This document shows positions 1-64,000 of a stretch of DNA of 64,000 bases, one piece after another. This stretch comes from Borborobacter arsenicus (GTDB lineage: Bacteria; Pseudomonadota; Alphaproteobacteria; Rhizobiales; Rhizobiaceae): positions 179,881-243,880 of the forward strand of contig NZ_ML133508.1 in NCBI RefSeq assembly GCF_003934165.1, written 5' to 3'. A program made the position numbers and the translations under genes. Below the pieces are notes generated by a model, which worked only from the letters and a program-made list of their open reading frames with translations, did no database searches and was not told the origin of the DNA. Each line of letters opens with the position of its first letter. The stretch's first letter is position 1.

Positions 1-580
1 AGGCTTCCGGCTCCTTGAAGGCCACAAAGGGCGGCATCTGCACGCGATCCTCTGCCATGCTGTAGAAGGCCCGGTCCCCGCCCTCGCGGATCACGGCGCC
101 GGTCGCTGTAAAGAACGCCTCCGCCCTCTCGATGCGCGCTACCGGCTCAAGGGCCGGTTCCTGCACGGCGTAGAAGTGCGCTGGCAATCCCTCCACCTGT
201 TCGGCATTGAAAACGGTGTAGCCCTTCATGAAAGGAATCTCCCGCTCTAAGTCCTCGCCGGTCGCCTCGTCCTGTTCAGTGCGCTTGATGGTGTTGGCGT
301 AAACGACAAGGCTCCCCTTCTCGCCCTTCCTCACCTGTCCGCCCAGCTCCTGCGCCTGTTTGTAGGTTAGCCACAGCGGGGCATTGAAGCCCTGCGCAGT
401 GGCGGCTGCCCAGAGCATCAGAACATTGATGCCGCGATACGGGATGCCGCTTGCTCTTAAGGGCCGGGTGATGCGCCCGGCGGCGTGCTCGGCGTTCCAA
501 GGCTTGAGCCATGGCCGCACGCCCTTTTCCAGCTCTGCAACAATCTGGTCGGTGATGCGCTGATAAACGTCTGTTGGCAT
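1..580 (-). CDS. ArdC-like antirestriction protein (3' part cut by window edge)
   Basis: The frame opens at an ATG at 578-580 behind a strong AGGAG ribosome site and stays open to the window edge, giving about 193 residues. The N-terminus (MPTDVYQRITDQIVAELEKG, then PWLKPWN, YRGINVLML, W-TYKQA, LGGQVRKGEKG) matches the ssDNA-binding N-terminal domain of ArdC-type antirestriction proteins (DUF1738). These normally continue into a zincin-like metallopeptidase domain that would lie outside the window. ArdC proteins bind single-stranded DNA and protect incoming conjugative DNA from restriction, so this gene suggests that the element transfers, or once transferred, by conjugation. Family assignment is from memory of the motif pattern; activity is inferred. 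Confidence 0.85.
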   Translation of the reverse strand, partial: MPTDVYQRITDQIVAELEKGVRPWLKPWNAEHAAGRITRPLRASGIPYRGINVLMLWAAATAQGFNAPLWLTYKQAQELGGQVRKGEKGSLVVYANTIKRTEQDEATGEDLEREIPFMKGYTVFNAEQVEGLPAHFYAVQEPALEPVARIERAEAFFTATGAVIREGGDRAFYSMAEDRVQMPPFVAFKEPEA

Positions 581-1179
581 TGGTCTTTCTCCTAGTCTTG
601 TTGTGGTTGCGCCATGCAACCGGACTAGGCCCGCGCCAATGAGCGGGGGGTCGGCAGTCAGGACCGCCGCCGGGGACAGGGGTATCTCCCGGCCTGCACA
701 AGCGCAGCGCGGAAGGTCGGGGAACGCCCCGGCGGCGTCCGTAGCGTTAGCGGAGGGCTTGGTCTTGACGGCTCCGGGGGCGGCACGCCCCCTACTGGTT
801 TAAAAACGGCGGCAGCGCCGCCAGGGGGGCGGAGTCCCCTTCTGTCTTCAATGCGGCGGCGTCAGCGCCGCACGTCAGTGCGCCGGCAACGCCGGCTCCG
901 CTCTGTTTTCTTGCGCGAGGGATTGAAACCGTCTGGCGGAGACGACGCAGCGGCTCCGGGCACAGCCTGAAAGCCCGGTCCGGCCCGCCGGACGCGCCCT
1001 CATCCTGATCTCTTTGCTTGTGTCAGCTCTGACGACGACGCCCAGATGGCGGCGTCCCCTTCTCCCTCATGTTTTGCTGAGGCCTTCCGGCCATGCAGTC
1101 CCGTTCCTTGTGCCGATTGTGTGTGTGTCCGGGCACGAACGGTCCCGATGTCCGGGGCCTTGAAAACAAGGAGGAACGA
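581..1179. other. GC-rich intergenic stretch, no convincing gene
   Basis: Six hundred bases lie between the divergent ardC-like gene and the 62-residue ORF. Short open frames exist on both strands, but they have no ribosome site and no recognisable protein pattern. The main content is the run of GC hairpins listed separately. The right end carries the AAGGAGG ribosome site of the next gene. Confidence 0.6.
776..896. repeat. Cluster of GC-rich hairpins
   Basis: Four perfect stem-loops follow each other: GGGGGCG/CGCCCCC with loop GCA (776-792), GGCGGC/GCCGCC with loop AGC (808-822), TGCGGCG/CGCCGCA with a 7-nt loop (852-872), and GCCGGC/GCCGGC with loop AAC (882-896). A weaker GGGG/CCCC pair lies at 826-839. 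None is followed by a T run, so they are not typical intrinsic terminators. The function is unknown; possibilities are a protein-binding array, part of an oriT or single-strand origin, or an RNA structure in the 5' region of the gene at 1180. Confidence 0.6.
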
Positions 1180-1368
1180 ATGAACACCTTACTGACCATC
1201 AGCGAGCTGCAACATCGCACCGAATCCGACCTGCGGGCTCTGTTCCGTCAGGCGAGCCAGGCGCTCGCCCGCACGGCGGCGGGCACGCCGGAGCGCCGCA
1301 ACAACCTCGCCACACTCGAAAACATCGCGCGCGCACTGGCGCACGCACCGGGAGCGCGGGGCTTTTAG
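1180..1368 (+). CDS. Small conserved-looking protein of unknown function (62 aa)
   Basis: The ATG at 1180 is chosen because an ideal AAGGAGG site sits at 1168-1174; an earlier in-frame start at 1093 has none. The product (start MNTLLTISELQHRTESDLRA) is predicted to be helical and Arg/Ala rich, with no membrane segment and no domain I recognise. Its stop overlaps by 4 nt the stop of the opposing gene, so the two converge. It probably belongs to the accessory cargo of the integrated element. I do not assign a function. Confidence 0.6.
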   Translation: MNTLLTISELQHRTESDLRALFRQASQALARTAAGTPERRNNLATLENIARALAHAPGARGF

Positions 1369-2096
1369 CCCCCGCTTTTCCCCTCGGGGCCGCGCCGTAC
1401 CGGCCGCTTGGACTGCACCGACATATGCCGCTCTGTTGCCTCCAGAGCCCGCCGGCAGTCCGCTAATGCCGGGTCGCCGAACAGCGGGTCGGCTGGAGAG
1501 CTATCTAGCAATGCGATCGCCTCTTTGATGGAGCGTACGGCCCGCTCGTGCTGGTCCTGCACTTCCGCCCCGATGGCCTGGAGCAGTAGGTCGACGACCG
1601 GCGCGCTTTTCCCGGATACGGAGCCCGCAAGCCGCAGAAGCTTCACAGCCGAGCGTAGGTAATGGAACGCCTCCACGTCTGAGGCGTGCCGGCTGCTGAA
1701 CTCCGCGGCAACCCGATCTTCACGTTCGCGCGGTGCCGCGCTCAGGATCTCGTCAGCCTCATCGCTTTCATCCCGCACTTCCGCAACGCGCGCGATGCCG
1801 AGATGAGATTCGGCGACATCGTAGGCACTCTCCGAGCGCAGATAGACCACCGACGACCCGGGCTCGCCTTGCTCGTCATAGAGCATGACGAGCGCCCGGC
1901 GGCGTTCAACCAGCGCGCGCCGAACGCCCTCTAGGTACAGCTCCGCTGTCCCTACCTTGTCTATCCAGCAATTGACCGGAGGATGCGCGCGGCGAAAATC
2001 CGCGAACCTCTTGTTCAGTGCGTCGTGTAGGGCCGGGTCATCCTGCGGACGCCCCCACCAAGCCCCCTCATCTTTGTGATCCGCGCTGCCGGACAT
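1365..2096 (-). CDS. Unknown protein of the integrated element (243 aa)
   Basis: This soluble, acidic protein with a basic C-terminal tail begins MSGSADHKDEGAWW. The central part is predicted helical (about residues 120-215), and a VQDQHERAVRSIKEAIALLD segment resembles a helical-repeat or four-helix fold. I recognise no family. It has a weak AGAG ribosome site. It lies downstream of the parA/RHH pair on the same strand, with an 84-nt gap, so it may be the third gene of that transcript. There is no signal peptide or membrane segment. A role in maintenance or transfer of the element is only a guess from position. Confidence 0.6.
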   Translation of the reverse strand: MSGSADHKDEGAWWGRPQDDPALHDALNKRFADFRRAHPPVNCWIDKVGTAELYLEGVRRALVERRRALVMLYDEQGEPGSSVVYLRSESAYDVAESHLGIARVAEVRDESDEADEILSAAPREREDRVAAEFSSRHASDVEAFHYLRSAVKLLRLAGSVSGKSAPVVDLLLQAIGAEVQDQHERAVRSIKEAIALLDSSPADPLFGDPALADCRRALEATERHMSVQSKRPVRRGPEGKSGG

Positions 2097-2180
2097 CGCG
2101 ATTCTCTGCTTTGTCAGTCTAGATGCGCAGCCGCCTCAAAGCTGCGCCTGCCGCAGCCTACACGAAAGCCTGCCCTTTGA

Positions 2181-2558
2181 TCAGCGGTTTTGCTTGTTCT
2201 CGGGGGCATGACCGTGTTCGCGCTGAAGAAGCGCGACGGCGCGCTCTAGCGTTTCTCCGAGTCCCCAGCCCTGCGCATCGGCAATCGCGCAAAACTCTTC
2301 AATCGTCTCAGGGCGGGCTTTCAGATTGAACTGCGCGTTGCGCCCTGTGCGCCGCCGGCGCGGTGGATCACTGCGCACGGGCGGCTTTACCACTTCGGGC
2401 TGCGGTTCCCGGCTGCGGAATCCAGCGGCGGCGGCGGCCTTCTCGGTCGCCACCTTGGGCGGCTTTTCATTGACCGCCGGGGCGCGCGGCATCCAATCGC
2501 TCGCATTGAAATCTTCGAGGGCATCGGCAAAGCCGAGATCAGCGCGGTTGTCGGTCAT
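2181..2558 (-). CDS. Ribbon-helix-helix partner of ParA (ParB/StbC-like)
   Basis: The frame overlaps the parA stop region (GTGATCATGACC: the ParA stop TGA lies within it), so it is translationally coupled to parA. I take the ATG at 2558; a GTG at 2564 is also possible. The N-terminal 75 residues are low-complexity (Ala, Pro, Arg; RRRRTGRNAQ). The C-terminal 45 residues, NAQFNLKARPETIEEF through GLGETLERAVALL, have the beta-strand plus two-helix pattern of ribbon-helix-helix DNA-binding proteins. Small RHH proteins encoded straight after a short ParA are usually centromere-binding adaptors and autorepressors. Likely targets are the 40-bp repeats upstream of parA. Confidence 0.75.
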   Translation of the reverse strand: MTDNRADLGFADALEDFNASDWMPRAPAVNEKPPKVATEKAAAAAGFRSREPQPEVVKPPVRSDPPRRRRTGRNAQFNLKARPETIEEFCAIADAQGWGLGETLERAVALLQREHGHAPENKQNR

Positions 2559-2560
2559 GA

Positions 2561-3247
2561 TCACGCTACCTTGGCGGCAACCGTGCCGCCTTTCAGTTTC
2601 GCAATGACCTCGCCCGCAAAGGCCCGGGCGTTCTCGATGGCTCTATCCACATTGCTGACTTGGTCGCTGCGAAGATCAGACAGCAGTCCCCCGAAATCAA
2701 AGATATCGCGGAAGGCGGCACGCTCGACGATGGACGTGGAGAAGACATCGATCGCCGCCTTATCCAGCTGCTCGCGAACATTCCGCAGCGCGCGCGATGT
2801 GACGGCGGCGCTGGTGCGGGTCAGAAGGATGCTGTGAGGAATTTGCCGGCGCGAGAGGCGCTCTTGATTGCGGATCAGCCTGATGGTCTTGGCGGCGCCC
2901 TTCGCGTCCATAGACGCACCCTGCGCCGGGATGATGACAAGGTCTGACATGCCGATGGCATTGGCGACCATGAGGCTGGCCGTGCCTTCAAGATCGACGA
3001 TGACGAACTGCGCTTTGGCCGCGGCGTTCTCGATAAGATCGACAATCGTGTCTTCGGTCACGTCCGCGATGATATCGATGTTGGATGGCTTGCCCGGCAT
3101 TTTGCCCCACTGCGAAATCCAGCGCTCGGGGTCTGCGTCAATGACGGTGACGCGTGCGCCTTTGGCGGCAAGCTCTCCTGCAAGAAGTAAAGCTGATGTA
3201 GTTTTTCCGGCTCCACCTTTGGGATTGGCAAATGAGACTACAGGCAT
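2561..3247 (-). CDS. parA: ParA-family partition ATPase (228 aa)
   Basis: The deviant Walker A KGGAGKTT is at residues 10-17 with the signature lysine at 10, followed by the conserved VIDADPE and the Walker B VIVDLEGT. At 228 residues without an N-terminal HTH domain it is the short type (Ib-like) ParA of plasmids and integrative elements. In that class the DNA-binding partner, not ParA, binds the centromere and represses the operon. The start at 3247 has only a weak ribosome site. The gene heads an operon with the RHH gene and is preceded by 40-bp repeats. Role: active segregation of a plasmid-like or excised form of the element (inference from family). Confidence 0.9.
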   Translation of the reverse strand: MPVVSFANPKGGAGKTTSALLLAGELAAKGARVTVIDADPERWISQWGKMPGKPSNIDIIADVTEDTIVDLIENAAAKAQFVIVDLEGTASLMVANAIGMSDLVIIPAQGASMDAKGAAKTIRLIRNQERLSRRQIPHSILLTRTSAAVTSRALRNVREQLDKAAIDVFSTSIVERAAFRDIFDFGGLLSDLRSDQVSNVDRAIENARAFAGEVIAKLKGGTVAAKVA

Positions 3248-3292
3248 GCACGCTCACTATGTAAAAGATTAAATGAATCACCTTCTTACAAA

Positions 3293-3320
3293 ATAATACC
3301 AGATAGCTACTGGCTACCAA
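3293..3320 (-). promoter_or_regulatory. Candidate parA promoter inside the repeat array
   Basis: On the minus strand TTGGTA (3315-3320) and TATTAT (3293-3298) are separated by 16 nt. The -10 matches the sigma-70 consensus in five of six positions, the -35 in four. The first 40-bp repeat unit starts between the two hexamers, so a protein bound to the repeats would cover the promoter, as expected for partition operons that repress themselves. Confidence 0.45.
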
Positions 3321-3464
3321 ACAGCAATCTATTGGTTATCCGATAGCTACCGGCTACTAAGCAGCAATCTAATAGATATCGGATAGCTAGTTGATATCCA
3401 GAAAGTAGCTTGCCGCTATCATTCAAGTAGCTATCAGGAAGCTATCCGTTAGCTAGCCGCTACC
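3302..3464. repeat. 40-bp tandem repeats plus inverted copies (putative centromere or iterons)
   Basis: GATAGCTAC-type units begin at 3302, 3342 and 3382, an exact 40-bp period. The first two units agree over most of their length (GATAGCTAC, GGCTAC, CAGCAATCTA); the third is degenerate. Beyond them the motif recurs in inverted form: GTAGCT...GCTATC at 3405-3420, GTAGCTATC at 3427-3435, GCTATCC at 3441-3447 and GCTACC near 3459. The region is AT-rich compared with its surroundings. Position upstream of parA fits a partition site; iterons for the Rep-like gene at 3901 are the alternative. Confidence 0.75.
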
Positions 3465-3737
3465 GCTTCCCGGCCCACACCGCCCGGAACTGAAGCAAAT
3501 CGCACGCCGCAAGGCATGAGATATGACAAGAGATTCGGTGATTCTGCGGGTAATTGCACGATTCGGCTGTCTCAGGGTCGCGCCGAGAATCAGACAACAG
3601 TGCACGAAAGCCCTGCAAACCCGCATCGCGGGAGAACCGACTTGCTATAGCCGGAGACATTGCTGACAATTTGTTGTGGCTCCACAAGAGCCGCGCCAGT
3701 CTTCAATCACTCAAGAGGCGATTTTGAAATAACAAAA
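3465..3737. other. Intergenic, nothing recognised
   Basis: Between the repeat array and the leader hairpins there is no gene I can support. A 75-codon minus-strand frame (3460-3687) has no ribosome site and an odd Cys/His-rich composition; I regard it as chance. Confidence 0.5.
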
Positions 3738-3762
3738 AGAAAACCCGCCAAGAAGGGCGGGT
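3738..3762 (-). terminator. Intrinsic terminator reading on the minus strand
   Basis: The inverted repeat ACCCGCC/GGGCGGGT with a 5-nt loop is bordered on its left by an A-rich run, which on the minus strand becomes a GC stem followed by TTTTCTTTTT. No minus-strand protein gene lies upstream, since the next gene to the right is on the plus strand. The terminator therefore may end a short antisense RNA. Confidence 0.6.
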
Positions 3763-3764
3763 CG

Positions 3765-3844
3765 CTCGATAAATCGAGATATTCGTGAAATCAGCACTCC
3801 GAATATCTCATGCTCTAAAACTAATCGCAATACATTTTTGCGAT
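3765..3844. repeat. Three consecutive inverted repeats in the leader of the Rep-like gene
   Basis: CTCGAT/ATCGAG with a 2-nt loop (3765-3778), GAGATATTCG/CGAATATCTC with 14 nt between (3776-3809), and ATCGCAA/TTGCGAT with 7 nt between (3824-3844). The first two share bases, so they could be alternative structures. Such chains occur in copy-number-control leaders and at operators. A plus-strand promoter candidate overlaps the last arm. Confidence 0.6.
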
Positions 3845-3865
3845 GAGATCGCGCGCCCATATTTT
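3838..3865 (+). promoter_or_regulatory. Candidate promoter of the Rep-like gene
   Basis: TTGCGA (3838-3843) and TATTTT (3860-3865) are 16 nt apart, 35 nt before the ATG at 3901. The -35 hexamer is the right arm of the inverted repeat ATCGCAA/TTGCGAT, so binding of a regulator there would block transcription. Confidence 0.35.
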
Positions 3866-3900
3866 CTGCGGGTTTTCTCCGAACGATAAGGAGAAACCAA

Positions 3901-4590
3901 ATGACTATGCAAAATGATGCGCAGGCCGCTTTCATCGAATCGGCACGCGCCCTCAAGAATCGAGCCGTGCCCTCCCAAAGCCTGCGCGTTCCGACAATCG
4001 ATCCCGAGCGCCGTCAGCGATCACTGCAGACTTGCCACCGTTATGCGGCAACCGAGCGTCCACGCCGCGCGGTCTCGCCCACGGGCAATGGCTACGTGCC
4101 GGAGCTGGCCGCGCGCATCGAAGACGATCCGAACCTTACCGACGGTGCGCGCCGCTGCGCGCGCAAACTGGCGGAGCTGACCTTTCGCCAGAACAGAGAA
4201 GGGCGGGTACTGCCGGTGACGGTCACTTACCTGGCTCGCGCACTTGGGCGCTGCCGCCGTTCGGTGCAACGCTATCTCAGGCAGTTGGAGGAGGGGGGCT
4301 ATGTGGCGGTCGAGGTCGTAGCCTCACCGCGCTCGCGCATGTGCATCGGGCTCATGGTCCGACTGCTCGCGCCGCTTCTGGCCGCCCATCACCGTCAAAG
4401 CTGGCCGCAAAGCGCCCAGAACCCAGGGGCGACACCAGAGTCACTGAATCATAGGTTCAGGTTATTATTTCAAGGAAAGGCTTGCAGCATGCCCGTCGAC
4501 CAATGGGCACTGCGATGCATGGACGGCGTGTTCCGTTCCCTTATGAAAACGAAACCGCTCACCGTACTGCCGCCGGTCCATCTCGCCTGA
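3901..4590 (+). CDS. Winged-helix protein, possible replication initiator of the element (229 aa)
   Basis: The ATG follows a good AAGGAG site (3888-3893). Residues about 75-165 (LTDGARRCARKLAEL, then VTVTYLARALGRCRRSVQRY, then LEEGGYVAVEVV) form a clear winged helix of the kind in phage and plasmid replication or primase-loading proteins: sequential helices, a recognition helix after CRRSVQRY and a wing. The N-terminus is basic, and the C-terminal 60 residues have no family I know. The placement after a structured AT-rich leader and beside parA suggests an initiator or regulator for replication of the excised element. A plain transcription regulator is the alternative. The frame is intact. 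Confidence 0.65.
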   Translation: MTMQNDAQAAFIESARALKNRAVPSQSLRVPTIDPERRQRSLQTCHRYAATERPRRAVSPTGNGYVPELAARIEDDPNLTDGARRCARKLAELTFRQNREGRVLPVTVTYLARALGRCRRSVQRYLRQLEEGGYVAVEVVASPRSRMCIGLMVRLLAPLLAAHHRQSWPQSAQNPGATPESLNHRFRLLFQGKACSMPVDQWALRCMDGVFRSLMKTKPLTVLPPVHLA

Positions 4591-4724
4591 GAGAACGGCT
4601 GCACCAGCAAGGCTAATTGCGGCCCGGTAGAGGGGCGGAGTGGTCAGTATTGCCTTCAGGGGGTGGGTTTGGCGTGGTCAGTGCCAGAACCCGCCATAGC
4701 GCAACGTCACGAAAAGGCGGGGCG

Positions 4725-5372
4725 TTACGCCGCCAGCCTTCGCGCCGCGATCCGGTGATAGTTGCGGTCCAGCTCTATGCCGACATAGTCGCAATCTGCC
4801 TCGCAAGCCGCGACAAGGGTCGATCCCGAACCGCAGAACGGGTCCAGCACCAGCCCGCCTTTGGGGCAGAACGCCTCGATCAGGGGCTTCAGGATAGCCA
4901 CGGGTTTCTGCGTCGGATGCAGGCGGTTCCCCGTGTAAGGGAAGTCGATGACATCAGCCGGCGGGTTCTCCGGCAAAGCGGGGCGGCCCTTGGCCAGCAC
5001 ATAGGCGGACTCGTGCGTGTAGCAGACGAACCGGGAAGCGGACGCGTATTTCTTCCGAAAGACGATGTGGCCTACGATCCGGAAACCGGCCGCGCGCCAG
5101 GCGCCAATGAAGCGGTCGGTCTGCGTCCAGCCGTAAAAGCTCACGCACAGGCTGTCGTTCTTCAAAACCCGGAACATCTCGCGCGCGGCCGGTCCCAGCC
5201 AACGGCCATTGTCGTCATTGATGATGCGGCGACCGTCGCGGGATTGATAGCGCACGAGATAGGGAGGGTCGGTCAGGATGAAGTCCACCGACCGGGCGGG
5301 CATCCGGCGCATGACGCTGATGCAATCACCCTGATGGATCACGTTGCGGGAAAAGAGACTGGTCTGGTTCAT
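4725..5372 (-). CDS. Orphan site-specific DNA methyltransferase (N6-adenine/N4-cytosine, beta class)
   Basis: The catalytic motif DPPY (residues 35-38) comes first and the SAM-binding motif DPFCGSGST near the C-terminus (about 175-185), the motif order of beta-class methyltransferases such as CcrM. The start MNQTSLFSRN at 5372 has a GGAGG site; an upstream extension of the frame to 5519 is rejected for its non-protein-like composition. At 215 residues it is short, holding the catalytic core with no CcrM-type C-terminal DNA-binding domain. There is no restriction endonuclease gene beside it. With the ArdC-like gene it probably protects the element against host restriction. Target sequence cannot be read from the gene. 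Confidence 0.88.
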   Translation of the reverse strand: MNQTSLFSRNVIHQGDCISVMRRMPARSVDFILTDPPYLVRYQSRDGRRIINDDNGRWLGPAAREMFRVLKNDSLCVSFYGWTQTDRFIGAWRAAGFRIVGHIVFRKKYASASRFVCYTHESAYVLAKGRPALPENPPADVIDFPYTGNRLHPTQKPVAILKPLIEAFCPKGGLVLDPFCGSGSTLVAACEADCDYVGIELDRNYHRIAARRLAA

Positions 5373-5636
5373 GGCGTCCTCCGGCCTTGTTTTTGCGTTT
5401 CGACGCGGAGGGACAGGACGGCTCGCCAAGGAGGCGGCGCACCGCAGAGAACACGGCCAACACGGGAGCGCATGCGAAGGAGCGGGCAGGCCGTTGCGCC
5501 GACGACTGCGGGCCGTCACCGCTGCGATACTCTCCGAAACGCAACAAGGCCGGATGCCAAACCGGCCCCGTTATCCCGCCTGACGTGACCAGACTGTGCT
5601 CAATCCAGCAGAGATGCTGCCGGGCAGTGTCCGGCC

Positions 5637-5897
5637 ATGGACACGCCGGGCCACAAGCAGAATGATTGCGCGCATGCGGAGCGCCACGGCTTCCGCGTGG
5701 CCGATGATCTTGCGGACCTGCCGGTTTCGGACGGTGAGTTGGACGCCGTTGAAGCCTTCCTGATGGCCGCATTCCGGGCCGTGATGGCGGGCGAAACTCC
5801 GCCCAAAGCCAAGGATTCCGGCATTTCCGACTCGGATCAGCCGCAAACCCATGTTGATATCGACCAAGCAAACCGGGTTCGGAGACGAGCGCGATGA
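5637..5897 (+). CDS. Small protein coupled to the recombinase (86 aa), unknown
   Basis: An acidic 86-residue product, start MDTPGHKQNDCAHAERHG, with a helical core (DGELDAVEAFLMAAFRAVM). Its stop overlaps the recombinase start by 4 nt (ATGA at 5894-5897), which is good evidence that both are translated together. There is no recognised domain. Small genes coupled to large serine recombinases sometimes encode directionality factors or regulators, but this one shows no helix-turn-helix pattern. The ribosome site is weak, so the exact start is uncertain. Confidence 0.5.
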   Translation: MDTPGHKQNDCAHAERHGFRVADDLADLPVSDGELDAVEAFLMAAFRAVMAGETPPKAKDSGISDSDQPQTHVDIDQANRVRRRAR

Positions 5898-7540
5898 AGA
5901 CCATGTCCGCATCTGCCGATCAGGGCGCGCCGCTCCGGGCCGCGCTTTATCTGCGCGTGTCCACAGGCCGGCAGGCGGAGAGTGACCTCTCGATCCCGGA
6001 TCAGCGGCGGCAGGCGATGGCCTTCTGTGCCGCGCGCGGCTGGACCGTAGCTGCCGAATTCGTCGATGCCGGTTTATCCGGCACAACCGACAACCGGCCA
6101 GAGCTGCAACGCCTCCTTGAGATTGCCACGGGCGGCGGCTCGCCCTTCGATGTGGTTCTGGTGCATTCGCTCAGCCGCTTCATGCGCGATGCGTTCTTGC
6201 AGGAAATGCACGTCCGCCGCCTCGCGAAAGCTGGCGTGCGCCTTGTCTCGATGACGCAGGAAGTGGGGGATGACCCCGTCGGCGTCATGGTCCGGCAGGT
6301 CTTTGCGCTTTTCGATGAATACCAGTCGAACGAGATCAGGAAGCATGTCAGCCGCTCGATGAACGAGAATGCCCGGCAGGGCTTCTGGAACGGTGCGGCT
6401 CCGCCCTTCGGCTATACGACCGTCGCGGCCGGAGAGCGTGGCGCGCGCATCAAGAAAAAGCTCGCCGTCGAACCTGTCGAGGCAGAGACCGTGCGCCTCA
6501 TTTTCCGGCTCCTGATGGAAGGAGACGGTATCTCCGGCCCGATGGGCATCAAGGCGGCGGTGTGCTGGCTGAACGAGCGCGGCTACCGCACGCGCGGCGG
6601 AGCGCGGTGGGGCATTGGTCCGCTGCATAACCTTGTGACCAACACGGTCTACAAGGGCGAGGCGGTTTTCAACCGCAAGGACTCCAAGACGCGCAAGGAA
6701 AAGCCGGCCTCCGAGCACATCGTCGTCGCCTGCGATCCGATTATCGACCCAGCCAAGTTCGACGCCCTTCAGGCGAGCCTCAAGGCCCGCAACCCGAAGG
6801 CCTCGCCGCCGCGCGTTGTCACCGGGCCGATCCTGCTGACCGGCGTCGCTACCTGCGCCAGCTGCGGCGGGGGCATGACAATCCGCACCGGCAAGTCCGG
6901 CCGGTATCGCTACTATGTCTGCGCCACCTGCGCCCAGAAGGGCAAATCGGCCTGCAAGGGCCGGTCAGTACCCATGGACCGGCTCGATGACGCAGTCATG
7001 GAGCGGATCAGCGAACAGCTCCTGACCCCGGAGCGGGTGGGGACGCTGCTGCGCGGCCTGATGTATCGCCAGACCCGCAAGGACGAAGACCACGTAAGCC
7101 GCCTGTCGGCGCTCCGGGGAAAACTGTCCGACGCCGAAAACCGGCTGAACCGGCTGTATCAGGCTATCGAGAACGGCATCGCCGATGCTACTGACCCGAC
7201 CCTGAAAGACCGGGTGGCCGCCATCAAGACCGAGCGGGATATCGCTCAAACGGCTTTTGACCGGGCTGTCGCCGAAATGCGCCCGGACGCCCGGATCACA
7301 GAGGACAAGATCGCCGCCTTCGTCGAGGTCATGCGCCAGAACGTGCTGACCGGCGACACGTCCTTCCGCCGCTCATACCTGCGCGCCGTCATCGACAAGG
7401 TCGAGGTCGATGATACGGAAATCCGTATCCACGGGCGGCGGACGGTTCTGGAGCGTCTGGTGATGGGTGGCGGGGCCGCTCCGGCCGGAGTGCCCAGTTT
7501 TGTTCGTGAATGGCGCACCCGACAGGATTCGAACCTGTGA
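5894..7540 (+). CDS. Large serine recombinase (integrase) of the element (548 aa)
   Basis: The N-terminal resolvase domain has YLRVSTGRQ with catalytic Ser23, the regularly placed Arg residues and [12 protein letters not shown]. The recombinase domain (about 165-270, GYTT...[10 protein letters not shown]...) follows, then a zinc ribbon (CASC...CATC...C, about 320-350) and a coiled-coil segment (about 390-470). This is the full architecture of large serine recombinases that integrate and excise mobile DNA. The last ten codons (WRTRQDSNL, stop TGA) are the antisense of the tRNA-Arg 3' end, so the C-terminus is supplied by the attachment site. The gene is the last of the element and abuts the host tRNA. 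The frame is intact and the catalytic residues present, so it looks functional. Confidence 0.93.
7511..7540. other. Probable attachment site (att) core region
   Basis: The recombinase frame ends inside the tRNA gene, sharing 30 nt with the CCA end and T arm. Integrated elements that use tRNA genes carry a copy of the tRNA 3' end, which regenerates the gene, and the integrase gene normally lies next to it. The opposite att copy would be found to the left of this window. The true crossover dinucleotide cannot be fixed from one end. Confidence 0.55.
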
Positions 7541-7587
7541 CCTCTGCCTTCGGAGGGCAGCACTCTATCCAGCTGAGCTACGGGTGC
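7511..7587 (-). tRNA. tRNA-Arg (anticodon CCG)
   Basis: Read on the minus strand, the acceptor stem GCACCCG/CGGGTGC, a D arm with GCTCAGCTGGATAGAGT, an anticodon stem CTGCC/GGCAG with loop CTCCGAA (anticodon CCG), a TTCGAAT T loop, discriminator G and encoded CCA are all present. The length is 77 nt including CCA. The gene is complete, so integration restored the 3' end. It is the boundary between the mobile element (left) and the core chromosome (right). Confidence 0.96.
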
Positions 7588-7784
7588 CTGGCCGAAACGA
7601 AAAGTGCCCCGGCGGCAATCTGCGGCGAACCGCTCGATCCCGCGCTTCATAGCTGATGCATCCGCAGGCTTCAACGGGGAAATGGAGTTGGTGGCAACGC
7701 AGCTTCCAAACCCAATGGCAGCCGCTGCTCTACTTCTTGTTTTGCGGCGTTTCTGCGACGCGGGAGGATTTCGTCTGGCTGCAG

Positions 7785-9278
7785 CTAGGCAGGCCGGCGC
7801 AGATTGCCGCGGACCTGGTCGAGCCTGACAGGCTGATCGGGGATGGTCACGCAAAAAACAGTCCGTCCGCCGATGCTTTCCACAAGCTCGACCGTGCCGC
7901 CATGCGCCCGCACGAGTTCATGGGCGATAGCAAGACCAAGCCCGGTTCCCCCGCTGCGGGCGGAGCCGCGGAACGCCGAAAACAGGTTCTCCCGTGCCTT
8001 CTGCGGCAGGCCGGGGCCCGTATCGATAACCTGAATGCGACTGACGCTGCCTTGACGCTCTGCGGAGATGGACAGCCGGTTGACCGTCGCGTTTTCGCGA
8101 TTGGTGGTCATGGCCTGGAGCGAGTTGCGGCACAGATTGGTGAGCACCCGCAAAAGCTGCTCGGCGTCGGCATCGACCTCAAAATCGGCATCGACGCCGT
8201 TGATGAATTCGACTTCGCCATCGGGTTCGATGCCGAGCAAGCCTTGCATTTCCTCGACGATCTGGCGCAGCCGCAGCCTGCGGCGGGCGGGCGCCGCTTC
8301 CTGCGTGCGGCCATAGGTCATCACCCCCTCGGAATAGGAGACGGCCCTGTCGAGCGCGCGCACCAGCTTCGGCGCCAGCGACTGGACCGTGGGGTCGTCC
8401 ACCGTGCCTAGCCGGTCCGACATCAACTGAGCCGATGCCAGCATGTTGCGCATGTCGTGATTGATCTTGGAGACGGCAAGGCCGAGGTCGGCCAGATGCT
8501 TCTGTTCGCCGAGCGTTTTGTGCAGGCGCTGCTGCATGTCGGACAATTCCCGCTCCGCAACTCCGATTTCATCGGCGCGATGCTCCGGCTCGATGATGCG
8601 GCCGGGATCGTCCGGCGCCTGCGAGAAAGCCAGCATCGAGCGCGTCATGGTACGGATAGGCCGGATCATGATGCGGTCGATGGCGTAGAAGACGAGCGTT
8701 GCGGTGATGAGCGAGATAAGCAGCGAGAGGAGCGCTACATTGCGCGAATAGATCAGCATCGCTTTGCGCAGGTTGCTGTCCGGGATGATCAGCTCGAACT
8801 CCTTGTCGCTTTCGCCTACGGGTCCGAAGACACGCAGCATGCGGTCGCCGCCGAAAAACAGTGTATCGAGCGCACCGCCCATCGCCGCTGCCGGGCCGGT
8901 ATGGGCAAGATCGACATGTTCATCGACCTGCGGCGGCATTTCGGCAACGACCAGAAGCCGCGAGATGCCAGCATCGCGCACGGCGATCGCCTTGGCGCCG
9001 ATCGACATCAGCACATCGTTCTGCACATTGCGCGAGAGGTTTTCCGGATTGCCCTGAACCAGGAGTACGGACACCGCCGCTGCCGTCCCCAGGCGCTCTT
9101 CCAGCCAGCGCAGGCGAAAATTGGCAACCGAAGGCAGGAAGATCAGCACCTCGGCGATCATGACGAAAATGATGGTCAGGACGAGCAGCTTGGTCGACAG
9201 GCCCCGTGCCAACGACACAGCATGCGCGGGCGGGTCGCTTAGATTTGTTGTTGAATTGGTGGGGGAGTTGTCTGCCAT
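7785..9278 (-). CDS. Membrane sensor histidine kinase, orphan (497 aa)
   Basis: Two membrane helices (about 28-48 and 181-200) enclose a periplasmic sensing region, followed by a HAMP segment (about 200-252), an unusual H box KINHDMRN with His274, the N box NLCRNSLQAM, and ATP-binding motifs DTGPGLP and GGTGLGLAI. It therefore autophosphorylates on His274 and passes phosphate to a response regulator. No response regulator gene is adjacent: the neighbours are a tRNA on one side and a flavoprotein on the other, so the partner must be elsewhere. The H box context HDMRN, in place of HELRTP, puts it in the HWE-unlike group that resembles NtrB-type HDMRNPL kinases. The signal is unknown. Confidence 0.9.
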   Translation of the reverse strand: MADNSPTNSTTNLSDPPAHAVSLARGLSTKLLVLTIIFVMIAEVLIFLPSVANFRLRWLEERLGTAAAVSVLLVQGNPENLSRNVQNDVLMSIGAKAIAVRDAGISRLLVVAEMPPQVDEHVDLAHTGPAAAMGGALDTLFFGGDRMLRVFGPVGESDKEFELIIPDSNLRKAMLIYSRNVALLSLLISLITATLVFYAIDRIMIRPIRTMTRSMLAFSQAPDDPGRIIEPEHRADEIGVAERELSDMQQRLHKTLGEQKHLADLGLAVSKINHDMRNMLASAQLMSDRLGTVDDPTVQSLAPKLVRALDRAVSYSEGVMTYGRTQEAAPARRRLRLRQIVEEMQGLLGIEPDGEVEFINGVDADFEVDADAEQLLRVLTNLCRNSLQAMTTNRENATVNRLSISAERQGSVSRIQVIDTGPGLPQKARENLFSAFRGSARSGGTGLGLAIAHELVRAHGGTVELVESIGGRTVFCVTIPDQPVRLDQVRGNLRRPA

Positions 9279-9314
9279 CGAATCTGCCTCAACTCCTGAT
9301 GTGCCAGAAGCCGC

Positions 9315-10745
9315 TCAGCCGAACAACCTTAGGAAGCTGACAAGGCGGCGCACCAGTTTCTTGCGCGTGGCCGGAACAAAATAAGTGATTGCCGCCCGTT
9401 TGCCAATTTCGCCCATGGTGGGATAGGGCACGACGATGCCGGCAATGTCACGCACATCCATGTTCTTGGATAGAGCCAGTGCCCAAATGGAGATCATTTC
9501 GGAGGCGTTGGCGCCGACGATGGAGGCACCGAGGATTTTTCCTCTTGTGCTCATCACCAGCTTGATATGGCCTTGCGTCTTGCGTTCGGCCTGGGCGCGA
9601 TCGTTTTCCGCATAGGGCCAGCGCAGGATGCGAATGGCCTTGCCGCTTCGGGCGGCCTCGGCTTCCGTCAGGCCGACCTGAGCAAGTTCCGGATCGGTGA
9701 AGGTCACCCGCGGGATAATCTGGTGCTTTTCCCTCGCCCGAAGCCGAAACAGCATGGCGCGTGTGACCAGCCCGGCATGGTAATTGGCGACATGGGTGAA
9801 TTGCAGCGAGCCAACCGCATCGCCAATCGCATAGATGCGGGAATTGCTGGTGCGCAGCCTGTCATTGACCTTGGGGCCTCCGCGATCGTCGCAGACCACG
9901 CCTGCCTTTTCCAAATGGAGGCTGGCGACATTGGCAGTCCGGCCTGCAGCGACCAGAAGATGCGTGCCGTCCATGGTCTGCGAGCCCTCATCGGTCTCGA
10001 CATTCAAGCGCACGCCGGTTTTGCCGCGTCGCTCTATGCCGATGACCTTGGCATGCTCATATATTTCGACGCCTTCGCTGCGCATTTGCCTGAGCACGAC
10101 GGCAGCGAGTTCCGGATCCTCCTTGCCCAGCGCAGTTGCCGCTTCGACGACGCTCACGCGCGACCCCAGCCGGGAATAGGCCTGCGCCAGTTCCATGCCG
10201 ATTGCGCCGCCGCCAATGATGATGAGATGTCCGGGCCGTCGTGTCAGCTCGAAGATCGTCTCGTTGGTCAGGTATTTGACTGTGTCGAGGCCGGGAGTTG
10301 CTGGTATCGAGGGTTGTGAGCCGGTCGCCACGACAAAACGACGGGCGCGGATTTCAAAGTCGCCTGCAAGCAGGGTACGCTTGTCCTGGAAGTGGCCCTC
10401 CGCCTTGATGACATGAACGCCGAGGGCGGTGAATCGCTCAACCGAATCATTGGGCTCGATCGCAGCGATGATCTCTCTGATATGACGGTGGACTGCACGG
10501 AAGTCGATTGCGGGTTCGATATACTCGACGCCGAAAGCCGCGCCGTTTCGCATTATGTGGGCCTGTTTGGCCGCCGCTATCAGCGCTTTTGACGGCACGC
10601 AGCCATAGTTCAGGCAATCGCCGCCCATCTTGCCCTTTTCCACCAGCACGACGCGCACGCCGAAGGCTGCAGCCGCCGCCGCCACCGACAGCCCGCCAGA
10701 GCCAGCGCCGATGACGCAAATATCCGGGGTCAAGATTTTTGCCAT
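9315..10745 (-). CDS. FAD-dependent pyridine nucleotide-disulfide oxidoreductase (MerA/Lpd-like, 476 aa)
   Basis: The N-terminal FAD motif GAGSGGLS (13-20) and redox-active pair CLNYGC (Cys44, Cys49) are followed by an NAD(P)H motif GGGAIGME and a dimerisation domain. The C-terminal motif reads VPYPTMGE. True lipoamide dehydrogenases have the active-site His in HPHPT-type sequences; here Tyr takes that place, as in mercuric reductases, but the C-terminal Cys pair and metal-binding N-domain of MerA are missing. The substrate is therefore unknown. The gene lies 50 nt after a TVP38/TMEM64 membrane protein on the same strand, a pairing seen in other proteobacteria, so the two probably work together. 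Confidence 0.88.
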   Translation of the reverse strand: MAKILTPDICVIGAGSGGLSVAAAAAAFGVRVVLVEKGKMGGDCLNYGCVPSKALIAAAKQAHIMRNGAAFGVEYIEPAIDFRAVHRHIREIIAAIEPNDSVERFTALGVHVIKAEGHFQDKRTLLAGDFEIRARRFVVATGSQPSIPATPGLDTVKYLTNETIFELTRRPGHLIIIGGGAIGMELAQAYSRLGSRVSVVEAATALGKEDPELAAVVLRQMRSEGVEIYEHAKVIGIERRGKTGVRLNVETDEGSQTMDGTHLLVAAGRTANVASLHLEKAGVVCDDRGGPKVNDRLRTSNSRIYAIGDAVGSLQFTHVANYHAGLVTRAMLFRLRAREKHQIIPRVTFTDPELAQVGLTEAEAARSGKAIRILRWPYAENDRAQAERKTQGHIKLVMSTRGKILGASIVGANASEMISIWALALSKNMDVRDIAGIVVPYPTMGEIGKRAAITYFVPATRKKLVRRLVSFLRLFG

Positions 10746-10794
10746 CCATTGCTCTCTGAAAAACTGGAAAGGGCAGGCGGAAAAGCCGCCCGTG

Positions 10795-11547
10795 TCACTG
10801 GACGCGCGACGCCCAAGCCTTCTTTACGATGGTGGCAAGGATGGCGACAAGCGCGAGTACAATGAAGGCAATGGTGATTTGTGGCGTAATCAGGTCGCGG
10901 ATGGTGACCTGCTGGCCGGCATCCCTAGCGGCGAGCAAGACGCTGTCGCAACCCTGGCCGAGCCAGGCATAGGCAAACGCGCCGGGCATAATCCCGATGA
11001 AGGTGGCCGCCACATAGGTCGAGAGCCGCACGTGGAAGAGGGCGGGCGCGATGTTGACCATGAAGAAAGGGATAAAGGGGGCAATACGCAGGGCGAGCAG
11101 ATAGCCGAAGGCGTTTTTCTCAAAACCCTCGGAAAGCTTGCCTACCCGGCCGCACATGCGTTTGCGCACAAAGTCGCTGCATACGGTGCGGGCAGTCAGG
11201 AAAATCGCGGTCGCCCCGGCAGTCGCACCCAGCATTGCAAGCATGCCACCGAATAGCCAGCCGAACAGGAATCCGCCGAAGATCGTCAGTATCGATGCCG
11301 CCGGAAACGAGAAAGCCACCGCCAGCGCATAGAGGACCACGAAGCCGAGCGGCGCAAGCACCGGGTTGTCGGCAACCAGGCTTTTCAGCGCGATCTGGCT
11401 TTCGGAAAGGAAGGTGAGGGAGAGATAATGATGCCAGCCCATCGCATAACCGGCGAGCAGCCCTACGATAACCACGGCCAGAGGCATGAAACGCCAGCTC
11501 ACGTTCCAGTGTCCATTCTTTCCGTAATCTGGCGTCATTCCTGTCAT
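10795..11547 (-). CDS. TVP38/TMEM64 (DedA-like) family membrane protein
   Basis: The protein has about five to six hydrophobic segments and the family core FPAASILTIFGGFLFGWLFG and LRIAPFIPFFMVN, typical of the SNARE-associated/VTT domain. VTT proteins are linked to lipid scrambling and undecaprenyl-phosphate or other lipid transport in the inner membrane. The frame extends to a further start at 11697, but the added 50 residues (Met/Pro/Gln rich) look non-coding. I take the ATG at 11547 (MTGMTPDYG); the ribosome site is poor for every candidate. It is the first gene of the pair with the flavoprotein. Confidence 0.82.
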   Translation of the reverse strand: MTGMTPDYGKNGHWNVSWRFMPLAVVIVGLLAGYAMGWHHYLSLTFLSESQIALKSLVADNPVLAPLGFVVLYALAVAFSFPAASILTIFGGFLFGWLFGGMLAMLGATAGATAIFLTARTVCSDFVRKRMCGRVGKLSEGFEKNAFGYLLALRIAPFIPFFMVNIAPALFHVRLSTYVAATFIGIMPGAFAYAWLGQGCDSVLLAARDAGQQVTIRDLITPQITIAFIVLALVAILATIVKKAWASRVQ

Positions 11548-11823
11548 TGGATACGGTTGACTCTGAAGTGTTCGGGCGGGAGGTGTCGGGGCGCTGCCTC
11601 GCATATTTCCCATTCCGGCCACCGTTTGGCTTCCCATCATGGGTCCGGGCGGATCATTCCTGCAAGATATCCGTTGCCTGCATTTCAGTTGATGCACAAA
11701 TCGCGTCGTGGCAAGGTAAGAGGATAACTATCACCGCCTATTGACTGAAGCGCACGTTAGGTTCACCGCTTCGTGTTCATAGCGCGGGCCATGACGCAAG
11801 CGGCGTTTCTTGGGTGGCGGCAA

Positions 11824-11852
11824 TTGACTCCGCAGACCCTTCTTTCTATAAG
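11824..11852 (+). promoter_or_regulatory. Sigma-70 promoter for rpmH-rnpA-yidC
   Basis: TTGACT (11824-11829) and TATAAG (11847-11852) are separated by 17 nt, close to consensus. They lie 120 nt before rpmH in a region without other genes (11548-11971), where nothing else is recognised. A strong promoter is expected for a ribosomal protein gene. Confidence 0.6.
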
Positions 11853-11971
11853 CCCGCCACGCTCGGGCCATTCGTCCGGCGCAATTCATGTTGTGCCAAG
11901 ACAAGACCGGCGAAGCTCCTGTTACAGAGTGACAGATACAAGAAGGGCCGCACCCCGCGGTATTAAAACAA

Positions 11972-12106
11972 ATGAAGCGTACCTATCAGCCGTCTAAACT
12001 CGTCCGCAAGCGCCGGCATGGCTTCCGCGCGCGCATGGCTACCAAGGGTGGTCGGGGTGTCATTGCGGCACGCCGCAGCCGTGGTCGCAAGCGGCTTTCT
12101 GCCTGA
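11972..12106 (+). CDS. rpmH: 50S ribosomal protein L34
   Basis: Forty-four codons encode a protein beginning [18 protein letters not shown] and ending in an Arg/Lys-rich tail (GRKRLSA), the standard length and sequence of bacterial L34. It is a small, very basic component of the large ribosomal subunit. It heads the conserved order rpmH-rnpA-yidC. Confidence 0.98.
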
Positions 12107-12122
12107 GCGAAAGACGAGATCA

Positions 12123-12476
12123 TTGCCGGACAACGGCAAATCTGGATTCTCGTCTCCGCCACGGCTTCGCAAGCGAGTCGACTTTCTGGCCGTCCGGCGT
12201 GGTGAAAAGCGCCGCGGGCGGTTTTTTCTGATGGAAGTTCTCGACCGGGGCGACGATAAATCTCCCCGCGTCGGCTTCACAGTCACCAAGAAAGTCGGCA
12301 ATGCGGTTGTCCGTAATCGTGTCCGGCGCCGCCTCAAGGAGGCGGTCCGAACCCATGCAGCGGGTGACATGACGCCGGGCAAAGACTATGTGATCGTCGG
12401 TCGCGAGGAGATTCTTGATATCGCCTTCGACCAGCTTGCGGTGGAACTTTCACGGCGAATTCGCGGAACGCGTTAA
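12123..12476 (+). CDS. rnpA: Ribonuclease P protein component
   Basis: The protein contains the family signature [13 protein letters not shown] and the basic N-terminal stretch [14 protein letters not shown]. It binds RNase P RNA to trim 5' leaders of tRNA precursors. I choose the TTG at 12123 (LPDNGKSGF) because it gives 117 residues, the usual size, and lies 16 nt after rpmH. The open frame to 12018 would overlap rpmH by 89 nt and add residues not seen in the family. yidC follows after 9 nt. The yidD gene often found between rnpA and yidC is absent here. Confidence 0.93.
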
Positions 12477-12485
12477 GGGCTTTCG

Positions 12486-14306
12486 ATGGAAAATAACCGA
12501 AACTTCCTCATCACGATCGCGCTGTCGGTGTTGATCCTGACACTATGGCAGGTGTTCTACATGAACCCGCGCATCGAGCGTGAGCGCGAGGTCGCCCGCA
12601 TCGAGGCCGAACGAGTCGAAGCCCAGAAGCCGACGCAGCCGGCAGCGCCTGGCGTTGGCGGGTCGGATGTTCCAGCGCCTGCGCCAGGTTCAATGCCAGG
12701 CATTCCGGGAAGCGACGGTGGTGCAACCCAGGCGGGCCGCGATCAGGTGCTGGCCGGCTCGCAGCGCGTCCAGATCGACACGCCGAGTCTTGATGGTTCG
12801 ATCAACCTGACCGGCGCGCGCATCGACGACTTGCGGCTGAAGCACTACCATCTGACCGTCGAAAAAGATTCCCCCATCATCGACCTGCTCAGCCCGTCCT
12901 CGCTTCCGAATGGCTACTATGCCGAGATCGGTTTCGTCGGCAATGAGGCGACGGGTACTGTTCCTGGACCGGATACGGTTTGGACGGCGGAACCAAATGC
13001 CACGCTGACACCGACGACACCGGTCACGCTTACCTATACCAATGACAAGGGCCTGACGTTCAAGCGCACCATTAGCGTCGATTCGGACTATATGTTCACG
13101 ATCTCCGACACGGTGACGAATAGCGGGCAGGCACCGGTGTCTCTTGCCAATTACGGCCGCGTCATCCGCTTCGACAAGCCCACCACCGCAAGCATCTATG
13201 TGCTGCATGAAGGCCTTGTCGGCGTTACCGGTGAGGAAGGCCTGCAGGAAATCAAATATTCGAAGATCGAGGACGACAAGCAGGTCGTTCCCGGCAAGTC
13301 GAATGATGGCTGGCTTGGTATCACCGACAAATATTGGGCGGTTGCGCTGGTGCCGAGCGCCAAGCAGCCGTTCCAGCCGCGTTTCAGCTATTTTTCCGAG
13401 GGGCGCCCGCGCTATCAGACGGACTTCATGACCGACCCGCTGACGGTTGATGCCGGTAAGTCGGCAACCGTCGAGACGCTGGTCTTCGCCGGAGCGAAAG
13501 AGGTTGCCAAGGTCGATGCCTATGAGACCGATCGCAACATAAGGCAGTTCGAACTGCTGATCGACTGGGGCTGGTTCTATTTTATCACCAAGCCGATGTT
13601 CTGGCTGATTGACACGCTCTACAAGCTGCTCGGCAATTTTGGCCTGGCCATCATCGCCACCACCGTGCTGGTCAAGGCGGTGTTCTTCCCGCTCGCCAAC
13701 AAGTCCTACGCATCGATGGCGAACATGAAGAAGGTTCAGCCCAAGATGCTGGAAATCCGCGAGAAATACGCGGACGACAAGATGAAGCAGCAGCAGGCGA
13801 TGATGGAGCTCTACAAGACGGAGAAGATCAATCCGCTGGCCGGTTGTTGGCCGGTCCTGATCCAGATCCCAGTCTTCTTTGCGCTCTATAAGGTGCTCTA
13901 CATCACCATCGAGATGCGGCATGCGCCGTTCTTCGGCTGGATACAGGATCTGGCGGCACCCGACCCGACCTCGATCTTCAACCTGTTCGGTCTCCTGCCT
14001 TTCGCAGTACCGGCCTTCCTGATGATCGGTGTGTGGCCGCTCATCATGGGCATCACCATGTTCCTGCAGATGCGCATGAACCCGACCCCGCCCGATCCGA
14101 CCCAGGCGATGATCTTCACCTGGATGCCGATCATCTTCACCTTCATGCTGGCCTCGTTCCCCGCGGGTCTTGTCATCTACTGGGCCTGGAACAACTTCCT
14201 GTCGATCATCCAGCAGGGCGTCATCATGAAGCGGCAGGGCGTGAAGATCGAGTTGTGGGACAATCTTGCGAGCCTGTTCCGAAAAAAACCCAAACCGGCG
14301 GAATAG
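12486..14306 (+). CDS. yidC: Membrane protein insertase YidC/Oxa1 (606 aa)
   Basis: An N-terminal signal-anchor helix (about 7-25, FLITIALSVLILTLWQVFY) is followed by a Pro/Ala/Gly linker, a large periplasmic beta domain (about 95-340) and five C-terminal membrane helices. The conserved C-terminal region includes NPLAGCWPVLIQIPVFFALY and MPIIFTFMLASFPAGL. The protein inserts and folds inner-membrane proteins, alone or with SecYEG. Length is as expected for Gram-negative YidC. It is the last gene before a terminator at 14387. Confidence 0.98.
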   Translation: MENNRNFLITIALSVLILTLWQVFYMNPRIEREREVARIEAERVEAQKPTQPAAPGVGGSDVPAPAPGSMPGIPGSDGGATQAGRDQVLAGSQRVQIDTPSLDGSINLTGARIDDLRLKHYHLTVEKDSPIIDLLSPSSLPNGYYAEIGFVGNEATGTVPGPDTVWTAEPNATLTPTTPVTLTYTNDKGLTFKRTISVDSDYMFTISDTVTNSGQAPVSLANYGRVIRFDKPTTASIYVLHEGLVGVTGEEGLQEIKYSKIEDDKQVVPGKSNDGWLGITDKYWAVALVPSAKQPFQPRFSYFSEGRPRYQTDFMTDPLTVDAGKSATVETLVFAGAKEVAKVDAYETDRNIRQFELLIDWGWFYFITKPMFWLIDTLYKLLGNFGLAIIATTVLVKAVFFPLANKSYASMANMKKVQPKMLEIREKYADDKMKQQQAMMELYKTEKINPLAGCWPVLIQIPVFFALYKVLYITIEMRHAPFFGWIQDLAAPDPTSIFNLFGLLPFAVPAFLMIGVWPLIMGITMFLQMRMNPTPPDPTQAMIFTWMPIIFTFMLASFPAGLVIYWAWNNFLSIIQQGVIMKRQGVKIELWDNLASLFRKKPKPAE

Positions 14307-14323
14307 CCGGCACGCTGATATCC

Positions 14324-14372
14324 AGAGCATGATCCCGAAAAGTGGAAACCGGCTTTCGGGAAAGATCATGCT
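14324..14372. repeat. Rhizobial palindromic intergenic element
   Basis: The element runs from AGAGCATGATCCCGAAAA to TTTCGGGAAAGATCATGCT, its arms forming an imperfect hairpin of about 20 bp around GTGGAAACCGGC. I recognise this as a dispersed palindrome of Rhizobiales genomes (from memory, no search). It sits 17 nt after yidC and just before the terminator. Confidence 0.7.
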
Positions 14373-14386
14373 AAATAAATAGATAA

Positions 14387-14410
14387 AGCCCCGGATTGCC
14401 GGGGCTTTTT
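14387..14410 (+). terminator. Intrinsic terminator after yidC
   Basis: The stem GCCCCGG/CCGGGGC with loop ATTG is followed by TTTTT on the plus strand; an A-rich flank on the left could let it act in both directions. It ends the rpmH-rnpA-yidC unit and separates it from the acetyltransferase and engB. Confidence 0.85.
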
Positions 14411-14588
14411 GCTTGCAGCTATGGACTGGCGGGGGTCGGACAGGTAGACAGACATTCCCGAAGAATGATCCGGCAGGAAGCAGTTCGATGGTCCATTAGG
14501 CGAGATCTGTTTCGTCGGTGCCGTTGCACCGGGACGGATCGCACTCATTGTTCCAGCCCTTGCGATACCCCTGACGACGGAACTTGCC

Positions 14589-15227
14589 ATGTCCGGACCG
14601 AACCCAGACCTCAAGCACCCGCTGCCGATGCATCGCCGTGTCGGTTTCCTGAAACCGTTGGTGAGCGCCGAGAACATAGAAATTGGCGAATTCACCTATT
14701 ATGACGACCCCAACGGACCGGAGCATTTCGTCGAAAGATGCGTGCTCTATCACTATCCCTTCATCGGCGACCGGCTGGTGATCGGCCGATTTTGCGCGAT
14801 CGCTGAAGGCGCAAAATTCATCATGAATGGCGCCAATCATGCCATGTCCGGCTTTTCGACCTTTCCGTTCAATATCTTTGGCCACGGCTGGGAAGAAGGC
14901 TTCGATCCGGCGACTTGGGCACAGGAACTGCGCGGTGACACCATCGTTGGAAATGATGTCTGGATCGGCATGGAAGCTCTGATCATGCCGGGGATCACCA
15001 TTGGCGATGGGGCGATCATCGCGGCGGGAAGCGTGGTAACGCGCGATGTGCCGCCTTATGCAGTTGTTGCGGGCAATCCGGCGAAGGTCGTGAAAGCCCG
15101 CTTCGATGCCGGAACCGTCAAGCGTCTGTTGGCGGTGGCATGGTGGAACTGGTCCAAGGATAAGGTGACGCGCAACCTTGACGCCATACGCGGTGCCGAT
15201 ATTGCAAGGCTGGAGCAGGCAGTATGA
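14589..15227 (+). CDS. CatB-related O-acetyltransferase (Vat/xenobiotic acetyltransferase family)
   Basis: The 212-residue protein shows left-handed beta-helix hexapeptides ([45 protein letters not shown]) and the catalytic-region [11 protein letters not shown] typical of CatB/Vat-type xenobiotic acetyltransferases, which form trimers and use acetyl-CoA. Members acetylate chloramphenicol or streptogramins, but many chromosomal copies have no known substrate. Resistance is not implied. Its stop overlaps the engB start by ATGA, so both are translated from one transcript. Confidence 0.88.
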
Positions 15228-15892
15228 CGCAGCAGACCAGACCCATGCCCGACACAGTGACCAGCGATCTTTTTACCGTCCCCTGGATTTTCATTCGCGG
15301 CGTTCCGTCGATGAAATTCTTGCCGCCGGAAGGCCCGCCCGAAATTGCCTTTGCCGGACGTTCCAATGTCGGCAAGTCCTCGCTCATCAACGGGCTCGTC
15401 CGGCAGAAGGGGCTTGCCCGCACTTCGAACACGCCCGGCCGGACACAGGAACTCAACTATTTCGTTCCCGACGGCTATTCAGGCGAGGGGGCGGATTTGC
15501 CGCCGATGGCGCTGGTGGACATGCCCGGCTATGGCTACGCCAAGGCGCCGAAGGACCAGGTCGACCAGTGGACGAAGCTGGTTTTCGACTATCTGAAAGG
15601 CCGCGTTACGCTGAAGCGTGTCTATGTGCTGATCGATTCCCGCCACGGCATCAAGAAGAACGACGAGGAGGTGCTGAGCCTGCTCGACAAGGCCGCCGTC
15701 TCCTACCAGATCGTGCTGACCAAGACCGACAAGATCAAGGCCGCCGGCGTGCCGCGGCTGATTGCCGAAACGCTGGAAAAAATTCGCAGGCGCCCAGCCG
15801 CATTTCCTGCCGTCATCGCCACCTCTTCGGAAAAGGGCGAGGGCATGGAGGAATTGCGCGAAGCAATCGCCCTCGTCGTGAATGGTGGCTAA
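15224..15892 (+). CDS. engB: Ribosome biogenesis GTP-binding protein EngB (YihA/YsxC)
   Basis: The G1 loop [10 protein letters not shown] (about 45-54), the switch region NTPGRTQ, the G3 DMPGYGYA and G4 TKTDK are all present. EngB is a small GTPase needed for assembly of the 50S subunit. The 222-residue length is usual. It overlaps the acetyltransferase by 4 nt. In Rhizobiales it commonly sits between yidC and argB, as here. Another reading frame across the gene is discarded. Confidence 0.96.
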
Positions 15893-15900
15893 AGCTGGCT

Positions 15901-16404
15901 CTACGCTGCCGTCGCCAGCCTGAAGGTCAATGCCAGGCCGTTGAGGCAATGGCGCTTGCCGGTGGGGGGAGGGCCGTCATCGAAAATGTGGCCGAAATGT
16001 CCGCCGCAGCGGCGGCAATGCACCTCGATGCGGGTCATGAACAGCGTGTTGTCTTCCTTGGTGCCGATCGCATCTGGCAAGGATTGCCAGAAGCTTGGCC
16101 AGCCGGTGCCCGACTCATATTTTGTCTCTGACGAATAGGCGGCGAGGTCGCAGCCGGCACAGTGGAAAATGCCCTTGCGCTTTTCGTTGTTGAGCGGACT
16201 TGAGCCGGAAGGTTCGGTGTCTTCCTCGCGCAGCACCGCGAATTGCGCCGGCGTGAGGAGTGCCCGCCATTCAGCCGCCGTTTTTTCGACCTCGAAGGTG
16301 CCGGCCATGGCCTCTGACGGTTTGCTCATACGCCAGAGCGCGGCGGTGCCGGAAGTGAAGGCGACGACGGCAGCACTGCTCAGCAGGAAATTGCGACGAT
16401 TCAT
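15901..16404 (-). CDS. msrB: Peptide-methionine (R)-S-oxide reductase MsrB, Tat-exported
   Basis: A twin-arginine signal NRRNFLLSSAAVVAF is at residues 2-16. The mature domain has the zinc-binding pairs CAGC and CRRC, the motif GTGWPSFW, and the catalytic RHCLNG with Cys near the C-terminus. It reduces methionine-R-sulfoxide in proteins; the export signal places it in the periplasm, so it probably repairs envelope proteins with electrons from a membrane redox partner. No msrA or msrP lies beside it. It converges with engB 8 nt away. Confidence 0.93.
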   Translation of the reverse strand: MNRRNFLLSSAAVVAFTSGTAALWRMSKPSEAMAGTFEVEKTAAEWRALLTPAQFAVLREEDTEPSGSSPLNNEKRKGIFHCAGCDLAAYSSETKYESGTGWPSFWQSLPDAIGTKEDNTLFMTRIEVHCRRCGGHFGHIFDDGPPPTGKRHCLNGLALTFRLATAA

Positions 16405-16583
16405 TTTTTGATCACTCCTCTTGAAGCCGAGCCTATGCCCTTGATTAGGTCACAGGCCAATCAACTCCCTTTGAAGTGACATCGAAAGGCTCGACAGGCG
16501 TCGCGCGCCCTGATCGAACCATTTGCCCCAAGATAGGTTTCCCGCTAGAACGCCGCCGCCGAACCTTTTTCCATGAGGTCAAC

Positions 16584-17477
16584 ATGACGGATATCGCTGC
16601 GACTGCTTCCGAACAGGCGCGACTGCTTTCAGCCGCGCTGCCTTATATGCAGCGCTACGAGAACAAGACCGTCGTGGTCAAATATGGCGGCCATGCCATG
16701 GGCGACAATGCCCTCGGCAAGGCCTTTGCCCGCGATGTCGCCCTTTTGAAGCAATCCGGCGTCAATCCAATTGTAGTGCATGGCGGCGGCCCGCAGATCG
16801 GCGCCATGCTCACCAAGATGGGCATTGAATCGAAATTCGAGGGCGGCTTGCGCGTCACCGACCAGAAGACAGTCGAGATTGTCGAGATGGTCCTGGCGGG
16901 TTCGATCAACAAGGAGATCGTCGCGCTGATCAATGCCGAGGGTGAATGGGCGATCGGGCTCTGCGGCAAGGACGGCAACATGGTCTTCGCCCAAAAGGCA
17001 CAAAAGACGATGATCGACCCCGACAGCAATATCGAGCGGGTGCTTGATCTCGGTTTCGTCGGCGAGCCGGTCGAGGTCGACCGTACGCTTCTAGATCTTC
17101 TGGCCCGCTCCGAGATGATCCCAGTCATCGCTCCGGTCGCGCCGGGTCGCGACGGCCATACCTACAACATCAATGCCGACACCTTCGCCGGTGCCATCGC
17201 TGGCGCGCTCGGCGCCTCGCGACTCTTGTTCCTCACCGACGTGCCTGGCGTCCTCGACAAGGACAAGAAGCTCATCGACGAACTGACGGTTGCCGAGGCA
17301 AAAGCCCTCATCAAGGATGGCACCATTTCGGGCGGCATGATCCCCAAGGTGGAAACCTGCATCGAGGCGATCGAGCGCGGTGTCGAGGGCGTGGTTATCC
17401 TCAATGGCAAGACGCCGCATTCGGTATTGCTCGAACTGTTTACCGAGCACGGCGCCGGAACGCTGATCGTTCCCTGA
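16584..17477 (+). CDS. argB: Acetylglutamate kinase
   Basis: The protein begins [14 protein letters not shown] behind a GAGGT site (16574-16578); an extension to 16476 lacks one. The nucleotide-binding KYGGHAM and substrate loop VVHGGGPQI are followed by [13 protein letters not shown] and [10 protein letters not shown], all typical of ArgB. It phosphorylates N-acetylglutamate in the second step of arginine synthesis. The 297-residue length is usual. The position after engB is conserved in Rhizobiales. Confidence 0.97.
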
Positions 17478-17485
17478 ATAAATAA

Positions 17486-17511
17486 AACCCCGCATCTTTC
17501 GATGCGGGGTT
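17486..17511 (+). terminator. Stem-loop after argB
   Basis: AACCCCGCATC/GATGCGGGGTT with loop TTTC forms an 11-bp stem 9 nt after the argB stop. There is no T run on the plus side, but an A-rich left flank gives one on the minus strand, so it may work better against antisense transcripts. Confidence 0.6.
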
Positions 17512-17823
17512 CCAGGTCAAGTCAAGCGAAAATCATCCAAAGCCAACTCGGCAGCGTAAATGCAACCTTAAGGCCAAAACGGATTTCGCCATCCGATGAC
17601 CTGCTGGCTTCGAGATCAAGCGATGCAGTCAATAGCATCTCCAGTTCTCTTGCGCGTGGGTCCCTTTTGGCAGTCGCCATCGCGCGGTAGGCCAGCGTCC
17701 GGGAGCATTTCGTGTTTTTCAACAGTCTCGAGGCTGCCCCCATTCGCCACGACTGTTCCGAGTTGCGTCATACATGTGAATTAAAGCACGTAACGTCAAT
17801 ACTACTTAGGTTCTTTTCTTGGC
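17512..17823. other. Intergenic, at most one doubtful small frame
   Basis: A 73-codon minus-strand frame (17522-17743, internal start MATAKRDPRARELEMLL) is the only candidate. It lacks a convincing ribosome site and I recognise no family. Otherwise the stretch between argB and the Lrp regulator holds nothing I can support. Confidence 0.4.
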
Positions 17824-18300
17824 TTACTTTCGCAAATGGGCCAGCGGCACGTGGCCCGGCCCCTTGATGTTTTGCAGTACGAGTTGGGTGTGAACGTCGC
17901 GCACGCCCGCCAGCCGCATCAGCCGGTGCATGACGAACTCGTTGAGATCGTCTACCGAAGGCACCATCACATGCAGCAGGAAATCGTGCTCGCCGGTCAT
18001 CGTCCAGCAGGATGAAACCTCGTCCATCCGCCGGACCGCCGCGATGAAACGCTCCGGCGATTCGTCGCTATGGGTTGTCAGCCGCACCTGGATGAAGACT
18101 TCGACCGCGAGGCCAACCGCGCGGCGACTGACCAGCGCGCGAAAACCCTTGATGACACCCGCTTCCTGCAAGGCATCGAAACGGCGCGCGCAGGGGGTAG
18201 TCGACAGCCCGATCTCCTGAGCCACTTCCGATATAGGCTTGCGCCCGTCGCGCTGCAGGATGTCAAGCATCCTTATCTCGAATTGATCGAATTGAGGCAT
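17824..18300 (-). CDS. Lrp/AsnC-family transcriptional regulator
   Basis: An N-terminal helix-turn-helix (DILQRDGRKPISEVAQEIGLSTTPCARRFDAL) is followed by the RAM ligand-binding domain (MTGEHDFLLHVMV). I choose the start MPQFDQF at 18300, 5 nt behind a GGGAG site, over the upstream ATG at 18312. The gene diverges from phenylalanine hydroxylase across a 119-nt gap holding palindromic sites, so it probably senses an aromatic amino acid and controls phhA and itself. PhhR-type activators of phhA in Pseudomonas belong to another family, so this would be a different control. Confidence 0.9.
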   Translation of the reverse strand: MPQFDQFEIRMLDILQRDGRKPISEVAQEIGLSTTPCARRFDALQEAGVIKGFRALVSRRAVGLAVEVFIQVRLTTHSDESPERFIAAVRRMDEVSSCWTMTGEHDFLLHVMVPSVDDLNEFVMHRLMRLAGVRDVHTQLVLQNIKGPGHVPLAHLRK

Positions 18301-18311
18301 ATCCGCTCCCA

Positions 18312-18339
18312 TGACATGTCACTGGAGATAAATTACCTC
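18312..18339. promoter_or_regulatory. Palindromes between the Lrp regulator and phhA
   Basis: TGACATGTCA (18312-18321) is a perfect 10-bp palindrome and GAGATAAATTACCTC (18325-18339) an imperfect 15-bp one. Lrp-family proteins bind degenerate palindromes of about 15 bp with an AT-rich centre, which fits the second. Both lie in the divergent promoter region. Confidence 0.45.
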
Positions 18340-18419
18340 AAATCTGGTCTGAGATGGCCTCAAAAATGAAAAACTGCTCCCGTTCCGGCGCTAGAATTGG
18401 CGGAATGGAGGAGTCCGCC

Positions 18420-19253
18420 ATGAATATCAGCGTCGAAGCTTATGCCCGCGAATGCGCCGCACAGGGATTGCGTGGCAACTATTCGGTCTGCCGACCCGAT
18501 TTCACGGTCGAGCAATCTTACGACTATAGCAACGAGGAGCAGGAGGTATGGCGCATCCTTTGCGACCGCCAGACCAGGTTGACCAGGCGACTGGCGCATC
18601 GCTCTTATCTCGACGGGGTCGAGGCGCTCGGTCTGCTCGAGAAAATCCCTGATTTCGATGAGGTGAGCGAGAAACTGCACGGCCTCACCGGCTGGCAACT
18701 CGTTGCCGTGCCGGGCCTCATTCCGGCCGAGCCGTTCTTTGTGCATCTGACCAATCGGCGTTTCCCGGTTACCAATTGGCTGCGCCGCAAGGAGGAGCTC
18801 GACTATATCGTCGAGCCGGACATGTTTCATGATTTCTTCGGCCATGTGCCGGCCCTGACCCAGCCCGCCTTTGCCGATTTCATGCAGCAATATGGCGAGC
18901 GGGCCGCCGGCCTGATCGAACTCGGCGGCCATGACATGATCTCGCGGCTTTATTGGTATACCGCCGAATACAGCCTGATGCAGGAACCGGGCCAGCCGCT
19001 CAAGGCCTTCGGGGCCGGCCTGATGTCGTCTTATAGCGAGCTGCAATTCGCCGTCGAAAGCCCCGACGCCCATCACGTGCCGTTCGACATCGCAACCGTG
19101 ATGCGCACGGGTTATGAGATCGACAAGTTCCAGCGGGCCTATTTCGTGCTGCCGTCCTTCGAGACGCTGCGCGATGCTTTCCAGAATACCGATCTGGCCG
19201 CGCTGATTGCCCGCTACAAGGATGACCCGCCGCTCGACCCGGCAACGATCTGA
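18420..19253 (+). CDS. phhA: Phenylalanine 4-monooxygenase
   Basis: The ATG at 18420 lies behind GGAGGAG (18407-18413); an extension to 18354 is rejected. The 277-residue protein has the iron ligands His137 and His142 (HDFFGHVP) and Glu183 (YTAEYSL) of aromatic amino acid hydroxylases. It converts phenylalanine to tyrosine with a pterin cofactor and oxygen. It is the compact single-domain bacterial form without the ACT regulatory domain. No pterin dehydratase (phhB) is next to it; regulation by the divergent Lrp gene is likely. Confidence 0.96.
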   Translation: MNISVEAYARECAAQGLRGNYSVCRPDFTVEQSYDYSNEEQEVWRILCDRQTRLTRRLAHRSYLDGVEALGLLEKIPDFDEVSEKLHGLTGWQLVAVPGLIPAEPFFVHLTNRRFPVTNWLRRKEELDYIVEPDMFHDFFGHVPALTQPAFADFMQQYGERAAGLIELGGHDMISRLYWYTAEYSLMQEPGQPLKAFGAGLMSSYSELQFAVESPDAHHVPFDIATVMRTGYEIDKFQRAYFVLPSFETLRDAFQNTDLAALIARYKDDPPLDPATI

Positions 19254-19270
19254 AAGGTTTGGCCGCGGCT

Positions 19271-20176
19271 CTATCCAACGGCAAGCAGCATCAAAATGCC
19301 GCCGACGATGAAGATGCAGCCGGCGATCTCCAGCCGGTTGATCTTCTCACGGAAGAAGAACACCGACGAAGCGAAGGTGAAGAGCATCTCGATTTGCGCC
19401 AGCGATTTGACGATGGCCGCCTGCTGCAGCGTCATGGCCATGAACCAGCCGAAGGAAGCCGATGCCCCGACGAAGCCGGTGAAGAGCGCCGGCTTCCACG
19501 CCTTGGCGATGCGGCCGATCTCCTCGCGATCCTTCCAGAGCATCCAGCCGAACATGATCAGCGTCTGGAAGACGATGACAAAGCCCAGTGTCACCGCCGC
19601 CTGCATCATGAAGTTGGGACCGCCCAGCGAGAGCGAGGCCGCGCGATAGAAGACCGCCGAGACGCCGAAGCAGGTGCCCGACGCAAGGCCAATCAGCGCA
19701 TTGCGGCTGAGCAGCGACGACAGCATGGTGCGCCAGCTTACATGCATATGGGCAACCGAAATGAGCATCACGCCAAACACGCTGATGGCGATTGCGGCGA
19801 TCACTCCGGCGGTCACCTTTTCGCCAAGGAAGACCAGCGCAAACAGCGCCGCCTGCGCCGGCTCGGTGCGAGAATAGGCGGTTCCGACCGCGAAATTGCG
19901 GAAGGAGAACAGGTGGATGAGCAGAAATGTTGCCGTGATCTGGCCGATGCCGCCGATGATGGCCCAGGCAAAGAAGGTGGGGTTCAGCGCCGGCAGGCTG
20001 TACCCCATGCCGAAATGCAGGACGCCGATGAAGAAAAGCGCGAAGGGAAAACCGAAGCCGAAGCGCACGAAGGTCGCGCCGGTCGTTTCCATCACGCTCT
20101 TCAGGTGCTTTTGAACCACCGAGCGGAGATTCTGCAGGAAGGCTGCAGCGATCGTGATCGGGATCCAGAGTTCCAT
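19271..20176 (-). CDS. EamA-domain (DMT superfamily) transporter
   Basis: About ten hydrophobic helices in two EamA repeats, with the typical end-of-repeat EPAQAALFALVFLGEK and FTFASSVFFFREKI. DMT proteins export or import small metabolites such as amino acids. This one begins with MELWIPITIAAAFLQ, a helix with no cleavable signal. It converges with phhA 17 nt away. Substrate cannot be told from sequence. Confidence 0.9.
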   Translation of the reverse strand: MELWIPITIAAAFLQNLRSVVQKHLKSVMETTGATFVRFGFGFPFALFFIGVLHFGMGYSLPALNPTFFAWAIIGGIGQITATFLLIHLFSFRNFAVGTAYSRTEPAQAALFALVFLGEKVTAGVIAAIAISVFGVMLISVAHMHVSWRTMLSSLLSRNALIGLASGTCFGVSAVFYRAASLSLGGPNFMMQAAVTLGFVIVFQTLIMFGWMLWKDREEIGRIAKAWKPALFTGFVGASASFGWFMAMTLQQAAIVKSLAQIEMLFTFASSVFFFREKINRLEIAGCIFIVGGILMLLAVG

Positions 20177-20320
20177 GGCAGATTTTTCACGGGTTGGAGA
20201 GAGCGGCGGGCGGGATTGACCGAGCCATTACTGGTTCCCGTCGCTACGGGCAACTCCCGCTCGGGCGGCGCCCCGCGCTTTGGCCTCGCATTCGCGCCGG
20301 CAAAGGCGTAAGAGCAGAAC

Positions 20321-20581
20321 ATGCGAAATGATCGATTTGAAATTCCTGTTTCGGTCCGGTTAGGTCCCGGCGGCGAGCCGAGGCTTTTGAGGTCGGCGCA
20401 TGAGGCCTCTGAATTCCTGTTGCATGAGTGGCCGGGAAAGAGGACGCCGAAGCAGCGCGCGGCAATCCAAGCCTGCTATGACGCCGAGAGTGGCAACAAG
20501 CCTGCCATGACGGCGCGCCGCGCTCTCGTTGCGGCCGCCCGCGAGGCGGACATTCTGGTCAACGACAAGACCCACCACTGA
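20321..20581 (+). CDS. DUF982 domain protein (86 aa)
   Basis: The sequence pattern FEIPVSVRLGPGGEPRLLRS, HEASEFLLHEWPGKRT, ACYDA and ARRALVAAAREADIL matches the small DUF982 family of Rhizobiales. These proteins are cytosolic, often present in many copies per genome, and have no known function. The gene stands alone between convergent and divergent neighbours. Confidence 0.85.
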   Translation: MRNDRFEIPVSVRLGPGGEPRLLRSAHEASEFLLHEWPGKRTPKQRAAIQACYDAESGNKPAMTARRALVAAAREADILVNDKTHH

Positions 20582-20650
20582 AGCCGGCGACCGGCGTGTT
20601 CCATGGTCGTTGATGAGCCACTAACTCGGCTGCTTCAACCTTGTGGCGAA

Positions 20651-20872
20651 CTACTGCCTGGCTTCCGAGTTACCCTTCGCAGCCTGCTTGCGGGTTCGTC
20701 TGGCTGGCGCAGGGCTCTTGGCAGCCGCATCACGTTCGGCTTCCTCTTTTTCAAGCCGAAGCTGCCGCAGCCGTGCCGTCTTTCTTTCGCGCGCGGTTGT
20801 TTCGGCGCTCATGATCTGCCTGGCTGCAGCATCGGTCCGGGCGATTTTCTGTTCGGCTGCCAAAAGCTTCAT
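20651..20872 (-). CDS. Small charged helical protein (73 aa), unknown
   Basis: The start MKLLAAEQKIARTDAAARQI follows a clear GAGGAG site. The product is nearly all helix, rich in Arg, Lys, Glu and Ala (ARERKTARLRQLRLEKEEAE), with a Pro/Arg tail, and could form a coiled coil. I recall similar small proteins in Mesorhizobium but know no function. It lies 66 nt after another tiny basic protein gene on the same strand. Confidence 0.6.
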   Translation of the reverse strand: MKLLAAEQKIARTDAAARQIMSAETTARERKTARLRQLRLEKEEAERDAAAKSPAPARRTRKQAAKGNSEARQ

Positions 20873-20938
20873 TGTCGTACTCCTCTTATACTGATGGTGC
20901 AGATCTTCTCCGCTGAGGGCTGCAACTCAGGCAGCGCC

Positions 20939-21079
20939 CTAGGTGGCGTCGCTGCTCTCCACACTGTCGATCCTGCGTTCGGTTTTGCTTGCCTTGGCAT
21001 TGGCTTTTGCGGCCTTCTTGGCAGCCTTGATGCGGTCACGCTCCCTGCGTTCGTGATTATAGTTGGGCTTCTTGGCCAT
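20939..21079 (-). CDS. Tiny basic protein (46 aa), conserved-looking
   Basis: The ATG at 21079 gives MAKKPNYNHERRERDRIKAA and then alternating Lys/Ala; an AAAGGA site lies about 12 nt upstream. A longer frame to 21292 adds 71 residues of non-protein-like sequence and is rejected. Such MAKKPNYN-type proteins are common small proteins in Rhizobiales, annotated as hypothetical. A nucleic-acid-associated role is possible from the charge. Confidence 0.65.
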   Translation of the reverse strand: MAKKPNYNHERRERDRIKAAKKAAKANAKASKTERRIDSVESSDAT

Positions 21080-21291
21080 AGGCTGCTGGTCCTTTCGTTC
21101 TTGCTGCGCAAACTCCTGATATAGGCCTTGAGCCGCAAAAGGCCAAAGGCTGGCGGAGGCTTGCCTCAGCCAGTGGTGGATAGGCCCGGCAGCCGATTGC
21201 CGGGTTTCTGAAATTCGAATAGCTTTGACCGGATGATAAAAAGCGGGGCTGGACATGGGGTCCGGACCGAAAGCCGGAGTGGGTGGTGACA

Positions 21292-22326
21292 ATGTCCAGA
21301 AGAGGAAATCTCAGCGAATTTTCCGGCCTTTCGCGCCGCGCAGTGTTGAAGGCTGCGGGGGCGAGTGCCGTCCTCGCCACGGCCGGCCTGCCGATGCGTG
21401 CCTTTGCCGCCGATCCACTCAAGGTTGCGGCCGTCTACACCGTGCCGGTCGAGCAACAATGGGTGAGCCGCATCCACAAGGCGGCCAATGCTGCAAAGGA
21501 ACGCGGCGATATCGAATATGTCTATTCGGAAAACACCTCCAACAACGATTATGAGCGCGTCATGCGCGAATATTGCGAGGCCGGCCACAAGCTGATCCTG
21601 GGCGAGGTCTTTGGTGTCGAAGACGCCGCTCGCGCCGTCGCCAGGGACTATCCGGATGTCGCCTTCCTGATGGGGTCGAGCTTCAAGCCCGATGACGCGG
21701 TGTCGAATTTCTCGCCCTTCGACAACTATATCCAGGACGCGTCCTATCTCTCCGGCATCATTGCCGGTGCCATGACCAAATCGAAGAACATCGGCATGGT
21801 CGGCGGCTATCCGATCCCGGAAGTCAACCGGCTGATGCATGCCTTCATGGCGGGCGTGAAGGAAAGCGCGCCTGACGCCAAGTTTCAGGTCGCCTTCATC
21901 GGCTCGTGGTTTGATCCGCCCAAGGCCAAGGAAACGGCCTTCGCACAGATCGATGGTGGCGCCGACCTGCTCTATGCCGAGCGCTTTGGCGTTTCTGACG
22001 CCGCTAAGGAAAGGGGCGTACTGGCCGTCGGCAATGTCATCGACACCCAGGCCGATTATCCCGAGACCGTGGTTGCTTCGGCGCTGTGGCATTTCGAGCC
22101 GACGCTCGACAAGGCGATCGCGGACGTCAAGGGCGGCAGCTTCAAGGCCGAGGATTACGGCGTCTATTCCTTCATGAAGAATGGCGGCTGCACGCTTGCT
22201 CCGCTCGGCACTTTCGAGGGCAAGGTGCCGGCAGACGTAATGGCCAAGGTTACGGAGAAGGAAAAGGCGATCAAGGACGGGTCTTTCACCGTCGAGATCG
22301 ACGATTCCGAGCCGAAGTCGAACTGA
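21292..22326 (+). CDS. BMP-family ABC transporter substrate-binding protein
   Basis: A Tat-type signal with SRRAVLKAAGASAVL (near residue 14) precedes a Bmp/PnrA-like periplasmic binding domain (VAAVYTVPVEQQWVSRI, YVYSENTSNND, NIGMVGGYPIPEV). This family binds purine or pyrimidine nucleosides. I take the ATG at 21292 rather than the GTG at 21283. It is the first gene of a set with an ATPase, two permeases and a deaminase on the same strand, although two intergenic repeats interrupt the spacing. Confidence 0.93.
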   Translation: MSRRGNLSEFSGLSRRAVLKAAGASAVLATAGLPMRAFAADPLKVAAVYTVPVEQQWVSRIHKAANAAKERGDIEYVYSENTSNNDYERVMREYCEAGHKLILGEVFGVEDAARAVARDYPDVAFLMGSSFKPDDAVSNFSPFDNYIQDASYLSGIIAGAMTKSKNIGMVGGYPIPEVNRLMHAFMAGVKESAPDAKFQVAFIGSWFDPPKAKETAFAQIDGGADLLYAERFGVSDAAKERGVLAVGNVIDTQADYPETVVASALWHFEPTLDKAIADVKGGSFKAEDYGVYSFMKNGGCTLAPLGTFEGKVPADVMAKVTEKEKAIKDGSFTVEIDDSEPKSN

Positions 22327-22336
22327 TGGCAGCGTT

Positions 22337-22464
22337 CTTCTCCCCGTTCACGGGGAGAAGATGGCGGCAGCCAGATGAGGGGGCAAGAGCTTGCGTTGCC
22401 AACCATGCGCTGCCCCTCATCCGACCCTTCGGGCCACCTTCTCCCCGTGAATGGGGAGAAGGAT
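22337..22464. repeat. Rhizobial intergenic hairpin element
   Basis: TTCTCCCCGTTCACGGGGAGAA at the left and TTCTCCCCGTGAATGGGGAGAA at the right are hairpins that also pair with each other across about 85 nt, with CCCCTCATCCGACC-type sequence inside. I recognise this as a dispersed repeat of Mesorhizobium and relatives (memory only). It fills the gap between the BMP gene and the ATPase gene. Confidence 0.7.
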
Positions 22465-22486
22465 CGCCAAATGTGATCCCCGTTCC

Positions 22487-24010
22487 ATGACTCTTCCCGA
22501 TGCTTACGTTCTTCGCCTTTCCGGCATAACTAAGCGGTTCGGCCCGCTGGTCGCCAATGACGCGATCTCGTTCGAACTCAAGCGCGGCGAGGTCATCGCC
22601 CTGCTTGGCGAGAACGGCGCCGGCAAGACCACGCTGATGAACATCCTTTTCGGCCACTATGTCGCCGATGAGGGAACGGTCGAGGTGATGGGCAAGAAGC
22701 TGGCGCCGGGCGATCCGCGCGCCGCACTCGATGCCGGCGTCGGCATGGTGCATCAGCATTTCACGCTCGCCGAGAACATGACCGTGCTGGAAAACATTGC
22801 GCTTGGCACGCAGAGCCCGTGGAAGATCAGGCTCGACCGCGTTGCTGCGCGCCGGCGCATCGGCAAGCTGTCATCCGATTTCGGCCTGGCGCTCGATCCG
22901 GACGCGACGGTGGCGTCGCTGTCGGTGGGAGAGCGCCAGCGCGTCGAAATCCTGAAGGCGCTTTATCGTGATGCACGCATCCTGATCCTGGACGAGCCGA
23001 CCGCCGTTCTGACGCCGAGCGAAACGGATGCACTGTTTCGCACGCTGAAGCTGCTGGTGGCGCAGGGCCTGTCGATCATTTTCATTTCGCATAAGCTGCA
23101 CGAAGTCATGGCGGTGAGTGACCGTGTGCTGGTGCTGCGTGCGGGAAGGCTTGCCGGCGAGCGGGCGACGGAGGGCAGCAGCCGTTCGGAGCTTGCGGCG
23201 CTCATGGTCGGCCAGCATGTCGCAAGCCCGACAGTCGGCGAACCGAAGACCGGCTCCGTCCTGCTCGAATTGAAGAATGTTTCGACCTCAGGGCAGGGGT
23301 CCTCCACCCGGCTTGACGACGTCTCGTTGGTACTGCGCGCCGGCGAGATCACCGGCCTTGCCGGCGTTTCCGGCAACGGGCAAGCAACGCTTGCAGCGCT
23401 GATTGCCGGCACGCTGAAGCCCTCTTCCGGGCAGATGGCGATTTCCGGCGCGCAGGTGGCCGACTGGACGCCGCGCGCGGCCTTGAGCCGTGGCATCGGG
23501 CGTATCCCGGAGGACCGCCACGCAGTCGGAACCATCGGCGACATGAGCGTGACCGAAAACGTCATCTCCGAACGCTATGGCACGCCGCGCTTCAGCCGCC
23601 GCGGATTTCTCGATTGGCGCGCCGCGCGCAATTTCGCCGAGGAGATCATCCGCGACTATGACGTCAAATGCCCCTCGCCCGAGGCGCGCATCCGCCTGCT
23701 TTCGGGCGGCAATATGCAGAAGCTCATCCTCGGCCGGGCGCTCGATGCCGATCCGGTGATTATCCTCGCCAACCAGCCGACGCGCGGGCTGGATGTCGGC
23801 GCGGTCGCCTTCGTCCACCGCCGGCTGCTCGAAGCGCGCGAGCGCGGAGCGGCAATCCTGCTGATCTCGGAAGATCTGGAAGAGGTGTTGACCCTGTCGG
23901 ATCGCATTCTGGTGATGTCGAAAGGCCGGTTGTCCTCGCCTTCGAAGCGCGGCGAACGCAGCATCCGTGAACTCGGCGAATTGATGGCCGGGCAGGGGGA
24001 AGCGGCGTGA
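22487..24010 (+). CDS. ABC transporter ATP-binding protein, nucleoside type (duplicated ABC domains)
   Basis: The 507-residue protein has two ABC domains. The first has Walker A GENGAGKTT, signature LSVGERQRVEI and Walker B LILDEPTAVLTP. The second has a degenerate Walker A (GVSGNGQATL, lacking the Lys-Thr pair) and an LSGGNMQKL signature, as is usual for sugar and nucleoside (BmpDEFG/NupA, RbsA-like) importers. The start MTLPDAYVLRL is taken at 22487. It energises import through the two following permeases. Confidence 0.94.
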   Translation: MTLPDAYVLRLSGITKRFGPLVANDAISFELKRGEVIALLGENGAGKTTLMNILFGHYVADEGTVEVMGKKLAPGDPRAALDAGVGMVHQHFTLAENMTVLENIALGTQSPWKIRLDRVAARRRIGKLSSDFGLALDPDATVASLSVGERQRVEILKALYRDARILILDEPTAVLTPSETDALFRTLKLLVAQGLSIIFISHKLHEVMAVSDRVLVLRAGRLAGERATEGSSRSELAALMVGQHVASPTVGEPKTGSVLLELKNVSTSGQGSSTRLDDVSLVLRAGEITGLAGVSGNGQATLAALIAGTLKPSSGQMAISGAQVADWTPRAALSRGIGRIPEDRHAVGTIGDMSVTENVISERYGTPRFSRRGFLDWRAARNFAEEIIRDYDVKCPSPEARIRLLSGGNMQKLILGRALDADPVIILANQPTRGLDVGAVAFVHRRLLEARERGAAILLISEDLEEVLTLSDRILVMSKGRLSSPSKRGERSIRELGELMAGQGEAA

Positions 24011-24057
24011 TGACAATCCGTGCCGAAAGCAACCTGGCGGCGCAGCCGTTCTACGTT

Positions 24058-24216
24058 ACCCCCCTCTGGCCTGCCGGCCATCTCCCCCTCAAGGGGGGAG
24101 ATCGGCTTGCAGCTGCTTCGCCACCCTCTCTCCGGCGCTGGCGATTATGCGCAAGGGCCGGCGCCAGCGTAATCTCCCCCCTTGAGGGGGAGATGGCCGG
24201 TAGGCCAGAGGGGGGT
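24058..24216. repeat. Long inverted-repeat element between ATPase and permease genes
   Basis: Two arms of about 45 bp, 24058-24102 and 24172-24216, are reverse complements with one mismatch (they start ACCCCCCTCTGGCC and contain CATCTCCCCCTCAAGG). The 69 nt between hold a second inner pair, CGCTGGCG/CGCCAGCG. The whole folds as one very stable hairpin. It looks like a dispersed rhizobial repeat or small MITE-type element inserted within an operon. No open frame of note lies inside. Confidence 0.85.
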
Positions 24217-24253
24217 GCTCTCCCGCCAATGTCTCGAATTATTGGAAGAAACC

Positions 24254-25303
24254 ATGCGGCTTGAGCCAAAACCCGCTCCGTCGCTGGGCGTCACGCTGTT
24301 GTTTCCGGTCGTGGCAATTGCGGCGACGCTGGTCTTCGCCTCGCTCCTGGTGCTGGCTGCGGGCGCTTCGCCCTTTTCGGTATTCTACCTCGTCGCCAAG
24401 GGCGCGGCGGGCTCGCAATTTGCTATCCTCGAGACGCTGACGCGGGCAACGCCACTGATCTTCACTGGGCTTGCGGTGGCCGTCGCCTTCCGCGCCAAGC
24501 TCTGGAACATCGGCGCGGAAGCGCAGCTCTATATCGGCGGCGTCGTCACGGTGGTGCTCGGCACCGGCGCCTTGCCGCTGCCGGCGATCGTGCTGGTGCC
24601 GCTCATCCTGGTTGCCAGCATGGTGGCCGGCGCGCTGCTGCTTGCCGGCCCCGCCGTGCTGAAGACGCGCTTCGGCGTCGATGAAGTGGTGACGACGCTG
24701 CTTCTGAATTTCATCGTCGTCCTGTTTGTCTCGATGCTGCTGGAAGGCGTGTTGAAGGACCCGATGGGCCTTGGCTGGCCGCAATCGCAGCGGGTGATAG
24801 CCGATGCGCAACTGCCGCGGCTGATCCAGGGCAAGCGCCTGCATTTCGGCTTCGTCATTGCCGTGGTCGCGGCGGTTGTCACCTGGGTGATCATGAAGAA
24901 GACCGTGCTCGGCTATGAGATGCGGGCCGTCGGCCACAATCCGGAAGCCGCGCGCTTTGCCGGCATTCCGGTCAACAGGGTGCTGATGAAGACAGCACTT
25001 CTGTCGGGTGGGCTGGCGGCGCTGGCAGGCTTTTCGGAAGTGGCGGGGCTGAAGGGCAATCTGACGCTCGACCTGTCGCCGGGCTATGGCTACACCGGCA
25101 TCGTGGTGGCGATGCTCGCCATGCTCAACCCGCTCGGCGTGATTGCCGCCGCCATATTCGTCGCCGGCATCTTCGTCGGCGCCGACGCCATGAGCCGCAC
25201 CGCCGGCGTGCCGAGCTATATCGCGCAGGTGATGGTGGCGACTGCGCTGCTGACCATGGTCACCGCCATCCTGCTGACGCGCTACCGGGTGAGGTGGAAG
25301 TGA
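24254..25303 (+). CDS. ABC transporter permease (nucleoside/BMP type), first
   Basis: The start MRLEPKPAPSLG at 24254 has a GGAAG site; the open frame back to 24182 runs into the repeat. About nine to ten membrane helices and the family motif FRAKLWNIGAEAQLYIGG place it in the branched-chain/nucleoside permease family (BPD_transp_2, YufP-like). With the next gene it forms the heterodimeric channel. Its stop overlaps the next start (TGATG). Confidence 0.93.
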   Translation: MRLEPKPAPSLGVTLLFPVVAIAATLVFASLLVLAAGASPFSVFYLVAKGAAGSQFAILETLTRATPLIFTGLAVAVAFRAKLWNIGAEAQLYIGGVVTVVLGTGALPLPAIVLVPLILVASMVAGALLLAGPAVLKTRFGVDEVVTTLLLNFIVVLFVSMLLEGVLKDPMGLGWPQSQRVIADAQLPRLIQGKRLHFGFVIAVVAAVVTWVIMKKTVLGYEMRAVGHNPEAARFAGIPVNRVLMKTALLSGGLAALAGFSEVAGLKGNLTLDLSPGYGYTGIVVAMLAMLNPLGVIAAAIFVAGIFVGADAMSRTAGVPSYIAQVMVATALLTMVTAILLTRYRVRWK

Positions 25304-26247
25304 TGGACCAGGCCCTCGACATCCTCCTCCAGACCTCATTCTGGGTGGCAGCGGTCCGCATCGCCTCGCCGCTGATCTTCGCCACCATGGGCGAACTGAT
25401 CTGCGAGCGTGCCGGCGTGCTCAATCTCGGCATCGAAGGCATTATGACGGTGGGCGCATTCGCCGGCTGGTTCACCGTCTATTCGGGCGGCGACCTGTGG
25501 GCCGGCGTGCTGGTGGCCGCGATCGCCGGCGCCTGTTTCGGCCTGCTGCATGGCACGCTCACGGTGCCGCTTGGCCTGTCGCAGCATGTGGTGGGCATCG
25601 GCATCACGCTGTTTGCCACCAGCCTGACCTATTTCACCTATCGGCTGGCGCTGCCGGAAGTTACGACGCCGCCCAAGATCGTGCCCTTCCAGCCGTTGCC
25701 GATTCCCGGCCTGTCGTCCATTCCCATTCTCGGCGAGGCGCTGTTTTCGCAGACACCGCTGACCTATCTGGCCTTCGCCACCGTGGCGATTGTCGCCTGG
25801 ATGCTCTATCGCACGCCGATCGGGCTGGCCCTGCGCGCAGCCGGCGAAAACCCGGCGGCGGTCGAGGCTCAGGGCATCAGCGTCACCGGCGTGCGCATCG
25901 GCGCGGTGATGGTCGGCAGCGCGCTGATGGCGGTGGGCGGCGCGTTTCTCACCATGTCGGCCTTCAATTCCTTCTTTTTCGAGATGATCAACGGGCGCGG
26001 TTGGATCTGCATCGCGCTGGTGGTGTTCGGCTCGTGGCGGCCGGGCAAGGCGCTGCTCGGCGCCATATTGTTCGCCGCCTTCGACGCCTATCAGATCCGG
26101 CTGCAGCAACTGTCCGGGGGCGTCGTGCCCTATCAGGTGTTCCTGATGATGCCCTATGCTCTGTCGATCCTGGCACTGATATTGGTGGCGCGCCGCGCGA
26201 CCTATCCGAGAGCGCTGATGATACCCTACCAGAAAGGCGAGAGATGA
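25303..26247 (+). CDS. ABC transporter permease (nucleoside/BMP type), second
   Basis: The 314-residue membrane protein, start MDQALDILLQTSFW, has ICERAGVLNLGIEGIM and LRAAGENPAAVEAQGISV, diagnostic for YufQ-type nucleoside permeases. It overlaps the upstream permease by one base and the downstream deaminase by four (ATGA), so expression is coupled. Coupling of an importer with a cytosine-deaminase-like enzyme suggests that the substrate is a nucleobase or nucleoside used as a nitrogen source or salvaged. Confidence 0.93.
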   Translation: MDQALDILLQTSFWVAAVRIASPLIFATMGELICERAGVLNLGIEGIMTVGAFAGWFTVYSGGDLWAGVLVAAIAGACFGLLHGTLTVPLGLSQHVVGIGITLFATSLTYFTYRLALPEVTTPPKIVPFQPLPIPGLSSIPILGEALFSQTPLTYLAFATVAIVAWMLYRTPIGLALRAAGENPAAVEAQGISVTGVRIGAVMVGSALMAVGGAFLTMSAFNSFFFEMINGRGWICIALVVFGSWRPGKALLGAILFAAFDAYQIRLQQLSGGVVPYQVFLMMPYALSILALILVARRATYPRALMIPYQKGER

Positions 26248-27533
26248 GTTTTGACCTGATCCTGCGTGGCGGCATCCTGCCTGATGGGCAGACCGCCGAT
26301 ATCGGCATCAAGGGCGACAGGATTGCGGCCATCGAGCCGAAGCTGGCGGCCGAGGCGCGCGAGATCGTCGATGCCACCGGCAATCTGGTCTCCCAGCCCT
26401 TCGTCGATCCGCATTTCCACATGGATGCTACGCTTTCCTACGGCCTGCCGCGCATCAATGTGTCGGGCACGCTGCTCGAAGGCATTGTGCTGTGGGGCGA
26501 ATTGAAGCCGCTTTTGACCCATGAGGCGGTGAAGGAGCGCGCGCTTGCCTATTGCGACTGGGCGGTCTCGATGGGGCTGCTTGCCATCCGCAGCCATGTC
26601 GATACCTGCGACGATCGGCTGCTCGCCGTCGAGGCACTGCTGGAAGTGAAGAAGGAGGTGGCGCCCTATCTCGACCTGCAACTCGTCGCCTTCCCGCAGG
26701 ACGGCTTCTACCGCTCGCCAACGGCGCGCGACAACACCATCCGCGCGCTCGACATGGGCGTGGAGATCGTCGGCGGTATCCCGCATTTCGAGCGCACGAT
26801 GGCGGACGGCACCCGTTCGGTGACGGAATTGTGCGAGATCGCGGCCGAGCGCGGCCTGATGGTCGACATGCATTGCGACGAGACCGATGATCCGCTCTCG
26901 CGCCATATCGAGCAGCTCGCTTATGAGACGCAGCGCCTCGGCCTACAGGGCCGGGTGAATGGCTCGCACCTCACCTCCATGCACTCCATGGATAACTACT
27001 ATGTCTCGAAACTGCTGCCGCTGATTGCAGAAGCCGGTGTCTCCGCCTGTCCCAATCCGCTCATTAATATCGTGATCCAGGGTCGCCACGATACTTATCC
27101 CAAGCGACGCGGCATGACGCGCGTGCCCGAGATGCTGAAGGCCGGCATCAAGGTCGGTTTCGGTCAGGATTGCGTGCTCGACCCGTGGTATCCGCTCGGC
27201 ACCGCCGACATGCTCGACGTCGCCTTCATGGGCCTGCATGTGGCGCAGATGACGAGCCCGGCGGATATGCGCCAGTGCTTCGACATGGTGACGAAGACCA
27301 ATGCCGAGATCATGGGGCTCGAGCATCTCGGGCTGGAGGTCGGCAAGGCGGCAAGCCTCGTCGTGCTGGATGCTGGCAACCCGGTGGAAGCGCTGCGCCT
27401 GCGGGCCGAGCGTTTGTGCGTGATCTCGCGCGGCAAGGTCGTTGCCAGCCGCGACAAGCGCGAAACGAAGCTGTCGCTTGCCGGCCGGCCGGCCACGATC
27501 AACCGCCGGCATCGGGCGCCAGCGCCGCAATAG
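26244..27533 (+). CDS. Cytosine deaminase-like amidohydrolase
   Basis: The start MSFDLILRGGILPDGQTADI is at 26244. Metal-binding motifs of the amidohydrolase superfamily are present: DPHFHMDATL, MHCDETDD, GSHLTSMHS and GFGQDCVLDPW. The arrangement matches cytosine deaminase (CodA) and the related AtzC-type isopropylammelide hydrolases. The 429-residue length fits CodA. It probably deaminates cytosine or a related imported base to feed uracil and ammonium to the cell. Substrate is inferred from family and operon; a triazine or isoguanine-type substrate cannot be excluded. Confidence 0.88.
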   Translation: MSFDLILRGGILPDGQTADIGIKGDRIAAIEPKLAAEAREIVDATGNLVSQPFVDPHFHMDATLSYGLPRINVSGTLLEGIVLWGELKPLLTHEAVKERALAYCDWAVSMGLLAIRSHVDTCDDRLLAVEALLEVKKEVAPYLDLQLVAFPQDGFYRSPTARDNTIRALDMGVEIVGGIPHFERTMADGTRSVTELCEIAAERGLMVDMHCDETDDPLSRHIEQLAYETQRLGLQGRVNGSHLTSMHSMDNYYVSKLLPLIAEAGVSACPNPLINIVIQGRHDTYPKRRGMTRVPEMLKAGIKVGFGQDCVLDPWYPLGTADMLDVAFMGLHVAQMTSPADMRQCFDMVTKTNAEIMGLEHLGLEVGKAASLVVLDAGNPVEALRLRAERLCVISRGKVVASRDKRETKLSLAGRPATINRRHRAPAPQ

Positions 27534-27607
27534 GCTGATGGCCGTCCTCCCCAACAGTTCCACAATTCCTTGTCAGGATGCGCGTGCTCGACAGGGAGGA
27601 TCGATCA

Positions 27608-27868
27608 ATGATGCCCCGGATTTGGCCAGTGGTGGCGCTTGCAGCTCTGGTGGCCGGTTGCACAACCATGACGCCGGAGGAACGCCGCGCAGCCGACGAG
27701 GCGAAATGCCGTTCCTACGGCTTCACCAAGCGCAATGACGCTTTCGCCGAATGCCTGCAGCGGCTGGACCTCGATCGCAGGGCCGATCTCCGCTATCGGG
27801 CGGATTTCAACAGTTGGTATGGGCCATCCATCTACCGGCCGGTGCCTCTATATCTCCTGCGGCCGTGA
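27608..27868 (+). CDS. Small lipoprotein (86 aa)
   Basis: A GGGAGG site (27594-27599) precedes MMPRIWPVVALAALVAGC, a lipoprotein signal with lipobox VAGC. The mature part is about 65 residues with CRSYGF and CLQRLDLDR, a pattern common to small unknown envelope lipoproteins of Rhizobiales. The residue after the Cys is Thr, compatible with outer-membrane sorting. Function unknown. Confidence 0.75.
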   Translation: MMPRIWPVVALAALVAGCTTMTPEERRAADEAKCRSYGFTKRNDAFAECLQRLDLDRRADLRYRADFNSWYGPSIYRPVPLYLLRP

Positions 27869-27970
27869 CCGCCTGTATAGGTAGTTTCCTCTCGCCACGG
27901 CCTCTGCACTGGTTTATTCGCTTGGCATGCGCGGGCGTCTTGCCTGCTTCACCCTGAGCCGAAAGAAGCC

Positions 27971-28891
27971 ATGAACCTTCGTCACGCCTTCTCCTTGCCG
28001 AAGACGAACCTCGTCCTATTGGGCATCCTTCTGATGCTGGTGGGCGATTTTTTCTTCGCGTTGAACGACGCGATGGGCAAATGGCTGGTGGCAAGCTACT
28101 CGGTCGGGCAGGTGCTGCTCATCCGCTCCTGCGGCGCGTTTCTGGTGCTGGGTCCGATGCTGGCCAGGCAGGGCCCTGGAAGGCTGTTTCGGATGGAGCG
28201 AGTGGACCTCCAGATATTGCGCGTCGTCATGGCCACCGCCGATACCGGGCTCTTCTATGCGGCTGTGGTCTACCTGCCGCTCGCCGACGTGATGACCTTC
28301 TATATGGCGGCGCCGATCTACGTCGCAGCGCTGTCGCATTTCTTCCTTGGCGAGAGGGTGCGCTGGCGGCGCTGGCTCGCCATCATCATCGGCTTCTGCG
28401 GCGTGGTCATCGCGCTTCGTCCATCCTCGGCCTCCCTTTCGCTGGCCTCGGTCTTCGCACTGGCGGGGAGCCTTTCCTTTGCGATCATGCTTATCCTCAA
28501 CCGGCGGCTGCGAGGCACGCCCGACGTCACTCTCGTCACCTGGCAAACGCTGGGTGCGCTGGTGGTCGGCCTGGTGCTGAGCATCGGCGCCTGGAACACG
28601 CCGGGGCCGTTTGATCTTTCCGCCCTGCTTCTGCTCGGCGTCGTCTCAGGCGCTGCGCATATGATGATCACGCGCGCGCTGAAACTTGCACCCGCCTCGA
28701 CGCTCGCGCCACTGCAATACACACTGCTGCTTTGGGCGATTGTGTTCGGTGTGATCTTTTTCGGCGATATTCCCGATCAACAGATGCTGCTAGGCTCCGC
28801 CATCATCGTCATTGCCGGCCTGTTCATCTTCCACCGCCAGAACGTGGTGGCAGAGGTGCCGCCCGAGAACGTGCCACGCAACGTGCACTGA
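27971..28891 (+). CDS. EamA-domain (DMT superfamily) transporter
   Basis: Ten predicted helices in two EamA repeats, with AAPIYVAALSHFFLGERVRWRR at the end of the first and LQYTLLLWAIVFGVIFFGDIP at the end of the second. It is not closely similar in sequence to the EamA protein at 19271. Substrate unknown. It stands alone between the lipoprotein and mrp. Confidence 0.9.
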   Translation: MNLRHAFSLPKTNLVLLGILLMLVGDFFFALNDAMGKWLVASYSVGQVLLIRSCGAFLVLGPMLARQGPGRLFRMERVDLQILRVVMATADTGLFYAAVVYLPLADVMTFYMAAPIYVAALSHFFLGERVRWRRWLAIIIGFCGVVIALRPSSASLSLASVFALAGSLSFAIMLILNRRLRGTPDVTLVTWQTLGALVVGLVLSIGAWNTPGPFDLSALLLLGVVSGAAHMMITRALKLAPASTLAPLQYTLLLWAIVFGVIFFGDIPDQQMLLGSAIIVIAGLFIFHRQNVVAEVPPENVPRNVH

Positions 28892-29061
28892 GTTTGACCG
28901 GCACCGCCCCTCGTCGTGACAAAGTCGTAGACGAGCGTTGCCTGCTTGGTGTTCGGCCCGAGTTGGACTATCTAAAAGGTGAGCATGAGTTTCATCATTG
29001 GCCGGAAGCAATCCGCCCTGCGGGGGCGCAACGGCCTGGGGGAGCATGAAAGAAGATCACC

Positions 29062-30228
29062 ATGACAAGCGTTAGCAAAGATGCCGTTCTTGAGCGGCTC
29101 AAGACCGTCGCTGGGCCCGATGCGTCTGGCGACATCGTCAGCCAGGGGCTGGTTTCTGATATCTTCATTGCCGACGGAAAGGTCTTCTTTTCCATCACCG
29201 TGCCGGCTGCTCGCGCCAATGAAATGGAGCCGTTGCGCTCTGCGGCCGAGCAGGCGGTGAAGGCAATTCCGGGTGTGGCCAATGCCATGGTCGCGCTTAC
29301 GGCGGAGAAAAAAGGCGGCGGCATGGAAGCGGCGGTGCCGCCGCGTCCCGTCTCCAGCCCGGCGGCAGCTCCTGCCGGCCGACACATGCACGCACCGTCC
29401 GGTCATCTGCCGGGAAAGCGCGGGGTGCCGGGCATCGAGGCCATTATCGCGGTCGCCTCTGGCAAGGGCGGCGTCGGCAAGTCCACCACCGCCGTCAATA
29501 TTGCACTCGGCCTTGCGGCAAACGGGTTGAGGGTCGGCGTGCTCGATGCCGACATCTACGGCCCCTCCATGCCGCGCCTGCTCAAGATTTCCGGCCGTCC
29601 GCAGACTGTGGACGGCAAGGTGCTGAAGCCGATGGAAAATTACGGCCTCAAGGTCATGTCGATGGGCTTCCTCGTCGATGAGGAAACGCCGATGATCTGG
29701 CGCGGTCCCATGGTGGTCTCGGCATTGACGCAGATGCTGCGCGAGGTCTCGTGGGGTGCACTCGACGTGCTGGTTGTCGACATGCCGCCCGGTACTGGCG
29801 ACGCACAACTGACCATGGCGCAGCAGGTGCCGCTGGCGGGCGCCGTCATCGTCTCCACGCCGCAGGATCTGGCCCTGATCGATGCCCGCAAGGGGCTCAA
29901 CATGTTCAGGAAGGTCGATGTGCCTTTGCTCGGTGTGGTCGAGAATATGAGCTATTTCCTCGCTCCCGATACCGGCAAGCGCTACGACATTTTCGGCCAT
30001 GGCGGTGCGAAAAGGGAAGCCGAACGCCTGGGCGTGACCTTCCTTGGCGAAGTGCCGTTGCAGATGGAGATTCGGGAAACGTCGGACGCCGGCATGCCGG
30101 TGGTCGTGTCCAAGCCGGATGGGCCGGAGGCCAAAATCTATCGCGACATCGCGGCGAAGGTGTGGGAGCGGGTGCAGCAAGAACGCGGGCTTTCTGCTGC
30201 CGCGACACCGAAGATCGTCTTCGAATAG
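29062..30228 (+). CDS. mrp: Iron-sulfur carrier P-loop ATPase Mrp/ApbC
   Basis: An N-terminal MIP18-like domain (about 1-85) is joined by a Pro/Ala linker to an ATPase with deviant Walker A GKGGVGKST, DADIYGPSMP and the switch VDMPPGTGDAQLT. Mrp proteins carry 4Fe-4S clusters to apoproteins. The CxxC expected near the C-terminal end of many family members is not visible: the region reads ENMSYFLAPDTGKRYDIFGHGG, where other homologs have ENMS-F-CP-C. That is notable. Length 388 is usual. Confidence 0.93.
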   Translation: MTSVSKDAVLERLKTVAGPDASGDIVSQGLVSDIFIADGKVFFSITVPAARANEMEPLRSAAEQAVKAIPGVANAMVALTAEKKGGGMEAAVPPRPVSSPAAAPAGRHMHAPSGHLPGKRGVPGIEAIIAVASGKGGVGKSTTAVNIALGLAANGLRVGVLDADIYGPSMPRLLKISGRPQTVDGKVLKPMENYGLKVMSMGFLVDEETPMIWRGPMVVSALTQMLREVSWGALDVLVVDMPPGTGDAQLTMAQQVPLAGAVIVSTPQDLALIDARKGLNMFRKVDVPLLGVVENMSYFLAPDTGKRYDIFGHGGAKREAERLGVTFLGEVPLQMEIRETSDAGMPVVVSKPDGPEAKIYRDIAAKVWERVQQERGLSAAATPKIVFE

Positions 30229-30239
30229 GCCAGAACCTT

Positions 30240-30345
30240 AACCTCCCCTGGATGGGGGAGGCCGCGCCGCAGGCGCGGGTGGGGCCAGTAAGGAACCCAC
30301 CCCGATCCGTTTAGCGGATCACCCCCATCGAAGGGTAAGGCGGAG
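30240..30345. repeat. Intergenic hairpin element
   Basis: CCTCCCCTGGATGGGGGAGG, a GCGCCGCAGGCGC hairpin and GATCCGTTTAGCGGATC follow each other in the 120 nt between mrp and the convergent coxG-like gene. The composition is that of rhizobial repeats found after genes (memory only). It may act as a two-way transcription barrier. Confidence 0.55.
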
Positions 30346-30348
30346 CGC

Positions 30349-30801
30349 CTATTTCGCGCTCACCTTCTCGTTGAAGCTTGAAAAGAACTGTCCGGCCAGC
30401 TTCTTGGATGTGGAGGTGATCAGCCGGCTGCCAAGCTGGGCGATCTTGCCGCCGACATCAGCCTTGGCTTCATATTTGAGCACGGTGGTGTCGGGCCCGT
30501 CCTCGGTCAAGGTGACATCCGCCCCACCCTTGGCGAAGCCGGCGATGCCGCCTTTGCCTTCGCCGGCAATCGTATAGGAATGGGGCGGGTTGAGGTTCTT
30601 CAACGTGACCTCGCCGGCGAAAGTCGCCTTGATGGGGCCGATCTTGAGCACCACGCTCGCAGTCATGTCGGTGGGAGAATTCATCTCCAGGCTCTGGCAC
30701 CCGGGGATGCACTCTTTCAGAACCTCGGGATCGTTCAGCGCTTCCCAGACTTTCTGGATCGGGGCCGCAATCTGCTCTTCACCTTCAATGACAAGGGCCA
30801 T
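30349..30801 (-). CDS. CoxG-like SRPBCC protein (carbon monoxide dehydrogenase subunit G family)
   Basis: The start MALVIEGEEQIAAPIQKVWE lies behind a GGAG site; a frame extension to 31035 is rejected. The 150-residue protein shows the SRPBCC pattern of CoxG (LNDPEVLKECIPGCQSLE, KIGPIKATFAGEVTL, GKIAQLGSRLI). CoxG helps recruit or mature molybdenum hydroxylases at the membrane. No cox structural genes are close, so this is an isolated copy with an unknown partner. It lacks the C-terminal hydrophobic tail of some members. Confidence 0.88.
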   Translation of the reverse strand: MALVIEGEEQIAAPIQKVWEALNDPEVLKECIPGCQSLEMNSPTDMTASVVLKIGPIKATFAGEVTLKNLNPPHSYTIAGEGKGGIAGFAKGGADVTLTEDGPDTTVLKYEAKADVGGKIAQLGSRLITSTSKKLAGQFFSSFNEKVSAK

Positions 30802-30964
30802 GGCTAAATCTCCATCTGCGTGACCCTGGATGCCTAGCCGAGCCTGCGGTCCTTGTCTATCGCACCAAGGTGCCAGTACGGTCAGCGGCATGGTGAAGAC
30901 GTGCCGCCCTTGCGGTGGGTTCGGGCTTGCCATATCCATTAAATGCGGCACTGCGGAGGATATC

Positions 30965-32767
30965 ATGGCTGTTGGCTCCAAGCGCAAGAAATTCCGGTCG
31001 CAGGAATGGTTCGACAATCCCGACAATCCGGGCATGACTGCGCTCTATCTCGAGCGCTATCTCAATTACGGTCTGACGCGTGAAGAACTGCAATCGGGAA
31101 AGCCGCTGATCGGGATCGCCCAGACTGGCTCCGACCTGTCGCCCTGCAACCGGCATCATCTGGAGCTTGCCAAGCGGGTGCGTGCCGGCATTGAAGCGGC
31201 CGGGGGCATTCCCTTCGAATTTCCCTGCCATCCGATCCAGGAAACCGGAAAGCGCCCGACGGCTTCGCTGGACCGCAACCTCGCCTATCTCTCGCTGGTC
31301 GAGGTTCTCTATGGCTACCCGCTTGACGGCGTGGTGTTGACGATCGGCTGCGACAAGACCACGCCGGCCATGTTGATGGCTGCCGCTACCGTCAATATTC
31401 CTGCGATTGCGCTCTCGGTCGGGCCGATGCTCAATGGCTGGCATCGTGGCGAGCGCACCGGTTCTGGCACGATTGTCTGGAAATCGCGCGAGCGGCTTGC
31501 GGCCGACGAGATCGATTATGACCAGTTCATGGAGATCGTGGCGTCTTCCGCACCCTCGGTCGGCTATTGCAACACGATGGGTACGGCCACGACTATGAAC
31601 AGCCTGGCCGAGGCGCTGGGCATGCAACTGCCTTGTTCAGCTGCTATTCCGGCGCCTTATCGCGAGCGCGGCCAGATTTCCTATGAGACCGGCAGGCGCA
31701 TCGTCGCCATGGTGCATGAAGACCTGAAGCCCGCCGATATCATGACGCGCGCCGCCTTCGAAAATGCCATAGTCGTCAATTCGGCGATCGGCGGATCGAC
31801 CAATGCGCCCATCCATCTGAATGCCATCGCGCGCCATCTCGGCATCGAACTCGACAATGACGACTGGCAGGAAATCGGCCACAAGATACCGCTGCTGGTC
31901 AACCTGCAGCCGGCCGGCGAATATCTTGGCGAGGATTATCACCATGCCGGCGGCGTCCCGGCGGTGGTGAAGGAACTGATGACAGCCGGTCTGTTGCCGC
32001 ATCCGGACGCCTTGACCGCCAATGGGCGCTCGATCGGCGAAAATTGCGCATCGGTGGAAAATCTCAACCCGGCAGTGATCCACCCGGTATCTGATCCGCT
32101 GAAGGAAAATGCCGGCTTCATCAACCTGAAGGGCAATCTCTTCGACAGCGCCATCATGAAGACCAGCGTGATCTCGCCGGAGTTTCGCGAGCGCTATCTG
32201 TCGAACCCGGACGACCCGGAGGCTTTCGAGGGCAGGGCGATGGTGTTCGACGGGCCGGAAGATTATCACGCCCGCATCGACGACCCCGCACTCGGCATTG
32301 ATGAGCACACGATATTGTTCATGCGCGGCGCCGGGCCGGTCGGCTATCCCGGTGCAGCCGAGGTGGTGAACATGCAACCGCCGGCATACCTCATCAAGCG
32401 AGGCATCCATTCACTGCCCTGCATCGGCGATGGCCGCCAGTCGGGAACCTCCGGCTCGCCGTCGATCCTCAACGCCTCGCCGGAAGCGGCGGTCGGCGGC
32501 GGGTTGGCACTGCTGCAATCCGGCGACCGTGTGCGTATCGATTTGAAGAAAGGTACGGCCGATATTCTGATCGGCGAGGAAGAGTTGCAGCGCCGGCGCG
32601 AAGCGCTGGAGAATGAAGGCGGTTACGCTTATCCCGCCCACCAGACGCCGTGGCAGGAGATCCAGCGCTCGATGGTCGACCAGCTGGCGCAGGGCATGGT
32701 GCTGAAGCCGGCGGTCAAATACCAGAAGATTGCGCAGACCAAGGGCATCCCGCGCGACAACCATTGA
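30965..32767 (+). CDS. IlvD/Edd-family sugar-acid dehydratase
   Basis: The start [20 protein letters not shown] is at 30965 behind GGAGGA. Cluster cysteines appear at 61 (SPCNRHH), 129 (GCDKTTP) and 202 (YCNTMGT), the 2Fe-2S pattern of pentonate dehydratases. The N-terminal [10 protein letters not shown] is typical of the arabinonate/xylonate/galactonate subgroup rather than true dihydroxyacid dehydratase. It would dehydrate a sugar acid to a 2-keto-3-deoxy product. Neighbouring genes give no sugar context, so the substrate is open. Length is 600 residues. Confidence 0.88.
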
Positions 32768-32773
32768 AGCAAC

Positions 32774-32902
32774 GCGGCTTCCCCTTCCCGTTGAGGGAGG
32801 GTTTATAGAATTCGACCCCCACTCCGGTTTGCTTTGCAAACCACCTCTCCCCCGCTCGACGGGGGGAGAGGTGCCAAGCGAAGCGAGGTGGAGTGGGGAT
32901 AG
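32774..32902. repeat. Intergenic rhizobial repeat with hairpins
   Basis: Contains CCCACTCCGG...AGTGGGG-type pairing across the element, CTCTCCCCCGCTCGACGGGGGGAGAG and GGTTTGCTTTGCAAACC. It separates the dehydratase gene from the convergent dpp operon. It is of the same general kind as the elements at 22337 and 24058 but a different sequence. Confidence 0.6.
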
Positions 32903-32955
32903 GTCGCACTGTATGCGATTGTCCTGGCGTTGAGCGGAGAGGCAAGCGTGCCGTC

Positions 32956-33783
32956 TCAGGCCGCCTTGCGCGCGAGCCTTGCTTTGATACTGGCGACGTC
33001 GGCGCGCGGCGTCGCGGCAAACAGCGTCTTGGTGTAGCTGTGCTGCGGGTTGGAGAACACCTCGTCCCGGCTGCCATATTCGACGGCCTCGCCGAAATAC
33101 ATCACCATCACCTCGTCGGCGATGTAGCGCACCACCGAAAGGTCGTGGCTGATGAAGACATAGGTGAGGTTGAATTCGTCCTGCAGGTCGGCAAGCAGGT
33201 TGAGCACCTGCGCCTGCACCGAAAGGTCGAGGGCCGAGACCGGCTCATCGAGCACCAGCAGGCTGGGATTGAGCATCAGCGCGCGGGCAATCGCGATGCG
33301 CTGGCGCTGCCCGCCGGAGAACATATGCGGATAGCGATTAAAGTGCTTGGCCTCCAGCCCGACCTTGAGCAGCATCTTCATGGCGAGGTCGCGCCGCTCG
33401 CCGGCGGATTTGTCGGTGTTGATCAGAAGCGGTTCGCCCAGCACGTCGCCGATCTTCTGGCGCGGATTGAGCGAACCATAGGGGTTCTGGAAGATGATCT
33501 GGACCTTGCGCCGCAATTCCGGCGTCAGGCCCGCCTTGGAGATGTCGATCTGCTGGCCGTCGATGAAGAGTTCGCCGGAAGTCGCCGGGTCGATCAGGGT
33601 GATGATGCGGGCAAGGGTGGACTTGCCGCAGCCGCTTTCGCCGACGATGGCCAGCGTCTTGCCCTTTTCGACCGAGAAGCTGACGCCCTTGACGGCATGC
33701 ACGGTGCGGGCTTTCGTGAACAGGCCGCCGCGCACATGATAGTCGCGGGTGATGTTTTTGCCTTGAAGAACGATATTGCTCAT
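32956..33783 (-). CDS. dppF: Dipeptide ABC transporter ATP-binding protein DppF
   Basis: Walker A GESGCGKST, signature SGGQRQRIAIARAL and Walker B LLVLDEPVSALD are present, along with the C-terminal oligopeptide-ABC region (PQHSYTKTLFAATP). It is shorter at the C-terminus (275 residues) than E. coli DppF. The gene overlaps dppD by 4 nt and is last in the dppABCDF operon. It energises peptide uptake together with DppD. Confidence 0.93.
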   Translation of the reverse strand: MSNIVLQGKNITRDYHVRGGLFTKARTVHAVKGVSFSVEKGKTLAIVGESGCGKSTLARIITLIDPATSGELFIDGQQIDISKAGLTPELRRKVQIIFQNPYGSLNPRQKIGDVLGEPLLINTDKSAGERRDLAMKMLLKVGLEAKHFNRYPHMFSGGQRQRIAIARALMLNPSLLVLDEPVSALDLSVQAQVLNLLADLQDEFNLTYVFISHDLSVVRYIADEVMVMYFGEAVEYGSRDEVFSNPQHSYTKTLFAATPRADVASIKARLARKAA

Positions 33784-34631
33784 GAGGCCGCTCCCGCGGG
33801 TGCGTCTTCGCCCAGGTAGTCGGCGATCGTCGGCAGCCGGTCGCCGACGGCATTGTCGGGCAGCGCCGAAAGCAGGGCTTTGGTGTAGTTGCTTTTCGGG
33901 GATTCGAACAGCGACAGCACGTCCGCTTCCTCCATCTTGCGCCCCTTATATTGCACGATGACGCGGTCGGCGGTCTCGGCCACGACACCCATATTGTGGG
34001 TGATCATGATGAGGCCCATACCGTGCTCGGCCTGCAGCTTCATGAGCAGGTCGAGGATCTGCTTCTGGATCGTTACGTCGAGCGCGGTGGTCGGCTCGTC
34101 AGCGATCAGGAGCTTGGGGTTGCAGGCAATCGCAATGGCGATCATGACGCGCTGGCACTGGCCGCCCGACATCTGGTGCGGATAGGAGCGCAGCCGCTCC
34201 GCCGGTTCGGGGATGCCGACCTGATGCAGCAATTCGATGGCGCGCTCGCGCCGCTGCTTCTTGTCGAGGCCCATATGGACGCGCAGCACTTCCTCGATCT
34301 GAAAGCCGACGGTGAAGCACGGATTGAGGCTTGCCATCGGCTCCTGGAAGATCATCGCCATGTCCTTGCCGATCATCTTGCGACGATCTGGCAAGGTGAG
34401 CTTCAGCAAGTCCCTGCCGGCAAAGACCATGCGGTCCGCGCTAACCTTCGCCGTCCAGGGCAGGAGGCCCATGACGGCGAGCATGGAGACGGATTTGCCG
34501 GAGCCCGATTCGCCGACGATCGCCAGCACCTCGCGCTGGTCGACTGACAGCGAGACGCCGTCGACGGCGCGGAACGGGCCGCTGGCGGTGGCGAATTCAA
34601 CGACGAGGTTTTCGATTTCGAGCAGGGCCAT
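33780..34631 (-). CDS. dppD: Dipeptide ABC transporter ATP-binding protein DppD
   Basis: Walker [10 protein letters not shown], signature [13 protein letters not shown] and Walker [13 protein letters not shown] are visible. The C-terminal part [12 protein letters not shown] matches the oligopeptide/dipeptide ATPase extension. At 283 residues it is slightly shorter than E. coli DppD and lacks an obvious C-terminal Cys cluster. It overlaps dppF by 4 nt and follows dppC by 3 nt. Confidence 0.93.
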
Positions 34632-34634
34632 GGC

Positions 34635-35543
34635 TTACGACCTCTTCAGTTTCGGGTCGAGCGCATCGCGCAAGCCGTCGCCCATCAGATTGATGGCGAG
34701 CACCGTGATGAGGATCGCCAGTCCCGGGAAGGTCACCACCCACCAGGCGCGCAGGATGAATTCGCGCGCTTCGGCAAGCATCGTGCCCCATTCAGGCGTC
34801 GGCGGTTGCGCGCCCATGCCGAGGAAGCCGAGTGCGGCGGCATCGAGGATGGCGTTGGAGAAGGAGAGCGTCGCCTGCACGATCAACGGCCCCAGGCAGT
34901 TGGGCAGGATGGTCTTGAACATCAGCCGGAAATTGCCGGCGCCGGCAACGCGCGCGGCGGTGACATATTCGCGGTTCTTCTCGGCCATCACCGCAGCCCG
35001 GGTCAGACGCACGAAATGCGGCTGCAGGACGAGCGCGATGGCGATCATCGCATTGGTGAGGCCAGGCCCGAGCACGGCCACCAGCACCAGCGCCAGAAGC
35101 AGCGAGGGGAACGCCAGGATGACGTCCATGACGCGCATGATCAGCGTGTCGAGCCAGCCGCCGAAATAGCCGGCGATGACGCCGATCACGATGCCGCCGG
35201 TCAGCGCGATAGTGGTGACGATGACGCCGATGAACAGCGAATATTGCGCGCCATAGAGCAGGCGCGAAAGCATGTCGCGCCCCACCGCATCGGTGCCGAG
35301 CAGATAGGAAACGCGCCCGCCCGCCTCCCAGAAAGGCGGCAGGAGGACGGCGTCGCGATATTGCGCATTGGGCAGGTGAGGGGCCAGCACCGGCGCCAGG
35401 ATCGCGATCACGACCAGGGCCAGGAAAACCCATAGGCCGATCACGGCGCCGCGATTTTCGGAGAAATAATACCAGAACTCCGCCAGCCGGGCGCGCCGGG
35501 ACGGATCGACGGAAATGCTTTCAATGGCGGTGGTGTCTGCCAT
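34635..35543 (-). CDS. dppC: Dipeptide ABC transporter permease DppC
   Basis: Six predicted membrane helices with an N-terminal cytosolic stretch (ISVDPSRRARLAEFWYYF), and the permease EAA motif in AAALGFLGMGAQPPTPEWG, typical of OppC/DppC. The start has a GGAG site (TGAGGAGATACATC before ATG). It forms the membrane channel with DppB. Confidence 0.94.
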   Translation of the reverse strand: MADTTAIESISVDPSRRARLAEFWYYFSENRGAVIGLWVFLALVVIAILAPVLAPHLPNAQYRDAVLLPPFWEAGGRVSYLLGTDAVGRDMLSRLLYGAQYSLFIGVIVTTIALTGGIVIGVIAGYFGGWLDTLIMRVMDVILAFPSLLLALVLVAVLGPGLTNAMIAIALVLQPHFVRLTRAAVMAEKNREYVTAARVAGAGNFRLMFKTILPNCLGPLIVQATLSFSNAILDAAALGFLGMGAQPPTPEWGTMLAEAREFILRAWWVVTFPGLAILITVLAINLMGDGLRDALDPKLKRS

Positions 35544-35554
35544 GATGTATCTCC

Positions 35555-36559
35555 TCAGCGCCTTATACGCGGATTGATCAGGCCGTAGAGCAGATCAACG
35601 ATGAGATTGACGACCATGATGATGCCGGCGATCAGCAGCAGGCCGCCCTGGATGACGGGATAGTCGCGGCGGAACACCGAATCGACCATCCATTTGCCGA
35701 TGCCCGGCCAGGAGAAGATGGTCTCGGTCAGAATGGCGCCGGCAAGCAGGACGCCGACCTGCAGGCCGATAGTGGTGACCACCGGGATCATCGCATTGCG
35801 CAGCGCATGGACGCCGATCACCCGGAAGGGCGACAGGCCCTTGGCGCGAGCGGTGCGCACATAGTCCTCGCCAAGCACTTCGAGCATGGCCGAGCGCGTC
35901 TGCCGGGCAATGACCGCGAGCGGAATGGTGCTGAGCACGATAGTAGGCAGCAGCAGGTGGCTCACCGCCGACTTGAAGGCGCCCGACTGCCCTGAAAGCA
36001 GGGAATCGATCAGCATGAAGCCGGTGACCGGCGGGAAGAAATACATCAGCGAGATGCGGCCCGACACCGGTGTCCATTGCAGGATGCCGGAAAACAGGAT
36101 GATGAGCAGAAGTCCCCACCAGAAGATCGGCATGGAATAGCCGACAAGCGCGGTTCCCATGATGGTCTGGTCAAACAGCGTGCCGCGCTTTATCGCGGCG
36201 AATATGCCGGCCGGGATGCCGAGCACGATGGCCAGGATGATGGCGCAGACCGACAATTCCACCGTGGCCGGAAACAGCACGAAGAACTGGTCGAGAATGG
36301 ACGACTTGGTGACGATGGAGGTGCCGAAATCGCCACTCAGCACGCCGCCGAGATAGTCGAGATACTGCGTGATCATCGGCCGGTCGAAGCCCAGCTCATG
36401 CGAAATCTGCGCATGGCGCTCGGGCGACATCACACGTTCGCCGGACAGGAGGGCGACCGGATCGCCCGGCAGGAGCCTGATAAAGGAGAATGCAATGATT
36501 GAGACCCCGATGAAGGTCGGGATCAGGACGGCGAGCCGCCCCAGAAGAAACCGGAGCAT
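35555..36559 (-). CDS. dppB: Dipeptide ABC transporter permease DppB
   Basis: The start MLRFLLGRLAVLIPTFIGVS at 36559 is the standard N-terminus of the family (a frame extension to 36616 is rejected). The EAA loop RTARAKGLSPFRVIGVHALRN and the final GLINPRIRR match DppB/OppB. There are six helices and 334 residues. It lies downstream of dppA, with an intercistronic hairpin between. Confidence 0.94.
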   Translation of the reverse strand: MLRFLLGRLAVLIPTFIGVSIIAFSFIRLLPGDPVALLSGERVMSPERHAQISHELGFDRPMITQYLDYLGGVLSGDFGTSIVTKSSILDQFFVLFPATVELSVCAIILAIVLGIPAGIFAAIKRGTLFDQTIMGTALVGYSMPIFWWGLLLIILFSGILQWTPVSGRISLMYFFPPVTGFMLIDSLLSGQSGAFKSAVSHLLLPTIVLSTIPLAVIARQTRSAMLEVLGEDYVRTARAKGLSPFRVIGVHALRNAMIPVVTTIGLQVGVLLAGAILTETIFSWPGIGKWMVDSVFRRDYPVIQGGLLLIAGIIMVVNLIVDLLYGLINPRIRR

Positions 36560-36617
36560 GTCAAACCTTCGGTGAGTTTTCCGCGGGTCGCGGACCAGAA
36601 TAGCACAAAAGTGCATA

Positions 36618-36642
36618 GGGGCGCTTGCATGGCAAGCGCCCC
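36618..36642 (-). terminator. Intercistronic hairpin between dppA and dppB
   Basis: GGGGCGCTTGC/GCAAGCGCCCC is an 11-bp perfect stem with a 3-nt loop, 23 nt after the dppA stop. There is no T run. Such structures after the binding-protein gene usually protect the upstream mRNA and reduce readthrough, giving more binding protein than permease. Confidence 0.7.
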
Positions 36643-36664
36643 GGATGCTGGTTTCTAGTCGAAT

Positions 36665-38260
36665 TTATTCGGCCAGGTCAACACCCTCGAAGGCGAAATC
36701 GCCGAGCGGGCTCTGGTGGAAGCCTTCGACTTCCTTGCGCATCGGCACGACCGAGAGCGAGTGGTCGAGCGTCGCCCACGGAGCCTCGCGCTTGAACACT
36801 TCCTGCGCCTGCTCATAGAGCTTGGCACGCTCGGCCTGGTCGGAAGTGGTCTTGGCCTGGACGACGAGCTTGTTGAACTCCTCGTTGCACCACTGCGCGC
36901 GGTTGTTGCCGCCCACGGCATCGCAGCCGAGCAGGGTGTGCAGGAAGTTGTCCGGGTCGCCATTGTCGCCGGTCCAGCCGAGGATCACCGCGCCGTCGCG
37001 GTCCTTGGCCTTGGAGCGCTCGAGATATTCGGCCCATTCATAGGACACGACCTCGACCTTGACGCCGACCTTCTCGAAGTCCGACTGGATCAGTTCGGCC
37101 GCGCGGCGGGCGTTGAGCATGTAGGGACGCGCCACAGGCATCGCCCAGACCTTCATCGACAGATCCTTGACGCCGGCTTCCTCGAGCATCTTCTTGGAGG
37201 CTTCCGGATCGTATTTGTCGTCCTGGATCGCGTCATTATAGGACCACATCGTCGGCGGGATCGGGTTCTTGGCCGGCGTTGCCGCGCCCTGGAACACCGC
37301 GTCCACGATGGCCTGCTTGTTGATGGCCATGTTGAGGGCCTTGCGGACCTCGACCTTGTCGAACGGCGCCTGGGTGGTGTTGTAGGCGAGGTAGGCGATG
37401 TTGAGGCCTTCCTGCTCCACCACCTTCAGGTTCGGATCAGCCTTCATCGCTTCCACGTCGGCCGCGTTCGGGAACGGCATCAGGTGGCATTCGCCGGCCT
37501 TCAGCTTCTGGTAGCGCACCGCCGCGTCGGTGGTGATGGCAAAGACCAGGTCGTCGATCTTCTGCTTGCCGTTCCAGTAATCCGGATTGGCCTTGTAGCG
37601 GATGACGGCGTCCTGCTGATAGGCGACGAAGGCGAAGGGACCGGTGCCGAGCGGCATCTGGTTGAGCTGGTTCATCTTACCGTCGGCGGCAAGCTTGTCG
37701 GCATACTCCTTGGACATGATCGAGGCGAAAGGCATCGCCACATTGGCCAGGAACGGGGCTTCCTTTTCCTTGAGCGTGAATTTCACCGTCATGTCATCGA
37801 CCTTCTCGATCGAGGAGATCAGGTCGGGGAAGCCCATGCCGTTGAAATATTCCCAGGCGGCGCCCGCAACATATTGATGCCACGGATTGTCGGCCTTGAA
37901 CTGGCGCTCGAAAGAGAAGATCACGTCGTCGGCGTTGAGATCGCGGGTCGGCGTGAAGAATTCGGTGGTCTGGAACTTGACGCCGGGGCGCAGCTTGAAG
38001 GTGTACTGCAGGCCGTCATCCGAGATTTCCCAGCTCTCGGCCAGGCCAGGCTCGGTCTCGGTGGTTCCAGGCTTGAACTCGAGCAGGCGGTTGTAAACGG
38101 TGTGGGCGGCGGCATCGAAGGTCGTGCCCGACGTGTAAAGTCCAGGGTCGAAACCCTCCGGTGATCCCTCCGAGCAATAGACGAATGTCTTGGCGCTCGC
38201 AGCGCTGCTCAACACGGTTGCAGCCATAAGCGCAGCCGCGAAAGTCAGTTTTCTTATCAT
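36665..38260 (-). CDS. dppA: Dipeptide-binding periplasmic protein DppA
   Basis: A cleavable signal (MIRKLTFAAALMAATVLSSA, cut near ASA-KT) leads to KTFVYCSEGSPEGFDPGLYT, LNADDVIFSFERQ and AWPVARPY-like NARRAAELIQ, which align closely by eye with E. coli DppA including GWTGDNGDPDNF. The protein binds di- and tripeptides and, in relatives, haem or delta-aminolevulinate. AGGGAG precedes the start. It is the first gene of dppABCDF. Confidence 0.95.
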   Translation of the reverse strand: MIRKLTFAAALMAATVLSSAASAKTFVYCSEGSPEGFDPGLYTSGTTFDAAAHTVYNRLLEFKPGTTETEPGLAESWEISDDGLQYTFKLRPGVKFQTTEFFTPTRDLNADDVIFSFERQFKADNPWHQYVAGAAWEYFNGMGFPDLISSIEKVDDMTVKFTLKEKEAPFLANVAMPFASIMSKEYADKLAADGKMNQLNQMPLGTGPFAFVAYQQDAVIRYKANPDYWNGKQKIDDLVFAITTDAAVRYQKLKAGECHLMPFPNAADVEAMKADPNLKVVEQEGLNIAYLAYNTTQAPFDKVEVRKALNMAINKQAIVDAVFQGAATPAKNPIPPTMWSYNDAIQDDKYDPEASKKMLEEAGVKDLSMKVWAMPVARPYMLNARRAAELIQSDFEKVGVKVEVVSYEWAEYLERSKAKDRDGAVILGWTGDNGDPDNFLHTLLGCDAVGGNNRAQWCNEEFNKLVVQAKTTSDQAERAKLYEQAQEVFKREAPWATLDHSLSVVPMRKEVEGFHQSPLGDFAFEGVDLAE

Positions 38261-38714
38261 TGGTTACTCCCTGAGATTGTTCCGAGCCTTTCGTTCAAGG
38301 CTCGCGAGCCGGCATATAAGCACCGTTTTTCGTACTTTGGAACTGCCCGCACGCATTCCCTACGGTAAGCGGAATGCTTTGCCAGGCTGACAGCAATCCA
38401 GGAAACTATTCTCTATTCAGACAAGATGGAGCAATGACGCGAGGTATTGCCATTGCCTGATCGATGAATTCGCCTGGTCAAGTCTTCGGTATGCCGGTGT
38501 GGTTTGCCGGCTGTAGCAATGGATGCCGACATGAACCAGATAGCCGGCGCTTCCGGGTCTAGTGACGCTACGGTACGGCTTGCGCTATTCGCCGTTGTAT
38601 CAATAGATACGTGCAAGGCCGTCTCGGCTCGGGCCCCGACTGATCAAATCGGGCAAAATTGCAAGCAACGAGTGGCCATAAGCAGACCGTTACAGGCAAC
38701 AGAGGGAGGGACAG
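38261..38714. other. Divergent intergenic region between dppA and the acyl-CoA ligase
   Basis: No gene is supported; a 67-codon minus frame (38413-38616) has no ribosome site. Near dppA a 7-bp hairpin GAGCCTT/AAGGCTC (38284-38303) and the palindrome GCTCGCGAGC (38300-38309) lie in the dppA leader. A weak minus-strand promoter, TTCCAA then TTATAT 17 nt apart, precedes them. On the right the GGGAGG site at 38702-38708 serves the GTG at 38715. Confidence 0.5.
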
Positions 38715-40670
38715 GTGACCAAGGCAGCGCGCAAGACGGCCAAGGCGACAGCCGCGGCATTGCAGGCCGAAAAGCCTTCAGGAAAAACCTCTTCCACAAA
38801 AGTGAAATCCACTGCACCCGCTGAAAAGCCCAAGGCGAGATCCGCCTTGAAGCCGGCAGAAAGCGCCTCGGTCAAGGCTTCCGCTGCGCGCAAACCCGCA
38901 ACGGCACAGAAGCCGCCAAGGCAAGCCGCCGCCAAGCCGGCAGCCGGGAAAGCGCCGGAGAAGCCGGCTACCAAGCCGAAAGCGCCGCCCGCCTCTGCGA
39001 CCATCGACAAACGGCCATGGCTGAAAAGCTACCCCAAAGGAGTACCGGCCGAGATCGCGCCGCTGGAGTTCGGTTCCATCGGCGACCTTCTGGTCAACGC
39101 TTCGAAGAAATATGCCGCGCGGCCTGCCTTTACCTCGATGGGCAAGACCATCAGCTTTGCCGAACTTGAGCGCCTGTCGGCGGCGTTCGGCGCCTATCTG
39201 CAATCGAAAGGATTGGCAAAGGGCGCGCGGGTGGCGCTGATGATGCCGAATGTCCTGCAATATCCGGTGGCCATGCTCGGCGTCTTGCGTGCCGGCTATA
39301 CGGTGGTGAATGTCAATCCGCTCTATACGCCGCGCGAACTGGAGCATCAGCTCAAGGATTCGGGCGCCGAGGCGATCGTGATCCTCGAAAATTTCGCTGC
39401 TACCTTGCAGGCGGCACTGCCGAAGACGCCGGTCAAGCATGTCGTCGTCGCGGCCATGGGCGATATGCTCGGCCTCAAGGGTGCCATCGTCAATCTGGTG
39501 GTGCGCCGCGTCAAGAAAATGGTTCCGGCCTGGTCCTTGCCCGGCCATGTGAAATTTCCCGCTGCCCTGAAGCAAGGTTCGGCCCGGACCTTCAAGCCGG
39601 TGAAGGTCGGTGGCGACGATATCGCCTTCCTGCAATATACCGGCGGGACGACCGGCGTATCGAAAGGCGCCACGCTGCTGCATCGCAACGTGCTTGCCAA
39701 TGTCGCTCAACTCGCTTTGTGGGTGGAGGACGCCTATACCGTCAAGCCTAAGCCGCAGCACCTGACCTATATCTGCGCGCTGCCGCTCTATCACATCTTC
39801 GCGCTGACGGTGAATGCGCTGATGGGCATGCAGCAGGGCGCCCACAATATCCTGATCCCCAATCCCCGTGATATTCCAGCCTTCATCAAGGAGCTGAAGA
39901 AATACCCGTTCCACATCCTTCCGGGGCTCAACACGCTGTTCAATGCGCTGCTCAACAATGAGGAGTTCCGCAAGCTGGACTTCAAGCCGCTGATCCTGAC
40001 GCTCGGCGGCGGCATGGCGGTTCAGCGGGCGGTGGCCGAGCGCTGGAAGGCCCTCACCGGCAACAGCATCACCGAAGGCTATGGCCTGTCCGAGACCTCG
40101 CCGGTGGCGACGGCCAACCGCGTCAATGGCGGCGAATTCACCGGAACGATCGGTCTGCCGATCCCGTCCACCGAAATCGCGATCCGCGACGAGAAGGGCC
40201 GCGACCTGCCGCTGGGCGAGGTGGGCGAGATCTGCATCAAGGGCCCGCAGGTGATGGCGGGCTATTGGAAGCGGCCGGACGAAACCGCCAATGTGATGAG
40301 CAAGGACGGCTTCTTCAAATCGGGAGACATGGGCTTCCTCGACGAGCGCGGTTACACCAAGATCGTCGACCGCAAGAAGGACATGATCCTCGTTTCCGGC
40401 TTCAACGTCTATCCGAACGAACTGGAAGATGTGGCCGCCCAGCATCCGGGCGTGCTGGAGGTCGCCGCCATCGGCGTGCCGGACGAGCATTCGGGCGAGG
40501 TGCCGAAACTGTTCGTGGTCAGGAAGGACCCCAATCTGACCGCCGAGGATCTGCTCGCCTACTGCAAGCAGAACCTGACGGGCTATAAGCGCCCGCGCCT
40601 CATCGAATTTCGCGACGAACTGCCCAAGACGCCGGTCGGCAAGATCCTGCGGCGCGAATTGCGGGGGTAG
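38715..40670 (+). CDS. fadD: Long-chain acyl-CoA ligase with a Lys/Ala/Pro-rich N-terminal tail (651 aa)
   Basis: The GTG at 38715 follows a strong GGGAGG site. Residues about 1-97 are low-complexity Ala/Lys/Pro (TKAARKTAKATAAALQAEK, ARKPATAQKPPRQAAAKPA), resembling histone H1 or AlgP tails. From IDKRPWLKSYP onward it is a full FadD: P-loop YTGGTTGVSKG, YGLSETSP, KSGDMGFLDERG and DRKKDMILVSGFNVYPNE, with the catalytic Lys in PVGKILRREL. It activates fatty acids to acyl-CoA at the membrane. The core alone (about 550) is the normal FadD length, so the tail is an addition. Confidence 0.92.
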   Translation: MTKAARKTAKATAAALQAEKPSGKTSSTKVKSTAPAEKPKARSALKPAESASVKASAARKPATAQKPPRQAAAKPAAGKAPEKPATKPKAPPASATIDKRPWLKSYPKGVPAEIAPLEFGSIGDLLVNASKKYAARPAFTSMGKTISFAELERLSAAFGAYLQSKGLAKGARVALMMPNVLQYPVAMLGVLRAGYTVVNVNPLYTPRELEHQLKDSGAEAIVILENFAATLQAALPKTPVKHVVVAAMGDMLGLKGAIVNLVVRRVKKMVPAWSLPGHVKFPAALKQGSARTFKPVKVGGDDIAFLQYTGGTTGVSKGATLLHRNVLANVAQLALWVEDAYTVKPKPQHLTYICALPLYHIFALTVNALMGMQQGAHNILIPNPRDIPAFIKELKKYPFHILPGLNTLFNALLNNEEFRKLDFKPLILTLGGGMAVQRAVAERWKALTGNSITEGYGLSETSPVATANRVNGGEFTGTIGLPIPSTEIAIRDEKGRDLPLGEVGEICIKGPQVMAGYWKRPDETANVMSKDGFFKSGDMGFLDERGYTKIVDRKKDMILVSGFNVYPNELEDVAAQHPGVLEVAAIGVPDEHSGEVPKLFVVRKDPNLTAEDLLAYCKQNLTGYKRPRLIEFRDELPKTPVGKILRRELRG

Positions 40671-40689
40671 AGCCTGCCGTTTTCCATCA

Positions 40690-40810
40690 CGGAATGGGTC
40701 CCGGATACGCTGCTCGCTTCGCTGCGCAGCGTTCCGGGGTGACGCGGTTTTAACGACGCCGTCATCCCGGAAGCCGTAGCGAAGCGGAGGCTATCCGGGA
40801 CCCATTCCGC
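40690..40810. repeat. Inverted-repeat element after the acyl-CoA ligase
   Basis: CGGAATGGGTCCCGGATA at the left and TATCCGGGACCCATTCCG at the right are perfect 18-nt inverse copies, with further pairing inside (CGCTTCGCTGCG; GTCATCCCGGAAGCC with GTTCCGGGGTGAC). It is the kind of dispersed element often seen next to genes in Rhizobiales (memory only). The remaining 150 nt to 40961 hold nothing I recognise. Confidence 0.75.
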
Positions 40811-40961
40811 TGTGCTCCACACCACTGGACAGTCCAGGGCAGCCTCAGCCCTTGCCCGGTTGGGTTTCATTCTCCGCCCCTTTTGCCATGGAATTGAATC
40901 CGGCTCCTGGTCGCTTGCGCTCCCTTGAACGGGATGACGGTGAAGCAATGCTTTGACCACC

Positions 40962-41669
40962 TCAACCCCTCGCCAATAACTCCGGCAGATCGGCGATCGA
41001 TCCTAAAATGACATCGGCCAGCGGGGCCAGCGTCTCACGTGTGCCTGTGCCGGAAAGAACGCCGATGGCCAGGCCCGCGCCGCCGGCCCGCGCCATTTCC
41101 AGATCGTGCCGGTTGTCGCCGACCATGGCGATCTCGGAAGGCTTCAGGCCGGTCAGGTCGGCGAAGGCATAGATCGCATCGGGCGACGGCTTGGGGTTGG
41201 CGACGGCATCATAGCCATAGGCGGCGTCGAACATCTGAGCAACGCCGAGCGCCAGCAGCGTCTTTTCGGCGCCGCTGGTGGAATCATTGGTGGCGACGCC
41301 AAGCCGGAAGCCGCCTGCGTGCAACCGGGCGATCGCATCCTTGCTGCCGGGCAGTGCGACTGATTGTGCAGCGCCCTGTTCAGCGGTGAAGTGGTTGAAG
41401 CCGGCGGTCATCGCCTGCCGCGTCTGCGCGTCCACTTGCGGATACCAGAGCGCGACGATGTCTTCATTGGTGCCCGCCGCAAACACGGAGTCGGCCTTGA
41501 AGCATTTTCGTTCGAAATCGTAACCTGCGACTTCAAGCAGGGCATCGGCGGATGCACGGTCGCCGCCGGCGGCCTGCAGCGCCAACAGGTCGCCAATGGC
41601 AAACCAGGTCGCCTGGAAATCGATCAAAGTCCCGTCCTTGTCGAACAGGATGCCCTTAATGCCCCGCAA
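40962..41669 (-). CDS. HAD-superfamily phosphatase (phosphoglycolate phosphatase-like)
   Basis: Motif I DKDGTL (residues 11-16), motif II TNDS, motif III KPSPDAI and motif IV GDNRHD define an HAD hydrolase with a helical cap of subfamily I (Gph/PGP-like). The start is a TTG at 41669 with GGAG 8 nt upstream; no ATG would leave motif I intact. It follows pgi by 50 nt on the same strand, so it may be cotranscribed and act on a sugar phosphate or phosphoglycolate. Substrate not fixed. Confidence 0.87.
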   Translation of the reverse strand: MRGIKGILFDKDGTLIDFQATWFAIGDLLALQAAGGDRASADALLEVAGYDFERKCFKADSVFAAGTNEDIVALWYPQVDAQTRQAMTAGFNHFTAEQGAAQSVALPGSKDAIARLHAGGFRLGVATNDSTSGAEKTLLALGVAQMFDAAYGYDAVANPKPSPDAIYAFADLTGLKPSEIAMVGDNRHDLEMARAGGAGLAIGVLSGTGTRETLAPLADVILGSIADLPELLARG

Positions 41670-41719
41670 TGCGTCTACTCCGTTGCTTGGATCAGTTCAC
41701 TCAAAGTGAGGGCATGCTG

Positions 41720-43360
41720 TCAGCCGGCTCTGAGCTTGTGGATATGACGCACGAGGCCGGCCGTCGAAGCGTCGCTGCGTGCGGCATCTTCTGTACCTTC
41801 CACGACAGGAAGAAGTCCTGTCGCCAGTTCCTTGCCGAGTTCGACACCCCATTGATCGAAGGAATTGATGCCGAACAGCACGCCTTCCACGAAGACGCGA
41901 TGTTCGTAAAGCGCAATCAGCCGGCCCAGCATATGCGGATCGAGCTTGCGGTAGAGAAGGGTGATGGAAGGGCGGTTGCCCGGGAACACGCGATGCGGCG
42001 CCAGACGGTCGACCTCTGCCACCGCCATGCCTTTCGTCAGCATCTGCCGGCGCGCTTCCTCCAGCGTGCGGCCCTTCATCAGGGCCTCCGACTGCGCCAG
42101 GCAATTGGCGACCAGCAGATTGTGGTGGTGACGCAACTCCGGTTCGTGTCCCTCTGCGGCGGCGAGGAATTCGACCGGAATGACGTCGGTGCCTTGGTGC
42201 AGGAGCTGGAAGAAGGCGTGTTGGCCGTTGGTTCCGGGCTCGCCCCAGACCAGCGGTCCGGTCGGCGTCGTCACGCGGATGCCGTCGAGCGTCACCTGCT
42301 TGCCGTTCGACTCCATGTCGAGTTGTTGCAGATAGGCCGGCAGGCGCGCGAGGCGCTGGTCGTAAGGGATCACGGCACGAGCTGGGTAGTTGCAGATCAC
42401 GCGATGGTAATAGCCGATCAACCCCATGACGACAGGAAGGTTCTCCAGCAGGGGGGCGGTAGCGAAATGCCGGTCCATCTCATGCGCGCCGGCAAGGAAT
42501 TCGCTGAAGCATTGCGGTCCGATGGCGAGCATAACCGGCAGGCCGATTGCCGACCACACCGAATAGCGCCCGCCGACCCAATCCCAGAAACCGAAGACAC
42601 GCTCGGGCACGATGCCGAAAGAAGCGACCTTGTCCAGCGCCGTCGAGACAGCGGCGAAATGGCGAGCCACCGCGTCCGCACCCAGCGCCGTTTCGATCCA
42701 TTTGCGGGCCGTCTCGGCATTGGTCATCGTCTCGATGGTGGTGAAGGTCTTGGAAGCGATGATGAAGAGCGTGGTCTGCGGGTCGAGCGGCTTCAGCGTG
42801 TCGTGGATATGGGCGCCATCGACATTGGAGACGAAATGCGCGCGCGGTCCGTCATGATAGGGCGCCAGCGCCAGCGTGGCCATTGCCGGCCCGAGATCGG
42901 AGCCGCCAATGCCGATATTGACGATATCGGTGAACTTGCGGCCTGTCGCCCCCACAACCGCACCGGATCGAACCGCATCGGAAAAACGGGCCATCGCCTC
43001 GTGTACGGTGCGAACCCCGCCCATCGCGTCGTGGCCGTCCACCATCACCTTGGCGTCGGCACTGTTGCGCAGTGCCATATGCAGGACGGCACGGCCTTCG
43101 GTGACGTTGATTTTCTGGCCGGAGAACATCGCTTCCCGCCGCTCCGGCAGCTTCGCCGCCAGCGCGAGCTTTTCAAGCAGGCCCATCGTAGATAATGCAA
43201 CCGCGCATTTCGACCAGTCGAGCAGCAGGTCGCCCTCGGTCAGTGAGAAACGACAGAAGCGCTGCGGGTCGGATTTGAATGCTTCGCGCATATTTGTCGG
43301 CGCCTTGGCCCGGTCGTCTCGAAGTGCCGTCAGTGCTGTGTGCAAGGGAGTGTCGGTCAC
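41720..43360 (-). CDS. pgi: Glucose-6-phosphate isomerase
   Basis: The 546-residue protein contains [14 protein letters not shown], the phosphosugar loop [25 protein letters not shown] with the active-site region, and [13 protein letters not shown] near the C-terminus. It interconverts glucose-6-phosphate and fructose-6-phosphate. The N-terminus [18 protein letters not shown] is typical for Rhizobiales. It is followed by the HAD phosphatase gene. Confidence 0.97.
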
Positions 43361-43547
43361 CGCAGTCTCCAGGCTGATTTCATGTTCGCGACCTTATCAG
43401 ACGGTCCTGATCATGGAGAGAGTTTGACGCAACCGCGCCATATAAATTTTCAAACGATTAGATGAGCGTCTTCAACAGCTTGTGCCAGCGCGGATGGATC
43501 ACTGGCATAAATCATAACGATTAGAAAAATTCATTGGTGCAACATGT

Positions 43548-43575
43548 TGGACCAGAGCTAGGCTCCACTGGTCCA
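43548..43575. promoter_or_regulatory. Inverted-repeat operator upstream of the MocR regulator
   Basis: TGGACCAG (43548-43555) and CTGGTCCA (43568-43575) are perfect 8-bp inverse copies, centres 20 nt apart, 34 nt before the regulator start. A ten-base direct repeat AACGATTAGA at 43453-43462 and 43516-43525 lies further up. GntR/MocR proteins bind such paired half-sites, so the sites probably serve autoregulation and control of the methyltransferase operon. Confidence 0.6.
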
Positions 43576-43608
43576 CAAAAGACAAAATGCTGCGCCTGTT
43601 TTAGGAAA

Positions 43609-45111
43609 ATGCTCATGCCACAGAGAAACGATACGGCCATTTGGTCGGGGTTGTTCAGGATTTCGGCAGAATCGGGCCAGACGTTGCAGGCGCAAATCCG
43701 CCAGGCCATTGTCGCCGCTATTCTGGACAGGCAAATCGCGGCTTCGATGCCCTTGCCGTCCTGTCGGATACTCGCAGAAAAGCTCGGAGTTGCCCGAGGA
43801 ACGGTCGTGCTGGCCTTCCAGCAACTCGTCGACCAGGGTTTTCTGGTGGCGCGCGAGCGGCGTGGCCATTTCGTCAATCCCGAGGTGCTGGCGACCCCCG
43901 CCAAGCCGCAGCACAAGGCGTCGGACGCTGCCAATGAGATCGACTGGAAGGCGCGCCGGCAGATTGCCGCCAGCGATCTGCAACGCCCCTCCAGCATCCA
44001 GAACAACTGGATCAAGTCGTCCTACCCGTTTGTCTATGGCCAGTTCGATCCGGCATTGTTCCCGACGGCCGAATGGCGCGAGTGTAACCGCATGGCGCTC
44101 GCCGTCCTCGAGATACGTAATTGGGCGGCTGACATGGTCGATCGCGACGACCCGTTGCTGATCGAGCAGATTCAGGCGCGTCTGTTGCCGCGCCGCGGCA
44201 TCTTTGCCAATCCCGACGAGATCATCGTCACGCTGGGGGCGCAGAACGCGCTCTATATGCTATCGACGCTGCTGATGACGAAGGGCAGCAAGGTCGCCAT
44301 GGAAGACCCTGGCTATCCGGATGCCCGGGGCATTTTCCAACTGGCCGGCGCTGACATCTACCCCACGCCGGTCGATCAACAGGGCATCGTCACTTCGGCG
44401 ATTCCGTCCGATGCCGGGTTTGTCTTCGTCACTCCGAGCCATCATTGTCCGACGATGGTGCCGCTCAGCGAGGAGCGGCGGCGAGACCTTTTGGCCCGCG
44501 CCTCTCTCAACAACCAGGTCATCATCGAGGACGGTTATGACAGCCAGTTGCTGGATGAGGCTCCGCAGCAGGCGCTGAAAAGCGTCGATCGCTCGGGTCG
44601 TGTCATCTATGTCGGCTCAATGTCGAAGACGCTCGCTCCGGGTCTGCGGCTTGGCTACATCGTTGCTTCGGCCGATCTGATCGCCGAATTGCGGGCCTTG
44701 CGCCGCTTCATGTTGCGCCATCCGCCCGCCAACAATCAGCGCGCCGTGGCATTGTTCCTGTCGCTCGGGCACCATGAAGCGCTGGTGCGTCGCCTTTCCA
44801 CCGCCTTCGAGGAGCGCCGCAAGCGCCTGGTCCAGGCGATCTCCGCCTTTCTGCCCGATTGGCGCCCGACCGATTCGGCCGGGGGAACGTCGATCTGGCT
44901 CGAAGGGCCGCGTGGAACGGTCGCGCGTGACCTGTCCGAGGCGGCCGCCGCCCGCAGCGTCATCATTGAGCCCGGCGATCGCTTTTTCTACCAGGCTGAA
45001 AGGCCGTCGCGCTTTATGCGGCTCGGCATTTCCTCCATCGCGCTCCAGCATATCGAGCCCGGTATTCGCGAGCTTGCAACTGCGGCAGGGCGCAGGCCGG
45101 CTGCGGCCTGA
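43609..45111 (+). CDS. MocR-type regulator (GntR DNA-binding plus aminotransferase domain)
   Basis: I take the start MLMPQRNDTAIWSGL at 43609 (AGGA upstream); the frame is open to 43534. Residues about 20-95 are a GntR winged helix (QIRQAIVAAILDRQI, PSCRILAEKLGVARGTVVLAF). The rest is a fold-type I aminotransferase domain with the PLP lysine in VGSMSKTLAPGLRLGY and the Asp in IIEDGYDSQL. MocR proteins sense PLP-bound amines or amino acids and regulate neighbouring genes. The gene lies directly upstream of the mttB-like gene on the same strand (173-nt gap), so a quaternary amine or amino acid effector is a reasonable guess. Confidence 0.92.
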   Translation: MLMPQRNDTAIWSGLFRISAESGQTLQAQIRQAIVAAILDRQIAASMPLPSCRILAEKLGVARGTVVLAFQQLVDQGFLVARERRGHFVNPEVLATPAKPQHKASDAANEIDWKARRQIAASDLQRPSSIQNNWIKSSYPFVYGQFDPALFPTAEWRECNRMALAVLEIRNWAADMVDRDDPLLIEQIQARLLPRRGIFANPDEIIVTLGAQNALYMLSTLLMTKGSKVAMEDPGYPDARGIFQLAGADIYPTPVDQQGIVTSAIPSDAGFVFVTPSHHCPTMVPLSEERRRDLLARASLNNQVIIEDGYDSQLLDEAPQQALKSVDRSGRVIYVGSMSKTLAPGLRLGYIVASADLIAELRALRRFMLRHPPANNQRAVALFLSLGHHEALVRRLSTAFEERRKRLVQAISAFLPDWRPTDSAGGTSIWLEGPRGTVARDLSEAAAARSVIIEPGDRFFYQAERPSRFMRLGISSIALQHIEPGIRELATAAGRRPAAA

Positions 45112-45284
45112 CCACATGCACCTGCCGGTCCTTCCGGCCGGTTTTTCTGGCATATCGGGCGCAATCCGGTGGCACATACGCAGGCCCCCGCCGGCGCTGC
45201 ATAGTCATGTCAATTGGGGATTAGGATCATCCTGACCGGAGGGACATCCGGCGCGATGATGCTTGCGAAAGGTGGAGATTTCGC

Positions 45285-46874
45285 ATGTCGACCGCCCTTG
45301 ACGAGCGTGATGCCAAGCCAGCCGGTCAACCTATACGCCGGTCGGGAGGACGCGAGGCGCGCCGGGCGATGCGGGCAGCGCCACTGGCCGACGATATCCG
45401 CCCGATACGGCCCGGCTTGGAAGGTGGTAGGTACAAACCGTTGGGCCAGGATGATCTGGCCCGGATTCATGAAGCGGTCTTGACGCTGCTTGAAACCGTC
45501 GGCTTCGCCAACGCTATTCCAAGCTGTATCGAGGCGCTTACCCGTGTCGGCGCTAGCTACGACGCTGATGGCCGTATTCGCTTTCCGCGCGAATTGGTGC
45601 TGGCTACGATCAAGACGGCGGCGCGCAATTTCACGCTCTACGGCCAGGACCCAAGGCATGACATGCAGGTCCAGGGCACGCGCGTCCACTATGGTACGGC
45701 CGGTGCGGCCGTCCATCTGGTAGATGTCGAGAGGCGCGAATATCGCGAATCGCTGCTGCAGGACATCTATGATGCGGCACGCCTCGTCGAAGGTCTGGAC
45801 AATATCCACTTCTTCCAGCGGCCCATGGTACCGCGCGATATTCCTAATCCGGCCGACATGGATTTCAACACGCTCTATGCCTGCGTGATGGGGACATCCA
45901 AGCATGTGGGCACCAGCTTCACGGTTCGCGAGAACGTCGCGCCCGCGCTGGAGATGCTCTATGCGATAGCCGGCGGCGAAGAAAATTTCCGCGCGAGGCC
46001 GTTCGTTTCCAACTCCAACTGCTTCGTCGTGCCGCCGATGAAATTCGCCGAGGATGCCTGCGGCGTTCTCGAGTCCTGCGTTGAGGGCGGCATTCCGATC
46101 CTGCTTCTGTCGGCCGGGCAGGCGGGTGCGACCGCACCGGCAGCCATTGCCGGGGCTGTGGTGCAGGCAGTGGCGGAGGTGCTCGCCGGCCTCGTCTATG
46201 TCAATGCGCTGAAGCCCGGCCATCCGGCAATTTTCGGCACGTGGCCCTTCGTATCGGATTTGCGCACCGGCGCCATGTCTGGCGGATCGGCCGAACAGGC
46301 GCTCCTGACCGCCGCCTGCGCGCAGATGGCGCAGTTTTACGATCTCCCCGGCGGATCGGCTGCCGGCATGGCCGATTCCAAGCTGCCCGATATCCAGTCT
46401 GGCTACGAAAAGGGCATCACCAATGTCATGGCGGGCCTGTCGGGCCTAAATCTTGTCTATGAATCGGCCGGCATGCATGCTTCGCTTCTCGGTTTCTGCC
46501 TGGAAAGCCTGATCATCGATAACGACATGCTCGGCCACTGCCAGCGCTGCGTGCGCGGGATCGAGGTGACCGATGCGGCACTATCAATAGACACCATCGC
46601 CGAGGTCTGCCTCAACGGGCCCGGCCACTACCTCGGCAACGAGCAGACGCTCAGGCTGATGCAGACGGAATATTTCTACCCGGCCATCGGCGACCGTTTC
46701 AGCCCCAAAGAGTGGAATGAGAAAGGCAAGCCCGACATCCTGCAGCGCGCCATCGTCGAGAAGAAGCGGGTGCTTGCGGAACGCTTTCCCCGCCATGTGC
46801 CCAGGCAGGTTGATGACCGCCTGCGGGCGAAATTCGCCAATATCCTCCTGCCACGCACCGGCATGGGCGGTTAG
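45285..46874 (+). CDS. MttB-family (trimethylamine methyltransferase-like) protein, non-pyrrolysine
   Basis: A GGTGGAG site precedes the ATG at 45285. The 529-residue protein belongs to the MttB superfamily (VHYGTAGAAVHLVDVERREY, GFANAIPS, PPMKFAEDACGVLE, FSPKEWNEKGKPDIL). There is no in-frame TAG, so pyrrolysine is not used. Non-pyrrolysine members such as MtgB and MtpB take a methyl group from glycine betaine or proline betaine to a corrinoid protein. No corrinoid protein or activating enzyme is encoded nearby, so the acceptor is unknown. The N-terminal 45 residues are an Arg-rich extension. Confidence 0.9.
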   Translation: MSTALDERDAKPAGQPIRRSGGREARRAMRAAPLADDIRPIRPGLEGGRYKPLGQDDLARIHEAVLTLLETVGFANAIPSCIEALTRVGASYDADGRIRFPRELVLATIKTAARNFTLYGQDPRHDMQVQGTRVHYGTAGAAVHLVDVERREYRESLLQDIYDAARLVEGLDNIHFFQRPMVPRDIPNPADMDFNTLYACVMGTSKHVGTSFTVRENVAPALEMLYAIAGGEENFRARPFVSNSNCFVVPPMKFAEDACGVLESCVEGGIPILLLSAGQAGATAPAAIAGAVVQAVAEVLAGLVYVNALKPGHPAIFGTWPFVSDLRTGAMSGGSAEQALLTAACAQMAQFYDLPGGSAAGMADSKLPDIQSGYEKGITNVMAGLSGLNLVYESAGMHASLLGFCLESLIIDNDMLGHCQRCVRGIEVTDAALSIDTIAEVCLNGPGHYLGNEQTLRLMQTEYFYPAIGDRFSPKEWNEKGKPDILQRAIVEKKRVLAERFPRHVPRQVDDRLRAKFANILLPRTGMGG

Positions 46875-46884
46875 GGCCTTTCCA

Positions 46885-46980
46885 GCAAAAGTGTGAAACG
46901 GTTTTGCGTTCGGAAATGCGGCCAAAACAAAAGTTTAGAGCCGTTCCTCGATTCTGTTTAAACCAGAACGGCTCTAGAGA
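46885..46980. repeat. Rhizobial intergenic repeat
   Basis: A segment with GTGAAACGGTTTTGCGTTCG, TAGAGCCGTTC and GAACGGCTCTAGA, the last two forming a 12-bp inverted pair around CTCGATTCTGTTTAAACCA. I recognise the AGAGCGGTTC...GAACCGCTCT type repeat as widely dispersed in Mesorhizobium and relatives. The rest of the gap up to 47163 holds nothing further. Confidence 0.7.
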
Positions 46981-47163
46981 TCTGAAATTCAGAAGAAGGG
47001 TAAGCGGGGTTCCGAAGTGGAGCCTGTAGCCATCCCGACCTCTCCAATGCGTGCTGCCGGTTGATGGCAGTAGGCCGCAATGAGCGTCCGGCTGCATCCG
47101 TCGTTCGGCCGTTCCTATGCCTTTTGGTGATCGTTGCCGCCTGATTCTTAAGTGATCTTGCTT

Positions 47164-48417
47164 TCAGGCTTTCGAGCGGTTGCCTTTGGCAAAGCGTTGA
47201 ATGAAGCCAAAATAAATGCAGTACATCAATGCGCCAGAGGCACTTAATGCGACAAGTGACGAGAGCGCTCCACCAAACCATATGCCGACACAGCAGGCCA
47301 GGGAGGTCGTGACCAACAAGCTAACCTGCCACTGAAAATCCTCTTTCTGCCGCCCGGCAATGTAAAACACGACGCTTACCGGCGAGACAACGAAGTTGAT
47401 GAAGAGCATCGGAGTAAGAATCTGCGTATAATTCGCGGAGGTAACCCACTGTTCGCCGAAAACCAAAGAAAATAATGGCTCGGCAAAGACGAGAAGTATC
47501 GTGAATCCGGGTAGGCCGACGAGGATAAGTATCCACGCGACCTTCTTCACCGACTGCCAGCAGGTGCCGGTTTTTTCGTACTCGCGTGCGGCGTGTGAAT
47601 AGAAGACTTCACCGATTGCCTTGCCGACAAAGCGGGACGGCGTGGCGATGACCTGGTAGGCCAGGGACAGGAAGCCGGTTTCCTGCAATCCGAAGAATAT
47701 GGGGAACAGTATAAACGGCATTCTCGATGCAAGGGTGTTGACGAGATCGGCAGGTAGGCTGAACTTGATAAAGTTGCGGTTCGCGCTGAATATCTCTGCG
47801 GCGGTGCTTTTGTGCACCCCATGAAGCGGCAGGAGATGTCGCATCAGCATCAGGACATATATGAGATTTCCAAGTGCCAGCGCGACAATCAGGCCATAGG
47901 ATTCCACAGAAAGTAGCCCGAAAACGATTGCCGCCGCCGCAAAGCAGCCGGACTGGGCAAACCTGGCGTATGAGACGAGCGAAAAGAACTGTAATCGGTT
48001 GTTGAAAAGTGTGAGGGTTCGGTTGGCTGCCGTCAGGATGGCCACTAACGGCCCAAAAAAAGACCATATTAGCAGTTGCGTACCATCAAACCCGTAGAGG
48101 AAGCCAGCGATCAGCGCACCTATTACCGAGCAGATGATCCCCCCAAGAAGTGCCATCAAAAGTGTCATAATCGCGATATTCTTCGCTTGCTCATCCGTTG
48201 AGGAGACGATAATCCCGTGATCGACTCGTAAGGTGATAACGATTGCCAGCAGAGTGGATATCGAGAGCACCAGGCCGTAGACGCCGAACTCTTCAGGCCC
48301 ATACAGCCGCGTGAGTACGGGTGAGATCAGAATCAGGATGATTTGCGAAAGACTGGTGCCTAGCGCCTGCACCAGCATATGAAGCTGGAACGCACCGAGT
48401 TGGAAGGGATTGCGCAA
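47164..48417 (-). CDS. Polysaccharide flippase (Wzx/MATE-like)
   Basis: Twelve or more hydrophobic helices over 417 residues and the start region FQLGAFQLHMLVQALGTSLSQIILILISPVLTRLYGPEEFGVYGL match Wzx-type flippases of the MOP superfamily, which move undecaprenyl-linked oligosaccharide units across the inner membrane. The start is TTG at 48417; the ATG 12 codons later is the alternative. It diverges from hisH by 73 nt. GC content is visibly lower than in flanking core genes, so the patch is probably acquired. Confidence 0.88.
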   Translation of the reverse strand: MRNPFQLGAFQLHMLVQALGTSLSQIILILISPVLTRLYGPEEFGVYGLVLSISTLLAIVITLRVDHGIIVSSTDEQAKNIAIMTLLMALLGGIICSVIGALIAGFLYGFDGTQLLIWSFFGPLVAILTAANRTLTLFNNRLQFFSLVSYARFAQSGCFAAAAIVFGLLSVESYGLIVALALGNLIYVLMLMRHLLPLHGVHKSTAAEIFSANRNFIKFSLPADLVNTLASRMPFILFPIFFGLQETGFLSLAYQVIATPSRFVGKAIGEVFYSHAAREYEKTGTCWQSVKKVAWILILVGLPGFTILLVFAEPLFSLVFGEQWVTSANYTQILTPMLFINFVVSPVSVVFYIAGRQKEDFQWQVSLLVTTSLACCVGIWFGGALSSLVALSASGALMYCIYFGFIQRFAKGNRSKA

Positions 48418-48490
48418 GCCTGAGGTTCTCCTCTGAACATCTGTGTTCGTCGCGCCGACATGCGAGGTGGGCAGTTATCGGAAACGATCT

Positions 48491-49096
48491 ATGATTGCAA
48501 TTGTTGACCACGGATACGCCAATATCCGATCCGTCGACCGGATGCTCCGGCGTATGGGTCATCTTCCCATTATAGCCGATCGGCCGTCCGATCTGCGCAA
48601 TGTCGACCGGATTGTCTTGCCGGGCGTCGGGGCCTTCAACGGTCCTATGCATCGCCTGAAGGAACTGGGCTTGATCGATGCGCTGCATGAACATGCCATT
48701 ATTCGCCAGCGCCCCATTCTCGGTATTTGCGTCGGCATGCAAATTATGACCAATCGCAGCGAGGAGGGCGCGGCTGAAGGACTCGGCTGGGTGGATGGCG
48801 AATGCCGCAAGTTTACGCCTGACAGCGAGCACAGATTGCGTGTGCCTCATATGGGGTGGAACAAAGTGGATGCTCAGCCCCGGGCTGAACTTTTCCGTGA
48901 ACGGGAATCGAAATTTTACTTCGTGCATTCCTACTATGTCTCATTGGCGGACCAATCGCTCATCGCCGCAAAATGCACTCATGGCGTCGATTTCTGCGCT
49001 TCGTTCCAAAAAGAAAATATTTTTGGGGTGCAGTTCCATCCCGAGAAGAGCCATCGTTATGGTATGGCTCTCTTGAAGGCTTTCATGGATATCTAG
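48491..49096 (+). CDS. HisH-like glutaminase subunit (HisH2, surface-sugar amidation)
   Basis: The start MIAIVDHGYANIRSVDRML is at 48491. The glutaminase nucleophile Cys in GICVGMQ and the His-Glu of FHPEKSH are intact. It would release ammonia from glutamine and pass it to the HisF-like partner. The position (adjacent to hisF-like and wbpG-like genes rather than other his genes) means it is the second-type copy used for amidating a surface sugar. The stop touches the next start at 49097 with no gap. Confidence 0.92.
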   Translation: MIAIVDHGYANIRSVDRMLRRMGHLPIIADRPSDLRNVDRIVLPGVGAFNGPMHRLKELGLIDALHEHAIIRQRPILGICVGMQIMTNRSEEGAAEGLGWVDGECRKFTPDSEHRLRVPHMGWNKVDAQPRAELFRERESKFYFVHSYYVSLADQSLIAAKCTHGVDFCASFQKENIFGVQFHPEKSHRYGMALLKAFMDI

Positions 49097-49873
49097 ATGC
49101 TTCTTACCCGAACGATCCCCGTTCTCCTTCTTCATGGGAAGGGGTTGAATAAGACGCGGCGCTTCGAATATTGGAAATACTTGGGAGATCCCGTAAACGC
49201 CGTACGGATATTCAATGAAAAAGAGGTTGATGAGTTAATCGTCCTGGATATCGACGCATCTCGCAACGGCTTTGCCCCTCGCATCAACGAAATCGTCGAA
49301 CTGGCCGGCGAGTGCTTCATGCCAATGTGCTACGGTGGAGGCATAACGGACATAGAACAAGTCCGCCGCTTGCTTGGTGAGGGAATCGAGAAGGTATCCC
49401 TCAATACCTCGGCTCACAACAATCCAGGGTTGGTGGAGGAGGCGGCGCGATATTTCGGTTCACAAAGCATTGTCGTTTCCATTGACGTGCGCGAAACCAG
49501 CCCGGGCCGCTGGTCGGTATTTTCGAATTCTGGGCGGCAGGACCGCAAGGTCGATCCCGTATCATTCGCTGTCCAGATGCAAGACCGCGGCGCAGGTGAA
49601 ATTCTGCTGTATGACATCGATCGGGACGGCACCAAAAGCGGGTACAACCTTGATCTGATCGGCCGGGTTTCCGAGTCGGTGGATATTCCTGTTGTCGCCG
49701 CCGGGGGTGCGGGGCATCTTGGCCACCTCCAGCAGGCTATTCGCGCCGGCGCGCATGCAGTCGCGGCAGGCTCGCTCTTCGTGCTGATCGGTCGCCTCGA
49801 TGGTGTTCTGATAAGCTATCCGGCCCAGGCCGAACTTGAGAGGCTCTATGCGGGCCTGGGAGAATTTGCATGA
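49097..49873 (+). CDS. HisF-like ammonia-channel subunit (HisF2)
   Basis: The beta/alpha-barrel pattern is clear (IPVLLLHGKGL, GDPVNAVRIFNEKEVDELIVLDIDAS, CYGGGITDIEQ, AAGGAGHLGHL). In true HisF the first catalytic Asp lies in the CLDV motif; here the corresponding motif reads VLLLHGKGL with no Asp, as I recall in the HisF2 (WbpH-type) proteins of Pseudomonas O-antigen clusters. The second Asp region (VSIDVRE) is kept. The protein therefore most likely acts only as an ammonia channel. It is coupled to the next gene by a 4-nt overlap. Confidence 0.9.
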   Translation: MLLTRTIPVLLLHGKGLNKTRRFEYWKYLGDPVNAVRIFNEKEVDELIVLDIDASRNGFAPRINEIVELAGECFMPMCYGGGITDIEQVRRLLGEGIEKVSLNTSAHNNPGLVEEAARYFGSQSIVVSIDVRETSPGRWSVFSNSGRQDRKVDPVSFAVQMQDRGAGEILLYDIDRDGTKSGYNLDLIGRVSESVDIPVVAAGGAGHLGHLQQAIRAGAHAVAAGSLFVLIGRLDGVLISYPAQAELERLYAGLGEFA

Positions 49874-51006
49874 ACGCGCCGGTGAGATCGCATTACCAGA
49901 TCTGTGTCCGCTGTATCATGGATACTACCGATCCGGATATCAGTTTCGACGCCGGTGGTGTCTGCAACCACTGCAGGCGCGTCGACGAGGAACTGGTCGG
50001 CAAGAAATGGTTTCCAGACAATGGCCGGGAGAAACTCGACGCGATCGTTGCGCGGATCAAGAAGGATGGAGCGGGCAAAGAGTACGACTGTGTCATTGGC
50101 CTGAGTGGCGGCGTTGACAGCTCGTATCTGGCTTACGTCGTTGTCCGGGATCTGGGACTTCGACCGCTGGCGATCCATGTCGATGCCGGCTGGAACTCAG
50201 AAATAGCAGTTCATAATATTGAGCAGATTGTCAGGAAGCTGGACATCGACCTTTATACCGAAGTGGTCGATTGGGAAGAAGTCCAGGATTTGCAGCGCGC
50301 CTATTTTCGGGCAGGGGTGGCAAATCAGGACGTCCCGCAAGATCATGTGTTCTTTTCCGCGCTTTATGAGATAACGGTAAAGAAAAAAATCGGATACTTT
50401 CTCAGTGGCGGGAATTTTGCCACGGAGTCTATTCTGCCTTCAGCTTGGGGCTACAACGCCGTTGACTCCACTAATTTGAATGCGATTCACAAAGCTTTCG
50501 GCGAGCGCCCGCTTCGAAGCTACAAAAGGATGAGTTTTCTCCAGAATTATTTTCTCTTTCCATATGTTCACAGATTGAAGCGCATCCGGCCGCTGAATTA
50601 CCTGCCCTATGAGCGTGACGCAGCCATCGCCTTCATTGAGAAGGAGCTTGGGTGGAGGAACTATGGAGACAAACACCATGAATCGCGCTGGACGCGCTGG
50701 TTCCAGGCACACTACCTGCCCACGAAGTTTGGCTTCGATAAGCGTCGTGCGCACCTGTCCAGCATGGTGATGGCTGGTGAAATAACACGTGACGAGGCAT
50801 TGCGCCGTATGGAGCAGCCTCTATACGCACCGGAAGATTTAAAGATCGACGAGGATTTCGTTATTAAGAAGTTGAACATTAGCGAGAATGAATTCCGAAG
50901 CATAATGGCCTCTCCGCCTCGCCATTATTCAGACTTCAAGAACGACGAGTGGTTTTATAATTTGAAGAATAAGATACGTGAAATCGTGCAAAAGGTGAAA
51001 AGCTGA
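49870..51006 (+). CDS. N-acetyl sugar amidotransferase (WbpG/PseA-like)
   Basis: A zinc-type four-cysteine N-terminus (CVRC then CNHC) precedes a PP-loop SGGVDSS (about 79-85), the ATP-pyrophosphatase motif of the WbpG/LegN/PseA amidotransferase family. In partnership with HisH2/HisF2 it converts an N-acetyl group of a nucleotide-linked or lipid-linked sugar to an acetamidino group. The start at 49870 overlaps hisF2 by ATGA, so the three form a translationally coupled unit. Length 378 is typical. Confidence 0.92.
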   Translation: MNAPVRSHYQICVRCIMDTTDPDISFDAGGVCNHCRRVDEELVGKKWFPDNGREKLDAIVARIKKDGAGKEYDCVIGLSGGVDSSYLAYVVVRDLGLRPLAIHVDAGWNSEIAVHNIEQIVRKLDIDLYTEVVDWEEVQDLQRAYFRAGVANQDVPQDHVFFSALYEITVKKKIGYFLSGGNFATESILPSAWGYNAVDSTNLNAIHKAFGERPLRSYKRMSFLQNYFLFPYVHRLKRIRPLNYLPYERDAAIAFIEKELGWRNYGDKHHESRWTRWFQAHYLPTKFGFDKRRAHLSSMVMAGEITRDEALRRMEQPLYAPEDLKIDEDFVIKKLNISENEFRSIMASPPRHYSDFKNDEWFYNLKNKIREIVQKVKS

Positions 51007-51093
51007 CCGGCTGTAGGCTCGGTCTCATTCTCCAGGCGCAACAGCATGCCAGTGTTGAGTTCCATCCATCAGGAGATGCGGTTGCTTCGATGG

Positions 51094-52395
51094 TCAGGGT
51101 GATGACTTGGGGTGTGAGGCCGTACGTCTGGCAGCGGGTGCCTCCATCACCATCAGCACGAAGAGCGATGCAAGCATGCCGTGCGTGAGCAGCATTGTTA
51201 AAAAATCTGTTCCGGTGAACATAGTCATCATCTGGACGGCGAGCATTGCCGCAACCAAAGGCAGCCCCAAATATCGCCCGTAAGTGTTGAGGAAGGCAAT
51301 CACCAATCCCACACAGATCGAATAGGCGACCATCCCCCAAAGACCAGCTTGGGCGAAACCATTTCCAATGAAGCCGGTATTTGCAGCAGTGGCGGGATTC
51401 TGAAAGAATTCCTTACCTATCAGATTCGCTGGCGGCAGTTCATAGGGAGAGGAAATCATGCCCATGGTCAGTCGTGAGGCAGACCAATAGTATCGTGGGT
51501 TGTCCCAGAAAAACTCTATATGATTGAAATCCAGAAGGGCGGGAACCATAAACCCGCGCTTTACGATTATATCAACGAACCATCCCCAAATGGATCCGGC
51601 TCCCACCATGAAGTACATGGCAGCGTCTATGAAGCCGATTAAAAATATGATCATAAGGACGATCAGGACCCTGGAAAATTGGGGTGATCTGGTCAGCACA
51701 AAATAGATTCCCAAAGCCACCATTGGGTAAAGCAGAACTCCTCGATGGCTGACAAATCCATACAGCAAAATAGAAGAGATTATCATCACGATAACGACCG
51801 TGTATCTTCTGGTCATCAGACCAATCACGGCGCCCATGGGTATTATAATCTTTGAAAAAATCGTAGATAGATAAGCAAAAATTCCAGGAATGTTTTCAGC
51901 CGCAGTATCTCTGAAATCGTAAACGCGCGAAATGTTGAGATTGAAGTTTTTAAATCCGGCAACATATGCCATGATTAAAATATAAAATATAGTCAGAATT
52001 ACCATGATGCGCATGATTGCGTTGGCGCTAAGCTTGGCAATTCTAATTCTTCGTAATGGTATTGCGCTTACAAAATACACAATAAGGCAGGCAAGCCCTA
52101 TGGAGAAGGCAATATAATTAGGCTTGTCCGCCAAAGCGTACATCACGGCCGATGGCACGATATAAGTTGCCAGGAGGAGATTGAGAAAAAAGCCCCTGGC
52201 GCTCCCGTCCGCTGGTGTTAACAGAACGAAGGTGGCGAGAGCGAGAGATGAAGCAACGAGTTTGGCGCCGTTTGGCTGATCTGGAAAACCTATATAGCCG
52301 GCTGCCGGGGAAACGTAATAAGCGTAAAGGCCCGAAAGCATCGAGAACACGATGAAGTAAGGGATGAGCATTTTTACTCTCCCTCGATTCGCCAT
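51094..52395 (-). CDS. Wzy-like O-antigen/polysaccharide polymerase
   Basis: Ten or more hydrophobic helices over 433 residues, a large periplasmic loop near NHIEFFWDNPRYYWSASRL and NTGFIGNGFAQAGLWGM, and very low similarity to anything else are typical of Wzy polymerases. The gene is AT-rich (runs such as ATTAAAATATAAAATATAG), unlike the core around it. It converges with the amidotransferase gene. Start is at 52395 (alternative 52371). O-antigen ligase-type identity cannot be excluded. Confidence 0.75.
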   Translation of the reverse strand: MANRGRVKMLIPYFIVFSMLSGLYAYYVSPAAGYIGFPDQPNGAKLVASSLALATFVLLTPADGSARGFFLNLLLATYIVPSAVMYALADKPNYIAFSIGLACLIVYFVSAIPLRRIRIAKLSANAIMRIMVILTIFYILIMAYVAGFKNFNLNISRVYDFRDTAAENIPGIFAYLSTIFSKIIIPMGAVIGLMTRRYTVVIVMIISSILLYGFVSHRGVLLYPMVALGIYFVLTRSPQFSRVLIVLMIIFLIGFIDAAMYFMVGAGSIWGWFVDIIVKRGFMVPALLDFNHIEFFWDNPRYYWSASRLTMGMISSPYELPPANLIGKEFFQNPATAANTGFIGNGFAQAGLWGMVAYSICVGLVIAFLNTYGRYLGLPLVAAMLAVQMMTMFTGTDFLTMLLTHGMLASLFVLMVMEAPAARRTASHPKSSP

Positions 52396-52689
52396 TGTTT
52401 ACGCCCCTGGACCACACTCGATCGGTGCCGACTTTATCGGCTATCGCGGCTCATTCGCACATCCACTCCGGCACTTCAAGTGAAGCGGCTGAATCCGCCA
52501 ACCGCGCCAGATTTTGATGCAATGAGGCCGTGAGGCTCCCTTTGGGTCACGAAGATTGGAGGACGGAAATCGCCAGGTCGGGCATCGAGACTGGTGTAAA
52601 AAGTTGGGTTTTGCCCCTTTGGGTATGAGACCCAAAACCGCTTTAGCGCGCTGTTTACGGTGTAGATTGCTGTTTTTATTGGGAGATTT
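52396..52689. other. Intergenic, no gene recognised
   Basis: Two open frames (minus 52441-52728; plus 52556-52759) partly run through the tRNA and are artefacts. A GGTTTTG/CAAAACC pair lies around 52612-52640. The region is the edge between the AT-rich sugar patch and the tRNA. Confidence 0.45.
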
Positions 52690-52765
52690 TGGTGCCGCTT
52701 GCGTGACTCGAACACGCGACCCCATCATTACGAATGATGTGCTCTACCAACTGAGCTAAAGCGGC
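52690..52765 (-). tRNA. tRNA-Thr (anticodon CGT)
   Basis: On the minus strand the acceptor stem GCCGCTT/AAGCGGC, D arm GCTCAGTTGGTAGAGC, anticodon stem CATCA/TGATG with loop TTCGTAA (anticodon CGT), T arm GCGTGTTCGAGTCACGC, discriminator A and encoded CCA form a complete 76-nt tRNA. It borders the surface-sugar patch, a frequent site for acquired DNA. Confidence 0.96.
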
Positions 52766-53096
52766 GACCGGACGCTATATTAACCGCGCCGAAGGCGAGG
52801 GCGTGATAGCTTCATTGCGCGGCAAATTCAAGACGCCATCATGAGGATTTACCAGAGGTTCGTCAGGCGAGGTCCAAGACAGCGTATTCAGAGTCAAAAT
52901 TGACGGCGGGCTCGTGATCCGCGTCTGCATGGCAAGGCCATTGAAGGCGGTAAAAAACGCCTGCCATGTAACTTTACGGGGAAAAACGGGATTCATCGCC
53001 CGATTCACATGACATAATGCCTGTCCGGGGCGTTGCCTGATGCGTCGGCTGCGTCTAACCATCTGTCGATACAGGCTGAAATCGTGGGGAAACGGT
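52766..53096. other. Intergenic with a weak promoter signal
   Basis: No supported gene. A 95-codon minus frame (52775-53062) has no ribosome site. A CATAAT -10-like hexamer lies near 53012 without a good -35. The GGGGA at 53086-53090 is a fair ribosome site for the TTG at 53097. Confidence 0.45.
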
Positions 53097-54125
53097 TTGG
53101 ATGCTATCGAAAAGGCGATCCGAAACGCCTTCGAAAAGGGAAACGCCGAGGATCGGGACTTTCGCGAGAAGGTCTATCGCTCAGCCTTTGCGGCGCTGGA
53201 CCGGGCGCTGAAGGCGAGCCCCACGCTGACCGTCGAAGCGGCCATCAACCGCCGCAAGGCGCTGCAGGCGACGATAACGCAAATCGAATCGGAATTCGTT
53301 CCCGTTGTGCCGGCGGTCGAGCCGATCGCCTCCCGGTCGCAATCCGAACCGCGGCTGGACGACATTCGGCCGCAGCGCGACGAAGGCCCCGTGCTGGACG
53401 CGCCGCGCAAGGCAGCGAGACCGGCCAGCGCAGCCGTTGCGGTCGAGGGTGAGCGCATCGAAACCCGGGCGCGCAGGAAGCGGCGGATTTTTCCCCGTCT
53501 TTTCATCGGTGCCACACTTCTGGCAGCGATCGTGATCGGCGGCTGGTGGGCCTTCCAGACCGGCCTGCTCAAGACCCCGGCCGAGCGCGATACCAGCATT
53601 CCGAACCCGCCGCAGAGCGTCCAGGACGAAGACTATATCCCCGAAAACGAGGCCGCGCCGATCGCGCCGGGCCAGGCGGACCCCGACCGTGACTGGATCA
53701 ACGTCTTCTCGACCGCCGACGCTGCGATGGTGAGCTCGCCGGGTGAAACCACGGCAGAAGTTATGCAGGATGAATCCGGCAGCTTCCTGCGCATACGCTC
53801 AGGCAAATCCGGGTCGGCGATCCTGTTCGATATCGGTCAGGGCGTGCTTGAGCAACTGGCCGGCAAGACGGCCACATTCGATATCGTCGCCCGCGCCGAG
53901 GAAGGCAAGGAAACCGAAATGTCGGTGGATTGCAATTTCGGCGAACTGGGCGATTGCGGGCGCAAGCGCTATGCGGTCGGCTACGAGAAGGGCGACTATC
54001 TGTTCGAGGTCGATTTCAGCGGCAAGCAGCCCGGTGCCGGCGGCACCATCGCGATCAACTCTGACTTTGCCAATGAGGGCAAGGCAGTCGATATCTACGA
54101 AATCAAGGTGTCCGTGTCGCAGTAG
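53097..54125 (+). CDS. Single-pass membrane protein of unknown function
   Basis: The TTG at 53097 (LDAIEKAIRNAFEKG) is chosen for the GGGGA site in front; the frame is open from 53040. The N-terminal 60 residues are a helical, charged region conserved in my recollection of rhizobial hypothetical proteins (FREKVYRSAFAALDRALKA). A Pro/Arg linker leads to one membrane helix (LFIGATLLAAIVIGGWWAFQ). The C-terminal half is a soluble domain rich in beta strands with two cysteines (DCNFGELGDCG), presumably periplasmic. N-terminus in cytosol is inferred. Function unknown. Confidence 0.8.
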   Translation: MDAIEKAIRNAFEKGNAEDRDFREKVYRSAFAALDRALKASPTLTVEAAINRRKALQATITQIESEFVPVVPAVEPIASRSQSEPRLDDIRPQRDEGPVLDAPRKAARPASAAVAVEGERIETRARRKRRIFPRLFIGATLLAAIVIGGWWAFQTGLLKTPAERDTSIPNPPQSVQDEDYIPENEAAPIAPGQADPDRDWINVFSTADAAMVSSPGETTAEVMQDESGSFLRIRSGKSGSAILFDIGQGVLEQLAGKTATFDIVARAEEGKETEMSVDCNFGELGDCGRKRYAVGYEKGDYLFEVDFSGKQPGAGGTIAINSDFANEGKAVDIYEIKVSVSQ

Positions 54126-54142
54126 GCTGCCGTCACCGGCTT

Positions 54143-55744
54143 TCAATCCAGCAAGGCTTGCAGCGTCTCGATCCGGTCGGCTTCATGCGGCGGCTTGTCC
54201 CAGCGCAGCCGGGAAATGCGCGGAAAGCGCATCGCCACGCCCGACTTGTGCCGTGTCGAACGGTTCAGCCCCTCGAAGGCCACTTCCAGCACCAGCCCAT
54301 GGCTGCGATCGGCACGTACTGAGCGCACCGGCCCGAAACGCTCCACCGTATTGTCGCGCACGAATTTGTCGATCTGGCGCAATTCCTCGTCGGTGAAGCC
54401 GAAATAGGCCTTGCCGACCGGCACCAGCTCGCCGGCGCCTTCAGGGCCCGACCAGACGCCGAACGTATAGTCGGAATAGAAGCTCGAGCGCTTGCCATGG
54501 CCGCGCTGCGCATACATCAGCACGGCATCGACGGTGAAGGGATCGCGCTTCCATTTGAACCAGGGTCCCTTGGGGCGGCCTGCCAGATAGGGCGAGTTGC
54601 AGGCCTTGAGCATGACGCCTTCGATCACCGGATGCGGTGGGTTGCGGCGCATGTCTTCGAGCGCCTGCCAGTCGGCGAAAGGCACCAGCGGCGAAAGGTC
54701 GAAGCGAGCCAGATCGAGTTGTGCCACGAAGCTTTCCAGCCGCATGCGCCGCTCCGCGAAGGGCAGGCTCCGCAGATCCTCCTCTCCTTCCTGCAGCAGG
54801 TCGTAGCAGCGCACGAAGACCGGATACCGCGCCTGGATCTTTGCCGAGACGGCCTTGCGGTTCAGCCTTTGCTGGAGGTCGGAGAATGTGCCGGTCTCCC
54901 GCTGCGGATCGCCGACCAGCAATTCGCCGTCCAGCACGCCTTCGAAATCCATGCTTGCCGCAAGATCGGGGAAGGCAGGCGAGACGTCGTCGCCGGTGCG
55001 CGAATAAAGCCGACGCATGCCGCCTTCGCAAACCGCCTGCACGCGGATACCGTCCCATTTCCATTCGGCGGCGTAATTAGCCGGGTCGAGCTTTTCGAGA
55101 TCTCCGTCACCGACCGGATTGGACAGCATGACCGGCCGAAACAGCGCCTTTGCCGTTTTTTCCGGGCGTTCAGCCTTGCCCTCGAGCCAGGCGAAAAGCT
55201 CGCCATAGGGTGGCTTGAGACCGTGCCACAATTCTTCGATCTCGGTGACGTCCACGGGGCCGAGATCGGCCACCGCCTGTTTGGCAAGCCTTGCCGAAAC
55301 GCCGATGCGCAGGCCGCCTGTCACCAGCTTGAGGATGGCATAGCGGGCCGAAATATCGGCCCGGTCGAGCAGGTTCGCCACGATGCTGGGGCCATCCGAC
55401 CGGCTTGCTGTCTGAAGCGCACTGACCACATCAGCAAGCGTGGGTGTGTGGTTGTCCTCAAGCGCTCGGGGTGGATCGGGCCAGACCAGCGAGACGGTTT
55501 CGGCGAGGTCGCCGACATAGTCGTAGGAATAGCCGAACAGCACCGGGTCCATGCGTTCGGAAATCAGCATGCGCAGCATCGCCGGCTTCACCGCCGCAAT
55601 CGAAAGGTCGCCGGTGATCGCCGCCAGTGCCAGCCCGCGATCGGGGTCTTCGGTCGCGCGGAAATAGTCGGTCAGCAGGGTGAGCTTGCCATTGCGCGAA
55701 GGTGTCAGCACCAGCCGGTCGAGTAGTTCGGCAAAGCGGTTCAT
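54143..55744 (-). CDS. ATP-dependent DNA ligase (cisplatin damage response type)
   Basis: The adenylation motif KWDG has Lys229 (AAEWKWDGIR), with DGELL, VFVRCYDLL, EGVMLK and the C-terminal FKWKRDPFTVDAVLMY matching ATP-dependent ligases of the LigC/Lig-associated type. The 533-residue length agrees with the cisplatin damage response ligase family. The start at 55744 (MNRFAELLDRL) overlaps no more than the spacing of the upstream exonuclease stop; TTG at 55750 is possible. It joins nicks during repair, working with the neighbouring exonuclease, helicase and phosphoesterase. Confidence 0.94.
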   Translation of the reverse strand: MNRFAELLDRLVLTPSRNGKLTLLTDYFRATEDPDRGLALAAITGDLSIAAVKPAMLRMLISERMDPVLFGYSYDYVGDLAETVSLVWPDPPRALEDNHTPTLADVVSALQTASRSDGPSIVANLLDRADISARYAILKLVTGGLRIGVSARLAKQAVADLGPVDVTEIEELWHGLKPPYGELFAWLEGKAERPEKTAKALFRPVMLSNPVGDGDLEKLDPANYAAEWKWDGIRVQAVCEGGMRRLYSRTGDDVSPAFPDLAASMDFEGVLDGELLVGDPQRETGTFSDLQQRLNRKAVSAKIQARYPVFVRCYDLLQEGEEDLRSLPFAERRMRLESFVAQLDLARFDLSPLVPFADWQALEDMRRNPPHPVIEGVMLKACNSPYLAGRPKGPWFKWKRDPFTVDAVLMYAQRGHGKRSSFYSDYTFGVWSGPEGAGELVPVGKAYFGFTDEELRQIDKFVRDNTVERFGPVRSVRADRSHGLVLEVAFEGLNRSTRHKSGVAMRFPRISRLRWDKPPHEADRIETLQALLD

Positions 55745-55746
55745 GC

Positions 55747-56757
55747 TCAATCGCCCTCGTCTTCATAGCCGACGAGATGCAGCGGCCTTGCGGCAATGCC
55801 GTTCAATTCGCACCAGCGCACCAGCGCTTCCTCGCGGCCATGGGTTACCCATACTTCCGAGGCGCCGGTCCCGGTGATGGTCTCAGTCAGCTCGTCCCAG
55901 TCGGAATGGTCCGAGATGATCAGCGGCAGTTCCACGCCGCGCTGCCGGGCACGCTGGCGGATGCGCATCCAGCCCGAGGCGAAGCAGGCGACCGGATCGG
56001 GGAAGCGCCGCGCCCAGCGGTCGGCGAATGCCGCCGGCGGGCCGACAATGATCTCGCCGGCGAAGTCGCCCTTCGTGCCCGTTTCGACCGTTGCCGGCTC
56101 AAGCGTACCGAGGGCGACGCCTTGGCTCTCGTAATAGTCGCAGAGCTTTGCCAGCGCGCCATGGATGAAGATGGTCCGGTCATAGCCGGCGTCGCGTAGC
56201 AGCCTTATCACGCGCTGCGCCTTGCCGAGCGCATAGGCGCCGACGAGATGGGCGCGCTGCGGAAACTGCTCGACCGACTTCAGAAGCCGCGCAATCTCCT
56301 CGCGGTCGGATGGATGTTTGAAAACTGGCAGCCCGAACGTAGCCTCGGTGATGAAAACATCGCATTGGATCGGCACGAAGGCCGCGCAAGTCGGGTCCGG
56401 GTGGCGCTTGTAATCGCCCGAGGCAACGATGCAGGTGCCGTTCTGCTCGACGGCGATCTGCGCCGAGCCAAGCACATGGCCGGCCGGATGGAACGTCACG
56501 CCGACGTCGCCGATCGCCAGTCTCTCCCCAAGCTTTGCCGCCTGCGTCGTGCCGGCAAAATCGCTGCCATAGCGCAATCCCATGATGTCGAGCGTCTCCG
56601 CCGTAGCCAGCACCGAGCCATGGCCGGCGCGTGCGTGGTCTGAATGGCCATGGGTGATCAGCGCTCGGTCCACCGGCCTGATCGGATCGATGTAGAAATC
56701 GCCGGGCGGGCAATAGAGGCCTTCGGGGCGGGGATGGAGCAGATCGCGTGCGCGCAT
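55747..56757 (-). CDS. Ligase-associated DNA exonuclease (metallo-beta-lactamase/beta-CASP fold)
   Basis: The start MRARDLLHPRPEGLYCPPGD at 56757 is chosen; a frame extension to 57093 runs through the opposite gene. The metal-binding HxHxDH (THGHSDH, residues 36-41), the HPAGHVLGSAQ motif, SGDYKRH and the beta-CASP region ISDHSDWDEL are all present. It is of the SNM1/Pso2-like family that processes DNA ends. The stop lies 2 nt before the ligase ATG, so the two are coupled. Confidence 0.93.
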   Translation of the reverse strand: MRARDLLHPRPEGLYCPPGDFYIDPIRPVDRALITHGHSDHARAGHGSVLATAETLDIMGLRYGSDFAGTTQAAKLGERLAIGDVGVTFHPAGHVLGSAQIAVEQNGTCIVASGDYKRHPDPTCAAFVPIQCDVFITEATFGLPVFKHPSDREEIARLLKSVEQFPQRAHLVGAYALGKAQRVIRLLRDAGYDRTIFIHGALAKLCDYYESQGVALGTLEPATVETGTKGDFAGEIIVGPPAAFADRWARRFPDPVACFASGWMRIRQRARQRGVELPLIISDHSDWDELTETITGTGASEVWVTHGREEALVRWCELNGIAARPLHLVGYEDEGD

Positions 56758-56879
56758 GCGTCCAAGATAGTGACTTGCAGCGCACAGAAAAGCCCGGATG
56801 AACGCAGGGACCGAAAAATGATCCCGTTTTGTTCCCAAAGTGGCTTGGCGGCTATCGTGCGGCGCGCTACCTGTCTTGC

Positions 56880-59393
56880 GTGAATATCGAGGCGTACCCA
56901 CAAAGAGAGTTGAACGCGCTGCTGCCGCAGCGCTTCCAGAACTGGTTTGCCTTGCGCGGCTGGGCGCCGCGGCCGCACCAGTTCGAACTGCTCGCCCGCG
57001 CCCAGGCCGGCCATTCAGTGCTTTTGATCGCACCGACCGGTGCCGGCAAGACGCTGGCCGGCTTCCTGCCGACGCTGGTCGATCTTGAGGCACGACCCAA
57101 GCGCCGGCCGGGTGGGGCGCATCGCGGCATCCACACGCTCTATATCTCGCCGCTCAAGGCGCTGGCGGTCGATATCGAGCGCAATCTGGGCAAGCCGGTC
57201 AGCGAAATGGGCCTGCCGGTTGCGATGGAGACGCGAACCGGCGACACGCCGGCGCACAAGCGGCAGCGCCAGAAGCTTGTGCCGCCCGATATTTTGATGA
57301 CCACGCCGGAGCAATTGGCGCTGCTGATTGCCGGCTCGGATGCACAGCGCTTTTTCGCCGATCTGCGCTATGTCGTGCTCGACGAGTTGCATTCGCTGGT
57401 CACGTCCAAGCGCGGCCATCTGCTGGCGCTGGGGTTGGCGCGGCTGCGCAGCCTCGTTCCGGGTCTTCAGGCGATCGGTCTGTCCGCCACCGTCTCCGAC
57501 CCGGACGAATTGCGCCGCTGGCTGGTCAGCCAAAACCCGCCCGGCAACATGGCCGATCTCATCACCGTTTCAGGCGGCGCCAAGCCCGAGATCACCATTC
57601 TCGATTCGGACGAGCATGTGCCCTGGTCCGGCCATTCGGCACGCTATGCCGTTCCCGAAATCTATGAGGCGGTGAAGAAGCACCGCACGACGCTGCTGTT
57701 CGTCAATACGCGCAGCCAGGCCGAATTCCTGTTCCAGGAATTGTGGCGGGTCAACGACGACAATCTGCCGATCGCGCTTCACCACGGCTCGCTCGATGTC
57801 AGCCAGCGCCGCCGTGTCGAAAAGGCGATGGAGACCAATTCGCTGCGCGCCATCGTCGCCACCTCCACGCTCGATCTCGGCATCGACTGGGGCGATGTCG
57901 ATCTGGTCATCCATGTCGGTGCGCCGAAGGGGGCGAGCCGGCTTGCACAGCGCATCGGTCGTTCCAATCACCGCATGGACGAGCCGAGCCGGGCGATCCT
58001 CATCCCGGCCAATCGCTTCGAGGTTCTGGAATGCCGTGCCGCCCTTGAGGCCAACTATCTCGGCGCGCAGGACACGCCGCCGCTGGTCGATGGCGCGCTC
58101 GATGTGCTGGCCCAGCATGTGCTGGGCAGCGCCTGCGGCGCGCCGTTCAATGCTGATCTGCTCTATGACGAGATCAGGAGCGCCGCGTCCTACATCAATC
58201 TCGATCGCCATACCTTCGACCGGGTCATCGATTTCGTTGCCACAGGCGGCTATGCGTTGCGCGGCTATGAGCGCTATGCGCGCATCCGCCTGACGAAGGA
58301 AGGCCTGTGGCGGGTCAGCCATCCGCGCGTCGCCCAGCAATACCGGCTCAATGTCGGCACCATCATCGAAGTGCCGGCGCTGAATGTGCGCTATGTTCGG
58401 CAGGGCAGGGGTGCCGTCGGTCGCGGCGGGCCCACGCTCGGCAAGATCGAGGAAGCCTTTCTGGAAACGCTCGTGCCGGGCGACACGTTCCTGTTTGCCG
58501 GCAAGGTGCTGCGCTTCGAGGGCATTCGCGAGAATGAATGCTTCGTCTCGAACGCCCCCGGCAGGGATGCCAAGGTTCCCTATTATGGCGGCGGCAAGTT
58601 TCCGCTCTCCACCTATCTGGCAGGCGAGGTGCGTGCCATGCTGGCCGATCCAGACCGCTGGAAGCGGTTGCCCGATCAGGTGGCCGACTGGCTACGTATG
58701 CAGGCCGACAAGTCCGCGCTGCCGAGGCGTGAGGATCTGCTGGTGGAGACCTTCGCACGCGGCGAGCGCCATTACATGGTCGCTTATCCCTTCGAGGGCA
58801 GGCTGGCGCACCAGACATTGGGCATGCTGTTGACCCGTCGTCTGGAGCGCGCGGGTGCAGGCCCCTTGGGCTTCGTGGCGACCGACTATGCGCTGGCCAT
58901 CTGGGCGCTCGGCGACATGGGGCACATGTTCCAGCGCCGGCAATTGCCTCTTGCGGAGCTTTTCGATGAAGACATGCTGGGTGACGACCTCGAGGCGTGG
59001 CTCGCCGACAGCTGGATGCTCAAGCGCACCTTCCGCGCCTGCGCACTGATTTCCGGCCTGATCGAAAAGCGCCACCCCGGCCAGGAAAAGAGCGGCCGGC
59101 AGGTGACGGTCTCGGCCGACCTCATCTACGACGTGCTTCGCGCCCACGAGCCGGACCACATTCTGCTGCAGGCGACCCGAACCGATGCGGCCGCGGGCTT
59201 GCTCGATGTCAGGAGACTGGCCGAGATGCTCTCGCGCATTCGCGGTCGAATCATGCATAAACATCTGGAGCGCATTTCGCCGCTGGCCGTGCCGATCATG
59301 CTTGAGGTCGGCAAGGAGCCTGTCTACGGCGCGGCGAGTGACTCGCTGCTTCTGGAAGCGGCGGACCTGATCGAGGAAGCTATGGGCGAATGA
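56880..59393 (+). CDS. Ligase-associated DEXH-box helicase (Lhr-like)
   Basis: Walker A APTGAGKT, motif II DELH, motif III LSAT, motif VI QRIGRSNHR and the Lhr-type winged-helix plus the DEXH-associated C-terminal domain (LPFEGRLAHQTLGMLL-type) are visible. I take GTG at 56880 (VNIEAYPQRELNAL) as start; the frame opens earlier at 56829 and either is possible. At about 837 residues it is the short Lhr type coupled to the ligase. It unwinds DNA 3' to 5' in repair. Divergent from the exonuclease gene by 122 nt. Confidence 0.93.
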   Translation: MNIEAYPQRELNALLPQRFQNWFALRGWAPRPHQFELLARAQAGHSVLLIAPTGAGKTLAGFLPTLVDLEARPKRRPGGAHRGIHTLYISPLKALAVDIERNLGKPVSEMGLPVAMETRTGDTPAHKRQRQKLVPPDILMTTPEQLALLIAGSDAQRFFADLRYVVLDELHSLVTSKRGHLLALGLARLRSLVPGLQAIGLSATVSDPDELRRWLVSQNPPGNMADLITVSGGAKPEITILDSDEHVPWSGHSARYAVPEIYEAVKKHRTTLLFVNTRSQAEFLFQELWRVNDDNLPIALHHGSLDVSQRRRVEKAMETNSLRAIVATSTLDLGIDWGDVDLVIHVGAPKGASRLAQRIGRSNHRMDEPSRAILIPANRFEVLECRAALEANYLGAQDTPPLVDGALDVLAQHVLGSACGAPFNADLLYDEIRSAASYINLDRHTFDRVIDFVATGGYALRGYERYARIRLTKEGLWRVSHPRVAQQYRLNVGTIIEVPALNVRYVRQGRGAVGRGGPTLGKIEEAFLETLVPGDTFLFAGKVLRFEGIRENECFVSNAPGRDAKVPYYGGGKFPLSTYLAGEVRAMLADPDRWKRLPDQVADWLRMQADKSALPRREDLLVETFARGERHYMVAYPFEGRLAHQTLGMLLTRRLERAGAGPLGFVATDYALAIWALGDMGHMFQRRQLPLAELFDEDMLGDDLEAWLADSWMLKRTFRACALISGLIEKRHPGQEKSGRQVTVSADLIYDVLRAHEPDHILLQATRTDAAAGLLDVRRLAEMLSRIRGRIMHKHLERISPLAVPIMLEVGKEPVYGAASDSLLLEAADLIEEAMGE

Positions 59394-60091
59394 GAACCGC
59401 GGCCCGGACACAAAGCGAGGCGATAGTGATTGCCGGCGAGCGTGTCGTCTGCGATCCGCGCGGCGTGCTCTACATGCCCGACATGGAATTGCTGGTCGTT
59501 TCCGACCTGCATCTGGAGAAGGGGTCTTCCCTTGCCCGGCGCGGATCGCTGTTGCCCCCCTACGACACCGCAGCCACCTTGCAGCGGCTTCAGGCGGTGA
59601 TTGCGGACTATGCGCCAAGGCGCGTCGTCAGCCTAGGTGACAGCTTCCATGACGGCGAGGGCGCGGCACGCCTGCCCGAAATCTTCCGGTCACGACTGGA
59701 AGTCCTGATGGATGGCCGTGACTGGTACTGGGTCGCCGGCAATCACGACCCGCAGCCGCCGGACGGCGTTTCGGGACGGACAGTGCAGGAGATTGCCATC
59801 GGCGGGCTGACCTTCCGCCATGAACCATCCGCTCATCCGATCGAGGGGGAGATCGCGGGCCATCTCCACCCTTGTGCGCGCATCGTCCAGCGTGGGCGCT
59901 CGGTGCGGCGGCGTTGCTTTGCCAGCGATGGCAGTCGCGTGGTCATGCCTGCCTTCGGCGCCTATACCGGCTCTCTCAACGTGCTGGACCGCGCCTATCA
60001 CGGCTTGTTCAGCTGGCCGGATTTCCGGGCCTATATGCTTGGCTCCAGCCGTGTCTTCGCGATTGCCGGCGCACTGCTTCGGCCGGGTTAA
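59390..60091 (+). CDS. pdeM: Ligase-associated DNA damage response endonuclease PdeM
   Basis: Metallophosphoesterase motifs SDLHLEKG, GDSFHD, GNHD and GHLHP are in order over 233 residues, matching the PdeM family that accompanies this ligase cassette. The start overlaps the helicase stop by ATGA. It probably cleaves DNA as an endonuclease in the same pathway; the specific substrate is not known from sequence. Confidence 0.92.
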   Translation: MRTAARTQSEAIVIAGERVVCDPRGVLYMPDMELLVVSDLHLEKGSSLARRGSLLPPYDTAATLQRLQAVIADYAPRRVVSLGDSFHDGEGAARLPEIFRSRLEVLMDGRDWYWVAGNHDPQPPDGVSGRTVQEIAIGGLTFRHEPSAHPIEGEIAGHLHPCARIVQRGRSVRRRCFASDGSRVVMPAFGAYTGSLNVLDRAYHGLFSWPDFRAYMLGSSRVFAIAGALLRPG

Positions 60092-60882
60092 TCCTTGCGG
60101 AATACCAAGCGGCCGATCCAGCCCGTCAGCATGGCAAGCAGGACGGCGAAGATGCCGAACCAGAAGGCATGGTTGTTGGCGAAGCGATAGATCGTCTGCT
60201 CGAAGCCGGACTTGTAGATGGCAAGTTGCGCCGAGGTTTCCTTAACGAAGACGCCACTGCGGAACAGGAAGGCTCGGGCGCGGTGGGTGCCGACCGGCAC
60301 ATTGGGGGCAAGCGAAACCGTGGCGCGGAACAGATTTGCCGAGAGAAACTGCACGCCGCCGATGCGCTCGCTATAAAGGCCCACGGCCTTCTTGCGGTCG
60401 CGCAGGGCGGCGGTGAATTCCTCGATGGTCGCCGGGCTGCTTTCGGTGTCGTCCGACACCCTGATGTGCAGATTGTCTGCGCCGAGTGACAGCTGCCTGT
60501 AACTGGCGGGCTGGGTGATGTCGCGCATCGCCCTTGTCGTGGCGACGGAATAGGAAACCGGCACATTCTCGAAGGTCTCGGATTGGGTGTTGATCCACAT
60601 GCCGAGTACGCGATCCTTGCGCCTCACGACCACAGGGCGCGCGGGCCCTTCCAGCACCACGATGACATCGTAGCGACCCTGCCGGTTGATCAGCGGATCG
60701 GCATTTTCGATGGCGCCGAAAATGGTAAGGTCGGCGCCGGAAAAATCGGTGGTGATGGCGACACGGTCGGTTGACAGGCCGATCTGGATATTTTCCGGGG
60801 CGGGTTCCTGGGCAAGCGCTGCTGCCATCCCGCCCCAGGCGGCGCATAGTGACAGGGCCAGCATCGCGGCGGCGCGCCTCAT
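60088..60882 (-). CDS. TIGR02186-family membrane-anchored protein
   Basis: A signal peptide (MRRAAAMLALSLCAAWGGMAA) is followed by a periplasmic beta-rich region (VAITTDFSGADLTIFGAIEN) and a C-terminal membrane helix (FGIFAVLLAMLTGWIGRLVF). This is the conserved alphaproteobacterial TIGR02186 protein, usually next to a TauE/SafE-type exporter, as here. It overlaps pdeM convergently by 4 nt and its start overlaps the TauE stop by ATGA, so it is cotranscribed with TauE. Role unknown; probably an accessory to export of a sulfur compound. Confidence 0.9.
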   Translation of the reverse strand: MRRAAAMLALSLCAAWGGMAAALAQEPAPENIQIGLSTDRVAITTDFSGADLTIFGAIENADPLINRQGRYDVIVVLEGPARPVVVRRKDRVLGMWINTQSETFENVPVSYSVATTRAMRDITQPASYRQLSLGADNLHIRVSDDTESSPATIEEFTAALRDRKKAVGLYSERIGGVQFLSANLFRATVSLAPNVPVGTHRARAFLFRSGVFVKETSAQLAIYKSGFEQTIYRFANNHAFWFGIFAVLLAMLTGWIGRLVFRKD

Positions 60883-61808
60883 ATATGCCCCCCGCCAATG
60901 CCGCTGAGGGAATAGATGTCCTGGGGCCGTACGAACAGGTCGAAGGCAAGCCTGAGCGCCACGGCAAGCACCAGCAGCGCCAGCAATGCGCGAAGCTGTT
61001 CACCACGCAGCTTCTGGCCTGCCTTGGCGCCATATTGCGCGCCGGCCACGCCGCCGATCATCAACACGAAGGCCAGCACGATGTCGACGGTCTGGTTGGT
61101 CGTCGAATGGACGATGGTGGTGTAGGCGGCAACGAAAATGATCTGGAACAGCGACGTGCCGACAACGACATTGGTCGGCACTTTCAGCAGGTAGATCAGG
61201 GCCGGCACCATTATGAAGCCGCCCCCGACGCCCATGATCGACGACAGGAAGCCGATGCCTGCGCCAAGCACCAGGACCGGGATCACACTGACGAAAAGTT
61301 TCGAGGCGCGAAACCGCATCTTCAGCGGCAGACGGTGAATCCAATTGTGCTGACCCGGTTTCTTCAGCGCCGGCGCCACGCCGCTTTTGCTGCGGCGGAT
61401 GGCGTTCAGGCTCTCGATCATCATCAGCGAGCCGACAGTGCCCAGGAGCGCCACGTAAAGCAGCGAGATGAACAGGTCCAATTGTCCGATGCTGCGCAGC
61501 AAGGCAAAGACGTAGATGCCGGCCGTCGATCCGACGATGCCGCCAATCAAAAGCATCGTACCGAGCTTGAAGTCGAGCGTGCCGCGCTTGAGATGGGCCA
61601 GGGCTCCCGAAAACGACGAAGCGATGACCTGGTTGGCGCCGGTGGCCACCGCGATTGCCGGCGGGATGTTGTAGAAGATCAAGAGCGGGGTGATGAGGAA
61701 GCCGCCACCGACGCCGAACATGCCGGAGAGAAAGCCGACTGCCGCGCCCATGGCGAGCAGGACAATCACATTTGCCGACAGTTCCGCGATCGGGAGATAG
61801 ATGCCCAC
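60879..61808 (-). CDS. TauE/SafE-family sulfite/organosulfonate exporter
   Basis: Eight hydrophobic helices with the paired family motifs GFLSGMFGVGGGFLITPLL and GFLSSIMGVGGGFIMVPAL. These proteins are inner-membrane exporters of sulfite or sulfonates. The 309-residue length is normal. It is the first gene of an operon with the TIGR02186 protein. Confidence 0.92.
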   Translation of the reverse strand: MGIYLPIAELSANVIVLLAMGAAVGFLSGMFGVGGGFLITPLLIFYNIPPAIAVATGANQVIASSFSGALAHLKRGTLDFKLGTMLLIGGIVGSTAGIYVFALLRSIGQLDLFISLLYVALLGTVGSLMMIESLNAIRRSKSGVAPALKKPGQHNWIHRLPLKMRFRASKLFVSVIPVLVLGAGIGFLSSIMGVGGGFIMVPALIYLLKVPTNVVVGTSLFQIIFVAAYTTIVHSTTNQTVDIVLAFVLMIGGVAGAQYGAKAGQKLRGEQLRALLALLVLAVALRLAFDLFVRPQDIYSLSGIGGGHI

Positions 61809-61907
61809 CCGTTAAACTCTACACCATTTGCCCGCCGACGAGGCCGTCCCTCGCCCTCGCTCGTTACCGTGCTCTTGCGCCGAGATTACGGCGGAAAATC
61901 AGACTTC

Positions 61908-61936
61908 CGTACAGTCTAAAACAAAAAGCATGTCAA
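61908..61936 (-). promoter_or_regulatory. Candidate promoter of the TauE operon
   Basis: A perfect -35 hexamer TTGACA on the minus strand (61931-61936) is 17 nt from a weak -10 (TGTACG, 61908-61913). The palindrome AGACT-N7-AGTCT (61901-61917) overlaps the -10, a plausible repressor site. The leader would be about 100 nt. Confidence 0.4.
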
Positions 61937-61989
61937 CAGGTTAATGGAGCAGAGGCGGACAGGTCGTCCCGGAAACGACAGGCCGGCGG

Positions 61990-64000
61990 TCATTTGCGCG
62001 CCAGCAGGGCGCGAACGACCTTTTCATTGACCTCGCCGGTGGGTTCCATGTCGTTGTCCTTCTGGAACGCGGCGATAGCGGTCTTGGTCTTTTCACCGAG
62101 CACGCCGTCGGCATTGCCGGCATCGTAACCGTTCTTGTTGAGTATGGCCTGGATGTTGCGGACCGCCTTCTTCATGTCGATGCTGGCGGTCGTCGTCGGG
62201 CTCTCCTGCCACGCTTCGGGGATCTCGACCGAATTGGCCAGGGCGTTGAGCGGCTTGGGCTTCCACAATTCGGTTGCGGCGCGGGCGCGTTCCAACTGCT
62301 CGGGCCGCAGCGAGTTGGCGATCTCGTCGCGCTTGGCGGCGGCATCCTTGTCGCCGGTCTTGGCGACGAGGGCAAACCATTTGTAGGATTCTTCAAGGCT
62401 CTGGGCCATGCCGACGCCCTTGGCCGCCAGGATGCCGAGATTGTATTGGCTGTCCTTGACGCCGAGTTCGGCCGCCTGGATGAACCAGCGCGTTGCCGAT
62501 TCATTGTCGGTCGTGCCGTCGGCGCCCATGGCGAACAGCACGGCGAGGTTATGCATGGCGCTGGCATTGCCCTGCGCGGCGGCGAGCTGGTACCAGGTCT
62601 TGGCTTTCTCGATGTCGCGCTCGACGCCGAGGCCCTTCTCGTAGAAATTGCCGATACGATACTGCGCCGGAGCAAAGCCCAGCTCAGCCGATTTCTCGTA
62701 CCATTTGGCCGCTGCCGCCATGTCGGAGGTAACACCCCTTCCATCCGCATAGCGCGAACCGACCTCGAACAGGGCCTTGGCATCGCCGGCGTTCGCCGCG
62801 TCGCGCAGCGGGATCGGTCCTGCTTCCAGCGGCACGCTGATGGCCGGAGCGGCTGCCTGGGTAGGAGCCGCCTCATTCGGCACGAGCGGTGCGGTGGCTG
62901 CAATCGGATCGGCCTCCAAGGCGCCGTCCGCCTTGGGTGCGGCCGAGGCCGTGTCGACTTCCGATGATGTGGGAGCGGCGGCTGGTTCCACAGACGGTGA
63001 CGCCGCCATCTCGGCCGATTGTTCAGCCGGGTCGGTGAGGGTGTTGGCGGTAATGGATCCGTCTTCGGCACCGAGGCTGTCCATCGGTTCGTCAGCTGCA
63101 GCGGCGGCAGTTTCAATGTGTTCCTGAGAAATGGCCGGTGCAGGCACGGTCTCTGCCATTTCGGTGTCATCCGCCAGAAACGCCTTGCCCAGTTGCAGGC
63201 CGGCAAGCGCCATCATGATTGCGGCTGCCGCCATCAGGATCGGCTTGCGTCGCGCCTTGAGAAGATCGCCTACGCGCAGCGCCCGCACCGGCCCCTTGAT
63301 GTCGGAGTGACGCTTGAGCGCTTCGGCTTCGGCCGCCGCTGCCTGCGCCGCGCGGCGAGCGGCAGCGATGAAGTCGGATTTCGCGGCATCGGTCTCGGCC
63401 TGCCGGCCCGTCTGTCCACGCTCATCGCGCACGCGCTTCATGATGGCGTTGAGATCGGGTGCGCCCGAGCCGGGTGTCAGCGGACGGTTTGCCAGTTTCG
63501 GATCTAGCGGCTCGTCGAGATCGACGGCCGGAACATCGTCCACCGGAAGCGTTTCCGGTTCCGCCGGCATTGCGGCGGCATGGCCTTTTCTGCTGAAAAC
63601 ACGTGCCAGCCCGCTGAGCATCGAGCGTGAACGGGCCTCGGGCTCGTCATCCGCGATGGTATCGGAATCAAGTGCGGCGGCCGCGGCCGCGACTGCTGCT
63701 TCGGCCGGCGTCCTGGCTACCACCTGCGGAGCGGCCTCGGCGATATCGGAGCGATCGAGATCGCCGAGGTCGTCGAAAAGCGGGAGGCTGTCCTCGACGA
63801 CGAGCGAGGGTGTGTCCTGAGCCGCCATCTTGCGCAACGGAGCGCGCGGGGCTACCTCCGGCGCAGCCTCCGAACCATTACCCTGTTCGAGCGAACCGAG
63901 CCGGTCGACGATCTTCAGCAGCGTATCGTGGATTGCTTCGAAGGTTCTGGCGTTGCGCTCATCCGACCGGCGCGTCAAAGTCTCCAGCGCCTTCAGGTCC
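61990..64000 (-). CDS. Large Sel1-repeat, peptidoglycan-binding protein (N-terminus beyond window)
   Basis: The frame stays open to the right edge (DLKALETLTRRSDERNARTF), so the first visible Met is not a start. A coiled or disordered region is followed by a membrane helix (PILMAAAAIMMALAGLQLG), a Pro/Ala linker, three to four Sel1-like repeats (ALFEVGSRYADGRGVTSDMA, YRIGNFYEKGLGVERDI) and a C-terminal PG_binding_1 domain (VRNIQAILNKNGYDAGNADG). The layout matches large rhizobial cell-pole or cell-cycle proteins related to PodJ, but the deciding N-terminus lies outside. Confidence 0.85.
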   Translation of the reverse strand, partial: DLKALETLTRRSDERNARTFEAIHDTLLKIVDRLGSLEQGNGSEAAPEVAPRAPLRKMAAQDTPSLVVEDSLPLFDDLGDLDRSDIAEAAPQVVARTPAEAAVAAAAAALDSDTIADDEPEARSRSMLSGLARVFSRKGHAAAMPAEPETLPVDDVPAVDLDEPLDPKLANRPLTPGSGAPDLNAIMKRVRDERGQTGRQAETDAAKSDFIAAARRAAQAAAAEAEALKRHSDIKGPVRALRVGDLLKARRKPILMAAAAIMMALAGLQLGKAFLADDTEMAETVPAPAISQEHIETAAAAADEPMDSLGAEDGSITANTLTDPAEQSAEMAASPSVEPAAAPTSSEVDTASAAPKADGALEADPIAATAPLVPNEAAPTQAAAPAISVPLEAGPIPLRDAANAGDAKALFEVGSRYADGRGVTSDMAAAAKWYEKSAELGFAPAQYRIGNFYEKGLGVERDIEKAKTWYQLAAAQGNASAMHNLAVLFAMGADGTTDNESATRWFIQAAELGVKDSQYNLGILAAKGVGMAQSLEESYKWFALVAKTGDKDAAAKRDEIANSLRPEQLERARAATELWKPKPLNALANSVEIPEAWQESPTTTASIDMKKAVRNIQAILNKNGYDAGNADGVLGEKTKTAIAAFQKDNDMEPTGEVNEKVVRALLARK

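Follow-up and report, generated by a model that had tools for sequence, protein, structure and literature searches.

The window analyzed here, 64,000 nucleotides of contig NZ_ML133508.1 of Borborobacter arsenicus, contains a large serine recombinase gene that ends inside a tRNA gene. We regard it as highly probable that this gene belongs to an integrative mobilizable element whose attachment site, attP, would lie in the 3′ part of the element’s own recombinase gene, and that integration swaps the native tail of the enzyme for a tail encoded by antisense tRNA sequence. In the mechanism we propose, crossover would take place within a short core, TGGCGC for tRNA-Arg or TGGCGG for tRNA-Ser, that would correspond to the antisense of the encoded CCA end of the tRNA and of the bases before CCA. 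The tRNA would stay intact because nearly all of its sequence comes from the host. Integration would cut the recombinase gene from a native tail of ~17–24 codons, which stays behind at the opposite end of the element, and would join the gene to antisense tRNA sequence that provides a new tail and stop codon. The arrangement is real, and it recurs across the recombinase family.

Boundaries of the insertion

The window recombinase (Table 1) has the domains of a large serine recombinase, with Pfam matches to Resolvase, Recombinase and Zn_ribbon_recom in that order, all above the curated cut-offs. Its best NCBIfam match is the SCC recombinase CcrB (NF047343), yet the score of 154.8 bits is far under the model cut-off of 900, and hence the protein does not fall within the CcrB equivalog. 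SCC uses the rlmH gene. An AlphaFold model made with nine sequences had a mean pLDDT of 56.7, and residues 530–548 were below 50. The earlier note had placed the stop codon 30 nt into the antisense strand of tRNA-Arg(CCG), and the overlap is exactly as it claimed: the stop is the TGA at 7538–7540, and an in-frame Trp codon, TGG at 7511–7513, is complementary to the CCA encoded by the tRNA gene. The target is the sole tRNA-Arg(CCG) among the matches in the B. arsenicus genome.

Table 1. Features of the element and its target in the window
Feature	Position	Strand	Basis
Right part of the predicted 29.6-kb element; remainder outside the window	1..7516	+	Left-end homology
VirC1/ParA-like ATPase of the element	2561..3247	-	Profile match
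Element gene for a helix-turn-helix protein; HTH_36 match weak, barely over cut-off	3901..4590	+	
N6_N4 DNA methyltransferase of the element	4725..5519	-	Profile match
Large serine recombinase ORF, integrated-state reading, 548 aa	5894..7540	+	ORF and Pfam
Element-encoded part of the recombinase, through ..GVPSFVRE	5894..7510	+	Comparison with S. meliloti junctions
Right attP arm GGAGTGCCCAGTTT, in inverted orientation to the arm at the left end; protein reading falls in the GVPSF stretch	7487..7500	+	
Core TGGCGC, read as Trp-Arg and complementary to the CCA end of the tRNA; crossover somewhere within it	7511..7516	+	S. meliloti, by homology here
Codons T R Q D S N L and the stop, supplied by the host	7517..7540	+	
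tRNA-Arg(CCG), intact target gene	7511..7587	-	ARAGORN

The boundaries of such an insertion are visible in Sinorhizobium meliloti. Strain ml21 carries, on pSymB (CP140937), a 71% identical recombinase in a tRNA-Arg(CCG) gene, as part of a 38.55-kb insert; in strain ml66 (CP140944) the same place is empty, with flanks 99.9% identical to those of ml21. The only stretch common to the empty site, the left junction (host..GAC-TGGCGC-GCCCGAGAGGATGAAACTGGGCACTCC) and the right junction (..CCCAGTTTTGTTCGTAAG-TGGCGC-ACCCGACAGG..tRNA) is TGGCGC. Hence, every codon beyond Trp-Arg belongs to the host tRNA gene, and the claim that the host tRNA gene supplies the end of the enzyme stands, for the last seven codons and the stop. 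The crossover in S. meliloti lies somewhere inside TGGCGC, the antisense of the tRNA’s encoded CCA end, and the arms GGAGTGCCCAGTTT and AAACTGGGCACTCC are opposed across this core. A short common core (6 bp in this relative), as opposed to a long direct repeat, is a mark of large serine recombinases. Relatives lacking the element, to which the earlier note had looked for a check, do exist, and ml66 proves insertion, not chance overlap. This boundary evidence comes from one occupied/empty pair, a second occupied record (CP140959) being near-identical. A search for a second empty site with the flanks of genomes G219 and G265 yielded none; the G265 flank ends in repeated sequence. In G265, a ~127-bp repeat (L106 1346–1472) ends 8 nt before a left-end core; it recurs several times in G150 and G307, often at the end of a contig.

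It had been anticipated that a second copy of 7511–7540 would mark the left end of the window element. Across the whole genome, this segment matched only the site itself, a relic on contig C16 and three other tRNA-Arg genes; there was no second copy in the 64-kb window, nor in C2:140001–243880 by 12-mers. A displaced tRNA 3′ segment as the left end is therefore ruled out, the ends sharing only TGGCGC, and the far end holds none of the displaced tRNA fragment by which Islander recognizes tyrosine-integrase tDNA islands. A second copy is not needed, because the junctions share only these few bases. The inverted arm led to the left end instead: the left-end pattern matches the genome once only, at C2:157797, with TGGCGC before it at C2:157778 and, after it, sequence resembling the left end in S. 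meliloti. By homology, the left end is placed at G000:C2:157778 (window coordinate -22102), which would make the element 29.6 kb long, ending at window position 7516.

An empty relative of the 29.6-kb element was not found, and its flanks do not match in G001–G003. Window positions 7688–7778 are a rearrangement breakpoint: in G001–G003 the histidine-kinase gene (7785–9278) adjoins tRNA-Arg(ACG), and tRNA-Arg(CCG) with ~100 bp of 5′ flank is located elsewhere. The B. arsenicus tRNA-Arg(ACG) is at C2:119712–119788, on the other strand. The sister species G002 has a 50-nt, 98% identical copy of the tRNA-Arg(CCG) 3′ end ~55 kb from the gene (G002:C5:129907–129956, L021), with no tRNA gene there; this looks like the far end of another island.

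As delimited by homology, the 29.6-kb element is mobilizable and carries mercury and arsenic genes. Among the ORFs scanned are an ArsR-type regulator, an SBF-family transporter (ACR3-like by eye), MerT and MerR, and a mercuric-reductase-like flavoprotein was recognized by eye at C2:159505–160926. A MobA/VirD2-like relaxase (PF03432) and a VirD4/TraG coupling protein (T4SS-DNA_transf) are also present; together with the recombinase, these are the components that define an integrative mobilizable element. A type IIG restriction-methylation enzyme, further methyltransferases and a VirC1/ParA-like ATPase were also recognized.

A family of recombinases at tRNA genes

Matches to the recombinase at E ≤ 1e-100 occurred in 48 of 297 genomes of Rhizobiaceae, and a scan of named genomes gave 11 further loci; three other species of the genus had no match at E ≤ 1e-30. 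Beyond these, viral contigs held one distant relative (28% identity) and phage records one at 48.7%. We studied 42 loci: the window copy (L011), a paralogue in the same genome (L012), 29 loci from the 297-genome search and the 11 from named genomes. A tRNA gene lies at the recombinase end in 36 of the 42, with an in-frame Trp codon there that is the antisense of CCA, although the TGG part of this result was not blind, since our script sought an in-frame TGG ≤12 nt from the expected place. The targets are tRNA-Arg(CCG) in 15 cases, tRNA-Arg(ACG) in 11, tRNA-Ser in seven, tRNA-Glu in two and tRNA-Gln in one, the last a 31-residue relic. In five of the other six loci the recombinase is followed by the 3′ half of a tRNA-Arg alone, and in one it runs off the contig. 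Because 36 of 42 recombinase loci end in a tRNA gene, the overlap is not due to chance, contrary to what the earlier note would have concluded from a missing second copy of the tRNA segment. Its remark that serine recombinases are seldom found in tRNA genes agrees with a 2014 paper, the available portion of which describes tRNA genes as rarely used by these enzymes (PMC4383910), but it does not hold for the present family, with tRNA genes at 36 of the 42 loci.

The recombinase stop is set by the host T stem. Among the 26 tRNA-Arg cases, 21 have the stop 30 nt inside the tRNA, four have it 66 nt inside and one 15 nt inside. With tRNA-Ser, the distance from the tRNA edge to the stop ranges from 33 to 276 nt over the seven cases, and five of these stops fall beyond the tRNA. 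Near-identical enzymes consequently have different ends according to the host tRNA: the window enzyme ends in TRQDSNL, L072 (97% identical) in TRQDSNLRPLDSESNTLSN, and L073 (96%) in TR. In a branch with ~50% identity, tRNA-Arg genes give the ends TRQDSNL or ARKDSNL, and plasmid sites give AIC or TTMASKPTAAR. These host-set ends and the S. meliloti pair bear out the view that the C-terminus depends on the target and would be altered by excision.

The same genome holds two further traces of the family. The paralogue L012 (G000:C1:151501–153111), 57% identical, runs 57 nt into tRNA-Glu(TTC) near an ORF that by eye resembles a DNA methylase; its left end was sought and not found. The relic on C16 (G000:C16:29899–30025; L008 9890–10022) is an 82% identical recombinase 3′ end joined to a tRNA 3′ half, with no tRNA gene, followed by sequence resembling, by eye, IS66 orfA.

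Left ends were sought with one pattern for each of two clades. The clade-1 pattern, allowing up to 3 mismatches, was found at 19 places in 14 of 15 genomes, with none for the reversed control. The clade-2 pattern, allowing up to 1 mismatch, was found at 86 places in 57 of 297 genomes, some of which may be chance matches since the control columns sum to 18; one of the 30 clade-2 places fetched (L187) looks like such a match. The clade-2 pattern is commoner in recombinase-bearing genomes (23/48 vs 34/249; Fisher p = 5e-7). Where a left end and a recombinase share a contig and are no more than 100 kb apart (25 left ends: 19 clade 2, 6 clade 1), the left end is always upstream of the recombinase, on the same strand. 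In all 18 elements with both ends, the left end begins with the six bases of the target class (TGGCGC in 13 for Arg, TGGCGG in five for Ser), a match that is partly by construction because the bases before the crossover are host bases. There are also many left ends with no recombinase, some in series, which suggests repeated visits and decay. Four lie in series within 6.4 kb at G302:C23:112657–119073, three lie near tRNA-Arg(CCG) in G001, and at L118, and at L115 in G034, right-arm-like sequence stands just before a left end.

The native tail and its precedents

What would the recombinase gene encode in a free circle? The earlier note did not anticipate that a native tail would be retained at the other end of the element. 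Read from TGG in the gene frame, the left end of the B. arsenicus element would give the tail WRTGQDETGHRYVIVGAL. The predicted tail in S. meliloti is WRAREDETGHSYVIVAPIHF, and those of other branches are WRAAPGEDDNYVYAIAL, WRAENDETENYVYAIAL and similar, with ..DETENYVYAIAL.. in relatives. We collected 54 tails (18 clade 1, 36 others) from 65 rows by removing five with no TGG start and six duplicates. The frame is open: 14 of the 18 clade-1 tails have their first stop at codon index 18 and one at 20, with three having no stop in the 30 codons read, and all 36 of the other tails stop at index 17–24, at no single place. Clade-2 tails end variously in -AL, -ALP, -ALQN and -ALHSPP.

For non-overlapping nearest pairs of tails, we compared the fraction of changes that are synonymous with that for random placement of the same changes (500 sets). 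In clade-1 codons 11–17 the synonymous fraction was 0.53, versus 0.27 for random placement, and 0/500 sets were as high; for codons 1–17 there was also an excess (3/500), and for codons 1–5 there was none (140/500). Clade-2 tails that had not been found by the pattern, a set of 15 chosen by eye with their translations in view, had a fraction of 0.40 versus 0.26 (1/500). The excess was weaker in clade-2 codons 9–16 (17/500, a biased comparison because the search pattern allowed third-position changes) and weak in codons 1–8 (42/500). Tail pN/pS ranged from 0.32 to 0.61 across six tests. On Agrobacterium pAtCG920, 50 residues of a clade-1 recombinase are joined in frame to a clade-2 tail, and in L111 a shorter remnant of a recombinase end is joined in frame to such a tail. 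A search for an intact recombinase contiguous with its native tail found none, and no circle was observed. Together, these data moderately support a free tail that would be translated and selected as protein.

The nearest precedent is dsiB of Dehalococcoides (PMC3146451). In the portion of that paper available to us, DsiB is, as here, a CcrB-like serine recombinase at the 3′ end of an RNA gene, tmRNA in that case, and its gene overlaps the attachment site; the dsiB stop codon falls beyond the border of the island, and the authors, who remark on its absence, propose that the circle might encode the complete enzyme and that full function may exist only there. As described in the same portion, the Dehalococcoides islands differ from ours in the tmRNA target, the ssrA direct repeats and the partner recombinase, DsiA, and no native tail is identified there. 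The window family, unlike DsiB, targets tRNA genes, and its elements keep a conserved tail at the end away from the recombinase.

The integrase of phage Mx8 is a tyrosine recombinase. According to the accessible text of a review (PMC6070905), its attP also lies inside the integrase gene and integration makes a new 3′ end, reportedly changing the specificity of the enzyme without inactivation; unlike here, that text describes a phage integrase with two attB sites, and no tRNA 3′ CCA core. In phage BPs and in prophages of Mycobacterium abscessus, as far as the available text of two papers extends (PMC4557955, PMC8092301), attP likewise lies inside a gene whose C-terminus is replaced on integration; integration of this type removes a degradation tag, and some attB sites overlap tRNA 3′ ends. 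The gene there encodes a repressor, the integrases are tyrosine integrases, and the serine integrases described in the same texts disrupt protein genes. By homology with S. meliloti, attP in our element would lie in the recombinase gene and not in a repressor gene.

The main text of a survey of serine recombinases, in the form available, makes no mention of tRNA (PMC10083194), and the accessible part of a 2026 survey of both integrase kinds and tRNA sites does not include the present case (PMC12884075). We did not find this recombinase family or its tail in the open literature, our search lying mostly outside subscription journals. Within these searches, tRNA targeting by such a family, together with a conserved free-form tail, is new. 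The family uses tRNA-Arg, tRNA-Ser and tRNA-Glu through their common CCA end, which may let related enzymes switch tRNAs harmlessly. The native tail at the far end of the element, with its signs of selection as protein, would supply the missing half of the dsiB puzzle. Serine integrases serve as genome tools, and enzymes cloned from integrated copies of this family would bear a host-made tail in place of the native one.

Alternative readings of the tail

The tail swap might give the enzyme different properties in the free and inserted states. We infer that its activity or stability would not be the same before and after integration, such that the tail would report the state of the element. A more specific version is that integration acts as a molecular switch, in which an acidic-hydrophobic free tail (a degron, an autoinhibitor or an integration-promoting peptide) is exchanged for the antisense-tRNA tail and the enzyme thereby senses integration; we offer this tentatively, and think it rather less probable than not. 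The overlap could also be neutral, attP having come by chance to lie at a gene end where the tail after the last domain is dispensable, with conservation of the left end reflecting only binding of attP as DNA. This reading falls a little short of an even chance. The tail does overlap the attP arms, and the clade-1 arms are symmetric at one register in all six elements, with 0 to 20 of 300 shuffled arms as good (5% or better in five of the six). Moreover, some of the tests for synonymous excess were not significant, and the integrated ORF reads past the tRNA with no stop in five of the seven tRNA-Ser cases, which implies no strong selection on the end as integrated. DNA binding alone fits poorly with the synonymous excess in clade-1 codons 11–17 and in the unpatterned clade-2 set. 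Outside clade 1, just two of 12 elements have arm symmetry at 5%, both originally found by symmetry; hence, symmetry does not explain the conserved NYVYAIAL there, where the tail may have another role at the DNA level.

Two further readings concern what the native tail is and where crossover occurs. If the native tail were an ssrA-like degron, the free enzyme would be short-lived and integration would remove the tail, much as happens to the repressor of phage BPs. There is a resemblance between tails such as NDETENYVYAIAL and the ssrA tag of E. coli, with shuffle p ≤ 0.05 in 24 of 36 clade-2 and 8 of 17 clade-1 tails; the median score was reached by 1/400 other TGGCG-started peptides for clade 2 and 9/400 for clade 1. 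The BPs system itself is a precedent, as presented in the accessible text (PMC4557955). Against this, the host’s own tmRNA tag, ANDNYAEARLAA, is resembled, by shuffling, by none of 17 clade-1 and two of 36 clade-2 tails (6/400 control peptides as good for clade 2, 354/400 for clade 1), and the tails lack the C-terminal -AA of an ssrA tag, ending mainly in -AL, -AI, -PL or an extension. The case for a degron is thus weak, and we consider that function unlikely. We give almost no credence to the other reading, that the element carries a tRNA 3′ half and crosses over at the anticodon loop, as in tyrosine-integrase islands, and so supplies the last codons itself. It would account for five loci (L054, L058, L076, L078 and L081) in which a tRNA-Arg 3′ half, interrupted close to the anticodon loop, comes after the recombinase. 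However, a tyrosine integrase gene follows at once in all three of these loci that were scanned (L076, L078 and L081), which points to a second element in the same tRNA, and the tails of near-identical enzymes vary with the host tRNA. The occupied and empty junctions place the crossover at the CCA end, which refutes an anticodon-loop crossover for the S. meliloti element.

The tyrosine integrase genes beside the broken tRNA-Arg 3′ halves are at L076 9840–11297, L078 11786–12988 and L081 11792–13195. In L078, a gene for a reverse transcriptase domain protein (RVT_1; 12997–14292, minus strand) adjoins the tyrosine integrase.
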